Shown here: positions 1 to 64,000 of the stretch, one piece after another
Position numbering within the stretch: position 1 is the first letter of the stretch
Layout of the letters: each line of letters opens with the position of its first letter
Assembly: GCF_003952665.1 (NCBI RefSeq)
Contig: NZ_CP017946.1
Location: forward strand, 1-64,000
Source of the DNA: Bosea sp. Tri-49
Lineage (GTDB): Bacteria; Pseudomonadota; Alphaproteobacteria; Rhizobiales; Beijerinckiaceae
Direction: 5' to 3'
Length of the DNA: 64,000 nucleotides
The notes under the pieces: model-generated
Told to the model about the DNA's origin: nothing
What the model saw: only the letters and a program-made list of their open reading frames with translations
Databases searched by the model: none
Program-made: the position numbers and the translations under genes

Positions 1-1
1 G

Positions 2-409
2 GCCATGGTGACCCAGATGGGCTATTCCGACGAGCTCGGCCTGGTCGCCTATGGCGACAACCAGGAGGAGGTCTTCCTGGGCATGTCGATGGGTCGGACC
101 CAGAGCTTGTCGGAGGCGACGGCACAGAAGATCGACAGCGAGGTTCGCCGGCTGGTCCACCAGGGCTATGTCGACGCCAAGGAGATCCTCAGCAAGCACC
201 ATGACGAATTCGTCGCGGTGGCCGAGGCACTGCTCGAGTTCGAGACGCTGACCGGCGACGAAATCCGCGACCTGATCGCCGGCAAGCGCCCCTCGCGCGA
301 CGCGGACGACACGCCGCATGCGCCGCGCGGCTCGGCCGTGCCGAGCGCCGGCAAGGGCCGCAAGCGCGACGAGCCGGATGCCGGGCTGGAACCGCAGCCG
401 CAGGCCTGA
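2..409 (+). CDS. ftsH: ATP-dependent zinc metalloprotease FtsH, C-terminal fragment
   Basis: Only the last ~135 codons are present; the frame is open to the left edge, so the AAA+ module and the HExxH site lie outside the window. The visible part is the end of the M41 peptidase domain (MGYSDELGLVAYG, then FLGMSMGRTQSLSEATA) followed by helices (DSEVRRLVHQGY). It closes with a hydrophilic tail rich in Pro, Lys and Asp, as in other alphaproteobacterial FtsH proteins. FtsH is a membrane-anchored hexamer that degrades misassembled membrane proteins and regulatory proteins. It stands directly before glmM, a common alphaproteobacterial order. A strong terminator follows 24 bases after the stop codon. 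Identification is secure despite truncation. Confidence 0.95.
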   Translation, partial: AMVTQMGYSDELGLVAYGDNQEEVFLGMSMGRTQSLSEATAQKIDSEVRRLVHQGYVDAKEILSKHHDEFVAVAEALLEFETLTGDEIRDLIAGKRPSRDADDTPHAPRGSAVPSAGKGRKRDEPDAGLEPQPQA

Positions 410-433
410 ACGGTAAAGATCGTAAAAGCGATC

Positions 434-459
434 AAAGGGCGGCCTTCGGGCCGCCCTTT
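434..459 (+). terminator. Rho-independent-type terminator after ftsH
   Basis: A perfect 11-bp stem (AAAGGGCGGCC / GGCCGCCCTTT) is closed by a TTCG tetraloop at 445-448. There is no long T tract beyond the TTT within the stem. It separates ftsH from glmM and, being symmetric, could act on both strands. Confidence 0.85.
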
Positions 460-605
460 GTCGTGCTCGTCCCCGTAATTCACGATATATTGGGACGGGT
501 GGTGCTTGACGGATACGATCCGACACAATTTGTGAGAAGCTGAGCAGGCAAAACGCCTGTATGAGCTGCAAAAGCAACGAGCCGGACAAGGCTCCGAGGG
601 CGACC

Positions 606-1949
606 ATGACACGCAAATACTTCGGCACAGATGGCATTCGCGGGCGCGCTAATGGCGTGATCACGCCGGATCTCGCCATGCGTGTCGGCCAGGCGACCGG
701 TATCGCCTTCCGCCGCGGCGACCATCGCCATCGCGTGGTGATCGGCAAGGATACGCGGCTGTCGGGCTACATGATCGAGAACGCCCTCGTCGCCGGTTTC
801 ACCTCGGTCGGGATGGACGTGCTGTTGCTCGGCCCAATGCCGACGCCGGCCGTAGCGATGCTGACCCGCTCGATGCGCGCCGATCTCGGCGTGATGATCT
901 CGGCCTCGCACAACCCTTATGAAGACAACGGGATCAAGCTGTTCGGACCGGACGGCTACAAGCTCAACGACGAGGTCGAGGCGGAGATCACCCGATTGAT
1001 CGATTCCGATCTCGGCAAGCAGCTCTCGCCCTCTGCGATGCTCGGCCGGGCCAAGCGCGTCGAGAGCGCTCATGCACGCTATATCGAGTTCGCCAAGCGC
1101 ACCTTGCCGCGCAATCTCGGCCTGGACGGGCTGCGCATCGTGCTCGACTGCGCCAATGGCGCCGCTTACAAGGTTGCGCCCGAGGCGCTCTGGGAACTGG
1201 GCGCCGAGGTCATCACCATCGGTAACGAGCCGGATGGTTTCAACATCAACAAGGATGTCGGCTCGACGAAGCCGGCGGCGCTCAGCCAGAAGGTGCGTGA
1301 TCTGCGCGCCGATCTCGGTATTGCGCTCGACGGTGATGCCGACCGCGTCCTGATCGTCGACGAGCAGGGCCGGGTCGTCGATGGCGACCAGCTGATGGGC
1401 GTGATCGCGCGCAGCTGGCAGGAGGATGGCCGGCTCTCTGCGCCCGGGATTGTCGCCACCGTGATGTCCAATCTCGGCCTGGAGCGCTATCTGGCCGGTC
1501 TCGGCCTGTCGATGGCGCGCACCGCGGTCGGCGATCGCTATGTGCTGGAGCATATGCGCGCGAACGGCTTCAATCTCGGTGGTGAGCAGTCCGGGCACAT
1601 CATCCTTTCCGACTATGGCACGACTGGCGACGGTCTGGTCGCGGCGCTGCAATTGCTCGCTGTGGTCAAGCGGCAGGAGAAGCCGGTCTCCGAGGTCTGC
1701 CATTGTTTCGAGCCGCTGCCGCAGGTCCTCAAGAACGTCCGCTACAAGCAGGGCCGCCCATTGGAGGAAAAGCCCGTCGTCAGCGCGATCAAGGCAGCCG
1801 AGCTGCTGCTTGGCGAGGGCGGGCGCCTGGTGATCCGTCCGTCGGGCACCGAGCCGGTGATCCGCGTCATGGCCGAAGGCGACGACCGCGACCTCGTCAT
1901 GCGCGCCGTCGACGACGTGGTCGAAGCGGTGACGAAGGCGGCGGCCTGA
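606..1949 (+). CDS. glmM: Phosphoglucosamine mutase GlmM
   Basis: Converts glucosamine-6-phosphate to glucosamine-1-phosphate, feeding UDP-GlcNAc synthesis for peptidoglycan and lipopolysaccharide in the cytoplasm. The 447-aa product opens with the family N-terminus ([10 protein letters not shown]). It has the phosphoserine loop ISASHNP with the active Ser near residue 101, the metal-binding DGDADR near 241-246, the substrate loop GGEQSGHII and the C-terminal phosphate-binding [12 protein letters not shown]. The reading frame extends to 561, but the ATG at 606 gives the family N-terminus and the usual length. The gene follows the ftsH terminator and precedes an independently transcribed porin. 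Nothing is unusual. Confidence 0.97.
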
Positions 1950-2018
1950 GCGGACGCTATCGCGGTCTCTCTGCCGGAAAAGCAGCTATTTACGGGTCGA
2001 TAGGGTTAGTTTTTAGGG

Positions 2019-2034
2019 TTAAGTCTCGTTTAAG
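2019..2034 (+). promoter_or_regulatory. Candidate CtrA-binding box upstream of porin gene
   Basis: TTAA at 2019-2022 and TTAAG at 2030-2034 are separated by exactly 7 bases, matching the CtrA layout TTAA-N7-TTAA(C) known from Caulobacter. It lies about 80 bases before the ATG of the outer-membrane protein gene, in a locally AT-richer stretch. A ctrA gene is present at 25310. Binding is inferred. Confidence 0.5.
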
Positions 2035-2112
2035 AAATCCGTGGCAAGGTTTCCCCATCGGTAACTCGCGTGCGCTCGAGTCCAGCTGCACGCAAACTCG
2101 AAGGGGCCTGCC

Positions 2113-2973
2113 ATGCGCAGCCTGAAAACCCTTGCGCTTGCAGGCGCCATGGCCGTGAGCGCGTCCGCCATCGCCCAGGCCGCAGACTTTCCGGTTGCCC
2201 CGCTTGCGCCTCCTCCGCCGCCGGAATTGCGCGGCACGATCAGCTCGGGCATCTATCTGCGCGGCGATATCGGCGTCGGTGTCACGAATTACGGCAATTA
2301 CAGCCAAGCGGAGATCACCGAGTTCGGCGGAAGCTTCGTCACCAAGGAGGACAGATCCAACTCCTACTTCGCCGGGGCGGGCATCGGCTATCGCTTCAAC
2401 AACTGGTTCCGCGTCGACGGCACACTGGAGTATCGCGGCGGAGCCACGATCGGCGCCACGGACGTGGTGTTCAACCCCTTCATCGGCGGCAATCAGACCA
2501 ACACCTACAAGGGTAACCTCTCTTCGATCGTCGCGCTGTTCAACGCCTATGTCGATCTCGGCACCTGGAACTGCCTGACGCCCTATATCGGCGCCGGTAT
2601 CGGCTATGCGACCAATCGCATCAGCGGCCTGACCGACCAGGGCCTGCAGTTTAACGGCACCGGCACGCTTGGTACGGCAGGCAATGGCGACAAGTCGGGC
2701 ATGGCCTGGGCCCTGATGGCCGGCGTTGGCTACGAGGTGAACAAGAATCTCACGCTGGAAGTGGGCTACCGCTATCTCAATCTCGGCGATGCCCACTCGG
2801 GTCGTATCCGCAACGCCTTCCTGAACGAGTCCTACTCGCCGCTGAAGGTCAAGGATATCGACAGCCACGATTTCCGCATCGGCATGCGCTGGAACTTCGG
2901 CGACCCCGATTGCTGCGGACCGGTCGAGCGGCCGGTCACCTACGCCCCGGCTCCGGTCGTGCGCAAATACTGA
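2113..2973 (+). CDS. Omp25/RopB-type outer membrane beta-barrel protein
   Basis: A 286-aa exported protein. Residues 1-23 form a signal peptide (Lys-containing start, Ala-rich core, cleavage near AQAAD), followed by a Pro-rich segment. Alternating amphipathic strands then run to the C-terminus (GAGIGYRFNNWFRVDG, GVGYEVNKNLTLEVGYRYLNLG, FRIGMRWNFG). The layout fits the opacity-like porin family of Rhizobiales surface proteins. A short Pro/Val tail ending in VVRKY follows the barrel. An AAGGGG ribosome-binding site at 2101-2106 supports the ATG. A candidate CtrA box lies upstream, so expression may be cell-cycle linked. Its exact role, structural or porin, is not readable from the sequence. Confidence 0.85.
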   Translation: MRSLKTLALAGAMAVSASAIAQAADFPVAPLAPPPPPELRGTISSGIYLRGDIGVGVTNYGNYSQAEITEFGGSFVTKEDRSNSYFAGAGIGYRFNNWFRVDGTLEYRGGATIGATDVVFNPFIGGNQTNTYKGNLSSIVALFNAYVDLGTWNCLTPYIGAGIGYATNRISGLTDQGLQFNGTGTLGTAGNGDKSGMAWALMAGVGYEVNKNLTLEVGYRYLNLGDAHSGRIRNAFLNESYSPLKVKDIDSHDFRIGMRWNFGDPDCCGPVERPVTYAPAPVVRKY

Positions 2974-3233
2974 GCGGCTTTCCAGCCTCGGGACGATTTT
3001 GGCGGCGTGGTCGGAAGACCGCGCCGTTGATTTTGAGCTGCCCCGTGTGTCGGTTGGCATGCGGAAGCTCGCTGCGTCCGGCTTCGATACCGAGCGGATA
3101 GCTTCAATGCCGGCGGCCGAAATTACCTTGGGTTAAGCTCGGCGCCAAAGATCGACCGACCCGGCCCAACCTGTTTATGAGCACTTAAGCCCCTCCTGCT
3201 TCGCTGGCAGCAGCAAGCCGGGGGGATTTGCAT

Positions 3234-4130
3234 ATGACAGTGAGCCTTTTGGCACGGGCAGCCTTAGTGCTTGCCGTGGTCGCATCGAGTTGGGGTACTC
3301 CCGTCTCGGCGACCGAGGCCGAGCCGCGACCTGGCACCACTTCGGTCTGCGATAGTTCCGACGATGCGCCCACCGACGCCTTCGGCTTCACCGACAGCTC
3401 GGGCATCGCCGACCTCGGTGGCGGTAGCCTCGGCCTGACGCTGGGCGGCAATGCCGGTGTTCGCGAGGGGCGCTCGCGTAGCCGCAGCGCCACGTTGACC
3501 GGTTCCTACGGACTTTTGCCTTGCCTCGAAATCGGCGCCTCGCTGTTCGGCGGCACGACACGCTCCGTCATCGCGCGCGACAGGCTCAAGGACAGGAGCC
3601 ATGGCGCGGGTCTGGAAATGCGCTACCGCCTGCTCAATCACAGCCATCACGGTTTCGGCCTGACCTTCGGCATGGATGTCGGCGCCGAACGCAATGACGA
3701 CAAGCAGACGGGCCGCTTCGACAGCTACAACACCGGCTTCCGGGCGCTGGCCGACCGCGTTCTGATCCCCGAGACGCTCTACGCCGCCCTCAACGTTTCC
3801 CACAACATGGTCTGGAATGGGACCGAGCCCTTCTCGCGCTCCTCCACATTCGCGGTCGGCGCGGCCCTGGCCTGGCAGGTCGTCGACGGCGTCTTCCTCA
3901 GCGGCGAGGTCCGGCATCTGCGGCAGCAGAATTCGCTCGGCTTCGGCAATCATGCCGGCCACGCTACCTTCGTCGGACCCGGTGTCTATTGGCAGGCGAC
4001 CGAGCGGTTGGCGCTGTCCATCGCCTACAATGTCCAGGTCACGGGCCATGAGCGGGGCCGCCACGGCCCGCTCGACCTGACCAATTTCAGCCGCCACCTC
4101 GTTCAGGTCGACATCGGCTGGACGTTCTAG
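3234..4130 (+). CDS. Hypothetical outer membrane beta-barrel protein
   Basis: A 298-aa exported protein that I cannot place in a named family. A signal peptide (about residues 1-27, ending SATEA) is followed by a mature domain with barrel-like strands: GSLGLTLGGNAGV, GLEMRYRLLNHSHHGFGLTFGMDVGAE, AALAWQVVDGVFLSGEVRHL, and a C-terminal strand ending in Phe (VQVDIGWTF). The terminal aromatic residue is the classic assembly signal for Bam-dependent barrels. The ATG at 3234 is preferred over a TTG six bases upstream because GGGGG at 3221-3225 is well spaced. It stands alone between the porin and frmR. Function is unknown; it could be a porin-like or lipid-modifying barrel. Confidence 0.7.
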   Translation: MTVSLLARAALVLAVVASSWGTPVSATEAEPRPGTTSVCDSSDDAPTDAFGFTDSSGIADLGGGSLGLTLGGNAGVREGRSRSRSATLTGSYGLLPCLEIGASLFGGTTRSVIARDRLKDRSHGAGLEMRYRLLNHSHHGFGLTFGMDVGAERNDDKQTGRFDSYNTGFRALADRVLIPETLYAALNVSHNMVWNGTEPFSRSSTFAVGAALAWQVVDGVFLSGEVRHLRQQNSLGFGNHAGHATFVGPGVYWQATERLALSIAYNVQVTGHERGRHGPLDLTNFSRHLVQVDIGWTF

Positions 4131-4149
4131 GCTGCCGTCGGGCGGCGCG

Positions 4150-4205
4150 TTGACATCCTACGTCGTGCCGCCCTAAATCGGGAGAATAATACTCTACCCC
4201 AGTAT
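4150..4205 (+). promoter_or_regulatory. frmRA promoter with FrmR/RcnR-type operator
   Basis: A consensus -35 hexamer TTGACA lies at 4150-4155; the -10 at the expected distance (CTAAAT, 4173-4178) is weak. At 4189-4205 a 17-base dyad ATACT-N7-AGTAT carries a C4 run. Read on the minus strand it is TACT-GGGG-TAG-AGTA, the same TACT-N7-AGTA geometry with a G tract that the CsoR/RcnR/FrmR family recognises. It sits 8 bases before the frmR ATG, so autorepression is expected. Confidence 0.65.
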
Positions 4206-4212
4206 CAGGCGC

Positions 4213-4497
4213 ATGCCGCATACCCCTGAAGAAAAGAAGCGCGCTGTCACGCGGCTGCGCCGCATTCGCGGACAGGCCGATGCCCTGATCCTCGCGGTCG
4301 AGCGCGGCGAGGACTGCGGCGCGCTGCTGCAGCAGCTCTCGGCCCTGCGTGGCGCCGCGACCGGGCTGATGGCGGAAGTGCTGGAAAGCCATCTGCGCGA
4401 GACGATGCTGGCGGGTTCCTCGTCGGGCGCGCCGCAGCCGGATGAGACGGACGAGATCGCGCGAACCATGCGTGTCGTCCGCACCTATCTCAAATGA
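4213..4497 (+). CDS. frmR: Formaldehyde-responsive repressor FrmR (CsoR/RcnR family)
   Basis: A 94-aa all-helical DNA-binding protein of the DUF156 family. It closely follows FrmR: N-terminal PHTPEEKK with Pro at residue 2, [12 protein letters not shown] helix, Cys near residue 35 ([11 protein letters not shown]) and the [17 protein letters not shown] helix with its His. In E. coli FrmR, formaldehyde crosslinks Pro2 to Cys35, and both residues are kept here. It is upstream of and co-oriented with the class III alcohol dehydrogenase gene, separated by 31 bases, so the two form an frmRA unit. The operator-like dyad just before the start supports autoregulation. The alternative is a metal sensor of the same family, but the neighbour argues for formaldehyde. 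Confidence 0.92.
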
Positions 4498-4528
4498 TCC
4501 CCGCGACACCATCACAAGGAAACGCCCG

Positions 4529-5641
4529 ATGAAGACACGCGCCGCCGTGGCCTGGGAGGCCGGCAAGCCGCTGACGATCGAGACCATCGAGATCGGCGGG
4601 CCGAGGGCCGGCGAGGTGCTGGTCGAGGTGATGGCGACCGGCATCTGCCATACCGACGCCTATACGCTGTCCGGCCTGGACTCAGAGGGCAAGTTCCCGG
4701 CGATCCTCGGCCACGAGGGCGCCGGCATCGTGCGCGAGGTCGGCGCCGGGGTGACGACGCTTAAAGCCGGCGACCATGTCATCCCGCTCTACACGCCGGA
4801 ATGCCGCAGCTGTAAGTCCTGCCTGTCGCGGCGGACCAATCTCTGCACCTCGATCCGCGCCACCCAGGGGCAAGGTCTCATGCCCGATGGCACGAGCCGC
4901 TTCTCCTGCGATGGCGGTGAGGTCTTCCATTATATGGGCTGCTCGACCTTCGCGAACTTCACGGTGCTGCCCGAGATCGCGCTGGCCAAGGTCCGCGAGG
5001 ACGCGCCCTTCGACAAGATCTGCTATATCGGCTGCGGCGTGACCACCGGCATTGGCGCAGTGATCTACACCGCCAAGGTCTGGCCCGGCGCCAACGTCGT
5101 CGTCTTCGGCCTCGGCGGTATCGGCCTCAACGTCATCCAGGGCGCCCGCATGGTCGGTGCCGACAAGATCATCGGCGTCGACATCAATCCCGCCAAGCGC
5201 GCCATGGCCGAAAAATTCGGCATGACCGACTTCATCAACCCGGCCGAGATCGGCAACGACAAGGTGGTGCAGGCGATCGTCGACCTGACCGGCGGCGGCG
5301 CCGATTTCTCCTTCGACGCGACCGGCAACACCAATGTGATGCGCCAGGCGCTGGAGTGCTGCCATCGCGGCTGGGGCGAGTCGATCATCATCGGCGTCGC
5401 CGAGGCTGGCAAGGAGATCGCGACAAGGCCGTTCCAGCTCGTCACCGGCCGCGTCTGGAAGGGTACGGCCTTCGGCGGGGCGAGGGGCCGCACCGACGTG
5501 CCGAAGATCGTCGACTGGTACATGGAGGGCAAGATCAACATCGACGATCTGATCACCCACAAGCTCTCGCTCGACGAGATCAATCACGGCTTCGACCTGA
5601 TGCATGAGGGCAAGTCGATCCGCTCCGTCGTGGTCTACTGA
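4529..5641 (+). CDS. frmA: S-(hydroxymethyl)glutathione dehydrogenase / class III alcohol dehydrogenase
   Basis: Oxidises S-hydroxymethylglutathione, the spontaneous formaldehyde-glutathione adduct, to S-formylglutathione with NAD+. The 370-aa protein is the family's usual length. It carries the catalytic zinc ligands Cys40 ([11 protein letters not shown]), the GHEGAG His near 62 and a Cys in [12 protein letters not shown]. The structural zinc set is Cys92/95/98/106 ([16 protein letters not shown]). The Rossmann glycines are in [11 protein letters not shown]. The ATG at 4529 has AAGGA at 4516-4520; a longer frame into frmR is not used. The esterase partner FrmB (S-formylglutathione hydrolase) is absent from this locus. 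A large hairpin begins 9 bases after the stop codon. Confidence 0.96.
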
Positions 5642-5649
5642 GAATACCA

Positions 5650-5715
5650 GGCCGGTCCCCCGGAACGCTTCTGCCCGATCATCGTTGATCGGGACGGCAC
5701 ACCGGGGGACCGGCC
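5650..5715 (+). promoter_or_regulatory. Long hairpin between frmA and the iron-permease-like gene, covering its ribosome-binding site
   Basis: A perfect 14-bp inverted repeat joins GGCCGGTCCCCCGG (5650-5663) and CCGGGGGACCGGCC (5702-5715). A second 8-bp hairpin is nested inside (CCCGATCA 5674-5681 / TGATCGGG 5686-5693). The right arm ends at the base before the ATG at 5716 and contains the only good ribosome-binding site (GGGGGA, 5704-5709). The structure could end frmA transcription, hide the start site of the next gene, or both. Confidence 0.7.
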
Positions 5716-6126
5716 ATGGCAACAGCCAAACAGGGGAGTGCCAGCCGCTCCCTCTTCACCCGCCTGTCGCAGGCGACGGCGCACTGGGCCGGCAAGCCGC
5801 AGACCTTCTTCATCGCGCTCGCCATCATCGTCGTCTGGGCGGTGTCGGGGCCGTTCTTCGGCTTCAACGACACCTGGCAATTGGTGATCAACACCTCGAC
5901 GACGATCGTCACCTTCCTGATGGTCTTCATCATCCAGAACAGCCAGAACCGCGATACCGCGGCGATGCAGATCAAGCTCGACGAGCTGATCAACAAGATC
6001 GAAGGCGCGCGCGAGGAACTGCTCGATCTCGAGGAGCTCGACGAGGACAAGCTCGAGGAGATGCGGGCGGGGTTCGAGGAGCTGGCGCGCAAGGCCCGCG
6101 CGGCTCGCGAAGGCAGCACCGGCTAA
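5716..6126 (+). CDS. Low-affinity iron permease family protein
   Basis: A 136-aa membrane protein of the Iron_permease (PF04120) type. After a short cytoplasmic N-terminus ending near HWAGKPQ there are two hydrophobic helices (about residues 32-50 and 58-78), then the family signature FIIQNSQNRDTAAMQIKLDEL. An acidic coiled-coil tail (ELLDLEELDEDKLEEM) follows. In the family this segment is often the whole protein, so length is normal. The fungal founder imports iron, but a transport role for small bacterial homologues is only by similarity. The ATG directly abuts the hairpin at 5650-5715, which holds the ribosome-binding site, so translation may be structurally controlled. Confidence 0.8.
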   Translation: MATAKQGSASRSLFTRLSQATAHWAGKPQTFFIALAIIVVWAVSGPFFGFNDTWQLVINTSTTIVTFLMVFIIQNSQNRDTAAMQIKLDELINKIEGAREELLDLEELDEDKLEEMRAGFEELARKARAAREGSTG

Positions 6127-6235
6127 AACCGGCGGATCGGCGACTGCAGGCTTACTCAACTGGACGCTGGCAGGCGTCACGCTATCTTCCGTCGCGGAGC
6201 GCGCATTGCGGCGCGAATCGGCTGGGGACGACGCC

Positions 6236-8218
6236 ATGCGAGGGGCAGGTTGGCGCAGGCTTGGTCTGGCGATGCTGCTCTCGGTCGCGAGCATGGCTGC
6301 CGGAGCGGCTGAACCGCTGCTCGATGTCCAGGATGTCGCCGCGCTGCGCCGGCTTGAAGCGTCAGGCTATGCGCTCGCTGATATCTTTGGCGCCGGCAAG
6401 GCCGAGAGCACGGCCGATCTTGCCCGCGACAGCGTCGCCTTCCGCACGATCGCCGGCCATGTCGGCGAGGACGTCACCGCATTGCGGGCCGAGATGCTGG
6501 CCAATGGCCGCAGGCTCTACGAGGTCACCGACGGCAATGTCGGCCGGGTCATCGACCTGCGCTGGCTGCGCTCGCCGATCGCGCGGTTCCAGCTGACCGC
6601 GGTGGTCAACCGGCTCGACCGGCGGGACTTTGCTACGCTCTCCGGCGAGGCCGGCTGCGGCGAGGTGCGCCTGATCTACCGGCTCGCCTATGCCTTCGAC
6701 GACGCGAGGCTGAAGCGCCGGCTCGCCTCGCGCCTACCGTTCACGCTCAACGCGGTCTTCAGCGTCAGGGCAGGCGAGGGCGGCTCCTGCCGACAGGCCG
6801 CGCAAGCCTGGCTGATCGCGCCGGGTAGCGATCCGGCCATGCTGGCGCGGCAACTCGCCGAGGGACCGCTGGCGAAACAGCGGATCGGGCTCAAGCAGAT
6901 CGAGATCAACGCGCAGATCGTGCGCTTTCCATCCGGCATGGAGACCGAGTTCGGCGGGCAGGCCGCCTATCTGCAGCGCGTCTTCGCGGCGTCGCGCAGC
7001 GAAGGCGGCCTCTCGCTCAAGCCGAAGCTGCTGGAGAACACGCCTGATGTGGCGCGGCTGAAGTCGGATGCGGCGCTGCGGCAGGGCCTGATCGATTACG
7101 TCAGGACCAATCTCCCGGCGATCGACCGGGGCGTCTATCAGCTGCCCGAGCGCTTCCTGGCGACCAAGGCGATCTCCTATTCGACCTTCGGCAGCGCGCG
7201 GCTCGCCAACCATCCCTTCACCGAGGCCGTTTCGGCTACCGCGCTGACCGGGCTCGACTTCGGCGCGACCCGGCTGGTGCGTAACGAGAAGGCACTGCTG
7301 GAGCGGCTCGACAACGGCTCCTGCATGGGCTGCCATCAGGCCGGCGCCACCGCCGGCTTCCACATGTTCGGGCTCGATGACGGCTCGACGTCGGCGCTGA
7401 ACCGGATCAAGACCGGCATCTCCCCGCACTTCTACGCCGAAGGCTTCCGCCGTGCGGCCTATGTCGCGGCCGTCGCTGCTGGCGTGGAGCCGGAGCGCTA
7501 CCGCCCGCCATCCTTCGCGCCACCGGCGAATTGGCAGGCGGAGCGGCCCTTCGCCTACAAGCTGGCGGCGCTGACCATGCCTTGCCTGACGGGCGAGAGC
7601 GCTCGGGCTTTCGGCGAGGGCTGGAGCTGTGCCGGGGGCTCTGTCTGCAAGCCGCTGGTCGAGAGCAAGGCTGTCGGGATCGAGCTCGGCCAATGCGTCA
7701 GGCTCGACGAGGCCCGTAACTTCTCCGGCCAGCCCTGCCTGACCGGCGCGATCACCACCGCCGTCGGCAAGCCTTATCTCGACCGCTACCGCAGGACCGG
7801 GCAGTTCGGCGCCTTCGCCACGGGCTTCTCGCAGACCGCCTTCAACTGCCGGCCGGCCAAGATCGGCGTTCCCGCCGGAATGGCCTATCGCCAGTGCACG
7901 CCGGCCGACCGGACCTTTGCCGGCTTCGCCAACGGCAAGGTGCCGGACGAGATCTGCGGGCTTGCCGGCGGCAAGGCCTTCGACGATTGCGTCGCGACCA
8001 ACCGCTTCGACGAGTGCCTGTCGAAGGCGGTGACGCGTGGCAATCGCGGCACCTGCAGCGCCACCAGCTTCTGCCGCGAGGACTATATGTGTCAGGCGAT
8101 CCCGGACGACGTACCGGGCGCGACCACCACGGTGAAGGACTACGGCTTCTGCTCGCCGACCTATTTCCTGTTCCAGATGCGCATCGACGGCCATCCCGAT
8201 CCGCAGGCGCGGCTGTAG
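6236..8218 (+). CDS. Cysteine-rich secreted protein with one CxxCH haem-binding motif
   Basis: A 660-aa protein I do not recognise. The ATG at 6236 is preceded by GGGGACG and starts a clear signal peptide (GLAMLLSVASMAAGAAEP). The middle of the protein has GSCMGCHQAG with Cys363, Cys366 and His367, the covalent c-type haem motif. Downstream of about residue 440 roughly 16 Cys appear, many in close pairs (GQCVRLD, GQPCLTG, FDDCVATNRFDECLS, GTCSATSFCREDYMC), suggesting disulphides in the periplasm. No second CxxCH and no distal Met motif is obvious. It converges on the intradiol dioxygenase gene with 3 bases between stops. A redox or electron-transfer role is plausible but unproven. Confidence 0.75.
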   Translation: MRGAGWRRLGLAMLLSVASMAAGAAEPLLDVQDVAALRRLEASGYALADIFGAGKAESTADLARDSVAFRTIAGHVGEDVTALRAEMLANGRRLYEVTDGNVGRVIDLRWLRSPIARFQLTAVVNRLDRRDFATLSGEAGCGEVRLIYRLAYAFDDARLKRRLASRLPFTLNAVFSVRAGEGGSCRQAAQAWLIAPGSDPAMLARQLAEGPLAKQRIGLKQIEINAQIVRFPSGMETEFGGQAAYLQRVFAASRSEGGLSLKPKLLENTPDVARLKSDAALRQGLIDYVRTNLPAIDRGVYQLPERFLATKAISYSTFGSARLANHPFTEAVSATALTGLDFGATRLVRNEKALLERLDNGSCMGCHQAGATAGFHMFGLDDGSTSALNRIKTGISPHFYAEGFRRAAYVAAVAAGVEPERYRPPSFAPPANWQAERPFAYKLAALTMPCLTGESARAFGEGWSCAGGSVCKPLVESKAVGIELGQCVRLDEARNFSGQPCLTGAITTAVGKPYLDRYRRTGQFGAFATGFSQTAFNCRPAKIGVPAGMAYRQCTPADRTFAGFANGKVPDEICGLAGGKAFDDCVATNRFDECLSKAVTRGNRGTCSATSFCREDYMCQAIPDDVPGATTTVKDYGFCSPTYFLFQMRIDGHPDPQARL

Positions 8219-8221
8219 CGT

Positions 8222-8818
8222 TTATCCCGCCAGCACGAAGTCGAAGCGGCCGAGCTGGCCGCCTTCAGCCGGACGCAGGCTCATCAGCAGCTTTTGATCG
8301 AACAGGCCGTCGCGGCGATTGCCGGGCTCGTCGGGAAAGTAGAGCTGGGTGGTCAGGACCGGGCTCTGTGCGCCGGCGCGCACCTTCACATGGAGATGGC
8401 GGGTGCGGCCGGTGTAGAGCCCCGGCGCACGGGTGATGAACTGGTAGCGTCCCTGCTGGTCGGCGAAGAGGTGGCCACGGAAACGGAAGCCGCGATTATC
8501 GTATTGGCCGGATGTATCGGCATGCCAGAAATCGAGCAGGGCACCGGGGACCGGCCGGCATTGCCGCGTCAGCACGAAGCCGCTCAGCACTAGCAGCGTG
8601 CCGCTGCCGTCGGCCCGCAGATCGGCGCGCTGCGGCGAGGAGGGCGTGAAGAAGGGGCCTTCGGTCTGGCGCGGGGTTGTGGTGGCGTGTCCCTCGCAGG
8701 CCGGTGTCGCCGGCAATTCGGTGCCCTGTGCGAACGCGTCAGCCGGGAGAGTGAGGCTGGCGAAGCCTGCGGCCGAGAGGCGCGCTAGCAGGTCGCGGCG
8801 GCTTGGAGCGTCTGACAT
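8222..8818 (-). CDS. Exported intradiol ring-cleavage dioxygenase family protein
   Basis: A 198-aa protein with a Tat-like leader (SRRDLLARLSAAGFASLTL, residues 6-24). It then has the protocatechuate 3,4-dioxygenase fold: QTEGPFF at 51-57 and DFWHADTSGQYD at 96-107. The four expected non-haem iron(III) ligands are all present: Tyr106, Tyr135, His141 and His143 (GLYTGRTRHLHVKV). These enzymes split catechol-type rings between the hydroxyls. Single-subunit exported members are common, but their substrates are mostly unknown. There are no other aromatic-degradation genes nearby. The ATG at 8818 is chosen for its GGAGGG site and Tat motif. Confidence 0.87.
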   Translation of the reverse strand: MSDAPSRRDLLARLSAAGFASLTLPADAFAQGTELPATPACEGHATTTPRQTEGPFFTPSSPQRADLRADGSGTLLVLSGFVLTRQCRPVPGALLDFWHADTSGQYDNRGFRFRGHLFADQQGRYQFITRAPGLYTGRTRHLHVKVRAGAQSPVLTTQLYFPDEPGNRRDGLFDQKLLMSLRPAEGGQLGRFDFVLAG

Positions 8819-9055
8819 GGTTTCCCTCCTCACGCCCTACGGTGCCGCCATTCATGCCACGCCGGCGATGTCCGATTTCGGGCAAAGGTGGCGCCTCGCC
8901 GAACTGTGATGGCGGGGAAGGCGTGAAGTCTTCTGTGGGCACATTGCGTCCATGTTCCCGGGCGCTGGCGATGGCGGCCGCTTTTCGGCAATAGTCCGCC
9001 CCGCGAGGAATTGGCCGGCAGAGGCGTTCCATCCGACGAGACGATGAGGGACGGG

Positions 9056-10729
9056 ATGTCGACCGATATCGAGATTGCCCGCGCGGCGACGCTGAAGGCC
9101 ATCGGTACCGTAGCCGAGGAGGCCGGCATCCCGGATGCGGCGCTGCATCCCTATGGCAAGTACATCGCCAAGGTCGATACCGGCGCGATTCCCGAATTCG
9201 CGGAGAAGCCGGGCGGCAAGCTCATCCTCGTGACCGCGATCAGCCCGACGCCGGCTGGCGAGGGCAAGACCACGACGACGGTCGGCCTCGGCGACGGGCT
9301 GCGGCGCCTCGGCAAGCGCACCATGATCGCCCTGCGCGAGCCTTCGCTCGGTCCCTGCTTCGGGCAGAAGGGCGGGGCGGCCGGCGGCGGCTATGCCCAG
9401 GTCGTGCCGATGGAGCAGATCAATCTGCACTTCACCGGCGATTTCCACGCCATCACCAGCGCCCACAACCTGCTGGCGGCGATGCTCGACAACCATATCT
9501 ACTGGGGCAACGGGCTCGATCTCGACGAGCGCCACATCGCCTGGCGGCGCGTGGTCGACATGAACGACCGGGCGCTGCGCGCGATCGTCTCCTCGCTCGG
9601 CGGCGCCATGAACGGCTTCCCGCGCGAGGACGGCTTCGACATCACCGTCGCCTCGGAGGTGATGGCGATCTTCTGCCTCGCCAGGGATCTCGCGGATCTG
9701 GAGGAGCGGCTCGGGCGCATCGTCATCGGCCGCACCCGCAGCAAGCGCCCGGTCACGGCGGCCGAGCTCAACGCCCAGGGCGCGATGACGGTGCTCTTGC
9801 GCGATGCGCTGATGCCGAACCTGGTGCAGACGCTGGAGGGCACACCCGCCTTCGTTCATGGCGGGCCCTTCGCCAATATCGCCCATGGCTGCAATTCGGT
9901 GATCGCGACGCGCGCCGCGCTGAAGCTCGCCGACTATGTCGTGACCGAGGCCGGCTTCGGCGCCGATCTCGGGGCCGAGAAGTTCTTCGACATCAAGTGC
10001 CGCAAGGCCGGGCTGAAGCCGGATGTCGCCGTGGTGGTCGCGACGGTGCGGGCGCTCAAGATGCATGGCGGCGTCGCTCGCGACAGGCTCGGCACCGAGA
10101 ACCTGAAAGCGCTGGAGGCGGGCTTGTCGAACCTCGCCCGCCATGTCGAGAACATCAGGAAGTTCGGCGTGCCGGCGATCGTCGCGATCAACCATTTCAC
10201 CAGCGACACAGCCGCAGAGCACGCGCTGATCCAGCACTATTGCCGCAACCATCTCGGCGTCGAGGCGGTGATCTGTCGGCATTGGGCCGAGGGCGGGGCG
10301 GGTACCGACGAGCTCGCGACCAAGGTCGCGGCGCTGACCGACGGTGGCGAAGCGGATTTCGCGCCGCTCTATCCGGATGCGATGCCGCTGCGCCAGAAGC
10401 TCGAGACGATCGCGCGCGAGGTCTATGGCGCGGCCGGCATCTCGGCAGATGCCAAGGTGACGGCCCGCTTCGCCGAGCTCGAGGCGGCCGGCTATGGCAA
10501 CCTGCCGGTCTGCGTGGCGAAGACGCAATATTCCTTCTCGGCCGATCCGACCCTGCGCGGTGCGCCGTCGGGCCACACGGTGCCGGTGCGCGAGCTCCGG
10601 CTCTCGGCCGGCGCTGGCTTCGTCGTGGCGATCTGCGGGGATATCATGACCATGCCCGGCCTGCCGCGCCAGCCGGCGGCGGAGCGCATCTACATCGACG
10701 CGCACGGCCAGATCGAAGGGCTGTTCTAG
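9056..10729 (+). CDS. fhs: Formate-tetrahydrofolate ligase
   Basis: ATP-dependent joining of formate to tetrahydrofolate, giving 10-formyl-THF for one-carbon metabolism in the cytoplasm. The 557-aa length is normal. It has the family P-loop [18 protein letters not shown], the [23 protein letters not shown] block, the [14 protein letters not shown] segment, [13 protein letters not shown], and a C-terminal [11 protein letters not shown] motif. The ATG at 9056 has GAGGGA four bases upstream; a methionine at 9044 is the alternative. It is transcribed alone. Together with frmRA upstream it suggests active C1 handling: formate from formaldehyde oxidation could enter folate metabolism here. Confidence 0.96.
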
Positions 10730-10814
10730 CGCCTCCGGCCTGGCAAAGCGGGCGCCGCATTCGTCAACGAAGTGTCAACCATATCGCGGCCACCATGTCC
10801 GTGCGATTCCGAAC

Positions 10815-12596
10815 ATGTCGGAAGGCGCGGGAGATGCCGACGAGATGGGTTTGCTGACCGCCTGGACCAATTCGGGCCTGAAGGCGCGCGTGCTCGTGCT
10901 CGTCCTGGCGACTTTGGTCGCGATCGCGGTGCCGGCCTCCGGCATCTTCCTCTGGATGGTCAACGGCACGGTGGTGAAGCTCGGCACGCTCTTCGCCGAG
11001 AAGCAGATCCTGTTCGATCGCTATCGCGGGCTGGAAGCGCTGATGCGCGAGGTTTCGCTGGCCGAGACGGTGGCGCGCGCGCCGGTGATCGTCGAATGGG
11101 CGCAGGACGAGACCGATCCGGAGAAGGCGAAGCGCGGCCTAGCCGAGCTCGAGCACTACCGGCTCTCGTTCACCGATCGCAGCTATTTCGCTGTCGTCGA
11201 CAGGAGCGGCCACTACTATTTCAACGACAAGGATAATACCTACGAGAACAACCGGCTGCGCTACACCGTCTCGCCGAATGCTGCGCAGGACATCTGGTAT
11301 TTCAAGACGCGCGCGCTCGGCAAAGGCTGCCATCTCAACGTCAATCGCGACGAGGTGCTCTCGGTCACCAAGGTCTGGATCAACTGCATCATCCAGAAGG
11401 ACGGCAAGGTCCTCGGCCTGATCGGCACGGGCGTCGACCTGACCCAGTTCATCAAGGAGGTCGTCGAGTTCCCGCAGACCGGCGTGCAGAGCATGTTCGT
11501 CGACCTGCAAGGCGCGGTGCAGGCGCATCGCGATCCGCGCGTCGTCGACTTCCACAGCCTGACCAAGGACATCTCGGCCAAGAAGACGATCTTCCGCCTG
11601 CTCGACGAGGAGGGCGACCGCAAGGCGCTCTCCGAGATGATGCAACGCGTCGCCAAGGGCGAGGCGCTGGTGCTCTCCCGCTTCATGCAGATGGATGGGC
11701 ACGAGGTGCTGGTCGGCGTCGGTTTCCTCGACCGTCTCGGCTGGTTCAACGTCACGGTGATGGATGTGGACGCCATCATCGACCGCAAGCTGTTCGCGCC
11801 GATCGCTGGGCTGATGGTGGCGATCCTCATCGTGGCCGCCGGGCTGATGACCTTCCTGTTCAAGCGCAAGGTGCTCGACCGACTGGCCTGGGTCGAGCAG
11901 GGCGTCACCAGAGTCCGCGCCGGCGACTTCTCCGCCGTCGCGAAGGAGGAGGGGAATGACGAGATCGCCCGGCTGTCGCGCGCCTTCAACGAGATGGCCC
12001 AGGCCGTCGGCGACAATACCGGGCGGCTCGAGGCGATGGTCGCCGAGCGGACGCAGAAGCTCGAAGAGCTGGCATTGCACGATCCGCTGACCTCGGTGCT
12101 GAACCGCCGTGGCTTCGAGGAGGCGTTTCTGCGCGAACAGAACCGGGCGCAGCGCAGTGGCAAGGCCTGCGGGCTCGTCATCGTCGACCTCGACCGCTTC
12201 AAGCTCATCAATGACGATTATGGCCATCATGCCGGGGATGAGGTGCTGATCGCCTGCGTACGCCAGATGCGCTCGGCCTTGCGCAGCTACGATGCCTGCG
12301 CCCGCTGGGGCGGCGACGAGTTCATCCTGCTGATCAGTGACTGCACCGCGGAGTCACTGGCGGCGATCGCGTCCAAGATCGCAGTGTTGCTCCGCGAGGC
12401 GCCGGTCGCGCTCAGCGATGGCCGGGCCGTACCGATGACGGCAAGCCTGGGCGCGGCCATGGCGCGGCCGGAGGACAGCCTGACCGATGCCGCAGCCCGG
12501 GCGGACGCCGCGCTCTACCAGGTCAAGCGCAATGGCCGCGACGGCGTCGCGATCGATGAGCCGCAATCGGGTACGGCGCTGCGGCGGGTGGTCTGA
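10815..12596 (+). CDS. Membrane diguanylate cyclase with periplasmic sensor, HAMP and GGDEF
   Basis: Makes cyclic di-GMP in response to an extracytoplasmic signal. The 593-aa protein has TM1 near residues 28-52, a periplasmic Cache-like sensor to about 325, TM2 near 330-352 and a HAMP linker (VRAGDFSAVAKEEGNDEIARLSRAFNEM). A GGDEF domain follows, with RWGGDEFILL. The signature is intact and an inhibitory I-site RxxD (RSYD) stands five residues before it, so product feedback is expected. No EAL domain is present. The start is uncertain: the ATG at 10845 sits behind GGGAG (10829-10833) and still keeps TM1. Its stop is 8 bases before a palindromic repeat. Confidence 0.93.
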   Translation: MSEGAGDADEMGLLTAWTNSGLKARVLVLVLATLVAIAVPASGIFLWMVNGTVVKLGTLFAEKQILFDRYRGLEALMREVSLAETVARAPVIVEWAQDETDPEKAKRGLAELEHYRLSFTDRSYFAVVDRSGHYYFNDKDNTYENNRLRYTVSPNAAQDIWYFKTRALGKGCHLNVNRDEVLSVTKVWINCIIQKDGKVLGLIGTGVDLTQFIKEVVEFPQTGVQSMFVDLQGAVQAHRDPRVVDFHSLTKDISAKKTIFRLLDEEGDRKALSEMMQRVAKGEALVLSRFMQMDGHEVLVGVGFLDRLGWFNVTVMDVDAIIDRKLFAPIAGLMVAILIVAAGLMTFLFKRKVLDRLAWVEQGVTRVRAGDFSAVAKEEGNDEIARLSRAFNEMAQAVGDNTGRLEAMVAERTQKLEELALHDPLTSVLNRRGFEEAFLREQNRAQRSGKACGLVIVDLDRFKLINDDYGHHAGDEVLIACVRQMRSALRSYDACARWGGDEFILLISDCTAESLAAIASKIAVLLREAPVALSDGRAVPMTASLGAAMARPEDSLTDAAARADAALYQVKRNGRDGVAIDEPQSGTALRRVV

Positions 12597-12604
12597 GGCT
12601 GGGT

Positions 12605-12712
12605 GTCATTCTCGGGCGAAGCGAAGCGCCGACCCGAGAATCTCAGGACGAGAAGACACCGATTGGCGCCTCATCCTGCCTGAGATGCCCGGGTCAAGCT
12701 CGAGCATGACGG
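12605..12712 (+). repeat. Convergent-junction palindromic repeat, copy 1 of 3
   Basis: Two stacked dyads: ATTCTCGGG (12608-12616) with CCCGAGAAT (12633-12641), and a decayed ATGCCCGGG...CTCGAGCAT near 12684-12708. The ends also pair (GTCATTCTCGGG with the terminal CGAGCATGAC). It is closely similar over its length to 44533-44638 and 59702-59805. It fills the gap between the convergent cyclase and idnD genes. Confidence 0.85.
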
Positions 12713-12719
12713 TTGTTCC

Positions 12720-13757
12720 TCAGCCGAAGACCAATTGTACCTTCATCGCCTTTGATTTGTCGGCGGCGAGGTCAAAGGCCTCGACGGCGCGCTCGATCGG
12801 GATCGAGGCGGTGAGCAGCGGCGAGAGGTCGATGCGGCCGGACGCGATCAGCTCGACCGCCCAGTCGAATTCCTCATGGAAGCGGAACGAGCCGCGCAGG
12901 TCGAACTCCTTGGCGACGACGACGTTCATCGGAATCGTGAAATTGCCGCCGACGCCGATCTGGACGATGACCGCGCCGGGCCGCAGCGCATCGAAGGCGC
13001 CGGTCAGCGCATGCTGGTTGCCCGAGCATTCGAACATCACGTCGAAGGCGCCCTTCTGCGCGCCATAGTCGGCCTTCAGCCGCTCCGGCTCTGCCACGAC
13101 GTTGATCGCGGTGGTCGCGCCCATCTTAAGGGCGGTCGGCAGTGGGCCGTCGACGACGTCGGTGACGACGATTTCGGAAGCGCCGGCAGCGCGGGCCGCG
13201 ACCACCGTCAGCACGCCGATCGGGCCGGAGCCGGTGACGAGGACGCGCTTGCCGAGAAGGGCGCCGGCGCGCTTGACCGCATGCAGGCAGACCGCGAGCG
13301 GCTCGGCGAAGGCGGCCTGCGCCGCGCCGACATGGCCGGGCAGCTTCACCGCCTGGCGCTCCTCGATCACCAGGATCTCGCGGAAGCCGCCCTGGACATG
13401 GGGGAAGCGCATGGCGCTGCCGTAGAACTGCATGTCGAGGCAATGCTGCTGCTGGCCGGCCTGGCAATAGCGGCAATGGCCGCAGGCCCGGCTCGGATTG
13501 ACCGCGATGAGATCGCCCGGTTTCACCCGCGAGACCTCGCCGCCGACCGCCTCGACGATGCCGGCGATCTCATGGCCGAGGATCAGCGGCTCGCGCACCC
13601 GGATCGTGCCGAAGCCGCCATGGAGGTAATAGTGCAGGTCGGAGCCGCAGATGCCGCCGGCCTTGATCGCCACCTTGACGCCGAGCGGGCCAAGCTCCGG
13701 CACGGCCGCGTCCTCGACCCGCAAATCCTTCTCGGCATGGATCACGACGGCGCGCAT
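12720..13757 (-). CDS. idnD: L-idonate 5-dehydrogenase-type zinc alcohol dehydrogenase
   Basis: Zinc-dependent MDR enzyme, probably oxidising L-idonate to 5-keto-D-gluconate. The 345-aa protein has the catalytic zinc segment AGGICGSDLHYYLHGGFG, the GHEIAG motif and the structural four-Cys lobe CGHCRYCQAGQQQHC. The cofactor motif is GSGPIG. The YYLHGG segment is typical of idonate dehydrogenases rather than sorbitol dehydrogenases. The ATG at 13757 has AGGAG upstream; the frame extends further but without similarity. It is divergent from a gluconate 5-dehydrogenase gene (idnO). The pair would carry idonate through 5-ketogluconate to gluconate. A LacI-type operator-like site lies in the shared promoter region. 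Confidence 0.85.
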   Translation of the reverse strand: MRAVVIHAEKDLRVEDAAVPELGPLGVKVAIKAGGICGSDLHYYLHGGFGTIRVREPLILGHEIAGIVEAVGGEVSRVKPGDLIAVNPSRACGHCRYCQAGQQQHCLDMQFYGSAMRFPHVQGGFREILVIEERQAVKLPGHVGAAQAAFAEPLAVCLHAVKRAGALLGKRVLVTGSGPIGVLTVVAARAAGASEIVVTDVVDGPLPTALKMGATTAINVVAEPERLKADYGAQKGAFDVMFECSGNQHALTGAFDALRPGAVIVQIGVGGNFTIPMNVVVAKEFDLRGSFRFHEEFDWAVELIASGRIDLSPLLTASIPIERAVEAFDLAADKSKAMKVQLVFG

Positions 13758-13821
13758 GGCTGAACTCCTGAAGGGCGGCAGCCATGCGGCGGCGGCACGT
13801 ATGGCTGGTTGTCTAATCGTT

Positions 13822-13835
13822 TTAAAGCGCTTACC
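13822..13835 (+). promoter_or_regulatory. LacI-family operator-like site between idnD and idnO
   Basis: TTAAAGCGCTTACC has the AA-GCG-CTT core typical of LacI/GalR-family operators, with the exact palindrome AAGCGCTT at 13825-13832. It lies in the 133-base divergent promoter region of two sugar-acid dehydrogenase genes. No LacI regulator is encoded nearby. Confidence 0.4.
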
Positions 13836-13890
13836 CAACCCTTGAGACGCTAACAAGCGGCAAGTCAGGCCACGCTACCGGGAGGATAGG

Positions 13891-14658
13891 ATGTCGCTCA
13901 ATCTGTTCAAGCTCGACGGGCGCATCGCGCTGGTCACCGGCTCCGGCCAGGGTATCGGGCTCGCGATTGCCGAAGGCCTTGCTGCCGCCGGCGCCCATAT
14001 CGTGCTGAACGGGCGCGATGCCGGAAAGCTGGAGAAGGCGCGCAGCGCCATCGCGACCGCCGGCCACAAGGCTTCGGTCGCCGCCTTCGACGTCACCGAC
14101 CAGAAGGCAGTTCAGGCTGGCGTCGCCAAGATCGAGGCCGAGATTGGGCCGATCGACATCCTGATCAACAATGCCGGCACGCAGAAGCGCGGTGCCTTCG
14201 TCGACTTCCCGGCCGAGGACTGGCACTTCCTGATCGCGACGAACCTGCACTCGGTGTTCTACGTCACCCAGGCGGTGGCCAAGCGCATGGCCCCGCGCAA
14301 CCGCGGCAAGATCGTCAATATCGGCTCGGTGATGAGCAAGCTCGGCCGGCCGAGCATCGTACCCTACACGGCGTCGAAGGGCGCGGTCAGCCTGATGACG
14401 CAGGGGCTCGCCGCCGAGCTCGGCAAGCACAACATCCAGGTCAACGCCATCGGGCCAGGCTATTTCGTGACCGAGCTGAACCAGGCGCTGCTCGCCGACG
14501 AGACCTTCTCGAACTGGGTCAAGAGCCGCGCGCCGGTCGGCCGCTGGGGCGAGACGAAGGAGCTGGCGGGCGCGGCGATCTTCCTGTCCTCGGAAGCCTC
14601 CGACTATGTCAGCGGCCATCTTCTGATGGTCGATGGTGGTTTGACCGCGGTGGTGTGA
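13891..14658 (+). CDS. idnO: Gluconate 5-dehydrogenase-type SDR
   Basis: Short-chain dehydrogenase interconverting 5-keto-D-gluconate and D-gluconate with NAD(P)H. The 255-aa length is standard. It has the cofactor motif TGSGQGIG near residues 17-24, NNAG, the catalytic Ser in NIGSVMSKLGR, and the Tyr-x-x-x-Lys pair in YTASKGA. The segment IGPGYFVTELN and the C-terminal VDGGLTAVV match gluconate 5-dehydrogenases. GGAGG lies upstream of the ATG. It is divergent from idnD. The later steps (gluconate kinase, transporter) are not in this window, although a glucokinase occurs at 48983. Confidence 0.88.
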   Translation: MSLNLFKLDGRIALVTGSGQGIGLAIAEGLAAAGAHIVLNGRDAGKLEKARSAIATAGHKASVAAFDVTDQKAVQAGVAKIEAEIGPIDILINNAGTQKRGAFVDFPAEDWHFLIATNLHSVFYVTQAVAKRMAPRNRGKIVNIGSVMSKLGRPSIVPYTASKGAVSLMTQGLAAELGKHNIQVNAIGPGYFVTELNQALLADETFSNWVKSRAPVGRWGETKELAGAAIFLSSEASDYVSGHLLMVDGGLTAVV

Positions 14659-14688
14659 GGTCAGGCGTTACGTATTGGCGAAGGGCGC

Positions 14689-14830
14689 GGGGAACCCTTC
14701 TCCCGTGTGGGAGAAGGGCAGGGATGAGGGCCTGCCCTACCCGTAGAAGGCGCAGTGGCGCGGCATCGCTCAAACAATCAGCGGCGGTCCCTCACCCCTG
14801 CCCCTCTCCCATCCGGGAGAGGGGTTCCCC
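14689..14830 (+). repeat. Large palindromic repeat between idnO and the haloacid dehalogenase gene
   Basis: Outer arms GGGGAACCCTTCTCCC (14689-14704) and GGGAGAGGGGTTCCCC (14815-14830) are near-perfect inverted copies. Each half also folds locally: CCCTTCTCCC-GTGT-GGGAGAAGGG at 14695-14718 and CCCCTCTCCC-ATCC-GGGAGAGGGG at 14801-14824. The sequence type (CCCTCACCCCTGCCCCTCTCCC) is widespread between proteobacterial genes. It fills a convergent junction. Confidence 0.85.
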
Positions 14831-14872
14831 GCCGATGCCCGGCCGTCGCAGCTAGCTGGATTGCGCCCATCC

Positions 14873-15613
14873 TCATCGCCTCGCGGCGACATAAGGCACC
14901 AACTCGCTCAGCGACGAGATCGTCAGATCCGCGCCTGCGCCGAGCTGCTCCTCCTGCATGCGCAGCGCCTTGAACAGGCTCTTGGGACCGATCGGGCCGG
15001 TCACCAACTCCTCGCGCAGAGCCTGCTGTGTCACCCGCTCGATGCGCGCCACCGTCATGCCGTAGGCCTTGGCGCCGGCGATGTCGAAGCCGTTGGAGGA
15101 GACGAACAGGATCTCGTCGCGCGTCAGGCCGAGCCGCTCCTCGACCAGGCGATAGCCGCGTGGATCAGGCTTGTAGCTGCCGATCTCGTCGACGCTGATC
15201 ACGGTTTCCAGCAATGTGTCGATGCCGGCCTGTCGGGTGAGATTGGTCAGCATGGCCGGGCTGCCATTGGAGAAGATGGCGAGGCGTGTCGGGGCGAGGC
15301 CCTGCAGCGCCGCCAGCGCTTCCGGATAAAGCGCGAGCGCGTCATAGGCCGCGGCGATGCGGGCGAGGAAATCGGGCGTGGCCTCGAGGCCGAGCGTCTT
15401 CAGCGTGAAGTCGAGCGAGGCTTTCGTCACGCTCCAGAAATCTTCGTAGCGATCCATCAGCGCCCGCAGCCAGGTGTATTCGAGCTGCTTTAGGCGCCAG
15501 ATCTGGGTGATGGTCTCGCCATGGCCGGGGAAGGCGGCATCGGTGACGCCGGCGACCGACTGCACGTCGAACAGGGTTCCGTAGGCATCGAAGACGACGG
15601 CCTTGATCGGCAT
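14873..15613 (-). CDS. Haloacid dehalogenase, type II
   Basis: Likely (S)-2-haloacid dehalogenase, hydrolysing 2-haloalkanoic acids to D-hydroxy acids in the cytoplasm. The 246-aa HAD protein has nucleophile Asp9 in FDAYGTLFD. The cap signature WRLKQLEYTWLRALM, the SNGSP motif, the Lys in YKPDPRGY and VSSNGFDIAGAKAYG are characteristic of the type II subfamily. The SSN motif in particular distinguishes dehalogenases from HAD phosphatases. AGAGGAG before the ATG at 15613 fixes the start. It is divergent from gpmI. Homologues are common in soil alphaproteobacteria; whether this one acts on a halogenated substrate cannot be seen. Confidence 0.87.
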   Translation of the reverse strand: MPIKAVVFDAYGTLFDVQSVAGVTDAAFPGHGETITQIWRLKQLEYTWLRALMDRYEDFWSVTKASLDFTLKTLGLEATPDFLARIAAAYDALALYPEALAALQGLAPTRLAIFSNGSPAMLTNLTRQAGIDTLLETVISVDEIGSYKPDPRGYRLVEERLGLTRDEILFVSSNGFDIAGAKAYGMTVARIERVTQQALREELVTGPIGPKSLFKALRMQEEQLGAGADLTISSLSELVPYVAARR

Positions 15614-15732
15614 GGCGGCGTTCTCCTCTGGAGCCCTTGCGCGGGCTGCGGCGCTATTCTTAGCGCTCGCCTTGGCCGCGCGGAGCGTGATATCCGCACA
15701 AGCACTTGTTCGCAGACGCACAGGATAAGCGC

Positions 15733-17247
15733 ATGTCCAGCCGCCCCGTCATGCTGATGATCCTCGATGGCTGGGGCTGGCGCGACGACAAGGACAACAA
15801 CGCCGTCCTGCTGGCGAAGACGCCGAATTTCGACCGGTTCTGGGCTGCCTCGCCGCACGCCTTCCTACGCACCTCCGGGCTCGATGTCGGCCTGCCAGAG
15901 GGCCAGATGGGCAATTCAGAGGTCGGCCACCTCAATCTCGGCGCCGGCCGTGTCGTGATGCAGGACCTGCCGCGCATCAACCAGGCGGCTGCCGACGGCA
16001 CGCTGAAGCAGGCGCTCGATGAGAGCGGGGTGATCGGCCGGCTGAAGGCCAGCGGCGGCACCTGCCACATCCTCGGTCTGGTCTCGCCCGGCGGGGTCCA
16101 TGCCCATCAGGACCATGCGGTGGCGCTGGCGAAGCGCGTCAACGCTGCCGGCGTGCCGGCAGTGATTCATGTCTTCACCGATGGCCGCGATACCCCGCCG
16201 CGCTCGGCGGCCGAGTATGTCGCCGCGCTCGAAGCGGCGCTGCCGCGTGAGGTCAAGGTCGCAACGGTCAGCGGCCGCTATTACGCGATGGACCGCGACA
16301 ATCGCTGGGAGCGCGTCGAGCTCGCCTGGAAGGCGCTGGCCCTCGGCGAAGGCGAGCGCATGCCGAGCGTGGGCTCTGCGATCGAGGCGGCCTATGCCGC
16401 CAATGTCAGCGACGAGTTCATCAAGCCGGCGGTAATCGGCGATTATCGCGGCATGGCCGATGGCGACGGTCTGCTCAGCTTCAACTTCCGCGCCGACCGC
16501 ATTCGCGAGATCCTGGCGCCGCTGCTGTTCGCCGCGTTCAGCGGCTTTCCGCGGCCACGCATGCCCAAGCTCGTTGGCGCCGTCGGGATGACCTCCTACA
16601 GCTCGACGCTCGATCCGATCATGCCGGCACTGTTCGCGCCGCAGAGCCTGGCCAACGGGCTGGGCGAGACCGTGTCGAAGGCGGGCTTGAAGCAGATCCG
16701 CTTCGCCGAGACCGAGAAGTACCCGCACGTCACCTATTTCTTCAATGGCGGGCGCGAGGAGCCATTCGAAGGCGAGGAGCGCAGCATGACGCCCTCGCCG
16801 AAGGTCGCGACCTATGATTTGCAGCCTGAAATGTCGGCGCCGGAGCTGACCGGGAAGGTCGTCGCTGCGGTCGAGAGCGGGCAGTACGACCTGTTCGTGC
16901 TCAACTTCGCCAATCCCGACATGGTCGGCCATACCGGCGTGCTCTCGGCGGCGATCAAGGCGGTCGAGACGATCGATGCGAGCCTCGGCCAGATCGCACA
17001 GGCCATCCTCGCCAAGGGCGGGGCGCTGCTGGTCACCGCGGATCACGGCAATGCTGAACTGATGGTCGATCCCGTCACCGGCAATCCACATACCGCCCAC
17101 ACCACCTTCCCGGTGCCGGTGATGCTGATCGGCGGGCAGGCCAAGGTGCTGGCCGAGGGGCGTCTCGCCGATGTCTCGCCGACGTTGCTTGCGCTGCTCG
17201 GATTGGAGCAGCCGGCCGAGATGACCGGGCTGTCGCTGCTGCGCTGA
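15733..17247 (+). CDS. gpmI: 2,3-bisphosphoglycerate-independent phosphoglycerate mutase
   Basis: Interconverts 3- and 2-phosphoglycerate in glycolysis and gluconeogenesis using two Mn2+ ions. The 504-aa protein has the alkaline-phosphatase-like N-terminus (MLMILDGWGW), the phosphoserine loop QMGNSEVGHLNLGAG, DGRDTPP, the substrate loop RADRIRE, and the C-terminal metal ligands in NPDMVGHTG and TADHGNAE. All expected metal ligands appear present. The ATG at 15733 lacks a good ribosome-binding site, but upstream codons do not extend the family match. Its stop is 9 bases from the stop of the convergent lysR gene. Confidence 0.96.
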   Translation: MSSRPVMLMILDGWGWRDDKDNNAVLLAKTPNFDRFWAASPHAFLRTSGLDVGLPEGQMGNSEVGHLNLGAGRVVMQDLPRINQAAADGTLKQALDESGVIGRLKASGGTCHILGLVSPGGVHAHQDHAVALAKRVNAAGVPAVIHVFTDGRDTPPRSAAEYVAALEAALPREVKVATVSGRYYAMDRDNRWERVELAWKALALGEGERMPSVGSAIEAAYAANVSDEFIKPAVIGDYRGMADGDGLLSFNFRADRIREILAPLLFAAFSGFPRPRMPKLVGAVGMTSYSSTLDPIMPALFAPQSLANGLGETVSKAGLKQIRFAETEKYPHVTYFFNGGREEPFEGEERSMTPSPKVATYDLQPEMSAPELTGKVVAAVESGQYDLFVLNFANPDMVGHTGVLSAAIKAVETIDASLGQIAQAILAKGGALLVTADHGNAELMVDPVTGNPHTAHTTFPVPVMLIGGQAKVLAEGRLADVSPTLLALLGLEQPAEMTGLSLLR

Positions 17248-17256
17248 GCCGAGCTG

Positions 17257-18177
17257 TCAGGTCGGCGCGATGCCGGGGATGGCGGCGATCTCGGCTGCGA
17301 GAAAATCGATCAGCAGGCGGACGCGTGCGACGGCAGCCCGCTCCGGGACGATCAGCATGCTGAGCGGCACGCTCGGCAGGGCGTAGTCGAGCAGGATCGG
17401 CTCGAGCTGGCCGGAGGCCAGCAGATCGTCGACGAGCCAGCGATGGGTGGGCGCGATGCCGCGGCCGGCGAGGAGCGCCTCGCGCACGGCCAGGCCATGA
17501 TCGACCCGCAATCGCCCGTCGAAGGGAACGTTGTAGTGCTCTCCGGCTTTGCCCGCGAAGGCGAGCATGGCGCTGCCGGCGACGTTCGTCATGCGGATGC
17601 CCTGATGACTGGCGAGATCATCCGGCGAGACAGGTGTTCCGTGCCGGGCCAGATAGTGCGGCGCGGCGACGAACAATCGGCGCGACCGGCCGAGTGATCG
17701 CAATTTCATGCTGCTGTCGGCGAGCGGGCCGAGGCGGATGGCGATGTCGATGCCCTCGCGGACGAGATCGATGCGCTCGTCGCTGAGGCTGAGGTCGACA
17801 TCGATCCCGGGGTGGCGATCCTGGAAGGAGAAGATCAATCGCGTGACATGCAAGACGCCGAAGGAGGCGGTGCAGGAGACGCGCACCGTGCCGGCAGGAG
17901 CGTCGCGGGTGCTGCGGGCCTCGTCGCCCGCCTGTTCGACCAGGCGCAGGATGGTGAGGCAGTTCTGGTAATAGCGGCTGCCTTCCTCGGTCAGCGCCAC
18001 CCGTCGTGTCGTGCGGCTGAGCAGAGCGATGCCGAGCGCCTCTTCCAGCTCGTTGAGATGCCGCGTCACCGAGGATTGGCCAAGGCCGAGCTCGCGCGCC
18101 ACCGCCGACAGGCTGCCGCGCTCGGCGACACGGACGAAGCTGCGCATCCGCTCCAGTGTGACGTCAGATTTATCCAT
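17257..18177 (-). CDS. LysR-family transcriptional regulator
   Basis: A 306-aa LTTR. The N-terminal winged helix-turn-helix (MRSFVRVAERGSLSAVARELGLGQSSVTRHLNELEE, about residues 10-45) is followed by a periplasmic-binding-protein-like effector domain with the usual LRIG/AIRLGPLADSS region. It is divergent from a quinone reductase gene with 93 bases between starts, a common LysR-target pairing. It probably activates that gene in response to a redox-active or electrophilic compound. The start at 18177 gives a standard N-terminus. The ligand cannot be inferred. Confidence 0.92.
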   Translation of the reverse strand: MDKSDVTLERMRSFVRVAERGSLSAVARELGLGQSSVTRHLNELEEALGIALLSRTTRRVALTEEGSRYYQNCLTILRLVEQAGDEARSTRDAPAGTVRVSCTASFGVLHVTRLIFSFQDRHPGIDVDLSLSDERIDLVREGIDIAIRLGPLADSSMKLRSLGRSRRLFVAAPHYLARHGTPVSPDDLASHQGIRMTNVAGSAMLAFAGKAGEHYNVPFDGRLRVDHGLAVREALLAGRGIAPTHRWLVDDLLASGQLEPILLDYALPSVPLSMLIVPERAAVARVRLLIDFLAAEIAAIPGIAPT

Positions 18178-18270
18178 AGAACGGCATAACCATATGCATT
18201 TTGCCACTATAGCGTGACGCTGAAACAGCACCTAGCTCGGAAGCCGGTTCCTATCCGGAAAGGCTGTCCC

Positions 18271-19065
18271 ATGAAGGTCCTGCTCGTTTTCGCCCACCCT
18301 GAACGCCGCTCGCTCAACGGCGCGCTGCGCGATGTCGCTGTTGCCCAATTGGAGGCTCAGGGCCATGAGGTTCGCGTCAGCGACCTTTATGCCGAGGGCT
18401 GGAAGTCGGAAGTCGATCGCGCTGATTTCCCGAGCTGGCCGGAGGGCGAGCACTTCGCCGCTGGCGCAGCCTCGAAACAGGCCTTCGGCGAGGGGACGCT
18501 GACCGCCGACGTCAAGGCCGAGATCGAGAAGCTGCTCTGGGCCGACATGCTGATCCTGCAGTTTCCGCTCTGGTGGTACACGATGCCGGCGATCCTCAAG
18601 GGCTGGGTCGACCGGGTCTTCGCTTATGGCTTCGCCTATGGCGTCGGCGAACACAGTGACAAGCGCTGGGGCAATCGCTTCGGCGAGGGCACGCTGGCCG
18701 GAAAGCGCGCCATGCTGATCGTCACGGCTGGCGGCTGGGAGGAGCATTACTCGCCGCGCGGCATCAACGGGCCGATCGAGGACCTGCTGTTCCCGATCAA
18801 TCACGGCATCCTCTATTATCCCGGCTATGAAGTGCTGCCACCTCATGTCGTCTACCGGGTCGACCGGTTCAAGGAGGCGGATTTCGAGCGGGCGGCCGCG
18901 CGGTTGCGCGAGCGCATGCGCACGCTGGCGACCACCGCGCCTATTCCCTATCGCCGCCAGAACTTCGGCGATTATCTCATTCCAGCGATGACTCTGCGTC
19001 CTGAACTGGGTGAGCCGGGCGCGGTCGGCTTCTCGCTTCACGCCGACACCAGCGCGGCAGAATAG
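18271..19065 (+). CDS. NAD(P)H:quinone oxidoreductase (flavodoxin-fold, MdaB/NQO1-like)
   Basis: A 264-aa flavodoxin-like FAD/FMN enzyme predicted to reduce quinones by two electrons. The phosphate-binding loop is VFAHPERRSLNGAL at the N-terminus. The QFPLWWYTMPAILKGWVDRVFAYGFAY block and the TAGGWEEHYSPRGINGPIEDLLFPINHG region are typical of the NQO family. The C-terminus is about 60 residues longer than the smallest MdaB proteins, as in many alphaproteobacterial members. The ATG at 18271 follows a GGAAAGG site. It is divergent from a LysR regulator that likely controls it. Confidence 0.9.
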   Translation: MKVLLVFAHPERRSLNGALRDVAVAQLEAQGHEVRVSDLYAEGWKSEVDRADFPSWPEGEHFAAGAASKQAFGEGTLTADVKAEIEKLLWADMLILQFPLWWYTMPAILKGWVDRVFAYGFAYGVGEHSDKRWGNRFGEGTLAGKRAMLIVTAGGWEEHYSPRGINGPIEDLLFPINHGILYYPGYEVLPPHVVYRVDRFKEADFERAAARLRERMRTLATTAPIPYRRQNFGDYLIPAMTLRPELGEPGAVGFSLHADTSAAE

Positions 19066-19121
19066 CCGGCATCCGGAACACGGATGGCCTGAGGCGGTTC
19101 TCTGAACGAGAGGATCGCCCC

Positions 19122-19337
19122 ATGCCCAACAAGCACAGCAATCGCCCGACCGATACGCCCGCTGCCTTCGTGACTGCGCAGCGCCCGGGACAGTCCGGTG
19201 AGCAGGACCAGCGGCGCGCGGGGCCGAATCCACGTTCCGCTCACCCGACCGGTCCGCATGCCCCCTATGAGCCGGATGATCCTGAAGGCTTGGCTGCCGG
19301 CAAGCATGAGCGGAAAGATGCATCTGGCAAGCGCTGA
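19122..19337 (+). CDS. Small hydrophilic hypothetical protein
   Basis: A 71-aa protein rich in Pro, Arg, Gly, Asp and His with no hydrophobic core, so probably disordered (PTDTPAAFVTAQRPGQSGEQ at the start; PYEPDDPEGLAAGKHERKDASGKR-like tail). I do not recognise a family. A GAGAGG sequence 10 bases upstream of the ATG and third-position GC like its neighbours support expression. It lies alone, 56 bases after the quinone reductase gene, and could be co-transcribed with it. The absence of a known domain keeps confidence moderate. Confidence 0.5.
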   Translation: MPNKHSNRPTDTPAAFVTAQRPGQSGEQDQRRAGPNPRSAHPTGPHAPYEPDDPEGLAAGKHERKDASGKR

Positions 19338-19641
19338 GGGTCGAGCTCAGCGAGCCGAACAATCAGCATAGCGCGGGCTGCACGGGCCGCTCGATATGCG
19401 CACGTACATCTTGCATGGTGAGCAGATTTGCGTGACTTCAGCAGACTCAAAACCGAGCTGAAATACTCGTCGCAAGTCAGTCCAAACTATCGTTTGGTTT
19501 AATGTTTGCGCGATGACTATGGATTTTCGGTTTGAACGGCAAGGTTGTCGCCTTGATCCTTCGCGCAAGGGAAAGTAGTGACGGCAATCATGCGCTTCCG
19601 GATAGGTGCATGATCGATTCGGAGGGGGCGGATCGTCGCGG
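19338..19641. other. Gene-free stretch upstream of the tetR gene
   Basis: About 300 bases, visibly more AT-rich than the flanks, with no credible ORF. It carries the dyad at 19482-19497 and presumably the tetR promoter. No terminator hairpin, RNA gene or mobile-element end is recognisable. Confidence 0.6.
19482..19497 (+). promoter_or_regulatory. Palindromic candidate TetR operator
   Basis: CCAAAC-TATC-GTTTGG, perfect 6-base arms around a 4-base spacer, in the AT-rich region 145 bases before the tetR start. Size and symmetry fit a TetR-family operator. Assignment is by position only. Confidence 0.4.
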
Positions 19642-20295
19642 ATGCCGGGGACGGGCGGATCCAGGATGAAAGCGCGTAATGGAAGACGGCCGGGCGGGGC
19701 CGGTTCGGTGGAGACGGCAAAGCCAAAGCCGATGCGGACCGAGATTCTCGACGCCGCGGCAGAGATCATCGTTCGCGAGGGCTACGATGCTTGCACGATG
19801 CGGGCTGTGGCGGCGATGGTCGATATGAAGGCGGGCAGTCTCTACTACCATTTCAAGTCGAAGGACGAGATCGTCGAAGAAATCCTCAATCAGGGGATCG
19901 AGACACTCTATGCGCGTGTCGCAGGGACGATCCGCGATCTGCCCAAGGAAGCTCCCTTCGCGCGGAGGCTGTCGGCGGCGGTGGAGGTGCATATCGCCAG
20001 TCTGGTCGGCAAGGACCAGAAGTACATGCATGTCTACGAGCACTTGCCGCTCGTCATCAAGCGGCGCAGCCGCAAGATGCGCGAGAAATATGCCCAGCTC
20101 TGGCACGATCTGTTCGCCGGCGGAATTGCCAGCGGTGAAGCTGCGGCTGGGCACGATCTGCGCCTGTTGGTGCCGTATTTCCTCGGAGGGCTCAACCGGG
20201 TTCCGGAATGGAGTCGCGCCAGCGGCGCCAGCAGCGAGCAGATCGCGAAACTGGCCGTCGTGACCCTTCTCGACGGAATCGGCGCCAGGCAGTAG
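19642..20295 (+). CDS. TetR-family transcriptional regulator
   Basis: A 217-aa repressor. The helix-turn-helix is clear (RTEILDAAAEIIVREGYDACTM, then VDMKAGSLYYHFKSKDEIVEEIL). A helical ligand domain of no specific type follows (VHIASLVGKDQKYMHVYEHLPLVIKRRSRKMREKYAQLWHDLF). The segment HVYEHLP resembles TetR_C regulators near fatty-acid or CoA-ester genes, but that is weak. The start is uncertain: GTG 19606, ATG 19642 and ATG 19666 are all in frame, and none affects the DNA-binding domain. A GNAT gene follows after 58 bases and could be in the same transcript. No obvious target operon adjoins. Confidence 0.88.
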   Translation: MPGTGGSRMKARNGRRPGGAGSVETAKPKPMRTEILDAAAEIIVREGYDACTMRAVAAMVDMKAGSLYYHFKSKDEIVEEILNQGIETLYARVAGTIRDLPKEAPFARRLSAAVEVHIASLVGKDQKYMHVYEHLPLVIKRRSRKMREKYAQLWHDLFAGGIASGEAAAGHDLRLLVPYFLGGLNRVPEWSRASGASSEQIAKLAVVTLLDGIGARQ

Positions 20296-20353
20296 CAGGT
20301 AGGGGACACGGCCGTGCAACGCGGTCACCGATGCCATCTGCCGACCGGAAGCC

Positions 20354-20968
20354 ATGTCCGAGACCTTCGCCATCAGCCTGAACGGCACCACCGATCTGCC
20401 GGCCGGCAAGATCGCCGCGATCGTGACCTCGCTCGAGATGTTCTCAGCGCCGACGCGACGGTCTGATCCGCCGGGCGTCGAGGGTTTTTCGCTGGAGCCG
20501 ATCGGGCGCGAGGACGTGGCGCGCTATCTGGCGGTCTATCGCCTGCTCGGCGAGCGCTGGATGTGGTTCAGCCGGCTGGTCAAGCCAGTCGCGGAACTCC
20601 AGGCGATCCTCTCCGACCCGGCCGTCGACTTTTTCGCGGTGCGCTTCGACGGGCGTGACGTCGGCTTGCTCGAGCTCGACTTCAGGGTCGAGGGCGAGGG
20701 CGAGCTCGCCTTCTTCGGGCTGGATGAGAGCGTCGTCGGGAAGGGGGCCGGGCGCTGGCTGATGAACCGGGCGCTGGAACGCGCCTGGGCAAGGCCGATT
20801 GGCCGATTCTGGGTGCATACCTGCACGCTCGACCACCAGGGCGCGGTCGAGTTCTATCAGCGTTCGGGCTTCACGGCGTTCAAGCGTGGCGTCGAGGTCG
20901 ATGATGACCCACGCCTGCACGGGGCGATGCCGCGCAGCACCGTCCCGCATCATCCGGTGATCGAATAG
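20354..20968 (+). CDS. GNAT-family N-acetyltransferase
   Basis: A 204-aa protein with a ~40-residue N-terminal extension before the GNAT fold. The acetyl-CoA pyrophosphate loop is ESVVGKGAGRWLMNRALERAW (G-x-G-x-G/A form) preceded by the beta-4 strand ELAFFGLD. Near the C-terminus HQGAVEFYQRSGFTAFKRG is the typical last helix-strand. The substrate is unknown; relatives acetylate small amines or protein N-termini. GGAAG precedes the ATG. It ends 10 bases from the convergent fliJ gene. It may be in one transcript with the tetR gene. Confidence 0.88.
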   Translation: MSETFAISLNGTTDLPAGKIAAIVTSLEMFSAPTRRSDPPGVEGFSLEPIGREDVARYLAVYRLLGERWMWFSRLVKPVAELQAILSDPAVDFFAVRFDGRDVGLLELDFRVEGEGELAFFGLDESVVGKGAGRWLMNRALERAWARPIGRFWVHTCTLDHQGAVEFYQRSGFTAFKRGVEVDDDPRLHGAMPRSTVPHHPVIE

Positions 20969-20978
20969 GCGCGCGTCT

Positions 20979-21383
20979 TCAGACGCGCGAGCGCAGGCCG
21001 ATCGAGTCCATCATCGCCTGATCGCGGGCGGCTTCGGCGGCGCGCTCGGAAGCGCGTTCGCGATCGTCGAGGATCTCGACCTTCTTCATATCCTCGAAGG
21101 CTTCCTGCAGCTCGCCTTTGGCCTCGTCGAGCTGGCCCTGCAGGTTGTCGGCGGACTGGCGCAGATTGTCGCGACGCCCAAGCGCCGCCTTGGCATAGGT
21201 CGGATAGGCGAAATGGCCGGGATCGGAGATACCGGCACGCGTTTCCTCGTTCTGGATCTCGCGATCGAGATCGGTCGCCATCCGGTTGAATTCCGCGATC
21301 ATCATCTCAATCTGGCTTACCCGGCGGCGCTTTTCGTCCACCTGGAAGCGTTTGAGACGCAAAAGGGTCTCTCGCGACTTCAT
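20979..21383 (-). CDS. fliJ: Flagellar export protein FliJ
   Basis: A 134-aa coiled-coil protein, the cytosolic stalk of the flagellar type III export ATPase; it sits in the centre of the FliI hexamer. The N-terminus MKSRETLLRLKRFQVDEKRRRVSQIEMM and the two long charged helices with few aromatics match alphaproteobacterial FliJ. The identification is strengthened by fliI upstream on the same strand. Normally fliJ directly follows fliI. Here 2.2 kb carrying two opposite-strand genes separates them, so fliJ needs its own promoter in 21384-21731. Confidence 0.85.
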   Translation of the reverse strand: MKSRETLLRLKRFQVDEKRRRVSQIEMMIAEFNRMATDLDREIQNEETRAGISDPGHFAYPTYAKAALGRRDNLRQSADNLQGQLDEAKGELQEAFEDMKKVEILDDRERASERAAEAARDQAMMDSIGLRSRV

Positions 21384-21731
21384 GTCGTGCCCAACTCCTG
21401 ATTACGCATCGAGCCCGTTCCGGTCTGCTTGCATCGCAAGCTCGCCGGTAGAACGGTCTTCAACTTTCGTTCAGAGACGGATTCACCGATCGGGTTGGTT
21501 CAACCTGATCAAATCCGACCCTGGTGGCGCGCCGACCCCTCGGCCCGCCACCGGAACACCTCCGCGAGACGAAAATCACAATGGCGCAAGGAGGTTGATC
21601 GTTCCTTACCAGGATCGCTCGCTTTCGATGCATGCAACGGGTGCGTCGCAGGCTCTGCCGACAGAGCGTGGCTCGCGCTAACCTGATGCGAATCAAAACA
21701 AGGGGCGCGCATCGGCGCGCCGGACACGTCC
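21384..21731. other. Divergent promoter region between fliJ and the MFS gene
   Basis: 348 bases with no supported gene. It contains a GATTC (GANTC-type) site near 21479, a small hairpin GGTTG-GTT-CAACC near 21501 and an orphan AAGGAGG near 21589 with no suitable start codon. Presumably it holds promoters for fliJ and for the transporter. I see no mobile-element ends. Confidence 0.5.
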
Positions 21732-22901
21732 TTGCCCGCCTCGCGCCGCCTTCCCGAGTACAGTCTGCTGCTGAGCGGACTAGCCCTGACGCGGATCATC
21801 GGCTGGGGCTCGATCTACTATTCGCCTTCGGTCCTGGCGGGCTATCTCGAACGTGAGCTCAAGCTCGGACCAGCGGTCATTTTCGGCGGGATCACGATCC
21901 TGCTGGTGATTGGAGCTGCGGTCGCCCCTCTGCTCGGGCGCCATCTCGACCGGCGCGGCACGCGGCATGCCATGGCGCTGGGGGCGGTGATCTCGGCCCT
22001 CGGGCTCGCACTGCTGGCGCTGGCTCAGGGCCCGATCAGCTATCTTGCGACCTGGTTCGTGATCGGCATCGGCCATGCGATGCAGCTCGCCAACACCGGC
22101 AACGTCACGGTGGCGCAGCTGGTGGGCGAGCGCACCCGCCGCGTGATCGGGTTGATGATGCTGGTGACGGGCCTTGCCTCCAGCGTGTTCTGGCCGCTGA
22201 CCGCCTGGCTCAGTGCCGACTTTGGCTGGCGCGCCTGTCTCATGGTCTTCGCGGCCATCCAGCTCGTGGTCGTGCTGCCGATCCATCTTGCCATCCCGGC
22301 CTATCGCGCCAAGCCGCTGGCTGAACCCGGCCCATCGGCCATGCCGGCCGAAGAGCAGGGCAGGGTCCCGCTTGGCGAGCGGCGACCGATCTTCTGGCTG
22401 CTGGCGCTGAGCTTCTCGGCGAGTGGGCTCGTATCATGGGGCCTGCCGCTGCATATCATCGGACTGATGCAGGGCGCTGGCATCAGCGCGGTGAGCGCGG
22501 TGACGATCGCCTCGCTGAGCGGCCCGGCGACCCTGGTGGCGCGGGCGGTCGATGCGGTTGCGGGCGAACATCTACCGGTCGAGCGCGTGGCTCTGGCCGG
22601 GCTCGCGCTCGGACCGGCGGCCTGTCTGCTGATGGCGCTTGCGCCAGGGTCGAGTGCTATCGCGATCGCCTTCGTCATGCTGTTCAGTGCCGCCATGGGG
22701 GTGATCGCGGTCGCGCGCGCGACCCTGCCGCTGGCGCTGTTCGGCCGCAAAGGCTTCGGCGCGATGCTCGGCCGCCTGACAGTGCCGCAGAATCTCACCT
22801 TCGCGGCGGCGCCGCTGCTGTTCGCGCTTATGGTCGAGCGGCTGGGCGCATCGGGCACGCTCGTGGTGTCGGCGTCCAGAGCTCTGCCCTGCTCGCCATG
22901 A
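21732..22901 (+). CDS. MFS transporter, C-terminus probably frameshifted
   Basis: A 389-aa inner-membrane transporter with about 12 hydrophobic helices. The loop motif GRHLDRRGTRHAMALGA lies between TM2 and TM3 and a central cytoplasmic linker at about residues 195-215 separates the halves. The substrate is not readable. The start codon appears to be TTG. The end looks damaged. In the annotated frame the protein stops at RALPCSP (22901), but one frame over the DNA reads VQSSALLAMIVLVRRLRS to 22930, a good last membrane helix with a basic end. A one-base deletion near 22870-22880 would explain this. It sits with the redoxin gene between fliI and fliJ. Confidence 0.8.
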   Translation: MPASRRLPEYSLLLSGLALTRIIGWGSIYYSPSVLAGYLERELKLGPAVIFGGITILLVIGAAVAPLLGRHLDRRGTRHAMALGAVISALGLALLALAQGPISYLATWFVIGIGHAMQLANTGNVTVAQLVGERTRRVIGLMMLVTGLASSVFWPLTAWLSADFGWRACLMVFAAIQLVVVLPIHLAIPAYRAKPLAEPGPSAMPAEEQGRVPLGERRPIFWLLALSFSASGLVSWGLPLHIIGLMQGAGISAVSAVTIASLSGPATLVARAVDAVAGEHLPVERVALAGLALGPAACLLMALAPGSSAIAIAFVMLFSAAMGVIAVARATLPLALFGRKGFGAMLGRLTVPQNLTFAAAPLLFALMVERLGASGTLVVSASRALPCSP

Positions 22902-23043
22902 TCGTCCTGGTGCGCAGGCTCAGGAGCTAGCGCCGCCCCGGAAACGACATGCTCGGCTGCGTCACTGACGCGATCGTGCATAGGGGCATGGCGCGTGCCG
23001 CCCTATCACGCGACCTTCCTGATAAGACCGAGCATACGACTTG

Positions 23044-23622
23044 ATGCCGCCCTGTTCATTGACCCGCCGCCTTGCCCTGCAGGCCACGCTCGGACTGCTT
23101 GCTGCACCGGGGCTGGCCGAGGAGCGGCTGCCGCAGTTCCGCACGGCCCGCTACCAATTCATCGAGCTCGATCCGGTCGAGACCATGGTGCCGCTCGCGC
23201 TGCAAGGGCTCGATGGCAAGTCCGCCATCGCCCGGCCGGTGCCGGGCAAGGTCTGCCTCATCTATCTCTGGGCGACCTGGTGCCCGGTCTGCCGAATCAC
23301 CTTGCCGCGCTTCGAGCGGCAGCTCGCCGGTTTCAAGGCGAGGGGCGTCGAGCTCGTGACCATCAGCACCGATGAACGCGAGCTTTCTCACGTCAGGGGC
23401 TATCTCGGGCGCCTCGGCGTCAGGCGGCTGCCGGTCTTCTACGATCGTGCCGGCAAGGCCATTGCTGCGTCAGGGGCGGGGCAGCCGCTGTCGACCGCCG
23501 AGGGGCTGCCCGTGGTCTATGTCACCGACCGGCGTGGTGGTGTGCGCGGCTATATGCTCGGCGAGACGGATTGGGCGTCGCCCCAGGCGGCCGCCCTGCT
23601 TGATCATGTCGGGCGGCTGTAG
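23044..23622 (+). CDS. TlpA-like thioredoxin-fold protein
   Basis: A 192-aa exported redoxin. The ATG at 23044 starts a signal peptide (TRRLALQATLGLLAAPGLAEE). The thioredoxin fold carries the active site LWATWCPVCRITLPRFERQL near residue 80, followed by VELVTISTDE and the cis-Pro region LRRLPVFYDRAG. The WCPVC motif is typical of TlpA/ResA proteins that reduce periplasmic disulphides, for example apocytochrome c. No cytochrome-maturation gene is adjacent. It ends 5 bases before the convergent fliI stop codon, and with the MFS gene forms the block that separates fliI from fliJ. Confidence 0.88.
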   Translation: MPPCSLTRRLALQATLGLLAAPGLAEERLPQFRTARYQFIELDPVETMVPLALQGLDGKSAIARPVPGKVCLIYLWATWCPVCRITLPRFERQLAGFKARGVELVTISTDERELSHVRGYLGRLGVRRLPVFYDRAGKAIAASGAGQPLSTAEGLPVVYVTDRRGGVRGYMLGETDWASPQAAALLDHVGRL

Positions 23623-23627
23623 GGCGC

Positions 23628-24968
23628 TTACATCCCCATGATTCGGGCGAGCCGGGAATAGCCATCGGCGAGGCCGGTCGCCTCGTCCTTGGCCTGCTTC
23701 AGGAAGGCCTCGAGCTCGGGGTTGAGCCGGATCGCCTCGTCCACCTCGGCGGAAGCACCCTGGCGATAGGCGCCGAGCCGAATCAGTTCCTCCATGTCGG
23801 CGTAGGTCGCGAGCGTGGCGCGCGCCTTCTGCACGACCGGATAATAGAGCGGATCGCAGGAGCGCGGCATGGTGCGCGACACCGATTTCAGGATGTTGAC
23901 CGCCGGATAGCGGCCACGTTCGGCGATGGAGCGCTCCATGACGATATGGCCGTCGAGGATACCGCGTACGGCGTCGGCGACGGGCTCGTCATGGTCGCCG
24001 CCGTCGACGAGCACGGTGAAGAGGCCAGTGATCGCGCCGTCGCCGGTGCCGGGGCCGGCGCGCTCGAGAAGGCGCGGCAGTTCGGCGAAGACAGTCGGGG
24101 TATAGCCTTTGGTCGTAGGCGGCTCGCCGGCGGCGAGGCCGATCTCGCGCATCGCCATGGCAAAGCGCGTGACCGAATCCATCAGGCACATCACCTGGCG
24201 GCCCTGGTCGCGGAAGAATTCGGCGAGCGTCAGCGTCGTCAGTGCCGCCTGCTTACGCATCAAGGCCGGCTCGTCGGAGGTCGCGACCACGACGATCGAG
24301 CGGGCAAGGCCGTCCGGCCCGAGATCGTCCTGGAGGAACTCCTGGACCTCGCGGCCGCGCTCGCCGACGAGGCCGATGATGTTGACGTCGGCGCGCGCAT
24401 AGCGTGCCAGCATCGAAAGCAGCACCGATTTGCCGACGCCGGAGCCGGCGAAGATGCCCATGCGCTGGCCAAGGCAGCAGGTGAGGAAGGTATTGAGGGC
24501 GCGCACGCCGAGATCGAGCGGCGCGCCGACGCGCCGGCGAGCATGGGCAGGCGGCGGATCGTTGCGGAAGGGGATGGTGAACTCGCCCTGCGGCAACGGC
24601 GGGCCGCCATCGACCGGCCTGCCGAGTGCATCGACGACGCGGCCGAGCCAGGCCATGGTCGGGCGCAGGCCCGCGACGGTGCGGTCGACATAGGCCGGGC
24701 AGCCGCGGCGGACGCCGTCGAGCCCGCCATAGGGCATGACCAGCGCCTTTTCGCCGGAAAAGCCGATGACTTCGCAGGGAACGCGGACCCCGGACGCGAT
24801 CTCGATGCCGACCCGGCCGCCGAGACTCATCGCGCTGATCGGGCCGGAGACCTCGACCAGCAGGCCGCGCACTGCGGTGACGCGGCCATAGACCGAGGTG
24901 GCCTCGAGCTCGCCGATCATCGCGGCGAGTGTGGATAACCGGTCCTGGCCTGCCGAAGCGCCGCTCAT
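23628..24968 (-). CDS. fliI: Flagellar type III export ATPase FliI
   Basis: A 446-aa hexameric ATPase that unfolds and feeds substrates to the flagellar export gate. It has Walker [14 protein letters not shown] near residues 165-177, the ERGREVQEF motif, the Walker B region [16 protein letters not shown], and the F1-beta-like [20 protein letters not shown] segment. The segment [13 protein letters not shown] favours FliI over F1 subunits, as does the [16 protein letters not shown] stretch. The ATG at 24968 is preferred over upstream codons because of its GGGG site. It is divergent from ctrA across a 341-base control region. Its partner fliJ is displaced downstream. Confidence 0.94.
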
Positions 24969-25309
24969 GATCCCCGCCGTAAACCTTTCATTAAGCTGAG
25001 TGATTAACACTGCGTTTCGAAGCTGCGTCGAAGAGTTAAGCGATTTGCGCCTGATTCCTCGACGCGAGCTTACGCGAAAGGTGCATTCGCGGCTGAAGCT
25101 CGTACGATCCGTGTCAAATTCGACTCACCTCGACAAGGATCGTCAACCTTTCGCCAAGAAGCACTTGCGCCCGGGAATCAGGGTTTGTTAACCATTTCCC
25201 CGTAGCGTGTCGCGTGGCGTTTCATCGGGCAAGCGTTCGTCTCCAGGACCACGAGGGTTTTGGGGGAATGAACGGGATCGCTGCCTCGGGGCGAAATTGG
25301 GGACGTGAC
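24969..25309. promoter_or_regulatory. fliI/ctrA divergent control region with GANTC sites and CtrA-type half-site
   Basis: 341 bases without a gene. Three GANTC sequences (CcrM methylation sites) lie at 25053-25057, 25122-25126 and 25175-25179. GTTAACCAT at 25187-25195 contains the CtrA half-site TTAACC; the same 9 bases occur upstream of chpT (32579-32587). In Caulobacter, ctrA transcription is controlled by a GANTC site in the P1 promoter and by CtrA autoregulation. The arrangement suggests the same logic here. A TTAA-N9-TTAAC pair at 24991-25008 has the wrong spacing. Confidence 0.5.
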
Positions 25310-26011
25310 ATGCGGGTTCTGCTGATCGAAGACGATAGCGCGACCGCTCAAAGCATCGAGCTGATGCTGAAGTCCGAGAGCTTCAACGTCTACACGACCG
25401 ATCTCGGCGAAGAGGGCGTCGATCTCGGCAAGCTCTACGACTACGACATCATCCTGCTCGACCTGAACCTCCCCGACATGTCGGGCTATGAGGTGCTGCG
25501 CTCTCTGCGCGTCGCCAAGGTCAAGACACCGATCCTGATCCTCTCCGGTCTCGCCGGCATCGAGGACAAGGTGAAGGGTCTCGGCTTCGGCGCCGACGAC
25601 TATCTGACCAAGCCGTTCCACAAGGACGAACTGGTCGCCCGCATCCATGCCATCGTCCGCCGCTCGAAGGGCCATGCCCAGTCGGTGATCACGACCGGCG
25701 ACCTCGTCGTCAACCTCGACACCAAGACAGTCGAGGTCGATGCCCAGCGCGTGCATCTGACCGGCAAGGAATACCAGATGCTGGAGCTGCTCTCGCTCCG
25801 CAAGGGCACGACGCTGACCAAGGAAATGTTCCTAAACCACCTCTATGGTGGCATGGACGAGCCCGAGCTGAAGATCATCGACGTCTTCATCTGCAAGCTG
25901 CGCAAGAAGCTGGCGAACGCCTCCGACGGCAAGAACTACATCGAGACGGTCTGGGGCCGCGGCTATGTGCTGCGCGAGCCGAGCGAAGTCGAAGAACGCA
26001 TCCCGGCCTGA
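25310..26011 (+). CDS. ctrA: Cell-cycle response regulator CtrA
   Basis: Master OmpR-type regulator of the alphaproteobacterial cell cycle and motility. The 233-aa length is exactly as expected. The receiver has Asp8/Asp9 (LLIEDDS), phosphoacceptor Asp51 ([15 protein letters not shown]) and the switch Lys in [24 protein letters not shown]. The C-terminal winged helix includes [30 protein letters not shown] and [12 protein letters not shown], which are hallmark CtrA sequences. The ATG at 25310 is chosen for family N-terminus. ChpT, which phosphorylates CtrA, is encoded 6 kb downstream, with the chemotaxis operon between. A terminator follows. Regulatory sites upstream suggest methylation and autoregulatory control. 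Confidence 0.97.
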
Positions 26012-26092
26012 GACCCGTCATTCCGGCGTCATCATGGACGCCTAAGAGTTAGATCGCCTGATCGTCGGATGTACACGACAGGTGAACGGGGA

Positions 26093-26115
26093 CCCCGCCG
26101 AGAGGCGGGGTTTTT
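26093..26115 (+). terminator. Rho-independent terminator after ctrA
   Basis: Stem CCCCGCC (26093-26099), loop GAGA, stem GGCGGGG (26104-26110), then TTTTT. A textbook intrinsic terminator in the gap between ctrA and the convergent cheR. Confidence 0.9.
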
Positions 26116-26164
26116 GTTTGGCGACGACGCCAGCTTTGTCGAACGCCGGTGAGATCGTCCAGCG

Positions 26165-27061
26165 TCAGGTCCGGACGATCTTGAGCGGAGGAAGCGCGCT
26201 GCTGCGCTCTGCTGTCGCGGCAAAGCCCGGTCGCCGTGCCTGTGCCGTCGAAGCGGCATCGCGGTAGACGCCGCGATATTGCGCGTCCGGCACCAGGGTC
26301 GTGGTGATGCCGATGACGGTCTCGGCGGCGCCGAGGATGAAGGCGCCGTTCTGCGCGAGCCGTCCGGCGAGGGCGGCCATCACGCGCGCCTTGGTCGGGA
26401 CATCGAAATAGATCAACACGTTGCGGCAGAAGATGATGTCGAACTGGCCGAATTGATGATTCGGCTCCAGCAGATTGTGCTGCTTGAGGTCGACCTTGTC
26501 GCGAATGCGCTCGGACAGGCGCCATTTGTCGCCCTCCTGCCGGAAATGCTTGAGCAGGAGCTGGATCGGCAAGCCGCGCTGCACCTCGAACTGGCTGTAA
26601 AGCCCCTGACGCGCCCGCTCGAGGACGTCGGCGGAAATATCGGTACCAAGGATCTCGACCGTCCAGCCGAAGAGGCGGTCAGCCAACTCGTCGAGCAGCA
26701 TGGCGAGCGAATAGGCCTCCTGACCGGTCGAGACCGCAGCGCACCAGATGCGCAGCGTCCGGCTTTGCGCATTGGCGGCGAGCTTCTCGGGCAGGAGGAT
26801 GTCGCGGAACAGGTCGAAGGGCGTGCGATCGCGGAAGAACAGCGTCTCGTTGGTCGTCATTGCATCGACGACGGCCGCTTCGAGCTCGGAAGCGGGGCAA
26901 TTGCGCAATTGCGCGACCAGCGCCGGTATCCCTGCAATTGCGCGCCGCCGGCAGAGCATGCCGAGCCGACTCTCGACGAGATAGCGCTTCTCCGTGCTGA
27001 GAAAAAGGCCTGAGCGCCGCTGCAGGAGCACGCGCAGGAAATCGAAATCCAGCTCGGTCAT
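26165..27061 (-). CDS. cheR: Chemotaxis methyltransferase CheR
   Basis: SAM-dependent methylation of glutamates on chemoreceptors. The 298-aa protein has the N-terminal helical domain, the TTNETLFFRDRTPFD motif, the SAM loop WCAAVSTGQEAYSLAM, LGTDISADVLERARQG, and DIIFCRNVLIYFD. The SAM loop reads STGQEAYS rather than the more usual STGEEPYS, a modest deviation. It is the last gene of the cheA-cheW-cheY-cheB-cheR operon and overlaps cheB by 4 bases. No pentapeptide-tethering or TPR domain is present. Confidence 0.95.
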   Translation of the reverse strand: MTELDFDFLRVLLQRRSGLFLSTEKRYLVESRLGMLCRRRAIAGIPALVAQLRNCPASELEAAVVDAMTTNETLFFRDRTPFDLFRDILLPEKLAANAQSRTLRIWCAAVSTGQEAYSLAMLLDELADRLFGWTVEILGTDISADVLERARQGLYSQFEVQRGLPIQLLLKHFRQEGDKWRLSERIRDKVDLKQHNLLEPNHQFGQFDIIFCRNVLIYFDVPTKARVMAALAGRLAQNGAFILGAAETVIGITTTLVPDAQYRGVYRDAASTAQARRPGFAATAERSSALPPLKIVRT

Positions 27062-28176
27062 ATGGGATGGCTCCCACCGACGAGCGCCCGGATGGCCGGG
27101 CCGATGTTGCCGAGCGGCAGGACGGCGCTTGCTTGCCTCGCCCGCACCACCGAGCCCGGCATGCCCCAGACCGTGCTCGAGGGCTCGTCCTGGGCAATGA
27201 CTGCAGCGCCGGCACGGCGCAGCGCGGTCGCTCCTTCCGTGCCGTCGCTGCCCATCCCGGTCATGATCAGGCCGAGGGCGGCCGGGCCGAGATGGCGCGC
27301 GGCTTCATTGAACAGGACATCCACAGCCGGCCGGCAGAAATGCACCGGCGGGCTGTCGCTGATGCTGGCGACGATATGGCCGAGCTTCCGCTCGATTCCG
27401 AGATGCCGCCCTCCCGGCGCGACATAGATCGTGCCACGGGCGAGCCGCTCGCCGTCATGTGGTTCGCGTGCCGGCAGCCCGAGCTGCGCAGAAATCTGCT
27501 CGGCGAAGGAGGCGGTGAAAAGCGGCGGCATATGCTGGACGACCAGCGCGACAAGGTTGGCCGCCGCATCGCCGAGATCGCTGAGGACGCGCGCGACGGC
27601 CCGCGGCCCGCCGGTCGAGGCGCCGATCACCAGATAGCGTGGCATTGCCGACACCAGCGGGCGTAGGTCGACGATGCCGCTTGGTGGCGAGGCGCCATGG
27701 CCAGCCTCGCCGCTGACGTCGCCGTGACGCAACCGGGTCTGCGCAATGCTGCCCAGCTTGCCCAGGAGCTCGCTGCGGAAACCCAGCGACAGCGTCAGGC
27801 CGCTGCGACTATCCGGCTTGGGCAGGACGTCGACGGCACCCATGCTCATGCATTGCAGCGCGAGTTTCGCATTGCGCTCGGTGAGTGTGGTCGTCAGCAG
27901 GACAGCGGTCCTGGGGCTCTGCTTGACGATTCTGGGCAAGGCCTCGACACCGTCGAGCACCGGCATGTCGAGGTCGAGCACCATGAGGTCTGGATGATGG
28001 CGCCCGGCATGCTCGATCGCCGCTTCGCCGTCGCCGGCGACGCCGACGACATGGAAGCGCCCGCTTTCACCGAGCCAGCGCGCGAACAGTCCTCGCACGA
28101 CCATGGAATCGTCGGCAATCACGACTGTGCTCGGACGCATACCGGCCTGGTTGGTTAGGTTCGGCACCGTGATCAT
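27058..28176 (-). CDS. cheB: Chemotaxis methylesterase/glutamine deamidase CheB
   Basis: Removes methyl groups from chemoreceptors when phosphorylated. The 372-aa protein has an N-terminal receiver (VIADDSMVVRG; phosphoacceptor Asp in LDLDMPVLDG) and a C-terminal esterase. The catalytic residues are Ser in GASTGG, His in VVQHMPP and Asp in MTGMGSDGTEG. The linker is about 40 residues (SIAQTRLRHGDVSGEAGHGASPP). The start at 28176 is taken; an ATG at 28140 begins exactly at the receiver and is an alternative. The stop overlaps cheR by 4 bases, indicating coupled translation. Confidence 0.95.
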   Translation of the reverse strand: MITVPNLTNQAGMRPSTVVIADDSMVVRGLFARWLGESGRFHVVGVAGDGEAAIEHAGRHHPDLMVLDLDMPVLDGVEALPRIVKQSPRTAVLLTTTLTERNAKLALQCMSMGAVDVLPKPDSRSGLTLSLGFRSELLGKLGSIAQTRLRHGDVSGEAGHGASPPSGIVDLRPLVSAMPRYLVIGASTGGPRAVARVLSDLGDAAANLVALVVQHMPPLFTASFAEQISAQLGLPAREPHDGERLARGTIYVAPGGRHLGIERKLGHIVASISDSPPVHFCRPAVDVLFNEAARHLGPAALGLIMTGMGSDGTEGATALRRAGAAVIAQDEPSSTVWGMPGSVVRARQASAVLPLGNIGPAIRALVGGSHPI

Positions 28177-28223
28177 CGCGATTGTGTGGCCCGAGTGCGG
28201 GGATGTCGTGTGCCGTGCGACTT

Positions 28224-28589
<366 letters not shown>

Positions 28590-28618
28590 GGCGTGACTCC
28601 AGGCAGCGGCGCTTGCCG

Positions 28619-29122
28619 TCAGGCGGCGACCGGCAGTTCGATGTTGAGGACAGCATCCACGTCAATCACGACCAGGAGGCGATCGTCGAGGCGGTGAACA
28701 CCCTTGGCGAGGGCAGCCCAGGCTCGATCGAGATGGATCGGCACGGGCTCGAAGGTCGTACGGCTGAGACGCATTACTTCGCCGACTGTGTCGACAATGA
28801 GCGCGAAGGCTTCGCCGCCCTGATCGATGCCGACTGCGGTAAGTTCGCGTCCGTCAACGCCGGCGGGCGCAGCGGCGGCGTCGACGCGACCCATCCGGCG
28901 GCGCATGCAGATCGCGGTGACGACGCGCCCGCGCAGATTGATGAGGCCGACGATCTCGCTCGGCGCCAGGGGCACCGGGGTGACGCGGGTGGCGATGAAG
29001 ACGTCCTGGACGCGCGCGATCGGCAGGCCGAGCAGCTGCCCGCCGACCGTGACGGTGACATAGTCGAGCGAATCCTCGAAGGCCGCGACGCCGGCTTCGC
29101 TATCGTTGCTTGTGCCGGTCAT
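28619..29122 (-). CDS. cheW: Chemotaxis coupling protein CheW
   Basis: Scaffold linking chemoreceptors to CheA in polar arrays. The 167-aa protein is a single CheW/SH3-like domain (YVTVTVGGQLLGLPIARVQDVF, PSEIVGLINLRGRVVTAICMRRRMG, ALIVDTVGEVMRLSRTTFEPVP). An N-terminal extension of about 20 residues is not conserved. It overlaps the end of cheA by 4 bases (29119-29122), indicating translational coupling. Confidence 0.94.
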   Translation of the reverse strand: MTGTSNDSEAGVAAFEDSLDYVTVTVGGQLLGLPIARVQDVFIATRVTPVPLAPSEIVGLINLRGRVVTAICMRRRMGRVDAAAAPAGVDGRELTAVGIDQGGEAFALIVDTVGEVMRLSRTTFEPVPIHLDRAWAALAKGVHRLDDRLLVVIDVDAVLNIELPVAA

Positions 29123-31734
29123 GCGGCTCGCCTCAGTTTGGGCCGGGTCTCGGCGAGCTCGGCAATCAGCGTGCGCCGATCGAACTTGGCAACGACTTCG
29201 TCGAACTCCGCCTGTGCAGCCATGACGTGCAGCTCGGGTGTCGGCAAGCTTGCGAGCCCGATGATGCGCAGATCGGCGTGCCGGGCTTCGGCGCGCAGCC
29301 GTGCGGCGAGCGCGAAGGCGGCCTCGGCGTTGCGGTCGAGATCGATCACGACGGCGTTCAGCTCGGTGCTGCCAGAAGCGAGACCGGCCGCCATGGCGAG
29401 GTCGGCCACATGGATCACCTGCAGGCCGGCGGCTTTCAGTACGGGGGCAAGCATCTCGCGCAGAAACTCGGACGGCTCGACCAGCAGGACGCGCGGTCCG
29501 CCTATGCCGCTGCGGCGCACATGCAGCCAGTTGGGATTGGCCTTGGGCAGGTAGTGCGCGAGGTCGAGGATCTCAGTTGCGCGGCCTCTGACGATCGCCG
29601 AGCCGAGCAGTCCGTGCTCGGGCATGGCCAGCATCTCGATGTCGAGCACTTCGTCGACGATGTCGACGATGGCGTCGACTGCCAGCGCCATGCTGAAGTC
29701 GCCCTCGGAGAAGATCACCAGCGGCTGCAAGCCGCTCTGCCGGAGCTGGACGTCTTCGATGGGAACGACCGGCATCAGCCGACCGCGATAATTGAGCAGC
29801 GTGCGTCCTCCGCCGGTCTCGAACAGCCCGGCATCGACCTCTTCAAGTCGCGTCACCAGGGACAGCGGGACGGCTTTCAGCCGATCCTTGCCAGCCCGGA
29901 AGACCAACATCGTGGTGCGTTCGACGGGGAGGGCAGCCTCGGCCGAGATGTCCGAGGCGGCTTCGTCCTGAGGCGCCGCCACGCCGACCAGGCGCGCGAC
30001 CCCGTTGGGATCGACGATCAACACCACTGCGCCGTCGCCGAGAATGGTGTTACCCGAAAAGAGCGGGATATGGCGCAGCCGGGTCGACATCGGTTTGACG
30101 ACGATTTCTTCGGTGTGGAACACGGATTCCACGAGGATACCGAACTGGCGCTCGCCGACTTGCGTCACGACGATGAAGCCATCGTCGACGATGGCGTCGC
30201 TCGCCGTGTCCATCACCCCGGCGAGAGCGATGATTGGCAGCAACCGCTCGCGCAGTCGCAGCACGGGCGCATTGTTGATGCGTTCGATGCTGTGCTCGCC
30301 GCCGGCCTTGACGCGCACCAGCTCGCGCACAACCACCTGCGGGATGGCGAAACGCTGGCCAGCGGTCGCGACGATCAGAGCCGAGACGATGGCAAGCGTC
30401 AGCGGGATCTTGATCGTTATGGTGGTGCCTGCACCAGCGATGCTGGCGACGTCGATCATGCCGCCGATTGCATCGACATTGACCTTGACCACGTCCATCC
30501 CGACGCCGCGTCCGGAAATGGCGGAGACGGTATCGGAGGTCGAGAAGCCCGGATGGAAGATGAAGCGCAGGACCTGCGTCTCGCTCAGCCGTTCTGCCTC
30601 CGCTTCGCCGACCAATCCCCGCTGCACCGCCTTGCGGCGGATCCGGGCGGTGTCCATGCCGCGGCCGTCATCGGTGATCGCGATCGTGACAGAGCCGCCT
30701 TCATGATAGGCCGATACCCGGATCGTGCCCATTTCGGGCTTGCCGAGCGCAGCGCGCTCCTGTGGTTCCTCGATCGCATGGTCGGCGCAGTTGCGGACCA
30801 TGTGGATGAGGGGGTCCTTGATCAGTTCGAGGATCTGCCGGTCGAGCTCGGTGTCGGCCCCTTCCGTCACCAGCTCGATCTTCTTGCCGAGGTCGGTGGA
30901 GAGATCGCGGACGATGCGCGGCAGCTTCGACCAGGCATTGCCGATCGGCTGCATGCGCGTCTTCATCACGCCGTCCTGCAATTCGGCGGTGATCAGCGAG
31001 AGCCGCTGCAGCGGTCCTTTCAGGCCAGCATCCTCCTGCCGGCGGGCTATCTCGAGCAATTGGTTGCGGGTCAGCACCAGCTCCGAGACCATGGTCATCA
31101 GATGCTCGAGCGTGTCGACATTGACGCGCAGTGTTGCCGGCCCAGCCGCCTTCAAGTCCCGGGCAGTATCGCCGTGAGCCTGTCCGGGTTGGTCGAGCGG
31201 GCTCGGCGCCGCGCGAAAGACCAGATCCATCTCGTCCACCGCCGCACCCGAGGTGGGCGGGGGCGCAGGCTCTGCCGGGCGAGTTCCTGCGGTGCGGGCG
31301 AGATAGGCTGCGACCGGATCGAGCGGTGGCTGTGTCTGCCGGGCGGCCAGCTCCTGCTTTGCCCGCTGGGCGAGGCCGCGCAATTCGTCGATCAGCTGGC
31401 CGTCATGGCCTGGCGGCTCCTGCCCCTTCTCGGCGAGCTCGGCCATGATCTCCTTGATCCGGTCGATGGTCTCGAGGATCGCGGTGACTGCAGTCGACGA
31501 GACGCTCGCGCCGTCGCGGAACTGGCCAATGACGGATTCGGCGGCATGCGTCAGTGCTTCGAGCCGCGGCAGGCCGATGAAGCCACAGGTGCCTTTGACC
31601 GTGTGAACGAGCCGGAAGATGTTGCGCAGGATATCCCCGTTATTGGGCTCCTGCTCGAAGCGGACGAGTTCTCGATCGACCATATCGAGATGCTCGCCGG
31701 TCTCGCCGAGAAACTCTTGTAGCAACTCGTCCAT
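29119..31734 (-). CDS. cheA: Chemotaxis histidine kinase CheA with two CheW-like domains and a C-terminal degenerate receiver
   Basis: An 871-aa kinase. Domains in order: Hpt (about 1-105, phospho-His in RLVHTVKGTCGFIGL), linker, dimerisation helices (LRVNVDTLEHLMTMVSELVL, near 200), the ATPase domain (N box MVRNCADHAIEEP, G1 ITDDGRGMD, F box GFSTS, G2 GRGVGMDVV), and a CheW-like domain. A second CheW-like module (FRAGKDRLKAVPLSLVTRLEEV) and a receiver-like domain from about 735 complete it. The receiver keeps an Asp (VVIDLDRN) and a Lys (VAKFDR), but its acidic pair is reduced to Glu-Pro (LLVEPSEF). No P2-type CheY-binding domain is clear. The ATG at 31734 is preferred to a GTG at 31749. Confidence 0.94.
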   Translation of the reverse strand: MDELLQEFLGETGEHLDMVDRELVRFEQEPNNGDILRNIFRLVHTVKGTCGFIGLPRLEALTHAAESVIGQFRDGASVSSTAVTAILETIDRIKEIMAELAEKGQEPPGHDGQLIDELRGLAQRAKQELAARQTQPPLDPVAAYLARTAGTRPAEPAPPPTSGAAVDEMDLVFRAAPSPLDQPGQAHGDTARDLKAAGPATLRVNVDTLEHLMTMVSELVLTRNQLLEIARRQEDAGLKGPLQRLSLITAELQDGVMKTRMQPIGNAWSKLPRIVRDLSTDLGKKIELVTEGADTELDRQILELIKDPLIHMVRNCADHAIEEPQERAALGKPEMGTIRVSAYHEGGSVTIAITDDGRGMDTARIRRKAVQRGLVGEAEAERLSETQVLRFIFHPGFSTSDTVSAISGRGVGMDVVKVNVDAIGGMIDVASIAGAGTTITIKIPLTLAIVSALIVATAGQRFAIPQVVVRELVRVKAGGEHSIERINNAPVLRLRERLLPIIALAGVMDTASDAIVDDGFIVVTQVGERQFGILVESVFHTEEIVVKPMSTRLRHIPLFSGNTILGDGAVVLIVDPNGVARLVGVAAPQDEAASDISAEAALPVERTTMLVFRAGKDRLKAVPLSLVTRLEEVDAGLFETGGGRTLLNYRGRLMPVVPIEDVQLRQSGLQPLVIFSEGDFSMALAVDAIVDIVDEVLDIEMLAMPEHGLLGSAIVRGRATEILDLAHYLPKANPNWLHVRRSGIGGPRVLLVEPSEFLREMLAPVLKAAGLQVIHVADLAMAAGLASGSTELNAVVIDLDRNAEAAFALAARLRAEARHADLRIIGLASLPTPELHVMAAQAEFDEVVAKFDRRTLIAELAETRPKLRRAA

Positions 31735-31856
31735 GCACGGACTGCTCACTTACATCACGGATTTGTTCCGGATAGTGCGGTGCAAGGGTTTATGATCAGT
31801 TGAGAGCGAGCGGAAACCGCGCAACATCACGCTCGCCGGAGCTGTTTTGCCGGCGC

Positions 31857-32495
31857 TCAGGCCGCTTCCGCATTGATACTGACGGTATCGCCCTCGATCG
31901 CGAAGGCGATTTTCATTCCGGCGGCGCGGGCGACCAGGCCGGTATAGAGCGGCTGGACCGCGTGAGCGTCGATGACGCCGCTTTCGGAGCGCCCGGCAAT
32001 CAGCTCCTCGACATGGGCGGGAATGCGCGCATGCGAGCCCGTCGCGGTGATGGCGAAGCTGCCCTGCTCGCCGGTGACGGTGGCTCGGGATGTGATCTTG
32101 CCGCCGCGTGGGATCGCCTGCGTCGCTAGAACGAGGAGGTTGAGCACCAGCTTGACCTGGTTCTTCGGCAGGAGGGCGCGCGGCGCCTCCCAGTCGAGCG
32201 ACAGTTTCTCGTCGTTGAGAAAGCCGTTGGCGACGGCGCCGGCGTCGCCAAGGTCGATCATCGCTCCGGCCGAGCCGGCCGCGCCGAAGGCGAGCCGCGC
32301 GAATTGCAGGCGGGCCGAGGCATTGCGCGCGCTCTTCTTGATCAGGTCGAGCGCGAAATCCTTCATCGAGGGGTCGTCCTCTTCGAGCACTTCGAGCGCG
32401 TTGACGATCGCGCCGACAGGGCTGATCACGTCATGACAGACGCGGCTGCAGAGAAGTGCGGCCAGATCGAGCGGCTCGAGCGAGATGGCGGTCAT
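31857..32495 (-). CDS. chpT: Histidine phosphotransferase ChpT
   Basis: Relays phosphate from the hybrid kinase CckA to CtrA and CpdR. The 212-aa protein has the signature LAALLCSRVCHDVISPVGAI with phospho-His21. An HK-like ATPase-derived domain follows, degenerate because it no longer binds ATP (LPKNQVKLVLNLLVLATQAIP; final SGVIDAHAVQPLYTGLVARAAG). It stands upstream of cheA on the same strand with a 122-base gap; shared transcription is possible. Together with ctrA, the window encodes the lower half of the CckA-ChpT-CtrA relay. A GTTAACCAT site is 84 bases upstream. Confidence 0.93.
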   Translation of the reverse strand: MTAISLEPLDLAALLCSRVCHDVISPVGAIVNALEVLEEDDPSMKDFALDLIKKSARNASARLQFARLAFGAAGSAGAMIDLGDAGAVANGFLNDEKLSLDWEAPRALLPKNQVKLVLNLLVLATQAIPRGGKITSRATVTGEQGSFAITATGSHARIPAHVEELIAGRSESGVIDAHAVQPLYTGLVARAAGMKIAFAIEGDTVSINAEAA

Positions 32496-32578
32496 GATCC
32501 GGTCCTGCGATAAAGAGAATCAGGGCGGTACGCGCCCAATGTCGATGGCGCAGCATGCGCTACGCTGGTTTGCAGCTG

Positions 32579-32587
32579 GTTAACCAT
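32579..32587 (-). promoter_or_regulatory. GTTAACCAT (CtrA-type half-site) upstream of chpT
   Basis: Identical to the 9-mer before ctrA at 25187-25195 and includes the TTAACC half-site. A TTTG 11 bases upstream gives TTTG-N7-TTAAC, an imperfect full box. It lies between chpT and cysQ, so it could serve either. Support is modest. Confidence 0.35.
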
Positions 32588-32768
32588 AGCGGGAGGCGCC
32601 CACGGCCGGAATGTTCCGCTCCGGCATGCCGGGGCAAGATGGCTGCCAGAAGGCGAGCCGGCTTTTTCTTTGGCGCGCCATGCACTACCTAACAGAGCGA
32701 TACCGCCGGAGGCGCCGCCCGGCATTCGCACTGCAACGGCATCCGGCGCCGGCGAGACTGGTTCGAAC

Positions 32769-33611
32769 ATGGCCATCGCTCACGACGATCCACGCCTGAG
32801 CGACCGGGACGGGCTGGCACGCTCGCTCGGCGAAGCGGCGCGGCGCACGGCGGCCGTCCTGCTTGCGAAGCGGGCGGCGCGCGACGTCAAGCTCAAGGCC
32901 GACGGATCGCCAGTCTGCTCGGCCGATCTCGCTGCGGATTTCGCCGCGAAGCAGGCGCTCGCCGAGCTACTGCCAGGCTTTCCGGTGATCAGCGAAGAGA
33001 GTGTCGGCGACGTGGCCCCGGCCCCGGTTTTCATCCTGCTCGACCCGCTCGACGGCACGCGCGAGTTCCTGGCCTCCGGCGATAGCTATTGCGTTGCAAT
33101 CGCCGTGATCCACGATGGCCGACCGCTCGCCGGGGCACTCGCCGCCCCGGCCATAGGCCGGCTCTGGTACGGTGGAGAGCGGAGCTTCACCCAGGCATTG
33201 GACGCAGACGCGGCGCCGCTGGGCGCAGCGCGTGAAGTCCATGTCCGTACGGAGCCGACAGACGGGCCGCTCATGCTGGTCAGCCGTTTCCACGGCGACA
33301 CGGTGAGTGCCGGTGTTGCGGCCGCGCTTGCAAAGGGGGAGGGCGCGCCGGTGTCCTCGGCCGTGAAGTTCGGGCTCATCGCCAGCGGCGAGGCCGATCT
33401 GCATGTGCGCGGTGGCACCACGATGGAATGGGACATCGCCGCCGGCGATGCCATCCTTGCGGCTGCTGGCGGAGTGGTGCTGACCCTCGACGGTGAAAAG
33501 CCTGTTTACGGCAATGCCGGGCGCGATTTCCGCAATCCGCCCTTCGTCGCGGCAAGCTGCGAGAGACTGGCCAGGCTCGCGATCGAGAAGGCGGCGACCT
33601 GCCGCTGCTGA
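32769..33611 (+). CDS. cysQ: 3'(2'),5'-bisphosphate nucleotidase CysQ
   Basis: Hydrolyses 3'-phosphoadenosine 5'-phosphate, recycling the by-product of sulfate assimilation. The 280-aa inositol-monophosphatase-fold protein has the metal ligands in VISEESVGD, the signature DPLDGTREFLASGDSYCV, and the C-terminal MEWDIAAGDAILAAAGG. The REF after DGT and the length favour CysQ over SuhB. The ATG at 32769 gives the family start. Divergent from chpT, convergent with the YHS protein gene. Confidence 0.92.
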   Translation: MAIAHDDPRLSDRDGLARSLGEAARRTAAVLLAKRAARDVKLKADGSPVCSADLAADFAAKQALAELLPGFPVISEESVGDVAPAPVFILLDPLDGTREFLASGDSYCVAIAVIHDGRPLAGALAAPAIGRLWYGGERSFTQALDADAAPLGAAREVHVRTEPTDGPLMLVSRFHGDTVSAGVAAALAKGEGAPVSSAVKFGLIASGEADLHVRGGTTMEWDIAAGDAILAAAGGVVLTLDGEKPVYGNAGRDFRNPPFVAASCERLARLAIEKAATCRC

Positions 33612-33633
33612 GACTTGCCGCTGCTGAGCGGAC

Positions 33634-34152
33634 TCAGCGTGCGATCGACACCGTCACGGCAGGCCAGCGTTCCTGGGCTTTCGCTCGCAAGGGCGCCTCA
33701 GCGAGGAAGCGCCGGCGGTTCTCGTCGCTGCGAAAGAAATAGAGTCGCGATCCGATGACGGCGAAGCGGCGCGGATCGGCATCGACAACGCGCCCCTCCG
33801 CGATGCCACTGGCATCGAAGCCGCCGAAGCGTGGGGTATAGACCTCCGGCGCCTCGCGAAAAGCGTCGCGATTGGCGGCGCTGGCAAAGCGCCAGACCAT
33901 TCCTTCTGAGGTCAGTTCGTAATCGGGCAGTCCCGGCACCGCGGCATCGTTCAGGAAATAGGCGACGGGATCGAAGCCAGAGAGAGCGAGGCCCGAACGA
34001 TTGTCGCGCTGCATGCTCTCGCCGAGGCTAGGCATTTGCGGCAGGCCTGGAGGGAGGGCTGACGCCCGGCTCGCTACGACCGCGAAGGGAAGCGCACAGC
34101 TTAATCCGATGCCGGCGAGCACAATCCCGGCATGCCTTGCTGCGGCCTTCAT
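33634..34152 (-). CDS. Exported YHS-domain protein
   Basis: A 172-aa protein with a signal peptide (residues 1-31, ending ASRASALPPG) and a YHS-like domain: SGFDPVAYFLNDAAVPGLPDYE, WRFASAANRDAFREAPEVYTPRFGGF. YHS domains are small modules seen alone or with metal-transport proteins, but a defined function for the exported single-domain type is lacking. The Cys often found after the GGF/Y position is replaced (FDASGIAEG), which argues against metal binding through that residue. AAGGA precedes the ATG at 34152. Divergent from the eipA leader. Confidence 0.8.
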   Translation of the reverse strand: MKAAARHAGIVLAGIGLSCALPFAVVASRASALPPGLPQMPSLGESMQRDNRSGLALSGFDPVAYFLNDAAVPGLPDYELTSEGMVWRFASAANRDAFREAPEVYTPRFGGFDASGIAEGRVVDADPRRFAVIGSRLYFFRSDENRRRFLAEAPLRAKAQERWPAVTVSIAR

Positions 34153-34212
34153 CGACACCAATCCTTGGCTTCAAGTCGCGTCACGGCGCGTTCTGCGCCG
34201 CAGTTCACCGCT

Positions 34213-34235
34213 TGGATACACATACAGCGTATCCA
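34213..34235 (+). promoter_or_regulatory. Inverted repeat upstream of the eipA leader ORF
   Basis: TGGATAC (34213-34219) and GTATCCA (34229-34235) are perfect 7-base arms with a 9-base spacer. It abuts an AGGAGG ribosome-binding site at 34235-34240. It could be an operator, or an RNA hairpin next to the binding site. Confidence 0.45.
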
Positions 34236-34245
34236 GGAGGTTACC

Positions 34246-34338
34246 GTGGTCACGAGGATTCGCACGACCCACCGTCGACGCCACCCGGCAGGAGGCCGAA
34301 TGCCCATGCCCGGCGCTTGCCTGGAGACGATGAGATGA
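34246..34338 (+). CDS. Short basic leader ORF overlapping the eipA start
   Basis: A 30-codon ORF starting GTG at 34246, five bases after a perfect AGGAGG. The product is rich in Arg and His (TRIRTTHRRRHPAGG). Its TGA (34336-34338) overlaps the eipA ATG (34335) as ATGA, so ribosomes finishing it could restart on eipA. No matching family is known to me. The alternative is that the strong binding site is fortuitous and eipA is read from its own GGAG site. Confidence 0.4.
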   Translation: MVTRIRTTHRRRHPAGGRMPMPGACLETMR

Positions 34339-34907
34339 ACCATACCCGCCGCACCCTGCTCGCCAGCGCACTGCTGCTCGGCGCAGGCCTCGCCGCCGGT
34401 CCCGCCGCCGCTCAGCAGAGCGAGCGCTCCTTTTCGCAGAACGAGCTGGTCACCTCCGGCCATCAGTTCTTCGGCAATGTCTCGCGCGGTCTTGCCCTGA
34501 CGATCGAGGAAGCGGTGCGTCGCTGGGGCGAGCCGAACGGCTATGTCCTCGGCCAGGAAGCGTCCGGCGCCTTTGTGGGCGGGCTGCGCTATGGTGAGGG
34601 CACGCTGTTCACCCGCAATGCCGGCGACCGCAAGGTGTACTGGCAGGGGCCGTCTGTCGGCTTCGATTTCGGCGGCGACGGCGCCCGCACCATGATGCTG
34701 ATCTACAATCTGCCCAGCGTCGGCGCGCTCTACCAACGTTTCGGCGGGGTCGACGGCTCGGTCTACTTCGTCGGTGGCTTCGGTTTCACCGCGCTGACGG
34801 CTGGTGGCGTGATGGTCGTGCCGATCCGCACTGGCGTCGGCTGGCGCCTCGGCGTCAATCTCGGCTATCTGAAATTCACGCCAGAGGCGACTTGGAACCC
34901 GTTCTGA
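34335..34907 (+). CDS. eipA: DUF1134 envelope protein (EipA-like)
   Basis: A 190-aa periplasmic protein. The signal peptide has an RRTLLASALLLGAGLAAG core and cleavage after AAAQQ. The mature part matches the DUF1134 family: EEAVRRWGEPNGYVLGQEASGAFVGGLRYGEG, YWQGPSVGFDFGGDGART, GGFGFTALTAGGVMVVPIRTGVGWRLGVNLGYLKFT. In Brucella the homologue EipA is needed for envelope integrity. It is probably a structural or lipid-associated periplasmic factor. A GGAG site precedes the ATG, and a leader ORF overlaps it by ATGA. A coiled-coil membrane protein gene follows. Confidence 0.88.
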   Translation: MNHTRRTLLASALLLGAGLAAGPAAAQQSERSFSQNELVTSGHQFFGNVSRGLALTIEEAVRRWGEPNGYVLGQEASGAFVGGLRYGEGTLFTRNAGDRKVYWQGPSVGFDFGGDGARTMMLIYNLPSVGALYQRFGGVDGSVYFVGGFGFTALTAGGVMVVPIRTGVGWRLGVNLGYLKFTPEATWNPF

Positions 34908-34993
34908 TCTGACAATTCGGGGCTGCTGGTCTTATCTTGCAAGGCATGGCAGCCTGACATCGGGCTGACCGCAGAAACTGGAGCTGCCCTGCC

Positions 34994-36241
34994 TTGATCG
35001 AAGCCGTCATGCTCGTGGCGCTCGGCTTCCTGTCGGCCAGCCTGCTCGCCCTCTCGGCGTTGCCGGCTCTGAGCCGCAGGGCCGACCGGCTGGCGCGGCG
35101 ACGAGCGGAGACGGCGTTTCCGCTGTCGCTCGCCGAAATCGCAGCCGATCGCGACCATTTGCGCGCGGAGCAGGCGATCCGCGAGCGGGTGCTGGAGCAG
35201 AGGGCCGAAAGTGGCTTTGCCGCCAAGGCGAGCGCGATGAGCGAGCTTGGCCGGCGCGACATGACGATAAGCCGACTCGAAACCGACCTGACCGAACGAC
35301 GGCAGAAGATCGCTGATCTCGAAACGGAGCTGGGACAGGCGACGCAGGATCTGGCGGACACGCGCGCGACGCTGGCGACGGAAAGCGTCGGCCACCAGAC
35401 GACGCAGGCGACATTGTCGAGCCGGGTCAGCGATCTTGCGGCCGTGGAGGCGCAACTCGCCGAGACCCGCCAGGCGCTCAGCGGCAGCTCGGCCGATCTC
35501 GCTGCCCGCAGCCATCAGCTTGCCGAGCTCAGGGCCTTGCACGACAGGACCGAAGCGACGCTTGCCGAGCGCGACCAGACTCTTTCGGCATTGAACAGCG
35601 AGCATGATCGCCAGCGCCTCGTCCTGGTCGAGGCCGGCACGCTCAGGCTCAAGCTGGAGGGCGAACGTGACGATTTCTCGGCCCGGCTCATCACGGCCGA
35701 GGCGGCGCTCGCAGAAGTGCGCGCGAGCCTCTCCGCGATGAAGCTGGACCGCGACAGCGAGAGGTTGCGCGCCGACGCGCTTTCGACGCGCGCGACCGAG
35801 GCCAAGGCAGCGTCGCGAGCTGCCGATGCGAACGCCGTCAAGCTCGGCGCCGAGATCGCACGACAGGAGGCGGCATTGACGCAAGCATCCGCCGAGCACG
35901 CCGAGGCGCTGGCCCGGATCAAAGCTCTGGAAGACAAGATCGAAGCCGCCGTTGCGGCCGAGGCCCGCTTGAAGGGGCAACTGGCCAGCGACGCGGCGGC
36001 TCACCGCGACGCCTTGCGCGAGCGCGACGAGACGGTCGAAGCGCTCCATGCCGAGCTGGGCACCGTCCAGGGCGCCCGTGACCAGGCGCGTGCCGACCGG
36101 GCCGGCCTCAAGCGCGAGCTTGCGGCCTTGCGCAAGCAGAACGGCGGCAAGGCGGCCGGCGAGGCAGTCCTGCGCCAGGAGATCGTCCGGCTGGCCGATG
36201 CACTGCTAGTGGCGTCGGAAAACCGCGAGGCGGCGGAATAG
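34994..36241 (+). CDS. Single-pass membrane protein with a long coiled coil
   Basis: A 415-aa protein of unknown function. One hydrophobic helix at residues 1-22 (EAVMLVALGFLSASLLALSAL) is followed by RRADRLARRR and then about 370 residues of almost continuous heptad-like coiled coil, rich in Ala, Glu, Arg and Leu. Repeated SELGRRDMTISRLETDL-type segments recur. The topology suggests a membrane-tethered cytoplasmic rod, perhaps a cell-envelope or chromosome-organisation scaffold. The start codon appears to be TTG at 34994; an ATG at 35009 also keeps the membrane helix. Follows eipA in the same orientation after 86 bases, so a shared envelope role is conceivable. Confidence 0.7.
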   Translation: MIEAVMLVALGFLSASLLALSALPALSRRADRLARRRAETAFPLSLAEIAADRDHLRAEQAIRERVLEQRAESGFAAKASAMSELGRRDMTISRLETDLTERRQKIADLETELGQATQDLADTRATLATESVGHQTTQATLSSRVSDLAAVEAQLAETRQALSGSSADLAARSHQLAELRALHDRTEATLAERDQTLSALNSEHDRQRLVLVEAGTLRLKLEGERDDFSARLITAEAALAEVRASLSAMKLDRDSERLRADALSTRATEAKAASRAADANAVKLGAEIARQEAALTQASAEHAEALARIKALEDKIEAAVAAEARLKGQLASDAAAHRDALRERDETVEALHAELGTVQGARDQARADRAGLKRELAALRKQNGGKAAGEAVLRQEIVRLADALLVASENREAAE

Positions 36242-36328
36242 GCGCCTGCCCGACAGGGCCTTTCCACTTTTGTCGAACATGTTCTAGGGAGGACCGGGCC
36301 GCGCTCGCGGCCGGCGGTTTCGGTTGGG

Positions 36329-37264
36329 ATGATGACGGACATCGTTTGTATCGGCGAGCCTCTCGGCGAGTTCAACGCGACACGAGGCGAAACCGGCGCC
36401 TATCGCTTCGGTCATGGCGGCGACACCTCCAACTGCGCGGTCGCGGCAGCCCGGCAAGGGGCGAGCGTCGCCTACATCGGTGCGCTCGGCGATGACGAGC
36501 CCGGCCGTTCGCTGCGGTCACTATGGGCACAGGAAGGCGTCGACGACAGCCAGGTCTCGACCCATCCGTCGGCACCGACGGGGCTCTACTTCGTCTCCCA
36601 CGGCCCGCAGGGGCACGTCTTCTCCTATCTGCGCGCCGGTTCGGCGGCGAGCCTCTACGGCCCGGCGCAACTGCCGAAGCATGTCATCGCCTCCGCCAAG
36701 GTGATCCAGGCTTCCGGCATCAGCCAGGCGATCTCGGCGAGCGCCTGCGATGCGGTGTTCGAGGCTTTCGCGACGGCGCGCGAGAACGGCGTGCTGACAG
36801 CCTACGATACCAATCTCAGGCTGAAGCTCTGGCCGCTGACACGGGCGCGGGCGATCATCCATGCCGCCTGCGAGATGGCCGACATCGTCCTACCGGGCGA
36901 CGGCGACGCCAAGCTGCTGACCGGGCTGGAGCAGCCCGATGCCATCGTCGATTTCTACCTCAAGCTGGGCGCCAAAGTGGTGGCCCTGACGCTCGGCCAT
37001 GAGGGCTCACTGGTCGCGACGCCTTTGAGCCGCCAGCGTTTCGTGCCGATCAAGGTGGATGCGATCGACGCGACCGGCGCCGGCGATTGCTATGACGGTG
37101 CCTTCCTCGCCGAATACATCCGCACCGGCGACGCCTTCACGGCCGGAGCCTATGCCAATGTCGCGGCGGCTTTATCGACGCAGGGTTATGGGGCAGTGGC
37201 GCCGCTGCCACGCCGGGCTGCGGTCGAGGCGCGGATCGCGCAGGAAGTGGCTAGCCGAGCATGA
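36329..37264 (+). CDS. PfkB-family sugar kinase (2-keto-3-deoxygluconate kinase-like)
   Basis: A 311-aa ribokinase-fold enzyme. The N-terminal substrate signature is GHGGDTSNCAVAAARQGASVAYIGALGDD. The ATP/anion-hole motif is ATGAGDCYDGAFLAEYI, with the catalytic Asp. The overall pattern (IGEPLGEFNATRGETG at the start) resembles 2-dehydro-3-deoxygluconokinase. Substrate is not certain; ribose, fructose and adenosine kinases share the fold. It overlaps the next HAD gene by ATGA, so the two proteins are made together. This suggests a kinase-phosphatase pair on one sugar. Confidence 0.85.
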   Translation: MMTDIVCIGEPLGEFNATRGETGAYRFGHGGDTSNCAVAAARQGASVAYIGALGDDEPGRSLRSLWAQEGVDDSQVSTHPSAPTGLYFVSHGPQGHVFSYLRAGSAASLYGPAQLPKHVIASAKVIQASGISQAISASACDAVFEAFATARENGVLTAYDTNLRLKLWPLTRARAIIHAACEMADIVLPGDGDAKLLTGLEQPDAIVDFYLKLGAKVVALTLGHEGSLVATPLSRQRFVPIKVDAIDATGAGDCYDGAFLAEYIRTGDAFTAGAYANVAAALSTQGYGAVAPLPRRAAVEARIAQEVASRA

Positions 37265-38121
37265 GCGTTCCAGTTCTGATGGAAGCGGGCGCGCTGCTTG
37301 CGCGCTACGATGTGCTGATCAGCGATGTCTGGGGCGTCGTCCATGACGGCGTGCTGGCGCTCGATCCGGCCTGCGACGCCCTGATGCGCTATCGCGAGGG
37401 AGGCGGCACGGTGGTGCTGCTCTCGAACGCGCCGGGCCCCTCCGAGCAGATCGCCGGTGTGCTCGACGAAAAGCGCGTACCGCGCGCCGCCTGGGACCGG
37501 CTGGTGACCTCGGGCGACGTGACGCGGGCGCTGATCGCCGAGACGCATCTGCGCAAGGTTTACCACATCGGCGAGCATGGGGACCGGGCGGTGTTCGCGG
37601 GCTTCGACATCGAGCTCGTCGGCGAGGCCGAGGCCGAATTCGTCGTCGCGACCGAGCTCAACGATTATCGCCGCGAGACACCGGAACAGTACCGGCCGCT
37701 GCTATCGCGTTTCGCTGCGCGCGGATTGCCGTTCATCTGCGGCAATCCCGATCTCGTCGTCCATGTCGGCCATGACCTCCTGCCCTGTGCCGGGGCGCTG
37801 GCGGCGATCTATGAGGAGCTCGGCGGGCATGTCGCCTGGGCCGGCAAGCCGCATCGCCCGGCCTATGACCTCGCGCTGGCGGCCGCCTGCGAGGCGCGGA
37901 GAGGGCGCGATGTCGATCCGGCTCGCGTGCTCGTCATCGGCGATGCGGTCCGCACCGACCTCGCCGGCGCCAGGATGATGGGCTTCGACAGCCTGTTCAT
38001 TGCCGGCGGCATCCATCGCGACGAGACGATCCGGGATGGCTCTGTCGTTCCCGATGGGCTCGCGCGGGTCCTGGCGGCGCACCGGCCATTGCCGGTCGCG
38101 GCGATGGCGGCGCTGGGGTAA
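37261..38121 (+). CDS. HAD-family hydrolase, NagD-like (TIGR01459 type)
   Basis: A 286-aa HAD phosphatase of the NagD branch. Motif I is LISDVWGVVHDG with nucleophile Asp and general-acid Trp position (DVWGV), motif II LLSNAPGPS, motif III GKPHRPAYDLAL with the Lys, and motif IV IGDAVRTDLAGA. The TIGR01459 group has DVWGVxHDG in place of DxDG. Substrates are unknown for this group; NagD relatives act on phosphorylated sugars and nucleotides. Translationally coupled to the PfkB kinase upstream. Confidence 0.88.
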   Translation: MSVPVLMEAGALLARYDVLISDVWGVVHDGVLALDPACDALMRYREGGGTVVLLSNAPGPSEQIAGVLDEKRVPRAAWDRLVTSGDVTRALIAETHLRKVYHIGEHGDRAVFAGFDIELVGEAEAEFVVATELNDYRRETPEQYRPLLSRFAARGLPFICGNPDLVVHVGHDLLPCAGALAAIYEELGGHVAWAGKPHRPAYDLALAAACEARRGRDVDPARVLVIGDAVRTDLAGARMMGFDSLFIAGGIHRDETIRDGSVVPDGLARVLAAHRPLPVAAMAALG

Positions 38122-38195
38122 GGGCGAACACCGAATATTGACCGGTGGTCGCTATCTGCTTGTCGGTGGTTCCCCGCTGAGCGAGTTCGATCTCG

Positions 38196-38384
38196 ATGTC
38201 TCCTGCGCCTGAAGACAGTTGCTTACGGTGCGAGAAGTCCTTTTCGGTGGCAAATCCAGTCTGCCCTCATTGCGGTTATCCCCGCGCGAACGAAGCCGAG
38301 CGCCGAACTGACCAATGGCAATTGGTTCTGGCGATCGTTGCTAGCATCGGCCTGCTGCTGTTTTGGCAATGGTGGGCCAGGTGA
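38196..38384 (+). CDS. Small zinc-ribbon membrane protein
   Basis: A 62-aa protein with four Cys in two pairs (SCLRCEKSF and PVCPHCGYPR), forming a zinc ribbon, followed by one transmembrane helix (residues 41-59, LVLAIVASIGLLLFW) ending in WWAR. The tidy zinc-ribbon plus helix layout makes it a likely real gene despite its length. The ribosome-binding site is weak. The function is unknown; similar proteins are often only annotated as zinc-ribbon domain proteins. It converges on the YfhO-like gene. Confidence 0.6.
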   Translation: MSPAPEDSCLRCEKSFSVANPVCPHCGYPRANEAERRTDQWQLVLAIVASIGLLLFWQWWAR

Positions 38385-38408
38385 ATGCAGACGGCGTGAT
38401 CAGCCGTC

Positions 38409-40772
38409 TCAGACCGGCGGCGGGTTCGCCTTGCGGATACGCTCGCCGATCGCGTGATAGAGGCCGTCGATCGGGCGGAAGACGAAGCGCACCGTCGAGC
38501 GCCCGGGCGGCACCTGGACGGCCCGGAAGATCACGTTGGCGCGCAACAGCTCAGCCTGCTTGCCATCGACCTCGACCTGCCACCATGGTTGCCAGACATC
38601 GTTGAGCACGACGAAGCCGCCGCGTGGCGCGTCGACATCGAGCAGCACCTCGGTCGTGCCATAATTGCGGATGCGGACGCTGCCTGCCTGGGCCGGGCCG
38701 GTTGGCAAAGGCGGCGGCGCCTTGTCGAGCAGGACGGTGCGGCGCGGATCGAAGCCAGCAGGCCATTGGCCGCTCTTCAGGATGGTACCGAAATCGGCGG
38801 CTTGCGCTTCCGTGACGAGGAGCACGCGTGGCAAGGCGCGCGGGTTCTCGTAAACATAAGCATCCTTGGTGCGGGCGATCTGGACGAGGTCGCCGGGCTT
38901 CAGCCGCTTGTCGATCTCCTCAACCGGGACGCCGGTCGCGATGAAGCGCAGGCCGAGCATGTCAGCGAGCAGCGAGCGATAGGACGGCATCAGCGCTGAG
39001 AAGGTGCGCTGGTCGGGCAGGGCGACATGGTCGCCGGCGCCGGTCGCCTGGCTGTAGAGGCCGAGCCGGAGCGGGTTGTAGCCCAGCGTGTTGTCGAGCC
39101 CATGCACCAGGCTGGCGTTCGGCCAGTGGAAATCGATGCCGGCGAGCTCGATACGGTCGCGCCGGTCGGGGCCGGCGGTACGGGCAGTCTCGCGCTTCAA
39201 CAGGGCGATGGTCTCGTTGCTGCTGTCGGCACGGAGCACCTCATACATCTTGGCCGGCAGCGCCGTCGACTCGCTCGGTCCGTTGTTGACCGAGAGATCG
39301 ACGATCATGGCGGCGGCGAGCACGATGGTTGCGGCCATGCCGGCGCCCTGCAAGGCGAGTCCGCGCGCCGCGACGAGTGCGCCGGCAACCAGCATAAGGC
39401 AGAGCGCGGCGGTCACCACGGGTACGAAAGCGACGTGCAGGCGGCCGACCGTCCAGGCGAGCCAGATCGCGAGACCGAAACCTGCCAGCAGCAGCAGGAT
39501 TTCGAGCGCGATCTGCCAGCGGCGCGGACGCGGCGCGGTATCGGTCAGGACGAGATGGGTGAGATAGCCGCCGAGGATCGAGAGTAGAGCGCCGAGGATG
39601 AAGAGCGCGTCGGCAGGGCGGCGGTAGAAATCGCTCCCTGGCAAATGGAAGAGCAAGGCGAAGCCCGGGGTGTAGCGGCCGAGCGCATAGACCAGCACGA
39701 TCAGCGCTGCTGCGCTCAACGCGACGATCTCGCGCCGCAGCAGCGCGCCGCGGACGATGCCGACGCCGATGACGAGCAGGATCGGCAGGAGGCCGAGATA
39801 GAGCTCACCCATATTGCGGGCGAGGTAGAGGTCGAGCGGGCCGAAGCGCTTCTCCCAGGCCGGGCTGGGCGGGCCCCAGAAATTCTCCAGCGGCCCGGAC
39901 GCGCCATAGAGATTGGCGATCAGCCCGGTCAGCAGCGAGCCTGGATGCAGCGAGCCCTTGCCGGCCCCGGCGAGATCGATGACCGGCCGGTTGGATTCCT
40001 CCGCCAGGACGGCGGTGAGCAGGATCGGGACGGTCGCGACCAGCGTGGCGCCGAGCACGCCAAGCACCAGCGGCATGAGGCTCGCGCGCAGCGCTGACAG
40101 TGGCTTGTCTGCCATGGCGATAGCGGCGAGAACCAGCCCGGCGAGGACATAGACGCCGAGCAACGCGACCTGGTCGCGCCCGAGCACCATGAAGCCGGCG
40201 GCGACACCGGCCGCGAAGCCGTAGCGCCAGGAGCTGCGCTCGAGCGCGCGCGAAAGCAGCAGCAGCGTCACCGCGAAATAGGTCAGGCTCAGCACCTGGC
40301 CGACATGCTGGATGCGCCAGGCGGCGGCGGCGCCGAAGGCGAATGAGAGCGCGCAGACGACCGCGCCGGCCGGGTGCCAGCCACGATCGCGGAAAAGCAG
40401 GACGAGACAGAGCGCGCCGACGAGGAGCGAGCCGAGGAGGGCGCCGTCGCTCCAGCGGAAATCCGGCGTCGGGTTGAGCAGCGCGATCAGGAAGAAGGGT
40501 GGCGAGAAGATCAGCGATTGCGGATCGGCGACCTGCGGCGAGCCGGCGAAGACGAAGGGTGTCCAGAACGGCGAGAGACCCTTGTGCAGGGCGCTGGCGA
40601 GGAATTGCAGCTGCGGATGGAAATGCGCCTTGGCGTCCCAGGGGATGGTGACGGCGCCGGAGAGCCAAGGCCAGGACAAAGCGAGCCAGCCGGCGCAAAC
40701 CAGCAGAATCACCCTGGCGGTCGGCCAGGGCGCGGCAGGTGGTTCGATGTCGTGGCGGTCCCGGTCGGGCAT
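38409..40772 (-). CDS. Large polytopic membrane protein, YfhO-like
   Basis: A 787-aa protein with about 11-13 transmembrane helices in the first 510 residues and a C-terminal extracytoplasmic domain. It matches the YfhO-type layout: an early acidic loop (AVTIPWDAKAHFHPQLQFLASAL) carrying the Asp typical of C-type glycosyltransferase folds, a GSPQVADPQS loop, and a C-terminal beta-domain with VLNDVWQPWWQVEVDGK. YfhO of Bacillus helps glycosylate lipoteichoic acid; in Gram-negatives the acceptor is unknown. Likely uses a polyprenyl-phosphate sugar. The gene is monocistronic, upstream of a small gap to ribA, same strand. Confidence 0.8.
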   Translation of the reverse strand: MPDRDRHDIEPPAAPWPTARVILLVCAGWLALSWPWLSGAVTIPWDAKAHFHPQLQFLASALHKGLSPFWTPFVFAGSPQVADPQSLIFSPPFFLIALLNPTPDFRWSDGALLGSLLVGALCLVLLFRDRGWHPAGAVVCALSFAFGAAAAWRIQHVGQVLSLTYFAVTLLLLSRALERSSWRYGFAAGVAAGFMVLGRDQVALLGVYVLAGLVLAAIAMADKPLSALRASLMPLVLGVLGATLVATVPILLTAVLAEESNRPVIDLAGAGKGSLHPGSLLTGLIANLYGASGPLENFWGPPSPAWEKRFGPLDLYLARNMGELYLGLLPILLVIGVGIVRGALLRREIVALSAAALIVLVYALGRYTPGFALLFHLPGSDFYRRPADALFILGALLSILGGYLTHLVLTDTAPRPRRWQIALEILLLLAGFGLAIWLAWTVGRLHVAFVPVVTAALCLMLVAGALVAARGLALQGAGMAATIVLAAAMIVDLSVNNGPSESTALPAKMYEVLRADSSNETIALLKRETARTAGPDRRDRIELAGIDFHWPNASLVHGLDNTLGYNPLRLGLYSQATGAGDHVALPDQRTFSALMPSYRSLLADMLGLRFIATGVPVEEIDKRLKPGDLVQIARTKDAYVYENPRALPRVLLVTEAQAADFGTILKSGQWPAGFDPRRTVLLDKAPPPLPTGPAQAGSVRIRNYGTTEVLLDVDAPRGGFVVLNDVWQPWWQVEVDGKQAELLRANVIFRAVQVPPGRSTVRFVFRPIDGLYHAIGERIRKANPPPV

Positions 40773-40803
40773 GGTGGCTTCCTGCCCCAGGCCCGTCGTG
40801 GGA

Positions 40804-41931
40804 TCAATCCTTCGGAGCAGCGCGCGCCATCAGCGCATCCATGTCGATGAAATGGCCGGCGCGGTCACGCTTGGAGGCGAGATAGCGGACATTGTGGACG
40901 TTCGGGCGGCCGAGCACGCGCTGGGTCGCGGCGACTTCGAGCCCGGCGGCCTTGATCGCCCCGACCTTGAGCGGGTTGTTGGTCAGCGCCGTGACGCTGG
41001 AGACGCCGAGCTGCTTCAGCATCGCGGCGGCGAAATCGAAATGGCGCTGGTCGAGATCGAAGCCGAGCACCTCGTCGGCGTCATAGGTGTCCCAGCCCTG
41101 GCTCTGCAGCTTGTAGGCCCGCATCTTGTTGGAGATGCCGTTGCCGCGGCCTTCCTGGTCGAGATAGAGCAGGATGCCGCCCTCGTTCTGCGCCATCCAC
41201 TGCACGGTCTCGCGCAGTTGGTCGCCGCAATCGCATTTCAGCGAGCCGAAGAGGTCGCCGGTCAGGCAGGCCGAATGCAGCCGCACCGGCACGGCGGTCG
41301 AGAGATCCGGCTTGCCGACGATGATCGCGACCTGGTCGCGCAAGCCTTCGCCGCCGCGGAAGACGACGAACTCGGTATCGGGCGCACCTTCCAGCGGGAC
41401 CGGTGCACGGCCGACGATGGCAAGCCGTGCGACCTGAGCGGCGCGGTAGCCATTGAGGGCCTCGATCGTGACTTCGATCAACGGCTCGCCGGCGACCTGC
41501 TCGGCCGAAACCGGGACGAGGATCACCGCCGGCAGAACCAGTGCGAGGCGCGCCAGCTCGAGTGCGGCATTGTCGAGCGGGCCGGCCGGGCCGACAGGCG
41601 CATCGACGCGGGCATCGAGCTTCAGCGCAAGGGCCTCGATGCGCGGAAGGTCGATCAAGGGCATAGCGAGGATGCCGGTCTCCGCACGCCCTTTGGCGCC
41701 AAGACGGCGCAAGCGCGCAGCGCTCAGCACGAGGCGGGCATGGCCAGCGGAGAGATCGTCGAGACGGCTGGCGAGATCGGCCTCAGCGAGCTCGGCCGAC
41801 AACGCCAGTGCCAGATCGCCGCCATGGCGCAGCAGCACGGGGCGTGCAGCGCGGAACTCGGCGAGAGCGCGGTCGACGGTGACCAGATCGGTTTCACCCG
41901 GCCGGCCGAAAAGCGTACGCGACTGAGGCAT
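40804..41931 (-). CDS. ribA: GTP cyclohydrolase II with a degenerate DHBP-synthase-like N-terminal half
   Basis: First step of riboflavin synthesis: GTP to 2,5-diamino-6-ribosylamino-pyrimidinone phosphate plus formate. The C-terminal ~200 residues are a complete RibA: zinc Cys set in CLTGDLFGSLKCDCGDQL, YLDQEGRGNGISNKMRAYKLQ, and LTNNPLKV. The N-terminal ~165 residues (RALAEFRAARPVLLRHGGDLALALSAE) resemble a decayed RibB domain. They lack the acidic DDEDREN-like active site, so this half is probably structural or regulatory. The gene is 31 bases downstream of nothing on its strand and upstream of the YfhO-like gene. No other rib gene is present in the window. Confidence 0.92.
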   Translation of the reverse strand: MPQSRTLFGRPGETDLVTVDRALAEFRAARPVLLRHGGDLALALSAELAEADLASRLDDLSAGHARLVLSAARLRRLGAKGRAETGILAMPLIDLPRIEALALKLDARVDAPVGPAGPLDNAALELARLALVLPAVILVPVSAEQVAGEPLIEVTIEALNGYRAAQVARLAIVGRAPVPLEGAPDTEFVVFRGGEGLRDQVAIIVGKPDLSTAVPVRLHSACLTGDLFGSLKCDCGDQLRETVQWMAQNEGGILLYLDQEGRGNGISNKMRAYKLQSQGWDTYDADEVLGFDLDQRHFDFAAAMLKQLGVSSVTALTNNPLKVGAIKAAGLEVAATQRVLGRPNVHNVRYLASKRDRAGHFIDMDALMARAAPKD

Positions 41932-42187
41932 CGGAAGGTCCGTCAGATTGCGCCCGAAAGCGGCGGAGGAAGTATGCTTGCTACGCGCGTCTCACCCGGA
42001 CGGATGCATCCGATGCAACATCGCGTTCCTACAACGTGTCCGTTTCTGCGTGGTTCCCAAGACAGTGCCGGCAATCGGACGAGGATCGGCGCCGATTGCA
42101 GACTGGCCTATAAAAGCGCGAGATTGAACACCAGATGAATAGTCGCAGCAGCGGGGCAAATATGGCTATCGGGAGCGTCGAAGTGAA

Positions 42188-42772
42188 ATGACGCAGCGAC
42201 ATGACGAGGTGACGGCCGGCGCGGGACGCGCCGCGATCTACAGCCCGGTGGCGCGGTCCCTGCACTGGATCACCGCCGCGGCAGCGCTCGTGATGGTGCC
42301 GCTCGGGCTGGCCATGACCTATCGCGGCAACACGCTCGACATCTGGGACGGGGTGACCGACGCGCTTTATTCCTCGCACAAGCTGCTCGGCTTCCTCGTG
42401 CTCTGGCTCAGCGCTGGCCGGCTGATCTACCGGCTGATGCACGGCGCACCGCCCGACGAGCCGACGCTGGAATGGTGGCAGAAGGCCGCCTCGCATCTCG
42501 TGCATTGGGTGCTCTACGGCCTGCTGCTGATCGTGCCGCTGCTCGGCTGGATCGGTATCTCGCTGTTTCCGTCGCTGACGGTGTTCAACCTGTTCGATTT
42601 GCCGGCGCTGGCCGTGCCCAACGAAGAGGTAGCCAAGCGCGTGCTTTCCATCCATGGCTGGCTCGCCATCCTGCTGGCGCTGCTGGTCTGCGGGCATATC
42701 GCGGCGGCACTCTTCCACTATTTCATCCGCAAGGATGGCGTGCTGCGCCGGATGCTGCCCGGGCTGAAATAA
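42188..42772 (+). CDS. Cytochrome b561-family protein
   Basis: A 194-aa di-haem membrane protein. Four helices carry paired His ligands: SLHWITAAAALVMVPLGLAM, YSSHKLLGFLVLWLSAG, HLVHWVLYGLLLIVPLLGW and LSIHGWLAILLALLVCGHIAAAL. Bacterial b561 proteins pass electrons between quinol and other acceptors, for example superoxide. The ATG at 42188 lies behind a 256-base gap holding the promoter. The stop is 3 bases from the convergent Nudix gene. Confidence 0.9.
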   Translation: MTQRHDEVTAGAGRAAIYSPVARSLHWITAAAALVMVPLGLAMTYRGNTLDIWDGVTDALYSSHKLLGFLVLWLSAGRLIYRLMHGAPPDEPTLEWWQKAASHLVHWVLYGLLLIVPLLGWIGISLFPSLTVFNLFDLPALAVPNEEVAKRVLSIHGWLAILLALLVCGHIAAALFHYFIRKDGVLRRMLPGLK

Positions 42773-42775
42773 CGC

Positions 42776-43297
42776 TCACCATTCCGCAGGTAGCGCTGTC
42801 CCGTCGATGATTTCGGCGAGGCGGCGGCGGGTGCCCGGCGTCGTCTTGTCAGGCAGGGCGGAGAGCGGGAAGAAGCGCGCTTCGGCGATCTCGTGATCTG
42901 GTTGCTTTGGCGCGCTCTGCGTGAAGGCGCGGACGATGAAGACGGCGACATGATCGCGGTCGGAGGCATGGCGGTTGAGGAAGACGCCGTGCAGCACAGC
43001 CGGAGCGGTCAGCGCGACGTTCGCTTCCTCGCGCAGCTCCTTGGCGACCGCGTCGGCCAGTGTCTCGTTCGGCTCAACGCCACCACCCGGCAGGTGCCAG
43101 CCGGGTGTGTAAGTGTGGCGCACCAGCAGGACCTCGCCGGCCTCGCTCAACACGGCGGCGCGCACACCGAGCGTCATGCCGCGGCGCAGGCGGAAATAGA
43201 GGTGCAGGCCGCGGCCGGCCAATCGCCGAAGCCCTCGCGGTGCCAATTCTATTCCTGCCGCGCCGGAGCGCGGTCCGGATCCATCCTCATTGCTCAT
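42776..43297 (-). CDS. Nudix hydrolase
   Basis: A 173-aa protein. The Nudix box is GGGVEPNETLADAVAKELREEANV: the metal-binding EL-REE core is present, while the box's usual Arg at the REU start is Lys and the penultimate Gly is Asn. Preceded by RHTYTPGWHLPGGG. An N-terminal 40-residue basic extension (GLRRLAGRGLHLYFRLRRGMT) may contact membrane or nucleic acid. Nudix enzymes hydrolyse nucleoside-diphosphate-linked compounds; the particular substrate is unknown. Confidence 0.88.
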   Translation of the reverse strand: MSNEDGSGPRSGAAGIELAPRGLRRLAGRGLHLYFRLRRGMTLGVRAAVLSEAGEVLLVRHTYTPGWHLPGGGVEPNETLADAVAKELREEANVALTAPAVLHGVFLNRHASDRDHVAVFIVRAFTQSAPKQPDHEIAEARFFPLSALPDKTTPGTRRRLAEIIDGTALPAEW

Positions 43298-43433
43298 GAT
43301 TTGGGCAGATCCCAGCGTCGGGTTAATTCTTCATGCGTCAAATGCATATCAGAACTCTATTTCGCCTCTCGATATAACACAAACGCGCCTTATATGAGGG
43401 TTACAAACTTCGCATCACCGCTGGGGAATTGTC

Positions 43434-43550
43434 ATGCTTCTCGCCTTCATCACTGCCCGTCTGAACGCCAAGCCCCGCTTCGTCTGGAAGCCGGCTGTCA
43501 CTCTGACCGATCCGCGGATCGTTTCGGAGCTGATGGGTTCGGCCAACTGA
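43434..43550 (+). CDS. 38-aa small protein candidate
   Basis: ATG at 43434 preceded by GGGGA at 43423-43427 with a 6-base spacer. 38 codons encode MLLAFITARLNAKPRFVWKP at the start, then a Val/Thr/Asp segment ending GSAN, with GC-rich third positions like real neighbours. Upstream 43330-43430 is AT-rich (CGATATAACACAAACG) as a promoter would be. No known family. It lies between divergent nudix and metallophosphoesterase genes. Could be a small membrane-associated peptide; expression is unproven. Confidence 0.45.
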   Translation: MLLAFITARLNAKPRFVWKPAVTLTDPRIVSELMGSAN

Positions 43551-43630
43551 GCCTTTCAGACTGCGTCATCTTCGCCCGTTGCCACCGTCACGCTTGACGC
43601 GGCGCGGACGTTGAAGGCAAGCGCTGGAGC

Positions 43631-44530
43631 GTGTTCACGCTCGCGCATCTCTCCGACCCGCATCTCGGGCCGCTGACCAAGTTCTCGCTGCGCGAGCTCA
43701 TCGGCAAGCGCGCGACCGGATATGTCAACTGGCGACGCAAGCGCCGCCATGCCCATGACATGGAAATCCTCGGGCTGATCGTCGCCGACATCCTGGCGCA
43801 GAAGCCCGACCATATCGCCTGCACCGGCGATGTCTCCCATATCGGCCTGCCGACCGAGTTCAAGACGGCGCTCTCCTTCCTCGACACTCTGGGCCCACGC
43901 GACACCGTCAGTTTCGTGCCGGGCAATCACGATTGCTATGCCCGTTCGTCACTGTCGGCGCTGGCGCGCGAGCTCGCGCCCTGGTGTGCCAGCGATGGCG
44001 GCGAGGCCGGCTATCCCTGGTATCGCCAGCGCGGCCCGGTCGCGCTGATCGGGATGAATACCGGGATCCCGACCATGCCGCTGATGGCCACCGGGCGTGT
44101 CGGCTCGGCCCAGATCGCCGTCACCGAGACGCTGCTGGCGCGCGCCAAGGCCGATGGGCTGATCCGCGTCGTACTGATCCACCATCCGCCCTATGTCGGC
44201 GGTGCACGGCGCACGCGCGAGCTGGTCGATGCCGACGCCTTCGAGGCGATGCTGCGCCGGGTGGGGGCGGAGCTCGTCCTGCACGGCCACAATCATCGCT
44301 TCTCGCTGGCCTGGCGGCCGGGGCTCGATCATGACGTGCCGATCGTCGGCGTGCCCTCGGCTTCGATCGGCCTGCGCGGCGGCCATGGCGAGCTCGCCTG
44401 CTGGCACCTCCTGCGTATCGAGGGGCCGCCGACGGCCCCGATCATCAGCCTGGAGCGCCGTGCCTTCGATCTCGACGGCACGGTCAAGCTGCTGCAGTCG
44501 ATGCCGCTGACGGGCGGCGGAATAGTTTAG
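43631..44530 (+). CDS. Calcineurin-like metallophosphoesterase
   Basis: A 299-aa binuclear-metal phosphoesterase. All motifs are visible: LAHLSDPHLGPL, ACTGDVSHIG, FVPGNHDCY, IHHPP and LHGHNHRFSL. Family members act on cyclic nucleotides, phosphodiesters or Ap4A-like molecules; the overall order resembles the CpdA group, but the substrate cannot be fixed. The start is GTG at 43631, chosen because the fold begins immediately. It ends 3 bases before palindromic repeat copy 2. Confidence 0.9.
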   Translation: MFTLAHLSDPHLGPLTKFSLRELIGKRATGYVNWRRKRRHAHDMEILGLIVADILAQKPDHIACTGDVSHIGLPTEFKTALSFLDTLGPRDTVSFVPGNHDCYARSSLSALARELAPWCASDGGEAGYPWYRQRGPVALIGMNTGIPTMPLMATGRVGSAQIAVTETLLARAKADGLIRVVLIHHPPYVGGARRTRELVDADAFEAMLRRVGAELVLHGHNHRFSLAWRPGLDHDVPIVGVPSASIGLRGGHGELACWHLLRIEGPPTAPIISLERRAFDLDGTVKLLQSMPLTGGGIV

Positions 44531-44532
44531 CC

Positions 44533-44638
44533 GTCATTCTCGGGCGGAGCGAAGCGCAGACCCGAGAATCTCAGGACGAGAAGGCGCTGAGAGGAGCCTC
44601 CTCCGGCAAGAGATGCTCGGGTCAAGCCCGAGCATGAC
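44533..44638 (+). repeat. Convergent-junction palindromic repeat, copy 2 of 3
   Basis: The most regular copy. ATTCTCGGG (44536-44544) pairs with CCCGAGAAT (44561-44569); ATGCTCGGG (44613-44621) pairs with CCCGAGCAT (44627-44635). It fills the gap between metallophosphoesterase and SDR genes, which converge. Confidence 0.9.
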
Positions 44639-44651
44639 GTGCTCTTCAGCG

Positions 44652-45398
44652 TCAGACGCAGCGGCCGCCATCGACCGCCAGCACCGAGCCGGTCACCATC
44701 TCGGATTCATCCGAGCACAGGAACAGCGCCGCGTTGGCGATGTCCTGCGGCGTCGAGAAGCGGCCCCAGGGGATCGTCGCGGTGAAGGCCTTGCGCTTCT
44801 CCGGCGTGTCCTCGCCCATGAAGGTCGCGAGCAGCGGCGTCTCGCCGGCGACGGGGGCAATCGCGTTGACGCGGATGCGGTCAGGCGCGAGCTCGACCGC
44901 CATCGACTTCGAGAGCAGGTTCGCGGCGCCCTTCGAGCCGTTATACCAGGTCAGGCCGGGACGGGGGCGGACACCGGCGGTCGAGCCGATATTGAGGATG
45001 ACGCCGCCGCCATGCTCGCGGAAATGCGGCACCGTCGCCTTGGCCATCAGGTAGATCGACTTGACGTTGACGTCGAAGACGCGGTCGAACTCGGCTTCGC
45101 TGACATCGAGCATCGGCTGGTTGCGATGGCTGATGCCGGCATTGTTGACGACGATGTCGAGGCGGCCGAAGCGCGCGATCACCTTCGCCACGGCGCTGTC
45201 GACGCTCTTGCCTTTGCCGACGTCGCAGGCGACCGCGAAGGCCTTGCGGCCGATCGCCTTCGCCGCTTCCTTCGCCTTGTTGCCATTGATGTCGAGCACG
45301 GCGACGCGGGCGCCCTCGCGCACGAAGGTCTCGGCGATGCCGAAGCCGAATCCTTGCGCCGCGCCGGTGATCAGCGCGGTCTTGCCCTTCAGTCTCAT
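44652..45398 (-). CDS. SDR-family oxidoreductase
   Basis: A 248-aa classical short-chain dehydrogenase. Cofactor motif TGAAQGFGFGIA, Asp in VLDINGN favouring NAD(H), NNAG, catalytic Ser in NIGSTAGVRP, and YNGSKGA with Tyr/Lys. The C-terminus VTGSVLAVDGGRCV is standard. The substrate is unknown; the layout resembles glucose- or 3-oxoacyl-type dehydrogenases. GAGGGAA precedes the ATG. Two LacI-type operator-like sequences in the 117-base upstream gap hint at sugar-responsive repression. Confidence 0.9.
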   Translation of the reverse strand: MRLKGKTALITGAAQGFGFGIAETFVREGARVAVLDINGNKAKEAAKAIGRKAFAVACDVGKGKSVDSAVAKVIARFGRLDIVVNNAGISHRNQPMLDVSEAEFDRVFDVNVKSIYLMAKATVPHFREHGGGVILNIGSTAGVRPRPGLTWYNGSKGAANLLSKSMAVELAPDRIRVNAIAPVAGETPLLATFMGEDTPEKRKAFTATIPWGRFSTPQDIANAALFLCSDESEMVTGSVLAVDGGRCV

Positions 45399-45410
45399 GG
45401 TGTTCCCTCG

Positions 45411-45470
45411 GAAAGCGTTTTGCCTATCGACTGTGAGGCGATTTGGCGGCCGAGATAAATACGCTTTCGC
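45411..45470 (-). promoter_or_regulatory. Two inverted GAAAGCGT sites upstream of the SDR gene
   Basis: GAAAGCGT (45411-45418) and ACGCTTTC (45461-45468) form a perfect 8-base inverted pair 42 bases apart. Each resembles a LacI/GalR operator core AA-GCG-TT. The first is 12 bases from the start codon, well placed for repression. The idnD/idnO region (13822-13835) has a related site. Confidence 0.4.
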
Positions 45471-45515
45471 GATTGGCTGGATAGCGGAATTGTATGGGCT
45501 GCGCCGGCCGCCGCC

Positions 45516-47330
45516 TTACGCCTCGATCTCTTCGCGCAGCATCTCCAGCTCGAGCCAGCGCTCTTCGGTCTGGGCGATCTCGCGCGTGACCTCGTCGAGC
45601 CTTGCCGTCGCCTTGGCGAAGAGCTTGGGATCGCGGGTGTAGAGGTCCCCGGCCAGCGCCGCGTTGAGCTTGCCGGCCTCGGCCTGCAGCTTCTCGAGCT
45701 GCTGCGGCAGGGTCTTCAGTGCATGCTGCTCGTTGAAGGAGAGCTTGCGCTTCGCAGCAACTGCGCCGGCCGCTGGGGTGGGCGTCGGTGATGCCGCCGC
45801 TGCCGGCCCTTTCACCGGAACGGCCCGGACCTTGGCGCCGACGCCACGCCCGCGCTGGGCCAGCATGTCGGAATAGCCGCCGGCAAACTCGGTCCAGAGG
45901 CCGTCGCCATCCGAGATCAGGGTCGACGAGACGACGCGGTCGAGGAAGTCGCGGTCATGGCTGACGAGCAGTACGGTGCCGGCATAGTCGGCGAGCAGCT
46001 CCTGCAAGAGGTCGAGCGTCTCGATGTCGAGATCGTTGGTCGGCTCGTCGAGCACCAAGAGGTTGGAGGGCTTGGCGAGGGCGCGGGCCAGCATCAGCCG
46101 GCCACGTTCACCACCGGAGAGCGCGCCGACCGCGGTGCCGCGCTGGATCGGCTGGAACAGGAAGTCCTTCATGTAGCTGATGACGTGGCGTGGCGTGCCG
46201 CCGACCATGACCTGGTCCGAGCCGCCGCCGGTCAGCGCATCGCCGAGCGGCGTCGCCGGATCGAGGCTCTCGCGGCGCTGGTCGAGTGTCACCATTTCGA
46301 GCGTGGCGCCGAGCTTGACCTTGCCTGAGTCGGGCTTGAGCGCGCCGGTGAGCAGGTTGATCAGCGTCGTTTTGCCGGCGCCGTTGGGGCCGACGATGCC
46401 GATGCAGTCGCCGCGGGCGACACGCAGCGAGAAGTCCTTGACCACCGGCCGGCCGTCATAGGCCTTGGCGATGTCGACGGCCTCGATCACCAGCTTGCCC
46501 GAGGCCTGCGCCTCGCTCGCTTCGAGCCGGACCGAGCCGACGGCCTGGCGGGCGGTGCGGCGCTGCTCGCGCAAGCCATGCAGTTCGCCGAGCCTGCGCT
46601 GGTTGCGGGTACGCCGGGCGCTGACGCCATAGCGCAGCCAATCCTCCTCGCGGGCGATCTTGCGGTCGAGCTTGTGGCGGTCGAGCTCCTCCTGCGCCAG
46701 CACCTCGTCGCGCCAAGCCTCGAACTCGCCGAAGCCGCGCTCGACGCGCCGGGTCACGCCGCGGTCGAGCCAGATCGTGGCGCGCGAGAGTGAGCTCAGG
46801 AAGCGGCGGTCATGGCTGATCAGCACCATGGCCGAGCGCAGCGACTTCAGCTCCTGCTCGAGCCATTCGATGACCGGCAGGTCGAGATGGTTGGTCGGTT
46901 CGTCGAGCAAGAGGATATCGGGCTCGGGCGCGAGAACCCGGGCGAGTGCGGCGCGGCGCGATTCGCCACCTGACATGCTGGCGGGGTCTTCCTCGCCGGT
47001 CAGGCCCAGTTCCTCGATCAGGTATTGCGCGCGATAGGCATCGTCGCCGGGTCCCAGACCCGCCTCGACATAGGACAGCGAGGTCTTGTAGCCGGAGAAA
47101 TCGGGCTCCTGCGGCAGATAGCGGATAGTCGCGCCCGGCTGGACGAAGCGCTCGGCGCTGTCGGGCTCGACCAGCCCAGCCACGATCTTGAGCAAGGTCG
47201 ACTTGCCGGAGCCGTTGCGGCCGACCAGGCAGACCCGTTCGCCGGCCGAGACGGCGATCTCGGCGCCCTCCAGCAAGGGCTGGCCGCCGAAGGTGAGCGC
47301 GACGTCGCGAAGATGAAGGAGAGGAGCCAT
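45516..47330 (-). CDS. ABC-F family ATPase (Uup-like)
   Basis: A 604-aa cytoplasmic protein with two ABC domains and no membrane segment. Domain 1: Walker A GRNGSGKST, signature MSGGESRRAAL, Walker B LLLDEPTNHLD. Domain 2: GPNGAGKTT, LSGGERGRLML, LVLDEPTNDLD. The inter-domain linker is the charged helix pair seen in ribosome-acting ABC-F proteins. A C-terminal coiled coil (about 530-604) is the Uup-type DNA/RNA-binding tail. Probably acts on stalled ribosomes or branched DNA. The start at 47330 matches the family; an in-frame GTG at 47366 is the alternative. Divergent from the next gene. Confidence 0.9.
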   Translation of the reverse strand: MAPLLHLRDVALTFGGQPLLEGAEIAVSAGERVCLVGRNGSGKSTLLKIVAGLVEPDSAERFVQPGATIRYLPQEPDFSGYKTSLSYVEAGLGPGDDAYRAQYLIEELGLTGEEDPASMSGGESRRAALARVLAPEPDILLLDEPTNHLDLPVIEWLEQELKSLRSAMVLISHDRRFLSSLSRATIWLDRGVTRRVERGFGEFEAWRDEVLAQEELDRHKLDRKIAREEDWLRYGVSARRTRNQRRLGELHGLREQRRTARQAVGSVRLEASEAQASGKLVIEAVDIAKAYDGRPVVKDFSLRVARGDCIGIVGPNGAGKTTLINLLTGALKPDSGKVKLGATLEMVTLDQRRESLDPATPLGDALTGGGSDQVMVGGTPRHVISYMKDFLFQPIQRGTAVGALSGGERGRLMLARALAKPSNLLVLDEPTNDLDIETLDLLQELLADYAGTVLLVSHDRDFLDRVVSSTLISDGDGLWTEFAGGYSDMLAQRGRGVGAKVRAVPVKGPAAAASPTPTPAAGAVAAKRKLSFNEQHALKTLPQQLEKLQAEAGKLNAALAGDLYTRDPKLFAKATARLDEVTREIAQTEERWLELEMLREEIEA

Positions 47331-47421
47331 GGGGCGGGGGATAGACTGCGGCGGCGCCGCTGTCACCCTGCCGGGTCTTGCCGGTTGATCTGGCTTGATC
47401 CACTATGAGGTCGAATTTGTC

Positions 47422-47433
47422 TCTCATATGAGA
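47422..47433. promoter_or_regulatory. 12-bp perfect palindrome in the divergent region
   Basis: TCTCATATGAGA lies between the ABC-F gene and a small basic protein gene, reaching the first possible ATG of the latter. A candidate operator; the binding protein is unknown. Confidence 0.35.
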
Positions 47434-47798
47434 TGATGGTCATGAGACAGCCGGCTCTCCGCAAGCCCCGCATTGCACGCATCGGCGACAATGGCGGCCC
47501 GCCGCTGGAAGAGAAGAAGCGCAAGCCGGCAACCGAGAAGGGCAAGATCGGCCATTCCTTCGACTGGCGCTTCGCCCATCGCAAGGCCTGGAAGAAGCCA
47601 CGCGAGATCGCGCTCAGGCGTCAGGAACGGGCCGAGGCGCTCGGCCTCACCTATGAGGAATATACGCTCGAAGTGCTGGAGCGCGGTTATTTCCCGCAGG
47701 AGCAGCATGTCGAGACCATCGTCGCCAAGCGACCGCAGCGGCGGCGCGACGGCGGCGTGGTCGGGCAATCGCTGAAGGGGATGCGGTTGAAGAAGTAG
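47433..47798 (+). CDS. Small basic hypothetical protein
   Basis: A 121-aa protein, very rich in Lys and Arg, with the N-terminal motif ARIGDNGGPPLEEKKRK that recurs in alphaproteobacterial proteins of unknown role. The middle (AWKKPREIALRRQERAEALGLTYEEYTLEVLERGYFP) looks helical with a short hydrophobic face. The basic tail KRPQRRRDGG suggests nucleic-acid contact, but no known domain is evident. Three closely spaced ATG codons (47433, 47436, 47442) leave the start open. The downstream side is a palindromic repeat. Confidence 0.65.
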   Translation: MMVMRQPALRKPRIARIGDNGGPPLEEKKRKPATEKGKIGHSFDWRFAHRKAWKKPREIALRRQERAEALGLTYEEYTLEVLERGYFPQEQHVETIVAKRPQRRRDGGVVGQSLKGMRLKK

Positions 47799-47802
47799 GA
47801 TG

Positions 47803-47888
47803 CGTCATTGCGAGGAGCGCAGCGACGAAGCAATCAGGGGCATGGAGCGCTGCCGCTCCTGGATTGCTTCGCTCCGCTCGCAATGACG
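47803..47888 (+). repeat. REP-like palindromic element
   Basis: Outer arms CGTCATTGCGAG (47803-47814) and CTCGCAATGACG (47877-47888) are perfect inverses; inner GAAGCAATC (47827-47835) pairs with GATTGCTTC (47862-47870). This sequence type is widespread as an intergenic repeat in alphaproteobacteria. It occupies another convergent gap. Confidence 0.9.
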
Positions 47889-47890
47889 AT

Positions 47891-48937
47891 TTAGGCCCGC
47901 AGCGTCCGCCGCAGGACCTTGGTCATTGGGCGCTCGAACCAGCGGTAGACCGCCAAGGCTGCCAGCACGGCCGCCACCAGTGCCAGCACGATGAAGAGAC
48001 CGGTCGCGCTCGGTGCGAGACGTGCGAAAATCTCGCGGAGCGCCCGCATGGCGAAGGGATGGACAAGGTATAGCGCGTAGGATGCATCGCCCAGAACTGC
48101 CAGCGAGCGCACTAGCGCCGAAGGGGCGGTGACATTGCGACCGCAGGCCGCGGCGGTGACCAGAAGCAGCGCTGCCGGGCCGCGCAGGGCGACGGCGCCC
48201 CACGAGGTCTGCGCCCAGCCATCGCCGGCCGCGATCACAAACAGTGCGACCCCGACCGCCGCCATTAGCCAGCGCAGGCGGCCGTCGAGCCTGAGACCCC
48301 CCTGGCGGAGCAGGCCGACCGCCATGCCGGCAGCGAATTCGAGCACGATCGGCTGGCCCCAGAAGCCGAAGGGCAGGGCGAGCGGTCCGGCCAGGGTCTG
48401 CGCTCCGACCAGTCCAGCGAGCGCGACGGTAACCAGAGGCACGACCAGCCGGCCCGGCGCGAGCAGCGCGGCGCCGAACAGGGCGTAGAACAGCATCTCG
48501 TAGTTCAGCGTCCAGCCGAGCGAATAGATCGGCTGGAGCTCGTTCGCGGCGTTCGCCATCGGCCAGAACAGATAGGAGGCGGCGATCTGCGTAAGACTCG
48601 GCACCTCGGAATTGACTAGCGCGGGCGAGGCGAGGAGCACGGCGAGAAAGAGCGTGGTCGCGGCCCAGTAGAGCGGCACGATGCGCGCGATGCGTCGGGT
48701 AATGAACAGTCGTGCGCCATCAGGCTTGTCGAACAGCCCCGTCGAGGAGTGCACCATGATGAAGCCGGAGATGACGAAGAACAGGTCGACGCCGGCGGTC
48801 CAGGGCAAAGCATGCGAAGGCGTGAAGCTGGTGCCGGCCTTTGCTGCGAGGAAGCCGGCATCACCCTGGACGTGATGGACAGCGACCATCAGCGCTGCGA
48901 GAGCGCGCAGGACCTGGATGCCATAGAGCTGGGGCAA
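47891..48937 (-). CDS. Acyltransferase 3 family membrane protein
   Basis: A 348-aa integral membrane O-acyltransferase with about 10 helices. Catalytic His lies in LMVAVHHVQGD near the N-terminus. The RIARIVPLYWAATTLFLAVLL segment and the final YLVHPFAMRALREIFARL region are diagnostic (PF01757). Members acetylate or succinylate LPS, exopolysaccharide, Nod factors or osmoregulated glucans. The latter is of interest because opgH lies 6 kb away, although they are not in one operon. No substrate evidence. Confidence 0.88.
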   Translation of the reverse strand: MPQLYGIQVLRALAALMVAVHHVQGDAGFLAAKAGTSFTPSHALPWTAGVDLFFVISGFIMVHSSTGLFDKPDGARLFITRRIARIVPLYWAATTLFLAVLLASPALVNSEVPSLTQIAASYLFWPMANAANELQPIYSLGWTLNYEMLFYALFGAALLAPGRLVVPLVTVALAGLVGAQTLAGPLALPFGFWGQPIVLEFAAGMAVGLLRQGGLRLDGRLRWLMAAVGVALFVIAAGDGWAQTSWGAVALRGPAALLLVTAAACGRNVTAPSALVRSLAVLGDASYALYLVHPFAMRALREIFARLAPSATGLFIVLALVAAVLAALAVYRWFERPMTKVLRRTLRA

Positions 48938-48982
48938 AGTGGGAATCGTCTTCGAAAGAGGTTCAGGTGAGCGCGGCTGCGC

Positions 48983-49987
48983 TCAGCCAAACCACAAGCG
49001 CGCGGGATCGTCGAGGCCAAAGCGGCCGGGCGCAGCGGCGATGGCGGCAAGGCCCTGTTCGGCCGGGTCGTCAGCGGTGATGACGTTGAGGGCGAAGCGG
49101 GCGGCAAGATCCTCGACCGGCGGCTTGCCGGCGAAGACAGCATGGATCGTCGCCTTGTCGGCGAGCGGCAGGATGCGCGGCGCTATGCCGCCGGCGAGAT
49201 AGACCCCGCCCGTCGCCTTGAAGCCGAGCGCGAGATCGCCGGCGACGCGGGCCAGCAGCCGCCAGAAGCAGACGACCGCCATCAGCGCACCGGGATTGCC
49301 GTCGAGCGCGAGCGCGGAGACGTCGGCGGCGCTGACATCGGGTTCCGCCACGTCGGACTGGCGCGTCACCGCCCGGTGGAAGCGGATGAGGCCGCTGCCG
49401 CTGAGCAGTTCCTCGATCGTGACGCGTGGCAAGCCCTCGGCCAGAGCAGGCCAGAGCTTCACCTCGGTCGGGTCCTCGGGGCCGATGCCGATATGGCCGG
49501 ACTCGGTCGGCACCAGCATGCCGGTGTCACCGCGCCGCAAAAGGGCGGCAGCGCCGAAGCCGGTGCCGGGGCCGAGCACAAGGCGTGGGCCTTCGGGCTC
49601 CGGCTGGCCGCGGACGAGATTGACTAGGTCACGGTCCCTCAAGACCGCCAGCGAGGCCGCCAGCGCCTCGAAATCATTGACCAGCAATCCCTGCTCGAAG
49701 CCGAGCGCGCGGCCGAGTACCGGACCGTCGAAATGCCAGCTGGCATTGGTGAGCTGCGCCTTGCGCCCATCGAGCGGACCGGCGACGGCGAGGATCGCCG
49801 AGCGCGGCTTCACCGTCAGCGTCGAGAGCACCGAGCCGAGCGCCGCCTCGGGTGTCGGATGCGCGCCTGTGCTGATCCGGGCCAACGGCTCATGCAGCGC
49901 GCCGGGCGTCGGCACCAGTGAGAGCCGGCAATTGGTGCCGCCGATATCGGCGACGAGGACCGGGTGAGGGAATCTTGAGCCGCTCAC
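48983..49987 (-). CDS. glk: Glucokinase
   Basis: ATP-dependent phosphorylation of glucose. The 334-aa ROK-unrelated Glk has the phosphate-1 loop LVADIGGTNCRLSL, the active-site region ILAVAGPLDG, the ATP loop LGPGTGFGAAALL, ESGHIGIGP, and a C-terminal YLAGGIAPR. Starting at GTG 49987 gives a 4-base overlap (GTGA) with the hyi stop codon and a GGAAG site upstream; a GTG at 50002 is also possible. The pair hyi-glk is co-transcribed. Confidence 0.92.
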   Translation of the reverse strand: MSGSRFPHPVLVADIGGTNCRLSLVPTPGALHEPLARISTGAHPTPEAALGSVLSTLTVKPRSAILAVAGPLDGRKAQLTNASWHFDGPVLGRALGFEQGLLVNDFEALAASLAVLRDRDLVNLVRGQPEPEGPRLVLGPGTGFGAAALLRRGDTGMLVPTESGHIGIGPEDPTEVKLWPALAEGLPRVTIEELLSGSGLIRFHRAVTRQSDVAEPDVSAADVSALALDGNPGALMAVVCFWRLLARVAGDLALGFKATGGVYLAGGIAPRILPLADKATIHAVFAGKPPVEDLAARFALNVITADDPAEQGLAAIAAAPGRFGLDDPARLWFG

Positions 49988-50763
49988 GCGTGCTTCTTCC
50001 ACGGCGAGAACCAGCCGAGGCCTTCGAGTGTGCCGGCGCGCGGGCGATATTCACAGCCGACGAAGCCGGGATAGCCGAGCGAATCGAGTTGGGTGAACAG
50101 GGCGGGATAGTCGGGTTTCGTGCCATCGGGCTCGTGCCGGCCCTCGGCATTGGCGATCTGGACATGGCCGACCAGCGGGTAGAGCGCCTCCAGCCGCGCG
50201 CCGACATCGCCATGGATCAGCTCGCAATGATACATGTCGAACTGCAGCTTGACGTTCGGCCGGCCGGATTCGCGAACGTAAGCTGCGGCCTGGTCGAAAT
50301 CGTTGAGGAAATAGCCCGGCATGTCCTTGCCGTTGATCGGCTCGAGCAAGAGGTCGACGCCGTGCTCGCCGAGCTTGTCGGCGGCATAGGCGAGCGAGGC
50401 GCGATAGGCCTTTTGCGCCGCCGGATCGTTCGGATCGGTGAGGCCCGCCATCATGTGCACGCGCTTGACGCCGGTCTCGTGGACATAGGCGAGAGCGGTG
50501 TCGACGCCGGTGCGGAACTCGTCCTCGCGGCCGGGCAGGGCTGCCATGCCGCGCTCGCCCTTGGCCCAGTCGCCGGGCGGCAGGTTGAACAGCGCCTGCT
50601 CGAGCTGGCCGCCGGCGAGCGCAAGGCCGACCTTCTCGGGCGCATGCTCATAGGGGAAGAGGAATTCCACCGCCTCGAAGCCGGCCTCGGCGGCCGCCTT
50701 GAAGCGGTCGAGGAACTCCCACTCGTTGAACATCATCGAGAGATTGGCGGCAAAGCGCGGCAT
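49984..50763 (-). CDS. hyi: Hydroxypyruvate isomerase
   Basis: Interconverts hydroxypyruvate and tartronate semialdehyde. The 259-aa xylose-isomerase-like TIM barrel opens MPRFAANLSMMFNEWEFLDRF and has the metal ligands in LLLEPIN (Glu), LQFDMYHCEL (Asp, His) and VGCEYRP (Glu). Match and length are typical for Hyi. Enzymes of the glyoxylate carboligase pathway (Gcl, GlxR) are absent here; the only partner is glk, translationally coupled downstream. Otherwise possibly an OtnI-like sugar-acid isomerase. Confidence 0.9.
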   Translation of the reverse strand: MPRFAANLSMMFNEWEFLDRFKAAAEAGFEAVEFLFPYEHAPEKVGLALAGGQLEQALFNLPPGDWAKGERGMAALPGREDEFRTGVDTALAYVHETGVKRVHMMAGLTDPNDPAAQKAYRASLAYAADKLGEHGVDLLLEPINGKDMPGYFLNDFDQAAAYVRESGRPNVKLQFDMYHCELIHGDVGARLEALYPLVGHVQIANAEGRHEPDGTKPDYPALFTQLDSLGYPGFVGCEYRPRAGTLEGLGWFSPWKKHA

Positions 50764-50858
50764 GGACAGTCTCGTCAGTCAGATTGTGGGCGGCAGGCTA
50801 GCCCGTTCGGGTGGGCACGTCATTGGTAACCTGTAGGGCGCGGGACAGTTCCGCGTTC

Positions 50859-51608
50859 TTAGCCACCGAGCAGATGCGGCAGCGACGAGGCCAGCAGCGC
50901 GACGCCCGACAGCGTCAGCAGGGTCAGCACGATGCGGCGGAAGGCCTGCTCGCTGATGCCGATATAGAGCCGCCCTCCGAGGAGCGTCGGGATCAACATC
51001 GCCGGTGCGACGATGGCGAAAGCCGGCCACATCGAACGCGTGACGTTTCCCGCCAGCACATAGCCCAGCATGGTGGCGGCGAGCATGGTCAGGTTGAAGT
51101 TCTGGACGATGGAGCGTTGCACATCCTTGTCCATGCGCCGCAGCGAGCACCACAGCGTCGGCAGCACGCCGGTGAAGCCGCCGAAGCCGCCCATGATGCC
51201 TCCCATCAAGCCGATCGACCCGTTCGCCAGGCGCCCGCCGAAGCGGACTGGCGGCAGATGCGGGGCGAACAGCATGATCGGACACCACACGGCGAGCAGG
51301 ATACCGAGCCCGGCCTTGAACAGGTTGGCGTCGACCAGCGGCAGGAGCAGGACGCCGACCGGGATGCCGGCGAGGCCGCCGAGCAGGAAAGGCCAGAGCC
51401 GGGCGAAGTCGAAGCCGCGGCGCACGGTCAGCGCCGCGATCGTCTGGCCGGTCAGCCCGCCGAACACGGCCATGACGGCAGCGAGCTTCGGATCGAGCGT
51501 CCAGGCCCAGACCGACATGGCGACGAGGCTGAAGGCGAAGCCGGAGAGCCCCTGCACGAAGCCGGCCAGCACCGCGCCAAGCACGAGGCTCGCGATCGGG
51601 ATGTCCAT
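50859..51608 (-). CDS. TauE/SafE (TSUP) family membrane transporter
   Basis: A 249-aa inner-membrane protein with about 8 helices. The duplicated TSUP pattern is visible: AGFVQGLSGFAFSLVAM in the first half and LMGGIMGGFGGFTGVLPTLWCSL in the second. Family members export sulfite, sulfonates or related organic anions. The substrate is unknown. A separate gene, not coupled with the upstream exported protein (40 bases apart). Confidence 0.88.
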   Translation of the reverse strand: MDIPIASLVLGAVLAGFVQGLSGFAFSLVAMSVWAWTLDPKLAAVMAVFGGLTGQTIAALTVRRGFDFARLWPFLLGGLAGIPVGVLLLPLVDANLFKAGLGILLAVWCPIMLFAPHLPPVRFGGRLANGSIGLMGGIMGGFGGFTGVLPTLWCSLRRMDKDVQRSIVQNFNLTMLAATMLGYVLAGNVTRSMWPAFAIVAPAMLIPTLLGGRLYIGISEQAFRRIVLTLLTLSGVALLASSLPHLLGG

Positions 51609-51648
51609 CAGCTGCCCCCGCAGTGCCTTCAGGCCGAGTGCGCTGGGC

Positions 51649-52632
51649 TCACTTCTTCGCCTCCGGCTTGGCCGGCGGGTTGGGATCTTTCGAGAAGCTG
51701 CGGAAGAGCATGTCGGGCGAGGAGGTGTTGTGGCGCGAATGGGTGGTGCGGCCCATCCAGACATCGGTAGCCTTGCCGCCGGTGAAGGGCATCAGCGCCT
51801 CCTCGCGCCAGCCCTTGGCGCCGGGCTCGCGGATGGCGATGCGGGCGACGTCGTTGTTGAACTCGGTGACATACATCGAGCGCAGCGCGGCGAAGGCCTT
51901 GCCGCCGGTCACCGGCTTGTCGAGCACGGCGTCGAGGACCATGCGGTTCTCGTCAACGCTGTCGAGCTTGAGCGTGCCGGACGAGCCATCCTTGAAGGCG
52001 AGCTTGAAGGAGAGCGTTTTGGGGTCGAAGGCGATCTCCCTGATGTTCACAACCGGCCGGGCGCCGTCCTGCTCGACCGGGCCGAACAGGAAGGAAGAGC
52101 CGTAAGCCGCGGCCGAGAGCTGCTGCGGCGGCAGCGGCCGGACGCGCCAGTAGCCGTCCTGCGGGTAGACGACCAGCACCTCATAGGAGCCGGTCTTGCC
52201 GAGCTTCCAGAGCTGGACGAGATGCAGGCCCTTCTCGACGCGGTCTCCAACCCGGAAGGTCGTCTCGGCCGGGCGCCAGAAGCTCTCGAAGGTGTAGCCG
52301 ACCAGCCAGTACTCGATGCTCTCGTAGAAGGTGATGCGCTGCGGCGGTACCGGCGCCTTGTGGACGGGATCGCCGCTCATGTCGCAATCGGTCCAGTCGG
52401 CGTCCCAGTTGTCGCGCAGCAGCCCGGCGATATAGGCCGGATGCGCCGCCTCGATGCGGAAGCGCCTGACCTCCGGCGAGATCGCCTTGATGGTGACGTT
52501 GTCCTTCTCGGCGCAGGCGACCTGCTCCGACTCGTTCTTGACCTCGACGGCGACGTCGCCCGCAGCATGGGCCGCGATGGAGGAGACGAGCAGGGCAAAC
52601 GACAAGGCGAGCGGGCGGGCGAGACTGAGCAT
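51649..52632 (-). CDS. Hypothetical exported protein
   Basis: A 327-aa protein with a signal peptide (residues 1-24, LALSFALLVSSIAAHAAGD) and a soluble mature domain I cannot classify. It contains DMSGDPVHKAPVPPQRITFYES and a WLVGYTFESFWRP stretch, both aromatic-rich, and two Cys in the first part that could form a disulphide. The C-terminus is Pro/Lys rich (DPNPPAKPEAKK). The ATG at 52632 has AAGGA six bases upstream and is preferred to one at 52638. Possibly a periplasmic carbohydrate-related protein given opgH nearby, but this is a guess. Confidence 0.65.
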   Translation of the reverse strand: MLSLARPLALSFALLVSSIAAHAAGDVAVEVKNESEQVACAEKDNVTIKAISPEVRRFRIEAAHPAYIAGLLRDNWDADWTDCDMSGDPVHKAPVPPQRITFYESIEYWLVGYTFESFWRPAETTFRVGDRVEKGLHLVQLWKLGKTGSYEVLVVYPQDGYWRVRPLPPQQLSAAAYGSSFLFGPVEQDGARPVVNIREIAFDPKTLSFKLAFKDGSSGTLKLDSVDENRMVLDAVLDKPVTGGKAFAALRSMYVTEFNNDVARIAIREPGAKGWREEALMPFTGGKATDVWMGRTTHSRHNTSSPDMLFRSFSKDPNPPAKPEAKK

Positions 52633-52783
52633 GGCCATCCTTGAGCAGGTGGGTTCGCGATCAGCCTGGGCCGGGCGAGATGAACGCAGGCTGAGCTGCC
52701 TCATAGAGCTGACCGGCGCAGGATGAAAGCGCGACAACGGCGCAGCTTCCGCTGCGGGCCGAAGCACGCTCATATCGGACGGC

Positions 52784-53194
52784 GTGATGCGGGGATGGTC
52801 GTCGATGCAGATGCAGCTGCTGGCCGCCGGCCTGCTGATGATCCTGATCGGCATCGCCCATTCGGCGATTGGCGAGATACTGATCTTCCGGCAGTTGCGA
52901 GCAGGGACGATCGTGCCGTTGCTCGCGCCGCAGCCCCTGCGCGAGCGGCATCTGCGCATCCTCTGGGCGAACTGGCATCTTTGCTCGGTGCTGGGCTGGG
53001 GGCTGGCGGCGCTGCTGATTCTGTTCGCCAGGTCGCCCGATCTGCCGGCGCACGCGCTTCACATACGGATCATCGCGATCGCGACCTTCGCCGGCTCGAT
53101 GCTGGTGCTGTTCGCGACCAAAGGCCGGCATCCGGGCTGGCTCGGCCTGCTGGTCGCGGCCGTGCTCGCTTGGCTGGGGCAGAGCGGCGCTTAG
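52784..53194 (+). CDS. Small four-helix membrane protein
   Basis: A 136-aa protein with about four hydrophobic helices (LLAAGLLMILIGIAHSAIGE, CSVLGWGLAALLILFA, IIAIATFAGSMLVLFA, LLVAAVLAWLGQ). A conserved-looking His-Ser-Glu (IAHSAIGE) and ANWHLCSVLGW motif recur in bacterial proteins of unknown function. Start may be 52784 or the internal ATG 52805. It converges on the FkbM gene with 6 bases between stops. Confidence 0.65.
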   Translation: MMRGWSSMQMQLLAAGLLMILIGIAHSAIGEILIFRQLRAGTIVPLLAPQPLRERHLRILWANWHLCSVLGWGLAALLILFARSPDLPAHALHIRIIAIATFAGSMLVLFATKGRHPGWLGLLVAAVLAWLGQSGA

Positions 53195-53200
53195 GCGAGG

Positions 53201-53959
53201 TCAGCGCGACAGCAGCGCGTAGACGTCGCCGGAATTGGCCTCGTGCGGCAGGTCGCGGATATGGGCGCGCATCGCTTCGGCATCGACCGCTTCGGGGAAG
53301 ACAAGTGCCTGGCTCTCGCCAAGCGCGACGTTGAAGCGATAGGGGCCGAGCGCGACGAGCCTGTCGAGACAGGCTTCGGCGACATCGCGCTGGATGGTGG
53401 TGAATTCGAAGGAGAGGGCGGGCGGCGTCTGGCCGAGGCCGGCGAGCACATTCGCCTCGAAGCCCTCGACGTCGATCTTGATGAAGACGGGCAGGCCGTA
53501 TTCGCCGATCAGCGCATCGAGCGTGGTGCAGGGCACGATGAGCTCGCGATCCCAGACCTGCTCGCGCCAGCCATCCTGGCCCTGCGCCGCGTCGACGAAC
53601 TCGCCCGAGAGGGTCGAGACCGTCGGGTTGGCGCTGTTGATCCTGAGCGTCGCGCTGCCTGCGCTGTCGCCGCAGGCGGCCTCGACCAGCGTCACCTTCG
53701 GATCACGGCCATGGATCAGGTGGAGCGCCCGGGCCGGGCCGGGCTGCGGCTCGAGCGCGACGACGCGCGCGCCGAGCCGGCGGAAGGAGGAGATGCGGTC
53801 GCCGACATGGGCGCCGATGTCGAAGGCGAGATCGCCCGGCCGCAGGAAGCGGGCATAGAGCGAGTCCATCGCGACCTTGCGGACATGGTCGCCATGGTAG
53901 ACGCGCAGCGAGCGCGCTACGCTTTTTGCCGTGCCTTTGGGATAGGCGACCGGCTTCAT
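53201..53959 (-). CDS. FkbM-family methyltransferase coupled to opgH
   Basis: A 252-aa SAM-dependent O-methyltransferase. SAM motif I is LAFDIGAHVGDRISSF near residue 44, acidic loop VVALEPQP, and the FkbM hallmark VFIKIDVEGFEANVLAGL follows. Such enzymes methylate hydroxyls on sugars and polyketides. The start overlaps the opgH stop codon as ATGA (53956-53959), so the protein is made with OpgH. That coupling suggests the methyl acceptor is an osmoregulated periplasmic glucan or its precursor, which is an inference. A longer frame through opgH exists but is not coding. Confidence 0.88.
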   Translation of the reverse strand: MKPVAYPKGTAKSVARSLRVYHGDHVRKVAMDSLYARFLRPGDLAFDIGAHVGDRISSFRRLGARVVALEPQPGPARALHLIHGRDPKVTLVEAACGDSAGSATLRINSANPTVSTLSGEFVDAAQGQDGWREQVWDRELIVPCTTLDALIGEYGLPVFIKIDVEGFEANVLAGLGQTPPALSFEFTTIQRDVAEACLDRLVALGPYRFNVALGESQALVFPEAVDAEAMRAHIRDLPHEANSGDVYALLSR

Positions 53960-55779
53960 CGGGCGTCGCCGCCCTGGATCGCGACGATCTCGGCCGGCGG
54001 GTCGAAATCCTCGGGAATACCGCAGAGACCCGAGCGGACGAACAGGGCGCCCAGCGCCGGCGCCGCGGTCAGCATGGCAAAGGGGATGGCGAGGATGTAG
54101 CCGGCGGTCAGCGGCAGCGACCAAATGAGAACGGTCGGCGACAGCACGGCGAGCGTGCCGAAGATGTAGAGCCCGAAGAGCAGATGCGGCCAGAGGCCGG
54201 CGAAGGCGGTGGCGAAGGAGAGGGCATGGGCATCGCGCGCCTGGCCGTTCCAGCCGATCTTCGCCTTGCCGAAGGCGAGGCCGATCATGAACAGCGTCGT
54301 CCGGAAGGTCGAGACGGCGCCCTGCAGGAAGGCGAAGATGATCTCGATCAGCGAGGAGACGACGAAGCGCAAGGTGCCGCCATAGCGCAGCGTGCCACCC
54401 TTGGTCAGCAGGATATCGGCGAAGCCGGCGAGCTTCGGCGAGAGGTACATCGTGAAGAACAGCACATAGAGGAAGGCGGCGAAGCCGGCGGGGTAATTGG
54501 CGATGGCGCGATCCTCCAGCACCTTCAGGGGCAAGAGCGCGATCATCAGCGTCCAGGCCGGCAGGCCGATGAACATCAGGATCGCCCAGGCGAGCTGGAA
54601 GCGGCTCATCGCCTTGAGGCCGGGGATGTCCATGATCTTGAGGTACTGCAGATTGCCGAGGCACCAGCGCAGGTCGCGCCGGGCGAATTCGAGCATGGTC
54701 GGCGGGTTCTCCTCCCAGCTGCCGGCCTCGACCGGGAGCACGCGGACCTCGTAGCCGGCGCGGCGCATCAGCGTCGCCTCGACCTGGTCGTGGCTCATGA
54801 TCGGTCCGCCGAGCGGCGGCCCGCCCGGCACGGTCGGCAGATGGCAATGATCGCGGAAGGGCGCGATCCGCACCATGGCGTTGTGACCCCAGAACGGGCC
54901 GCATTCGCCGATCCACCAGGCCGAGCCCATGGTGTAGGGCCGCATGCCGTGGCGCATGCCGAACTGGAAGATGCGGGCGAAGGCCGATTTGCTCGGCATG
55001 CCGACGACGAGGCTCTGCAGGATGCCGAGCTTCGGATAGGCCTGCATCATCCGGGCGAGCTTCACGATGGCGTCGCCAGACATGACGCTGTCGGCGTCAA
55101 GCGGCAGCATCAGCTCGTAGCGATCGCCCCAGCGCTCGCAGAAATCGCGGACATTGCCGGCCTTGTAGCCGGCATTGTCGCTGCGGCGGCGATAGACGAC
55201 GGTGCAATCCTCGCCGGCGTCGCGGGAGAGCTCGGCCGCAAGCGCCTCTTCGCGGGCGGCAACCGCGGGGTCATTCGTGTCGGAGAGCACGAAGTAATCG
55301 AACCAACCGCCTTCGCCGGTGGCGTTGACGCTGTCCTTGACGATGCGCAGTCGCGCGAAGGCGCGGGCGGGGTCTTCGTTGCGCAGCGTCATCAGCACGG
55401 CGGTGCGGACGGTGAGTGGCGTCTGCGCCTCACTGGCTGCGGCGAAGGGCGCAACCTGATCGAGCCCGTCCTTGGTGCCATGCAGCAGCCAGAGCCCGAT
55501 CACGGCGTTCCAGAAGCCGAGCACGGTCCAGGGCGCGCCGAACAGGAAGGCGATGAAGATCGCGATGTCGGCGAGGCTCCAGCCGCCGGCCGAGAGCATG
55601 CGCGACAGGCCGTAGAGTAGCGCCACCAGCGTGACGAGGTTCAGGGCCGCGACGAGCCAGCGCCGCGCCCGCAGGGTGGAGAAGGACTGCAGCCCCGCTG
55701 GCGTCAGCCTGGTGTCCTCTTGCGCCGCCGCCTGGAACGTGGTCGGAGCGGGACGCTGGTTCATGGCGGTTTCCGTCAT
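53956..55779 (-). CDS. opgH: Osmoregulated periplasmic glucan glucosyltransferase OpgH (MdoH)
   Basis: Inner-membrane GT2 enzyme that makes the beta-1,2-glucan backbone from UDP-glucose and moves it across the membrane. The 607-aa protein has two N-terminal TM helices (residues ~40-90), a cytoplasmic catalytic domain with LPLDADSVMSGDA (DxD) and RRDLRWCLGNLQYLK (RW motif), and several C-terminal helices. The usual partner OpgG, a periplasmic branching protein, is not in this window. Length is shorter than E. coli MdoH but normal for alphaproteobacteria. The ATG at 55779 has a weak binding site. Divergent from the PTPS cassette. Confidence 0.93.
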   Translation of the reverse strand: MTETAMNQRPAPTTFQAAAQEDTRLTPAGLQSFSTLRARRWLVAALNLVTLVALLYGLSRMLSAGGWSLADIAIFIAFLFGAPWTVLGFWNAVIGLWLLHGTKDGLDQVAPFAAASEAQTPLTVRTAVLMTLRNEDPARAFARLRIVKDSVNATGEGGWFDYFVLSDTNDPAVAAREEALAAELSRDAGEDCTVVYRRRSDNAGYKAGNVRDFCERWGDRYELMLPLDADSVMSGDAIVKLARMMQAYPKLGILQSLVVGMPSKSAFARIFQFGMRHGMRPYTMGSAWWIGECGPFWGHNAMVRIAPFRDHCHLPTVPGGPPLGGPIMSHDQVEATLMRRAGYEVRVLPVEAGSWEENPPTMLEFARRDLRWCLGNLQYLKIMDIPGLKAMSRFQLAWAILMFIGLPAWTLMIALLPLKVLEDRAIANYPAGFAAFLYVLFFTMYLSPKLAGFADILLTKGGTLRYGGTLRFVVSSLIEIIFAFLQGAVSTFRTTLFMIGLAFGKAKIGWNGQARDAHALSFATAFAGLWPHLLFGLYIFGTLAVLSPTVLIWSLPLTAGYILAIPFAMLTAAPALGALFVRSGLCGIPEDFDPPAEIVAIQGGDAR

Positions 55780-55820
55780 GGGCTCATCAGGCTGGCGGGG
55801 AACGGCGCGGAGGGCGATGC

Positions 55821-56813
55821 GTGGTAAAGCCGGCAATTGCGAATGAAGCAAGCGCGCAGGCGACCGCGCTCTGGTATGCCGCCGCGCGTGAATGCGTCCT
55901 GAACGCGGAAGAGTTGCCTGCGCCTGCGCCAGGCGACTGCCTTGTGCGCACGCTTTGGAGCGGCATCAGCCGCGGGACCGAAAGGCTGGTCTTCGACGGC
56001 CGTGTGCCCGAGAGCGAATATGAGCGCATGCGAGCCCCCCTTCAGCAGGGCGCGTTCCCGTTCCCGGTGAAATACGGCTACTGCGCCGTCGGCATTGTGG
56101 ATGCGGGGCCGGCCGAGCTGCTCGGCAAGCGGGTTTTCTGCCTGCATCCGCATCAGGACCGCTTCGTCGTGCCGGCGGACCGCGTGGCGTTGGTGCCCGA
56201 AAGCGTCCCGATGCGGCGTGCCGTGCTTGCCGCGAACATGGAAACCGCGCTCAACGCACATTGGGATGCCGGCTCGGGGCCAGCCGACCGCATCGTCGTG
56301 GTCGGTGGCGGCGTGCTCGGTCTGCTCGTTGCATACCTCGCAGCGAGGCTGCCGGGTGCGGAGGTGACGCTGGTCGATCTCGACGACAGCCGTGCCGAAA
56401 TCGCTGCCTCGCTGGGCTGCCGGTTCGCGTTGCCGGCGGACTGTCCGCAGGATGCCGATGTTGTCTTCCATGCCAGCGCCAGCGCTGCCGGCCTCGCCAC
56501 CGCGATCGGTGCAGCCGGCTTCGAGGCACGGATCGTCGAATTGAGCTGGTATGGCGAAGGCAGCGTTGCGGCACCGCTTGGCGGTGCTTTCCATGCCCGA
56601 CGCCTGCAGCTCGTTTCCTCCCAGGTCGGGCAGGTTTCGCCTTCGCGGCGGGCGCGCTTCGATTATGCGCGACGGGCCAATGCCGCGCTGGCGCTGCTGG
56701 CCGACGCGCGGCTCGATGCGCTGATCACGGACGAGATCGCGTTCAGAGATGCGCCTTCGCGATTGCCGGCGCTGTTCGCCGGCGCAGGGCTGACGGCGGT
56801 TCTGCGCTATTGA
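55821..56813 (+). CDS. MDR-type dehydrogenase, BchC-like, first gene of the PTPS cassette
   Basis: A 330-aa member of the medium-chain dehydrogenase superfamily. The catalytic-domain motif SGISRGTERLVFDG and KYGYCAVGIVDAG replace the usual zinc-binding ADH sequences; the structural four-Cys lobe is missing. The cofactor domain has VVVGGGVLGLLVAYLAA and Asp at TLVDLDDSR, favouring NAD(H). Closest pattern is to the BchC-like branch that oxidises side-chain hydroxyls. The GTG start has GGAGGG 6 bases upstream. It leads the cassette of four co-oriented genes and is divergent from opgH with 41 bases between starts. Substrate unknown. Confidence 0.82.
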   Translation: MVKPAIANEASAQATALWYAAARECVLNAEELPAPAPGDCLVRTLWSGISRGTERLVFDGRVPESEYERMRAPLQQGAFPFPVKYGYCAVGIVDAGPAELLGKRVFCLHPHQDRFVVPADRVALVPESVPMRRAVLAANMETALNAHWDAGSGPADRIVVVGGGVLGLLVAYLAARLPGAEVTLVDLDDSRAEIAASLGCRFALPADCPQDADVVFHASASAAGLATAIGAAGFEARIVELSWYGEGSVAAPLGGAFHARRLQLVSSQVGQVSPSRRARFDYARRANAALALLADARLDALITDEIAFRDAPSRLPALFAGAGLTAVLRY

Positions 56814-56863
56814 CGTCGCGCACCGGCCTTCGCCAAGACTGCGCGCGCTGAAGGAGACTGCCC

Positions 56864-57265
56864 ATGTTTTCCGTCGAAGTCCGCGATCGCATCATGATCG
56901 GCCATTCGCTGCCGGACCCATTCTTCGGCCCGGCGCAGGCAATGCATGGCGCGACCTTCGTCGTCGATGTCGCCTTCTTCCGCGAGAACCTGACCCGCCA
57001 GAACGTGGTGGTCGATATCGGCGCGGCGCTGACCGTGCTGAACCAGACGCTGAAGCCGCTGAACTACCAGAACCTCGACGCTCTGCCGCAGTTCGCGGGC
57101 GTACTGACCACCACCGAATTCCTCTGCAAATACATCTTCGACGCGATGGCGGCAGCGGCACGCTCAGGCAAGCTTGGCGCAGATGGCGCCGATTTGGCCA
57201 AGATCCGCGTCACCCTGCATGAGACCGATCTCGCCAGGGCGAGCTATGAGGGCGCGCTCGCGTGA
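56864..57265 (+). CDS. Divergent 6-pyruvoyl-tetrahydropterin synthase/QueD homologue
   Basis: A 133-aa T-fold protein. Position by position with QueD: zinc ligands His14 and His28 kept, but the third (HGH) is Ala30 (MHGATF). The catalytic Cys just before the HGH motif is absent (FFGPAQAMHG). The catalytic Asp-His of the LDH motif is Asn67-Tyr68 (LNYQNL). The substrate-binding Glu near the end (LHETD) and Asp51 in VVDIG remain. So it is unlikely to perform standard PTPS chemistry. It may bind a pterin-like molecule or act on a new substrate. Translationally coupled (GTGA) to the glycosyltransferase. Confidence 0.8.
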   Translation: MFSVEVRDRIMIGHSLPDPFFGPAQAMHGATFVVDVAFFRENLTRQNVVVDIGAALTVLNQTLKPLNYQNLDALPQFAGVLTTTEFLCKYIFDAMAAAARSGKLGADGADLAKIRVTLHETDLARASYEGALA

Positions 57266-58311
57266 GCGAGATCGTCTTCGCCATTCCGGGCGATCTCTCG
57301 CTGCCGACCGGCGGCTACGCTTATGATCGGCGGCTCCTGGCCGAATGGCGCGAGATGGGTGTCGCGGCGCGGCACCTGCCGTTGCCGGGAGGCTTTCCTA
57401 CTCCGAGCGAAGTCGATCTCGCCGAGACTGGCCGGGCGATCCTGTCGCAACCCTATGACGGCGTGCTGCTGATCGACGGGCTCGCCTACGGCGCCTTTCC
57501 TGAGAGCGTCGCGGCCGGGCTTGCGGGGCGCGTCGTCGCGCTGGTGCATCACCCGCTCGGGCTGGAGACGGGGCTGTCGCCGAAACAGGCGGCGGAGTTC
57601 GTCAGGCGCGAAATGGCGGCGCTGCACTATGCGTCAGCGGTGGTCGTCACCAGCGAGACGACCAAGCGGCTGCTCGCCGCCGATTTCGCCGTGCCGGCGG
57701 AGCGGGTCACCGTGGCGGAGCCGGGCGTCGATCCGGCGGAGCGTGCGGCAGGCTCCGGCGGCAAGACGGTCGAGCTGCTGGCGGTGGGCTCGCTCGTGCC
57801 GCGCAAGGGCTATGATGTTCTCATCGCGGCGCTGGAGGGACTGGCCGACAAGCCGTGGCGGCTCACCATCGTTGGCGCGGATGATCGCGCTCCTGCCACC
57901 ACGGCTGCCCTGATGGCGCAGATCGCCGCCACCGGGCTGTCCGGGCGGGTCAGGCTTGCCGGTGCGCTCGGGCAGGCCGAGCTCGACGCCGCCTATGCGA
58001 ATGCCGATCTCTTCGTCATGCCTTCGCTGTTCGAAGGCTATGGCATGGTGCTGACCGAGGCGCTGGCGCGCGGCCTGCCAATCCTGTGCACGACCGGCGG
58101 AGCCGCTACTGAGACGGCTCCCGACGACGCGGCGCTGAAGGTGCCGCCGGGCGATGTCGGAGCCTTGCGCGCCGGGCTGGCACGGTTGTTGGATGATCCA
58201 AAGGAGCGTCGACAGCGCGCCGACGCAGCCTGGCATGCGGCCGGCGCATTGCCGCGCTGGCGGCGGACTGCGACGATCGTCGCCGAAGTGTGTGCGAAGG
58301 TTTCCCCATGA
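57262..58311 (+). CDS. Glycosyltransferase family 4
   Basis: A 349-aa GT-B enzyme. The acceptor domain starts IVFAIPGDLSLPTGGYAYDRRLL with a Gly-rich loop; the donor domain has VGSLVPRKGYDVLIAAL and the EX7E motif in EGYGMVLTEALARGLPI, typical of retaining GT4 enzymes using nucleotide sugars. Start GTG at 57262 overlaps the PTPS-like stop by 4 bases; the stop overlaps the methyltransferase start by ATGA. No membrane helix or export gene is present, so the acceptor is probably a cytoplasmic small molecule. Confidence 0.9.
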   Translation: MSEIVFAIPGDLSLPTGGYAYDRRLLAEWREMGVAARHLPLPGGFPTPSEVDLAETGRAILSQPYDGVLLIDGLAYGAFPESVAAGLAGRVVALVHHPLGLETGLSPKQAAEFVRREMAALHYASAVVVTSETTKRLLAADFAVPAERVTVAEPGVDPAERAAGSGGKTVELLAVGSLVPRKGYDVLIAALEGLADKPWRLTIVGADDRAPATTAALMAQIAATGLSGRVRLAGALGQAELDAAYANADLFVMPSLFEGYGMVLTEALARGLPILCTTGGAATETAPDDAALKVPPGDVGALRAGLARLLDDPKERRQRADAAWHAAGALPRWRRTATIVAEVCAKVSP

Positions 58312-59144
58312 GCGGATTTTCCCCCGATTGGCTCGCTCTGCGCGAACCGGCCGACCATGCCGCCCGCAACCCGCAAGTGCTCGCCGCGGTCGGCTCGACC
58401 TTCGCCGGGCGGCAGTCGCTCTCGGTCGTCGATCTCGGTTGCGGCGCCGGCTCGAATCTGCGCGGCAGCTACAGTGCGCTGCCTGTGCGCCAGCACTGGA
58501 CACTGGTCGATGCCGATAGTCGCTTGCTTTCGGTGGCACGGCGCAAGCTCGCCGAATGGGCCGACGAGGCGCAGGAACAGGGCGAGGAGCTCGTCCTGCG
58601 CAAGGACGACAAGACGCTGACGGTGGATTTCCGGCAGGCGGACCTGACCAAAGAGCTCGAATGGGTGCTGGGCTGGCAGCCGGACCTGGTCACTGCCGCG
58701 GCGCTGTTCGATCTCGCCTCGGCGCGCTGGCTCGAACGTTTCGCGGCCTCGCTCGTCAGCATGCGGCTGCCGCTCTATACCGTGCTGACCTATGACGGCC
58801 GCGAGAACTGGGAGCCAGCGCATCCGGAAGACCAGCGCATGCTCGCCGCCTTCCACCATCACCAGCGCAGCGACAAGGGCTTCGGCCCGGCGACCGGACC
58901 CGATGCCACCGAAGCGCTGGCCCAGGCCTTCCGCAAGGCAGGCACGGCGGTCACGGTCGGCGAGAGTCCGTGGCAACTTGGGCCAGACCAGTCCGACCTG
59001 ATCCGCGAACTGGCTGCTGGGATCGCCGCTGCTGTGAGCGAGACGGGCCATGTCTCACCGGAGGCGATTGCTGGCTGGCTGGAAGCCAAGCGCGGTGCGT
59101 CGGTGAGCATCGGCCATCAGGATCTGTGGGCGCGGCCGGTGTGA
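58308..59144 (+). CDS. SAM-dependent methyltransferase, last gene of the PTPS cassette
   Basis: A 278-aa class I methyltransferase. SAM motif I is SVVDLGCGAGSNLRG near residue 42, with acidic loop TLVDADSRLLS. A methyltransferase core then runs to about residue 165, and a C-terminal extension (DQSDLIRELAAGIAAAVSETGHV) follows. Overlaps the glycosyltransferase by ATGA, so the two are co-translated. The acceptor is unknown. The order MDR-PTPS-GT4-MT suggests stepwise building of a decorated small molecule. Confidence 0.87.
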   Translation: MSGFSPDWLALREPADHAARNPQVLAAVGSTFAGRQSLSVVDLGCGAGSNLRGSYSALPVRQHWTLVDADSRLLSVARRKLAEWADEAQEQGEELVLRKDDKTLTVDFRQADLTKELEWVLGWQPDLVTAAALFDLASARWLERFAASLVSMRLPLYTVLTYDGRENWEPAHPEDQRMLAAFHHHQRSDKGFGPATGPDATEALAQAFRKAGTAVTVGESPWQLGPDQSDLIRELAAGIAAAVSETGHVSPEAIAGWLEAKRGASVSIGHQDLWARPV

Positions 59145-59190
59145 ACGCATTGCCAACCGTGCCGAATTCGGCCATGCCGCGATCCCGATC

Positions 59191-59691
59191 ATGACCTCGC
59201 TTCCCCTCACCATCCGCCAGGAACTGCCGGGCGACGCCGCGGCGATCGAGCGCCTGCACGAGCGCGCCTTCGGACCGGGACGCTTCGCGCGCACGGCCTT
59301 TCGCCTGCGCGAGGGCGCGCCGCCTGATCCGGCACTCTCCTTTGCCAGCCATGTCGGCACTTTCCTGGTCGGCGCAGTCCGGGTGACACCGGTCGTGGCC
59401 GGTGGCGCCCCGGCGTTGATGCTCGGCCCGCTCACCGTCGATCCCGCCTTCGAAGGCCGGGGGATCGGGGCAGCGCTGATGAACGCTGCTATCGAGGCGG
59501 CGCGCGAGCACGGCCACGAGCTGATCCTGCTGGTCGGTGACGCGCCCTATTACGCCCGCTTCGGCTTCAAGCCGATAAGACCGGGCCAGCTTGTCCTGCC
59601 GGGCCCGGCTGATCCGGGGCGTTTCCTGGCGCTGGAGCTCAGCGAGGGCGTGCTGGCGCAGCGCAGCGGCTCGGTTGCGGCGTTGCGATAG
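59191..59691 (+). CDS. GNAT-family N-acetyltransferase (YhbS-like)
   Basis: A 166-aa single-domain GNAT. The acetyl-CoA loop is LTVDPAFEGRGIGAALMNAAIEAA, after LMLGPLTV. The end LVGDAPYYARFGFKPIRPGQLVLPGP is characteristic of YhbS-type enzymes. The target is unknown. The gene is 46 bases after the cassette's last gene, same strand, and may share its transcript. It ends 10 bases before palindromic repeat copy 3. Confidence 0.9.
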   Translation: MTSLPLTIRQELPGDAAAIERLHERAFGPGRFARTAFRLREGAPPDPALSFASHVGTFLVGAVRVTPVVAGGAPALMLGPLTVDPAFEGRGIGAALMNAAIEAAREHGHELILLVGDAPYYARFGFKPIRPGQLVLPGPADPGRFLALELSEGVLAQRSGSVAALR

Positions 59692-59701
59692 GGAAGGGCG
59701 C

Positions 59702-59805
59702 CATTCTCGGGCAAAGCGAAGCGCAGACCCGAGAATCTCCGGACGAGAAGGCACCGACCGGAATCTCTTCCGGCCTGAGATGCTCGGGTCAGGCCCGAGC
59801 ATGAC
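59702..59805 (+). repeat. Convergent-junction palindromic repeat, copy 3 of 3
   Basis: ATTCTCGGG (59703-59711) pairs with CCCGAGAAT (59728-59736); ATGCTCGGG (59780-59788) pairs with CCCGAGCAT (59794-59802). Sequence and layout match copies at 12605 and 44533. It lies in the convergent gap between the GNAT gene and the next membrane protein gene. Confidence 0.9.
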
Positions 59806-59813
59806 GGCGGTGC

Positions 59814-61901
59814 TTACACCTCGCGCTTGAACCGCCGCCCGCTCTCGCCGATCCAGCCGGCGACAAGCGCTCCGAACAGTATGGCGAGCCCGATCAGCCC
59901 GACGAAGAGCGGCGAGATCGAGACGCCGCGGACGATGCCGGAATCGCTGATGCGCAGGCCGATCCAGTCGGCGCCGGCGAACTGCCGCCCGGAGCGGACC
60001 GGCACGATGCGCGGGATGGTGACGCCCGAGCCGTTCTCCTGGCCGATCCGGCGCGAGGAGCCGCCGGTCGCTTCTGCCAGCGCCTGGAGCTTGCTGGGGT
60101 CGCTGACGACCTCCATCAGCTCGCGCGGGTTTTCCGGGCCGATGCTGGCGAAGGCGGTGAGGTTCTCGGTGGTGATCTTGTGCAGGCCGAACTCGCTCGC
60201 CGCGGTACGGGCGACGAAGAGGCCGGGGCGGCCGGCCTCGAATGGCACGGTGCGGACCGAGCCGTCGGGTGCAGTGATGACCGCTGGCGCCGGATTGTCG
60301 CCCAGCGTCTGGCGCTCGATCTCGATGTTGCGGCCCCGTGCCGAGGCGCGCAGCGCCTCCTCCTCGAGGTCCGGCTCCTTCATCAGCCAGTGGCCGAGGC
60401 GGCGCAGCAAATCGAGATGCGGGCCGCCATCGCGGAAGCCGCGAGCCCAGAGCCAGGCATGATCAGAGAGGAAGAGCGCGACACGGCCCTTCTGCTCGCG
60501 CGCCAGCAGGAGCAGTGGGCGCTCACCCGGCCCGGTCATCACCGCCGAGCCCGAGCGGGTGCGGGCGCCGATCATGCGCAGCCATTCGCCCCAGCGCGGC
60601 GGTTCAGTCTCGGAGCCCGGCAGGTCGCGGGTGACGGGATGGCGCTTGCCCGGCTCGCTGACCCTGGCGCGATAGGCCTCGTCGATGACGCTGCCATCGG
60701 GCTGCGCCGGCAGGATCTGGCCGAGCGGGGTGCGCGCCAGCGACTGTGCGCCTGAGTATTCCGGCCCGGCCGCAATCAGCAGTGCGCCGCCGTCGCGGAC
60801 ATAGCGGACGATGTTGTCGAAATAGACCAGCGGCAGGATCGACTGGTTGGCATAGCGGTCAAAGATGATCAGGTCGAAATCCTTGATCTTGACCTGGAAC
60901 AGCTCGCGCGTCGGGAAGGCGATCAGCGAGAGCTCGTTGATCGGCGTGCCGTCCTGCTTCTCCGGCGGGCGCAGGATGGTGAAGTGGACGAGGTCGACAT
61001 TGGCGTCGGCCTTGAGGAGGTTGCGCCAGGTGCGCTCGCCCGGATGCGGCTCGCCGGAGACCAGCAGCACACGCAATTTGTCGCGGACGCCTTCGATAGT
61101 GATGACGGCGCGGTTGTTGGCGAGCGTCAGTTCGTCGGCGAGCGGGGCTGCCTCGATCTCAATCACGTTGGGGCCGCCGCGATCGATGCGGACCGGAACC
61201 TGGATCGTCTCGCCGGTGATCGCCTCGCGCCGGGCGATGATCTCGCCGTCGCGGCGCACCGTGATCGCGGCGCGGCCGGGACCGCCCTTGTCGACGACGC
61301 GCAGGCGGACGTTCTGCTCCTTGCCGACGATGCCGAAGCGCGGCGAATCGACCAGCACGATCCGTCGATCGATCTCGCGCTCGCGGCCAGTGGTCAGCAC
61401 ATGCAGCGGCGCACGCAAGCCGAGCGCCTCTGCCGTGGCGGGGGCGTCATGGGCGAGCCCATCGCTGAGCACGATCGCTCCGGCGACGCGTTCGGACGGC
61501 ACATCGGCGAGACCCGAGGCGAGCGCCTCGAACAGGCGGGTGCCGTCGCCGGCGCCCTGCTGATCGGTGACTTCGATGGTGCGTGTCTCAACGCCGGAAA
61601 TGCCGCGCAATTGGCGCTCGACTTCGGCCTGGGCGGCTTGCGTCTGCTGCGTGCGATCGGCGAGGCGGTTCGAGGCGGACTTGTCGACGACGACGGCGAC
61701 GACGTCCTTGACCGGCTCGCGATCCTCGAAGACGAGCGAGGGGTCGGCCAGAGCGACCGCGAGCACGGTGAGGGCCAGAGCCCGAAGAATCGCGCTACGC
61801 CCGGCCAGCACCAGCGCCATGCCGGCGGCTGCCGCGGCGAGAACGGCAAGACCGATCAGCAGCGGCAGCGGGACGAGCGGGGCGAAGGTCAGGCTCCACA
61901 T
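59814..61901 (-). CDS. Membrane protein with VWA-like and glutamine-amidotransferase-like domains
   Basis: A 695-aa protein. Two N-terminal helices (about 8-30 and 36-52) precede a VWA-like segment with the MIDAS pattern DxSxS (VAVVVDKSASNR, residues ~68-79). Then comes a beta-rich region, a Rossmann-like amidotransferase fold (VRYVRDGGALLIAAGPEYSG) lacking an obvious catalytic Cys, and a final membrane helix (LFVGLIGLAILFGALVAGWIG). This architecture accompanies MoxR-DUF58-DUF4159 gene sets and their ATPases. It is 18 bases downstream of the DUF4159 gene, same strand. Function unknown; perhaps an envelope chaperone. Confidence 0.78.
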   Translation of the reverse strand: MWSLTFAPLVPLPLLIGLAVLAAAAAGMALVLAGRSAILRALALTVLAVALADPSLVFEDREPVKDVVAVVVDKSASNRLADRTQQTQAAQAEVERQLRGISGVETRTIEVTDQQGAGDGTRLFEALASGLADVPSERVAGAIVLSDGLAHDAPATAEALGLRAPLHVLTTGREREIDRRIVLVDSPRFGIVGKEQNVRLRVVDKGGPGRAAITVRRDGEIIARREAITGETIQVPVRIDRGGPNVIEIEAAPLADELTLANNRAVITIEGVRDKLRVLLVSGEPHPGERTWRNLLKADANVDLVHFTILRPPEKQDGTPINELSLIAFPTRELFQVKIKDFDLIIFDRYANQSILPLVYFDNIVRYVRDGGALLIAAGPEYSGAQSLARTPLGQILPAQPDGSVIDEAYRARVSEPGKRHPVTRDLPGSETEPPRWGEWLRMIGARTRSGSAVMTGPGERPLLLLAREQKGRVALFLSDHAWLWARGFRDGGPHLDLLRRLGHWLMKEPDLEEEALRASARGRNIEIERQTLGDNPAPAVITAPDGSVRTVPFEAGRPGLFVARTAASEFGLHKITTENLTAFASIGPENPRELMEVVSDPSKLQALAEATGGSSRRIGQENGSGVTIPRIVPVRSGRQFAGADWIGLRISDSGIVRGVSISPLFVGLIGLAILFGALVAGWIGESGRRFKREV

Positions 61902-61919
61902 CGGGCGGGATTTCCTTCG

Positions 61920-64000
61920 CTACTGACCGAGGCGTTCGAGCAAAGCCGGGACATGGACCTGATCGGCCTTGTAGTTGCCGGTCAGCGCGTACATCACGAG
62001 GTTGACGCCGGCGCGCAGCGCCATCTCGCGCTGGCGCGGATCGGAGCCGGACATCGGCACGAGCGCTTCGCCTCGCCGCCCGACGGCCCAGGCGGCGGCG
62101 AGGTCGTTCGAGGTGATCACGATCGGCGAGACGTTGTCGCCGGCGCGGGCCGGGCGGCGGCCGTCCTCGCTGGCGGGCGGCAGCACCTCGACCCAGGTCG
62201 TGCCGGTGTCATAGCGGCCGATGAAGCCGTCGAGGATGTAGAAGGTCTTGGTCAGGACGTGGTCGCGCGGAATCGGCTCCAGCTCGGGAATGTCGAGCGT
62301 CTGCAGCATGCGGCGAAGCTGGTCGCCCTCCGGCGTGGTACCGCCGCCGGGCCTTGTGCTCATCGCGTCGCGGGTGTCGAAGATCACCAGCCCGCCGCCC
62401 TTCATATAGGCTTCGAGCTTGCGCAGCGTCTCAGCTGCCGGGATCGGCCGGCCGGCGACCACCGGCCAATAGAGGATCGGATACGTGGCGAGCTCGTCGC
62501 GGGCGACGTCGACTCCAGCCGCCTCGCCCGGCTCCAGCGCGGTGCGGGCGCCGAGCACGATGTTGAGGCCGGCCATCCCGGCCTTGGACATGTCGTCGAC
62601 CGCCCTGTCGCCGGTGACGACATAAGCGAGCCGGGTCGCGCTCGCGGCCGTGACGATGTCGCGGGTCACCGGCGGACGTTGCTCGGCCGGCGGGGCAGGG
62701 GGCGCGGGCTGCTGCTGGGCGCGCGCTGCGTCTGGAATAGAGAGAGTTCCGAGAGCGCAGGCGAAGAGCAGCGCTGCCGGTGCGGCGCGGCGGAAGCGGG
62801 CGAGATTCATCCGGCCGCCGAGCCAGAGCGTCGCCAGCGTGTCGGCGACGAGCAGGATCAGCGCCAGCACCAGAAGTTGCGGGCGGATATCGCGGGCGAC
62901 CGGCTGGTCGATCGGCAGCACGGTTGCGCCGAGCGCGGCGAGATCGAGCGCGGTCAGCGTGTCGGCGGGTGCCAGCGTGTTCACCGCCATGGCGCCGTCG
63001 GTCGGGCCATAGATGCCTGGCGGGTGGGCGAGCGTGGCACGGCCGGCGAAGTTGCGGGCCACAGGCTGTGCGGTTGCCGGCGGGCTGCGGAAGGCGCCCT
63101 GACCGTCGAGCACGCGCGTCGGCGAGAGGGTCTCGACTTTGATCTCGCCGCCTTGTCCCTCGGTCGCGCTGGTGCCGGACATGGCGACGACCTTGCGCAG
63201 CATTTCGACGAAGAGGCCAGAGAGCGGCAGGTTCGACCAGGTGGTGTCGGCGGTGACATGGACCATGGCGAGCACGCCGTCGCCGCGGCGCTCGCCGGTG
63301 ACGACCGGCGTGCCGTCCTCCAGCGCCGCCCAGGTCTTGCGGGCAAGGTCCGGCTCGGGCTCGGCCAGGATCTGACGGGTGACACGGACATCCTCGGCCA
63401 GGGACGAGCCGAAGAACGGGCTCTCGCGGGTGAAGGGGGCGAGCTTGCGCGGCGTCTCCCAGGAGAGGCCACCGCCGAGCGTGCGGCCGCCGCGGCGCAG
63501 GCGTACCGGTGTCAGCTCGTCCGAGGAGGCGGCGAGCCGCGCCCCGGCAAAGCGCAGCAGCACGCCGCCGCGCTCGACGAAAGCCGAGACCTTAGCCGCG
63601 GTGTCACTGTCGAGCGCGCCGATATCGGCGAGGACGAGGACGGAAAGATTCTGCGCCAGAAGCTCGCCGACGGGATCGGTCGAGCCGGAGCGGGGCTCCC
63701 GGATCTCGGCGAAGGGCGAGAGCGCACGCGAGACGTAGTAGGTCGGCGACAGCAGCGGCTGGGCGGTGTCGGCGGTGGCACCGGAGACGATGCCGATGCG
63801 CCGGCGTTTGGCACGATCGTCGAGCAAAGCGACGGCGCCGGCGCTGCGCTCGCCGGTGATCTCCAGCCGGGAGACGGCGTTGCGGACTTCGATCGGCAAG
63901 GTCAGCCGCGCGGTGGTGGCGAGCTCGTTGCTGCCGAAGACGAAGGGGGCATCGCCGAGCGGCAGGCCCTTGAGGTCGAGGGCGCGGACCTGGCCGCTCG
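61920..64000 (-). CDS. DUF4159-domain membrane protein, partial
   Basis: The frame is open to the right edge, so the N-terminus (probably a BatA-type membrane segment and VWA domain) is outside. Visible: a beta-rich amidotransferase-like domain, then a TM helix near 62820-62880 (AVLIVADTLATLWLG-like) followed by a Pro/Gln-rich linker. The C-terminal ~230 residues are DUF4159 (TAASATRLAYVVTGDRAVDD, YMKGGGLVIFDTRDAMSTRP, LRAGVNLVMYALTGNYKADQ). This type is found with MoxR ATPases and DUF58 proteins, suggesting a chaperone or maturation system in the envelope. Upstream genes of that set should lie just to the right of the window. Confidence 0.85.
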   Translation of the reverse strand, partial: SGQVRALDLKGLPLGDAPFVFGSNELATTARLTLPIEVRNAVSRLEITGERSAGAVALLDDRAKRRRIGIVSGATADTAQPLLSPTYYVSRALSPFAEIREPRSGSTDPVGELLAQNLSVLVLADIGALDSDTAAKVSAFVERGGVLLRFAGARLAASSDELTPVRLRRGGRTLGGGLSWETPRKLAPFTRESPFFGSSLAEDVRVTRQILAEPEPDLARKTWAALEDGTPVVTGERRGDGVLAMVHVTADTTWSNLPLSGLFVEMLRKVVAMSGTSATEGQGGEIKVETLSPTRVLDGQGAFRSPPATAQPVARNFAGRATLAHPPGIYGPTDGAMAVNTLAPADTLTALDLAALGATVLPIDQPVARDIRPQLLVLALILLVADTLATLWLGGRMNLARFRRAAPAALLFACALGTLSIPDAARAQQQPAPPAPPAEQRPPVTRDIVTAASATRLAYVVTGDRAVDDMSKAGMAGLNIVLGARTALEPGEAAGVDVARDELATYPILYWPVVAGRPIPAAETLRKLEAYMKGGGLVIFDTRDAMSTRPGGGTTPEGDQLRRMLQTLDIPELEPIPRDHVLTKTFYILDGFIGRYDTGTTWVEVLPPASEDGRRPARAGDNVSPIVITSNDLAAAWAVGRRGEALVPMSGSDPRQREMALRAGVNLVMYALTGNYKADQVHVPALLERLGQ

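Follow-up and report, generated by a model that had tools for sequence, protein, structure and literature searches.

The 64,000-nucleotide stretch of the Bosea sp. Tri-49 genome analysed here (the window) carries a four-gene cassette and, about 13 kb from it, a block of GTP cyclohydrolase II (GCH II) and cytochrome b561 genes (Table 1). The cassette is part of a larger gene set which includes GCH II, a RibD-type reductase, a creatininase-family protein, a CDP-alcohol transferase and others, and its PTPS-like protein is not new, being of the type of Streptomyces coelicolor SCO6650, whose structure is already solved. We propose, with a probability of about 0.4, that the two blocks together convert GTP to a pterin-like compound bearing methyl and sugar groups, and that the PTPS-like protein, which is predicted to lack zinc, binds and closes the opened pyrimidine. 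We know of no product, activity or mutant for this gene set, and a literature search, judged mostly by title and with subscription journals outside its range, found no work treating it.

Table 1. Genes of the cassette, of its divergent neighbours and of the GCH II block in the window
Feature	Position	Strand	Remarks
GTP cyclohydrolase II	40804..41931	-	all zinc Cys and Tyr kept; 56 listed loci in unbiased scan
Cytochrome b561-type	42188..42772	+	adjoins GCH II; 95.6 bits; 8 listed loci in unbiased scan
FkbM-type methyltransferase	53201..53959	-	4-base overlap with MdoH
MdoH-type membrane glucosyltransferase	53956..55764	-	921 bits vs cut-off 884; divergent from cassette
MDR-type dehydrogenase	55821..56813	+	closest named family BchC, 62 bits vs cut-off 291
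PTPS/QueD-like T-fold protein, SCO6650 type	56864..57265	+	Pfam PTPS E 3e-20
GT4 glycosyltransferase	57262..58311	+	Pfam Glycos_transf_1 E 3e-29
Class I SAM methyltransferase	58308..59144	+	Methyltransf_25 26.4 bits, under cut-off 27

The first-pass annotation described four co-oriented genes, the last three overlapping by 4 bases each, and the ORF coordinates and the shared letters agree with this (GTGA between the PTPS-like and GT4 genes, ATGA between the GT4 and methyltransferase genes). AAGGAG is located upstream of the PTPS-like ORF. The MDR protein matches Pfam ADH_zinc_N at 27.1 bits, under the cut-off of 31.8. Among the conserved positions compared, it has SRGTE and YGY in the places of the usual zinc-ligand motifs. 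For the methyltransferase, a sequence search of the PDB gave no match; its predicted structure shows a methyltransferase fold, from which nothing specific emerged about the substrate.

Orthologs of the PTPS-like protein were compared at 112 loci, of which 80 were taken as the top matches to an alignment headed by Thiodictyon rather than drawn at random, and all totals are among the matches listed. At least two locus pairs (L048/L109 and L053/L089) may each be one genome counted twice, and several locus contigs end within the 10 kb of search range. A neighbour was defined as a profile match of at least 30 bits, and therefore a few counted neighbours may be paralogues. The four genes keep the same order and strand at 97 of the 112 listed loci, which answers the earlier concern that they might not be co-conserved. 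The MDR gene lies within 10 kb of the PTPS-like gene at 110 of them, nearly always adjacent, and profile searches found GT4 at 106/112 and the methyltransferase at 102/112. When the same profiles were applied to 20 other own-genome loci as a control, no MDR, PTPS, GT4, methyltransferase, LPG-type, FkbM or MdoH match was obtained. In an unbiased scan of window ORFs of at least 150 codons, only GCH II, cytochrome b561, FkbM, MdoH, MDR, GT4 and the methyltransferase stood beside orthologs in at least five listed loci. ORFs antisense to these seven genes also recur in that scan.

The PTPS-like protein has the T-fold of its family. Canonical PTPS/QueD enzymes (PTPS-I, II and III) possess a catalytic Cys (or Glu) before HGH, three His zinc ligands and an Asp-His catalytic pair. 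In alignment with E. coli QueD and PTPS chains, the Bosea protein keeps His14 and His28, has Ala at position 30, and has Asn67-Tyr68 at the position of the Asp-His pair. The PTPS motifs are CxxxHGH, CxxxxxHGH and ExxHGH in the available part of PMC5041015, and at these three motif places the Bosea protein has Ala24, Gly22 and Gln25. His14, Gly22, Ala24, His28, Ala30 and Glu120 are each invariant in 112/112 listed orthologs, and because of this invariance the residue losses are not due to chance; Asp51, Asp72 and Glu85 are likewise invariant. Gln25 is found in 111 of the 112, with Arg in the remaining one, and the FGxAQxxHGAT motif also in 111. Thus, the absence of the catalytic Cys and the retention of two of the three zinc ligands, both noted in the first-pass annotation, extend to the listed family. 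Its third claim, replacement of Asp-His by Asn-Tyr, is correct for Bosea, but the replacement is not conserved: the site is NY in 54 of the 112 and otherwise NF, NM, AY, TL, DY or others, never DH. Asn-Tyr as a new catalytic pair is ruled out, since NY occurs in just 54 of the listed orthologs. The suggestion of a new reaction or a binding role is plausible as far as a non-PTPS role goes, but the protein itself is known, matching SCO6650 in full-length sequence and fold. The structure paper of SCO6650 reportedly found no bound zinc and no PTPS activity. This structure (PDB 3d7j, released in 2008) is still listed as 'uncharacterized'.

The Bosea GCH II has the three zinc Cys residues, Tyr105, Asp126 and Arg128 (CCC, Y, DR). 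The order from GCH II to cytochrome b561 is that of sister loci, where a RibD reductase stands between them. The link to GCH II had been missed by the earlier annotation. Among 81 genomes of the window's order, its own included and kinship ignored, the PTPS-like gene is present in 16 of the 18 with a strong GCH II match (E 1e-45, a threshold chosen after the table was viewed) versus 7 of the 63 others; at E 1e-30 the figures are 17/30 and 6/51. The comparison of GCH II residues started from 58 matches, of which one, a fragment of less than 150 residues, was dropped. Among the listed loci, kinship again ignored, a creatininase gene lies beside all 18 GCH II genes in which Tyr105 is changed and beside 23 of the 39 Tyr forms, and in Actinomycetota only these ratios are 17/17 and 0/4. 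With 23 Tyr-type enzymes also paired, the link therefore runs one way, and creatininase is ruled out as a strict marker of a formyl-stopping GCH II. According to the available part of PMC9478397, S. meliloti removes the formyl group with BrbF, a formamidase of the creatininase family. By its family membership and the Tyr105 association, the clustered creatininase-family protein is a candidate bacterial AFRPP formamidase. The Bosea genome encodes five members of the creatininase family, none of which is assigned to the cluster type because the best score among them, 199.5 bits, lies below the 10th percentile of the cluster members (241).

Opening of GTP to 2,5-diamino-6-ribosylamino-pyrimidinone phosphate is known chemistry of the GCH II family and would be the first step of the proposed pathway. 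In many actinomycetes, GCH II likely halts at the formyl compound, which the clustered creatininase-family protein likely deformylates. In the second step, the T-fold protein likely grips the 2-amino-4-oxo face via Glu120 and likely performs the ring-closing half of the GTP cyclohydrolase I reaction, a half that would need no zinc. The MDR protein and, at most loci examined, the RibD-type reductase would then adjust the side chain or the ring, and the methyltransferase and GT4, judged from their families, would decorate the product. The product may also be tied to lipid in many other lineages, through a CDP-alcohol phosphatidyltransferase and a flippase-like protein. What counts for the GTP-to-pterin pathway is the co-occurrence of GCH II with the PTPS-like gene and the neighbourhood of the 112 listed loci, the invariant Glu120, the confinement of non-Tyr GCH II to loci with creatininase together with the BrbF precedent (PMC9478397, available part), and the matches of RibD-type proteins to pyrimidine-reductase models, under cut-off. 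Against it count the presence of GCH II within 10 kb at only 56/112 listed loci, the absence of a strong GCH II from 7 of the 23 genomes of the window's order that carry the PTPS-like gene, and the gaps in Bosea and in actinomycetes described below. The Bosea GCH II could serve riboflavin instead. Of the glycosylated, methylated, possibly pterin-derived product predicted earlier from the four genes, a pterin-related compound is plausible, while the cassette is only a fraction of the larger set.

The T-fold protein could also bind without closing a ring. That it serves the MDR protein as a non-catalytic binder of a pterin or purine, be it as carrier, sensor or scaffold, with the pathway chemistry elsewhere, is unlikely: the loss of Cys, the Asp-His pair and the third zinc His throughout the listed orthologs and the nearly constant adjacency of the MDR gene agree with it, but the invariance of His14, His28, Asp51, Asp72, Glu85 and Glu120 goes beyond the apparent need of a bare pocket. 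We hold it quite unlikely that the RibD-type enzyme reduces ribosyl to ribityl, the MDR protein oxidises the 2' carbon to a ketone and the T-fold protein then closes the ring. The Amadori rearrangement carried out by GTP cyclohydrolase I yields this same 2' ketone. RibD-type reductases are present at 80/112 listed loci and the MDR gene at 110; the former match archaeal pyrimidine-phosphate reductase models under cut-off, and MDR matches include polyol dehydrogenases. MDR and PTPS-like genes persist without GT4 or methyltransferase within 5 kb at L082 and L151, which also carry RibD, and at L092, which carries lipid-type genes only. However, the MDR matches are weak and general, no cluster-type RibD was found in the searched genomes of Bosea and G314, and the gene is missing in the searched stretch of 12 of 17 listed actinomycete loci with non-Tyr GCH II. 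A genome-wide RibD search gave nine positive genomes, five of them already positive from the neighbourhood search. Very doubtful is the broad version for several phyla, a second route from GTP to pterins, independent of GTP cyclohydrolase I, in which GCH II (with a creatininase-family formamidase where needed) opens the ring and a T-fold protein without zinc closes it. In between, RibD and MDR would reduce and then re-oxidise the side chain, so that the carbonyl passes from C1' to C2' with no Amadori rearrangement, and the product would receive methyl and sugar groups and, in many lineages, be joined to phospholipid and flipped outward.

There is a similarly small chance that the pathway makes a lipid, or a glycolipid of the cell surface, with a pyrimidine or pterin head group, built and flipped by GT4, MdoH, FkbM, the CDP-alcohol transferase and the LPG-type protein. 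The CDP-alcohol transferase occurs at 77 and the LPG-type gene at 64 of the 90 listed loci not known to be alphaproteobacterial, and the CDP-alcohol motif is conserved across 79 listed members. On the other hand, these genes occur at only 5/22 and 3/22 listed alphaproteobacterial loci, and neither was found in the searched Bosea genome. MdoH is near the cassette at 23/112 listed loci by profile and at 21 in the unbiased scan, and FkbM at 29/112 and 31, respectively. MdoH was also considered as a periplasmic-glucan gene; the 6.0 Mb contig of Bosea has four MdoG homologues, at 1.2, 2.1, 4.6 and 5.6 Mb, none of them inside the window. Finally, it is extremely improbable that QueD has decayed locally or that the genes stand together by chance, for even though the searched Bosea genome has no second PTPS-family gene, the same losses across several phyla in all 112 listed orthologs rule out local decay, and the gene order is kept at 97 of the listed loci.

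Public records often label this family 6-carboxytetrahydropterin synthase, and it is unlikely that a large family so labelled does this reaction. The gene sets link the SCO6650-type family to GCH II and thereby offer a testable substrate. If the GTP-to-pterin proposal is right, Streptomyces, Halomonas, Variovorax, Methylosinus and Bosea-like bacteria have a further pathway, which leaves a riboflavin precursor toward products of pteridine type. Copies of GCH II, RibD and creatininase in such genomes would then need checking before they are counted as riboflavin genes.

SCO6650 is among the closest known systems, with the same residue losses and the same FGxAQxxHGAT motif; this motif separates both from QueD and PTPS-I, II and III (COG0720), as judged by the motifs available from PMC5041015. 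Compared with the SCO6650-type neighbourhood, the S. coelicolor locus itself being outside the comparison, the Bosea set is split in two blocks, its GCH II is of the Tyr type, and neither a CDP-alcohol transferase nor an LPG-type gene nor a creatininase is clustered with it. Judged by its number, SCO6652 is presumably a gene of this set. The available part of PMC3610822 gives it log2 values of 0.8, 4.3 and 4.1 in the second mycelium at 24, 48 and 72 h, and in that of PMC2853524 SCO6655 expression opposes modelled riboflavin flux. In the BrbF/ArfB formamidases with ArfA or GCH III, GTP opening and deformylation are split between proteins, as is likely at the listed loci where a creatininase-family protein stands beside a Tyr105-changed GCH II that probably stops early. 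Unlike BrbF/ArfB, the creatininase of sister loci is clustered with the PTPS-like protein, and the window has no clustered creatininase. GTP cyclohydrolase I is a T-fold enzyme with a Glu anchor, and shares the fold and probably the anchor with the PTPS-like protein. The cyanobacterial pterin glycosides resemble the present system in the predicted class of product, a glycosylated pterin.

The four cassette genes, for an MDR dehydrogenase, a PTPS-like protein, a GT4 glycosyltransferase and a SAM methyltransferase (MTase), are part of a bigger gene set. The four frames and two 4-base overlaps of the first-pass annotation were borne out on the window sequence, and its observation as a whole was judged right. 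Neighbors were surveyed in 112 loci carrying the PTPS-like gene, namely the window, 21 loci from a sample of 299 Pseudomonadota genomes, 10 of 20 plasmid loci and the best 80 of at least 590 relatives. Profiles were built from recurring neighbor families, and a neighbor counted if it scored at least 30 bits no more than 10 kb away. The whole cassette is found within 5 kb in 99 of the 112 loci, with order and strand unchanged in 97, as their proposed co-conservation predicts. With the same profiles, 20 other own-genome loci gave zero MDR, PTPS, GT4, MTase, LPG-type, FkbM or MdoH matches. The 13 exceptions are two Streptomyces plasmids with the PTPS-like gene alone (L064, L072), two loci with no nearby GT4 (L039, L069), two without MTase (L045, L047), and seven, some at contig ends, with GT4 and/or MTase absent within 5 kb (L073, L082, L092, L111, L113, L142, L151). 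The plasmid copies (L064:12001-12426, L072:10001-10399) are close to MEKHLA, cupin and MBL-fold genes. In five non-alphaproteobacterial loci (L050, L052, L054, L055, L056), GT4 and methyltransferase share one open frame of ~650 residues; Pfam finds both domains in that of L052.

Window features and families near the PTPS-like gene (profile search, loci of 112 within 10 kb; candidate-free ORF scan, loci of 111)
Feature	Window position	Strand	Profile search	ORF scan
MDR	55821-56813	+	110	109
PTPS-like	56864-57265	+		
GT4	57262-58311	+	106	103
MTase	58308-59144	+	102	98
CDP-alcohol phosphatidyltransferase			82	
RibD-type reductase			80	
LPG-synthase-type membrane protein			67	
GCH II	40804-41931	-	56	56
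Creatininase			47	
FkbM			29	31
MdoH-type glucosyltransferase	53956-55764		23	21
Cytochrome b561	42188-42772	+	9	8
PfkB-type kinase + HAD-type protein	36329-38121			

A candidate-free scan compared window ORFs of at least 150 codons between stops with the other 111 loci; the PTPS-like gene is shorter and hence fell outside it. Only the seven families with scan counts, and their antisense ORFs, recurred in five or more loci, and ORFs elsewhere in the window recurred in three at most. The second block, GCH II with cytochrome b561, is absent from the first-pass annotation. Near GCH II, the kinase and HAD-type genes (identified by eye) overlap by 4 bases, and a PfkB or ribokinase gene is close to the cassette in L068 and L069. 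No MdoG accompanies MdoH inside the window; the genome's four MdoG homologues are all outside it.

PTPS-like matches of at least 48% identity occur in 22 of the 299 sampled genomes, and in 26 of them when the threshold is E 1e-3. Within the window's order, Hyphomicrobiales, 23 of 81 genomes have one (own genome counted in both fractions). The best 80 of at least 590 relatives, retained from a scan of genome contigs, come from Pseudomonadota, Actinomycetota and MAGs labelled Gemmatimonadales, Acidobacteria and Nannocystaceae. Twenty plasmid records carry the gene.

The PTPS-like protein is a Pfam PTPS hit (3e-20) but falls far under the curated cut-offs for QueD (29.9 vs 89) and 6PTHBS (25.5 vs 125). 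It is the only PTPS-family match in the whole genome, which the names of proteins about 95% identical assign to Bosea. The residue losses that had set it apart are real and are a family-wide trait; the kind of protein is itself already known. The MDR protein is closest to BchC among curated models. It lacks the usual MDR zinc-ligand motifs, and the replacements at these places are conserved among relatives.

On E. coli GCH II, 57 of 58 matches were aligned, the window copy included and one fragment dropped. None of the 57 has lost any of the three zinc Cys. At the Tyr105 position, 39 have Tyr, 11 Met, 6 His and one Ile, the last being a Halomonas halmophila cluster copy (L128:14276). A creatininase is in the locus of 18/18 non-Tyr copies vs 23/39 Tyr copies (Fisher 0.001). 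In Actinomycetota only, the figures are 17/17 vs 0/4, the four being from Actinoplanes and Micromonospora. Met120 of S. fungicidicus GCH II aligns with Tyr105 of the E. coli enzyme, and SCO6655, with Met at this place, ends at the formyl compound. The pattern fits a scheme in which GCH II would open GTP and the creatininase-family protein would deformylate the product. MftE and creatininase models outscore archaeal ArfB on the clustered creatininases.

Sister loci L036 to L038 run cytochrome b561, RibD-type gene, GCH II; read on the minus strand, the window has cytochrome b561 then GCH II, 256 bases apart. Thus, the reductase is missing exactly where relatives carry it. No cluster-type RibD was found elsewhere in the window genome, where the best match (84.5 bits, a 423-codon frame) looks like housekeeping RibD. 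Of 11 tested genomes carrying the PTPS-like gene, nine have a copy scoring at least 222 bits, five of the nine being known beforehand from the neighborhood search; the window's genome and G314 have none. None of the five tested genomes that lack the PTPS-like gene gave a cluster-type RibD (best matches 78 to 107 bits). In G345 (C1:4883726-4885701) the reductase adjoins GCH II, and the pair is far from the PTPS-like gene. Of the 17 actinomycete loci whose GCH II is non-Tyr, 12 show no RibD-type gene in the searched stretch. The RibD-type proteins score below cut-off against archaeal models of 2,5-diamino-6-ribosylamino-pyrimidinone phosphate reductase.

Conservation, co-occurrence, residues and folds are the observed level, from which we infer every pathway step. 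GCH II would yield an opened pyrimidine. The T-fold (PTPS-like) protein may hold its 2-amino-4-oxo edge via Glu120 and close it, zinc-free, to a pterin. MDR and RibD-type enzymes would act on the chain or ring, and MTase and GT4 would decorate the product. Outside known alphaproteobacteria, the CDP-alcohol transferase (77/90 loci) and LPG-type protein (64/90) are frequent, which suggests a lipid-linked form; neither was found in the Bosea genome. Searches of an open-licence literature collection found no description of the conserved GCH II-linked gene set.

The window GCH II could instead serve riboflavin, since the two further GCH II-family matches in the Bosea genome are a URC1-like protein and a RibB-fused copy in which no zinc Cys motif is visible. 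In the order, the PTPS-like gene is present in 16/18 genomes that match the window GCH II strongly vs 7/63 others (Fisher 9e-10, kinship ignored, cut chosen after the table was seen), and at a looser cut in 17/30 vs 6/51 (2.7e-5, kinship ignored). S. meliloti relies on BrbF, a formamidase of the creatininase family that is abundant in Rhizobiales, to make its internal riboflavin (PMC9478397). Such BrbF-based synthesis could leave GCH II available for other roles.
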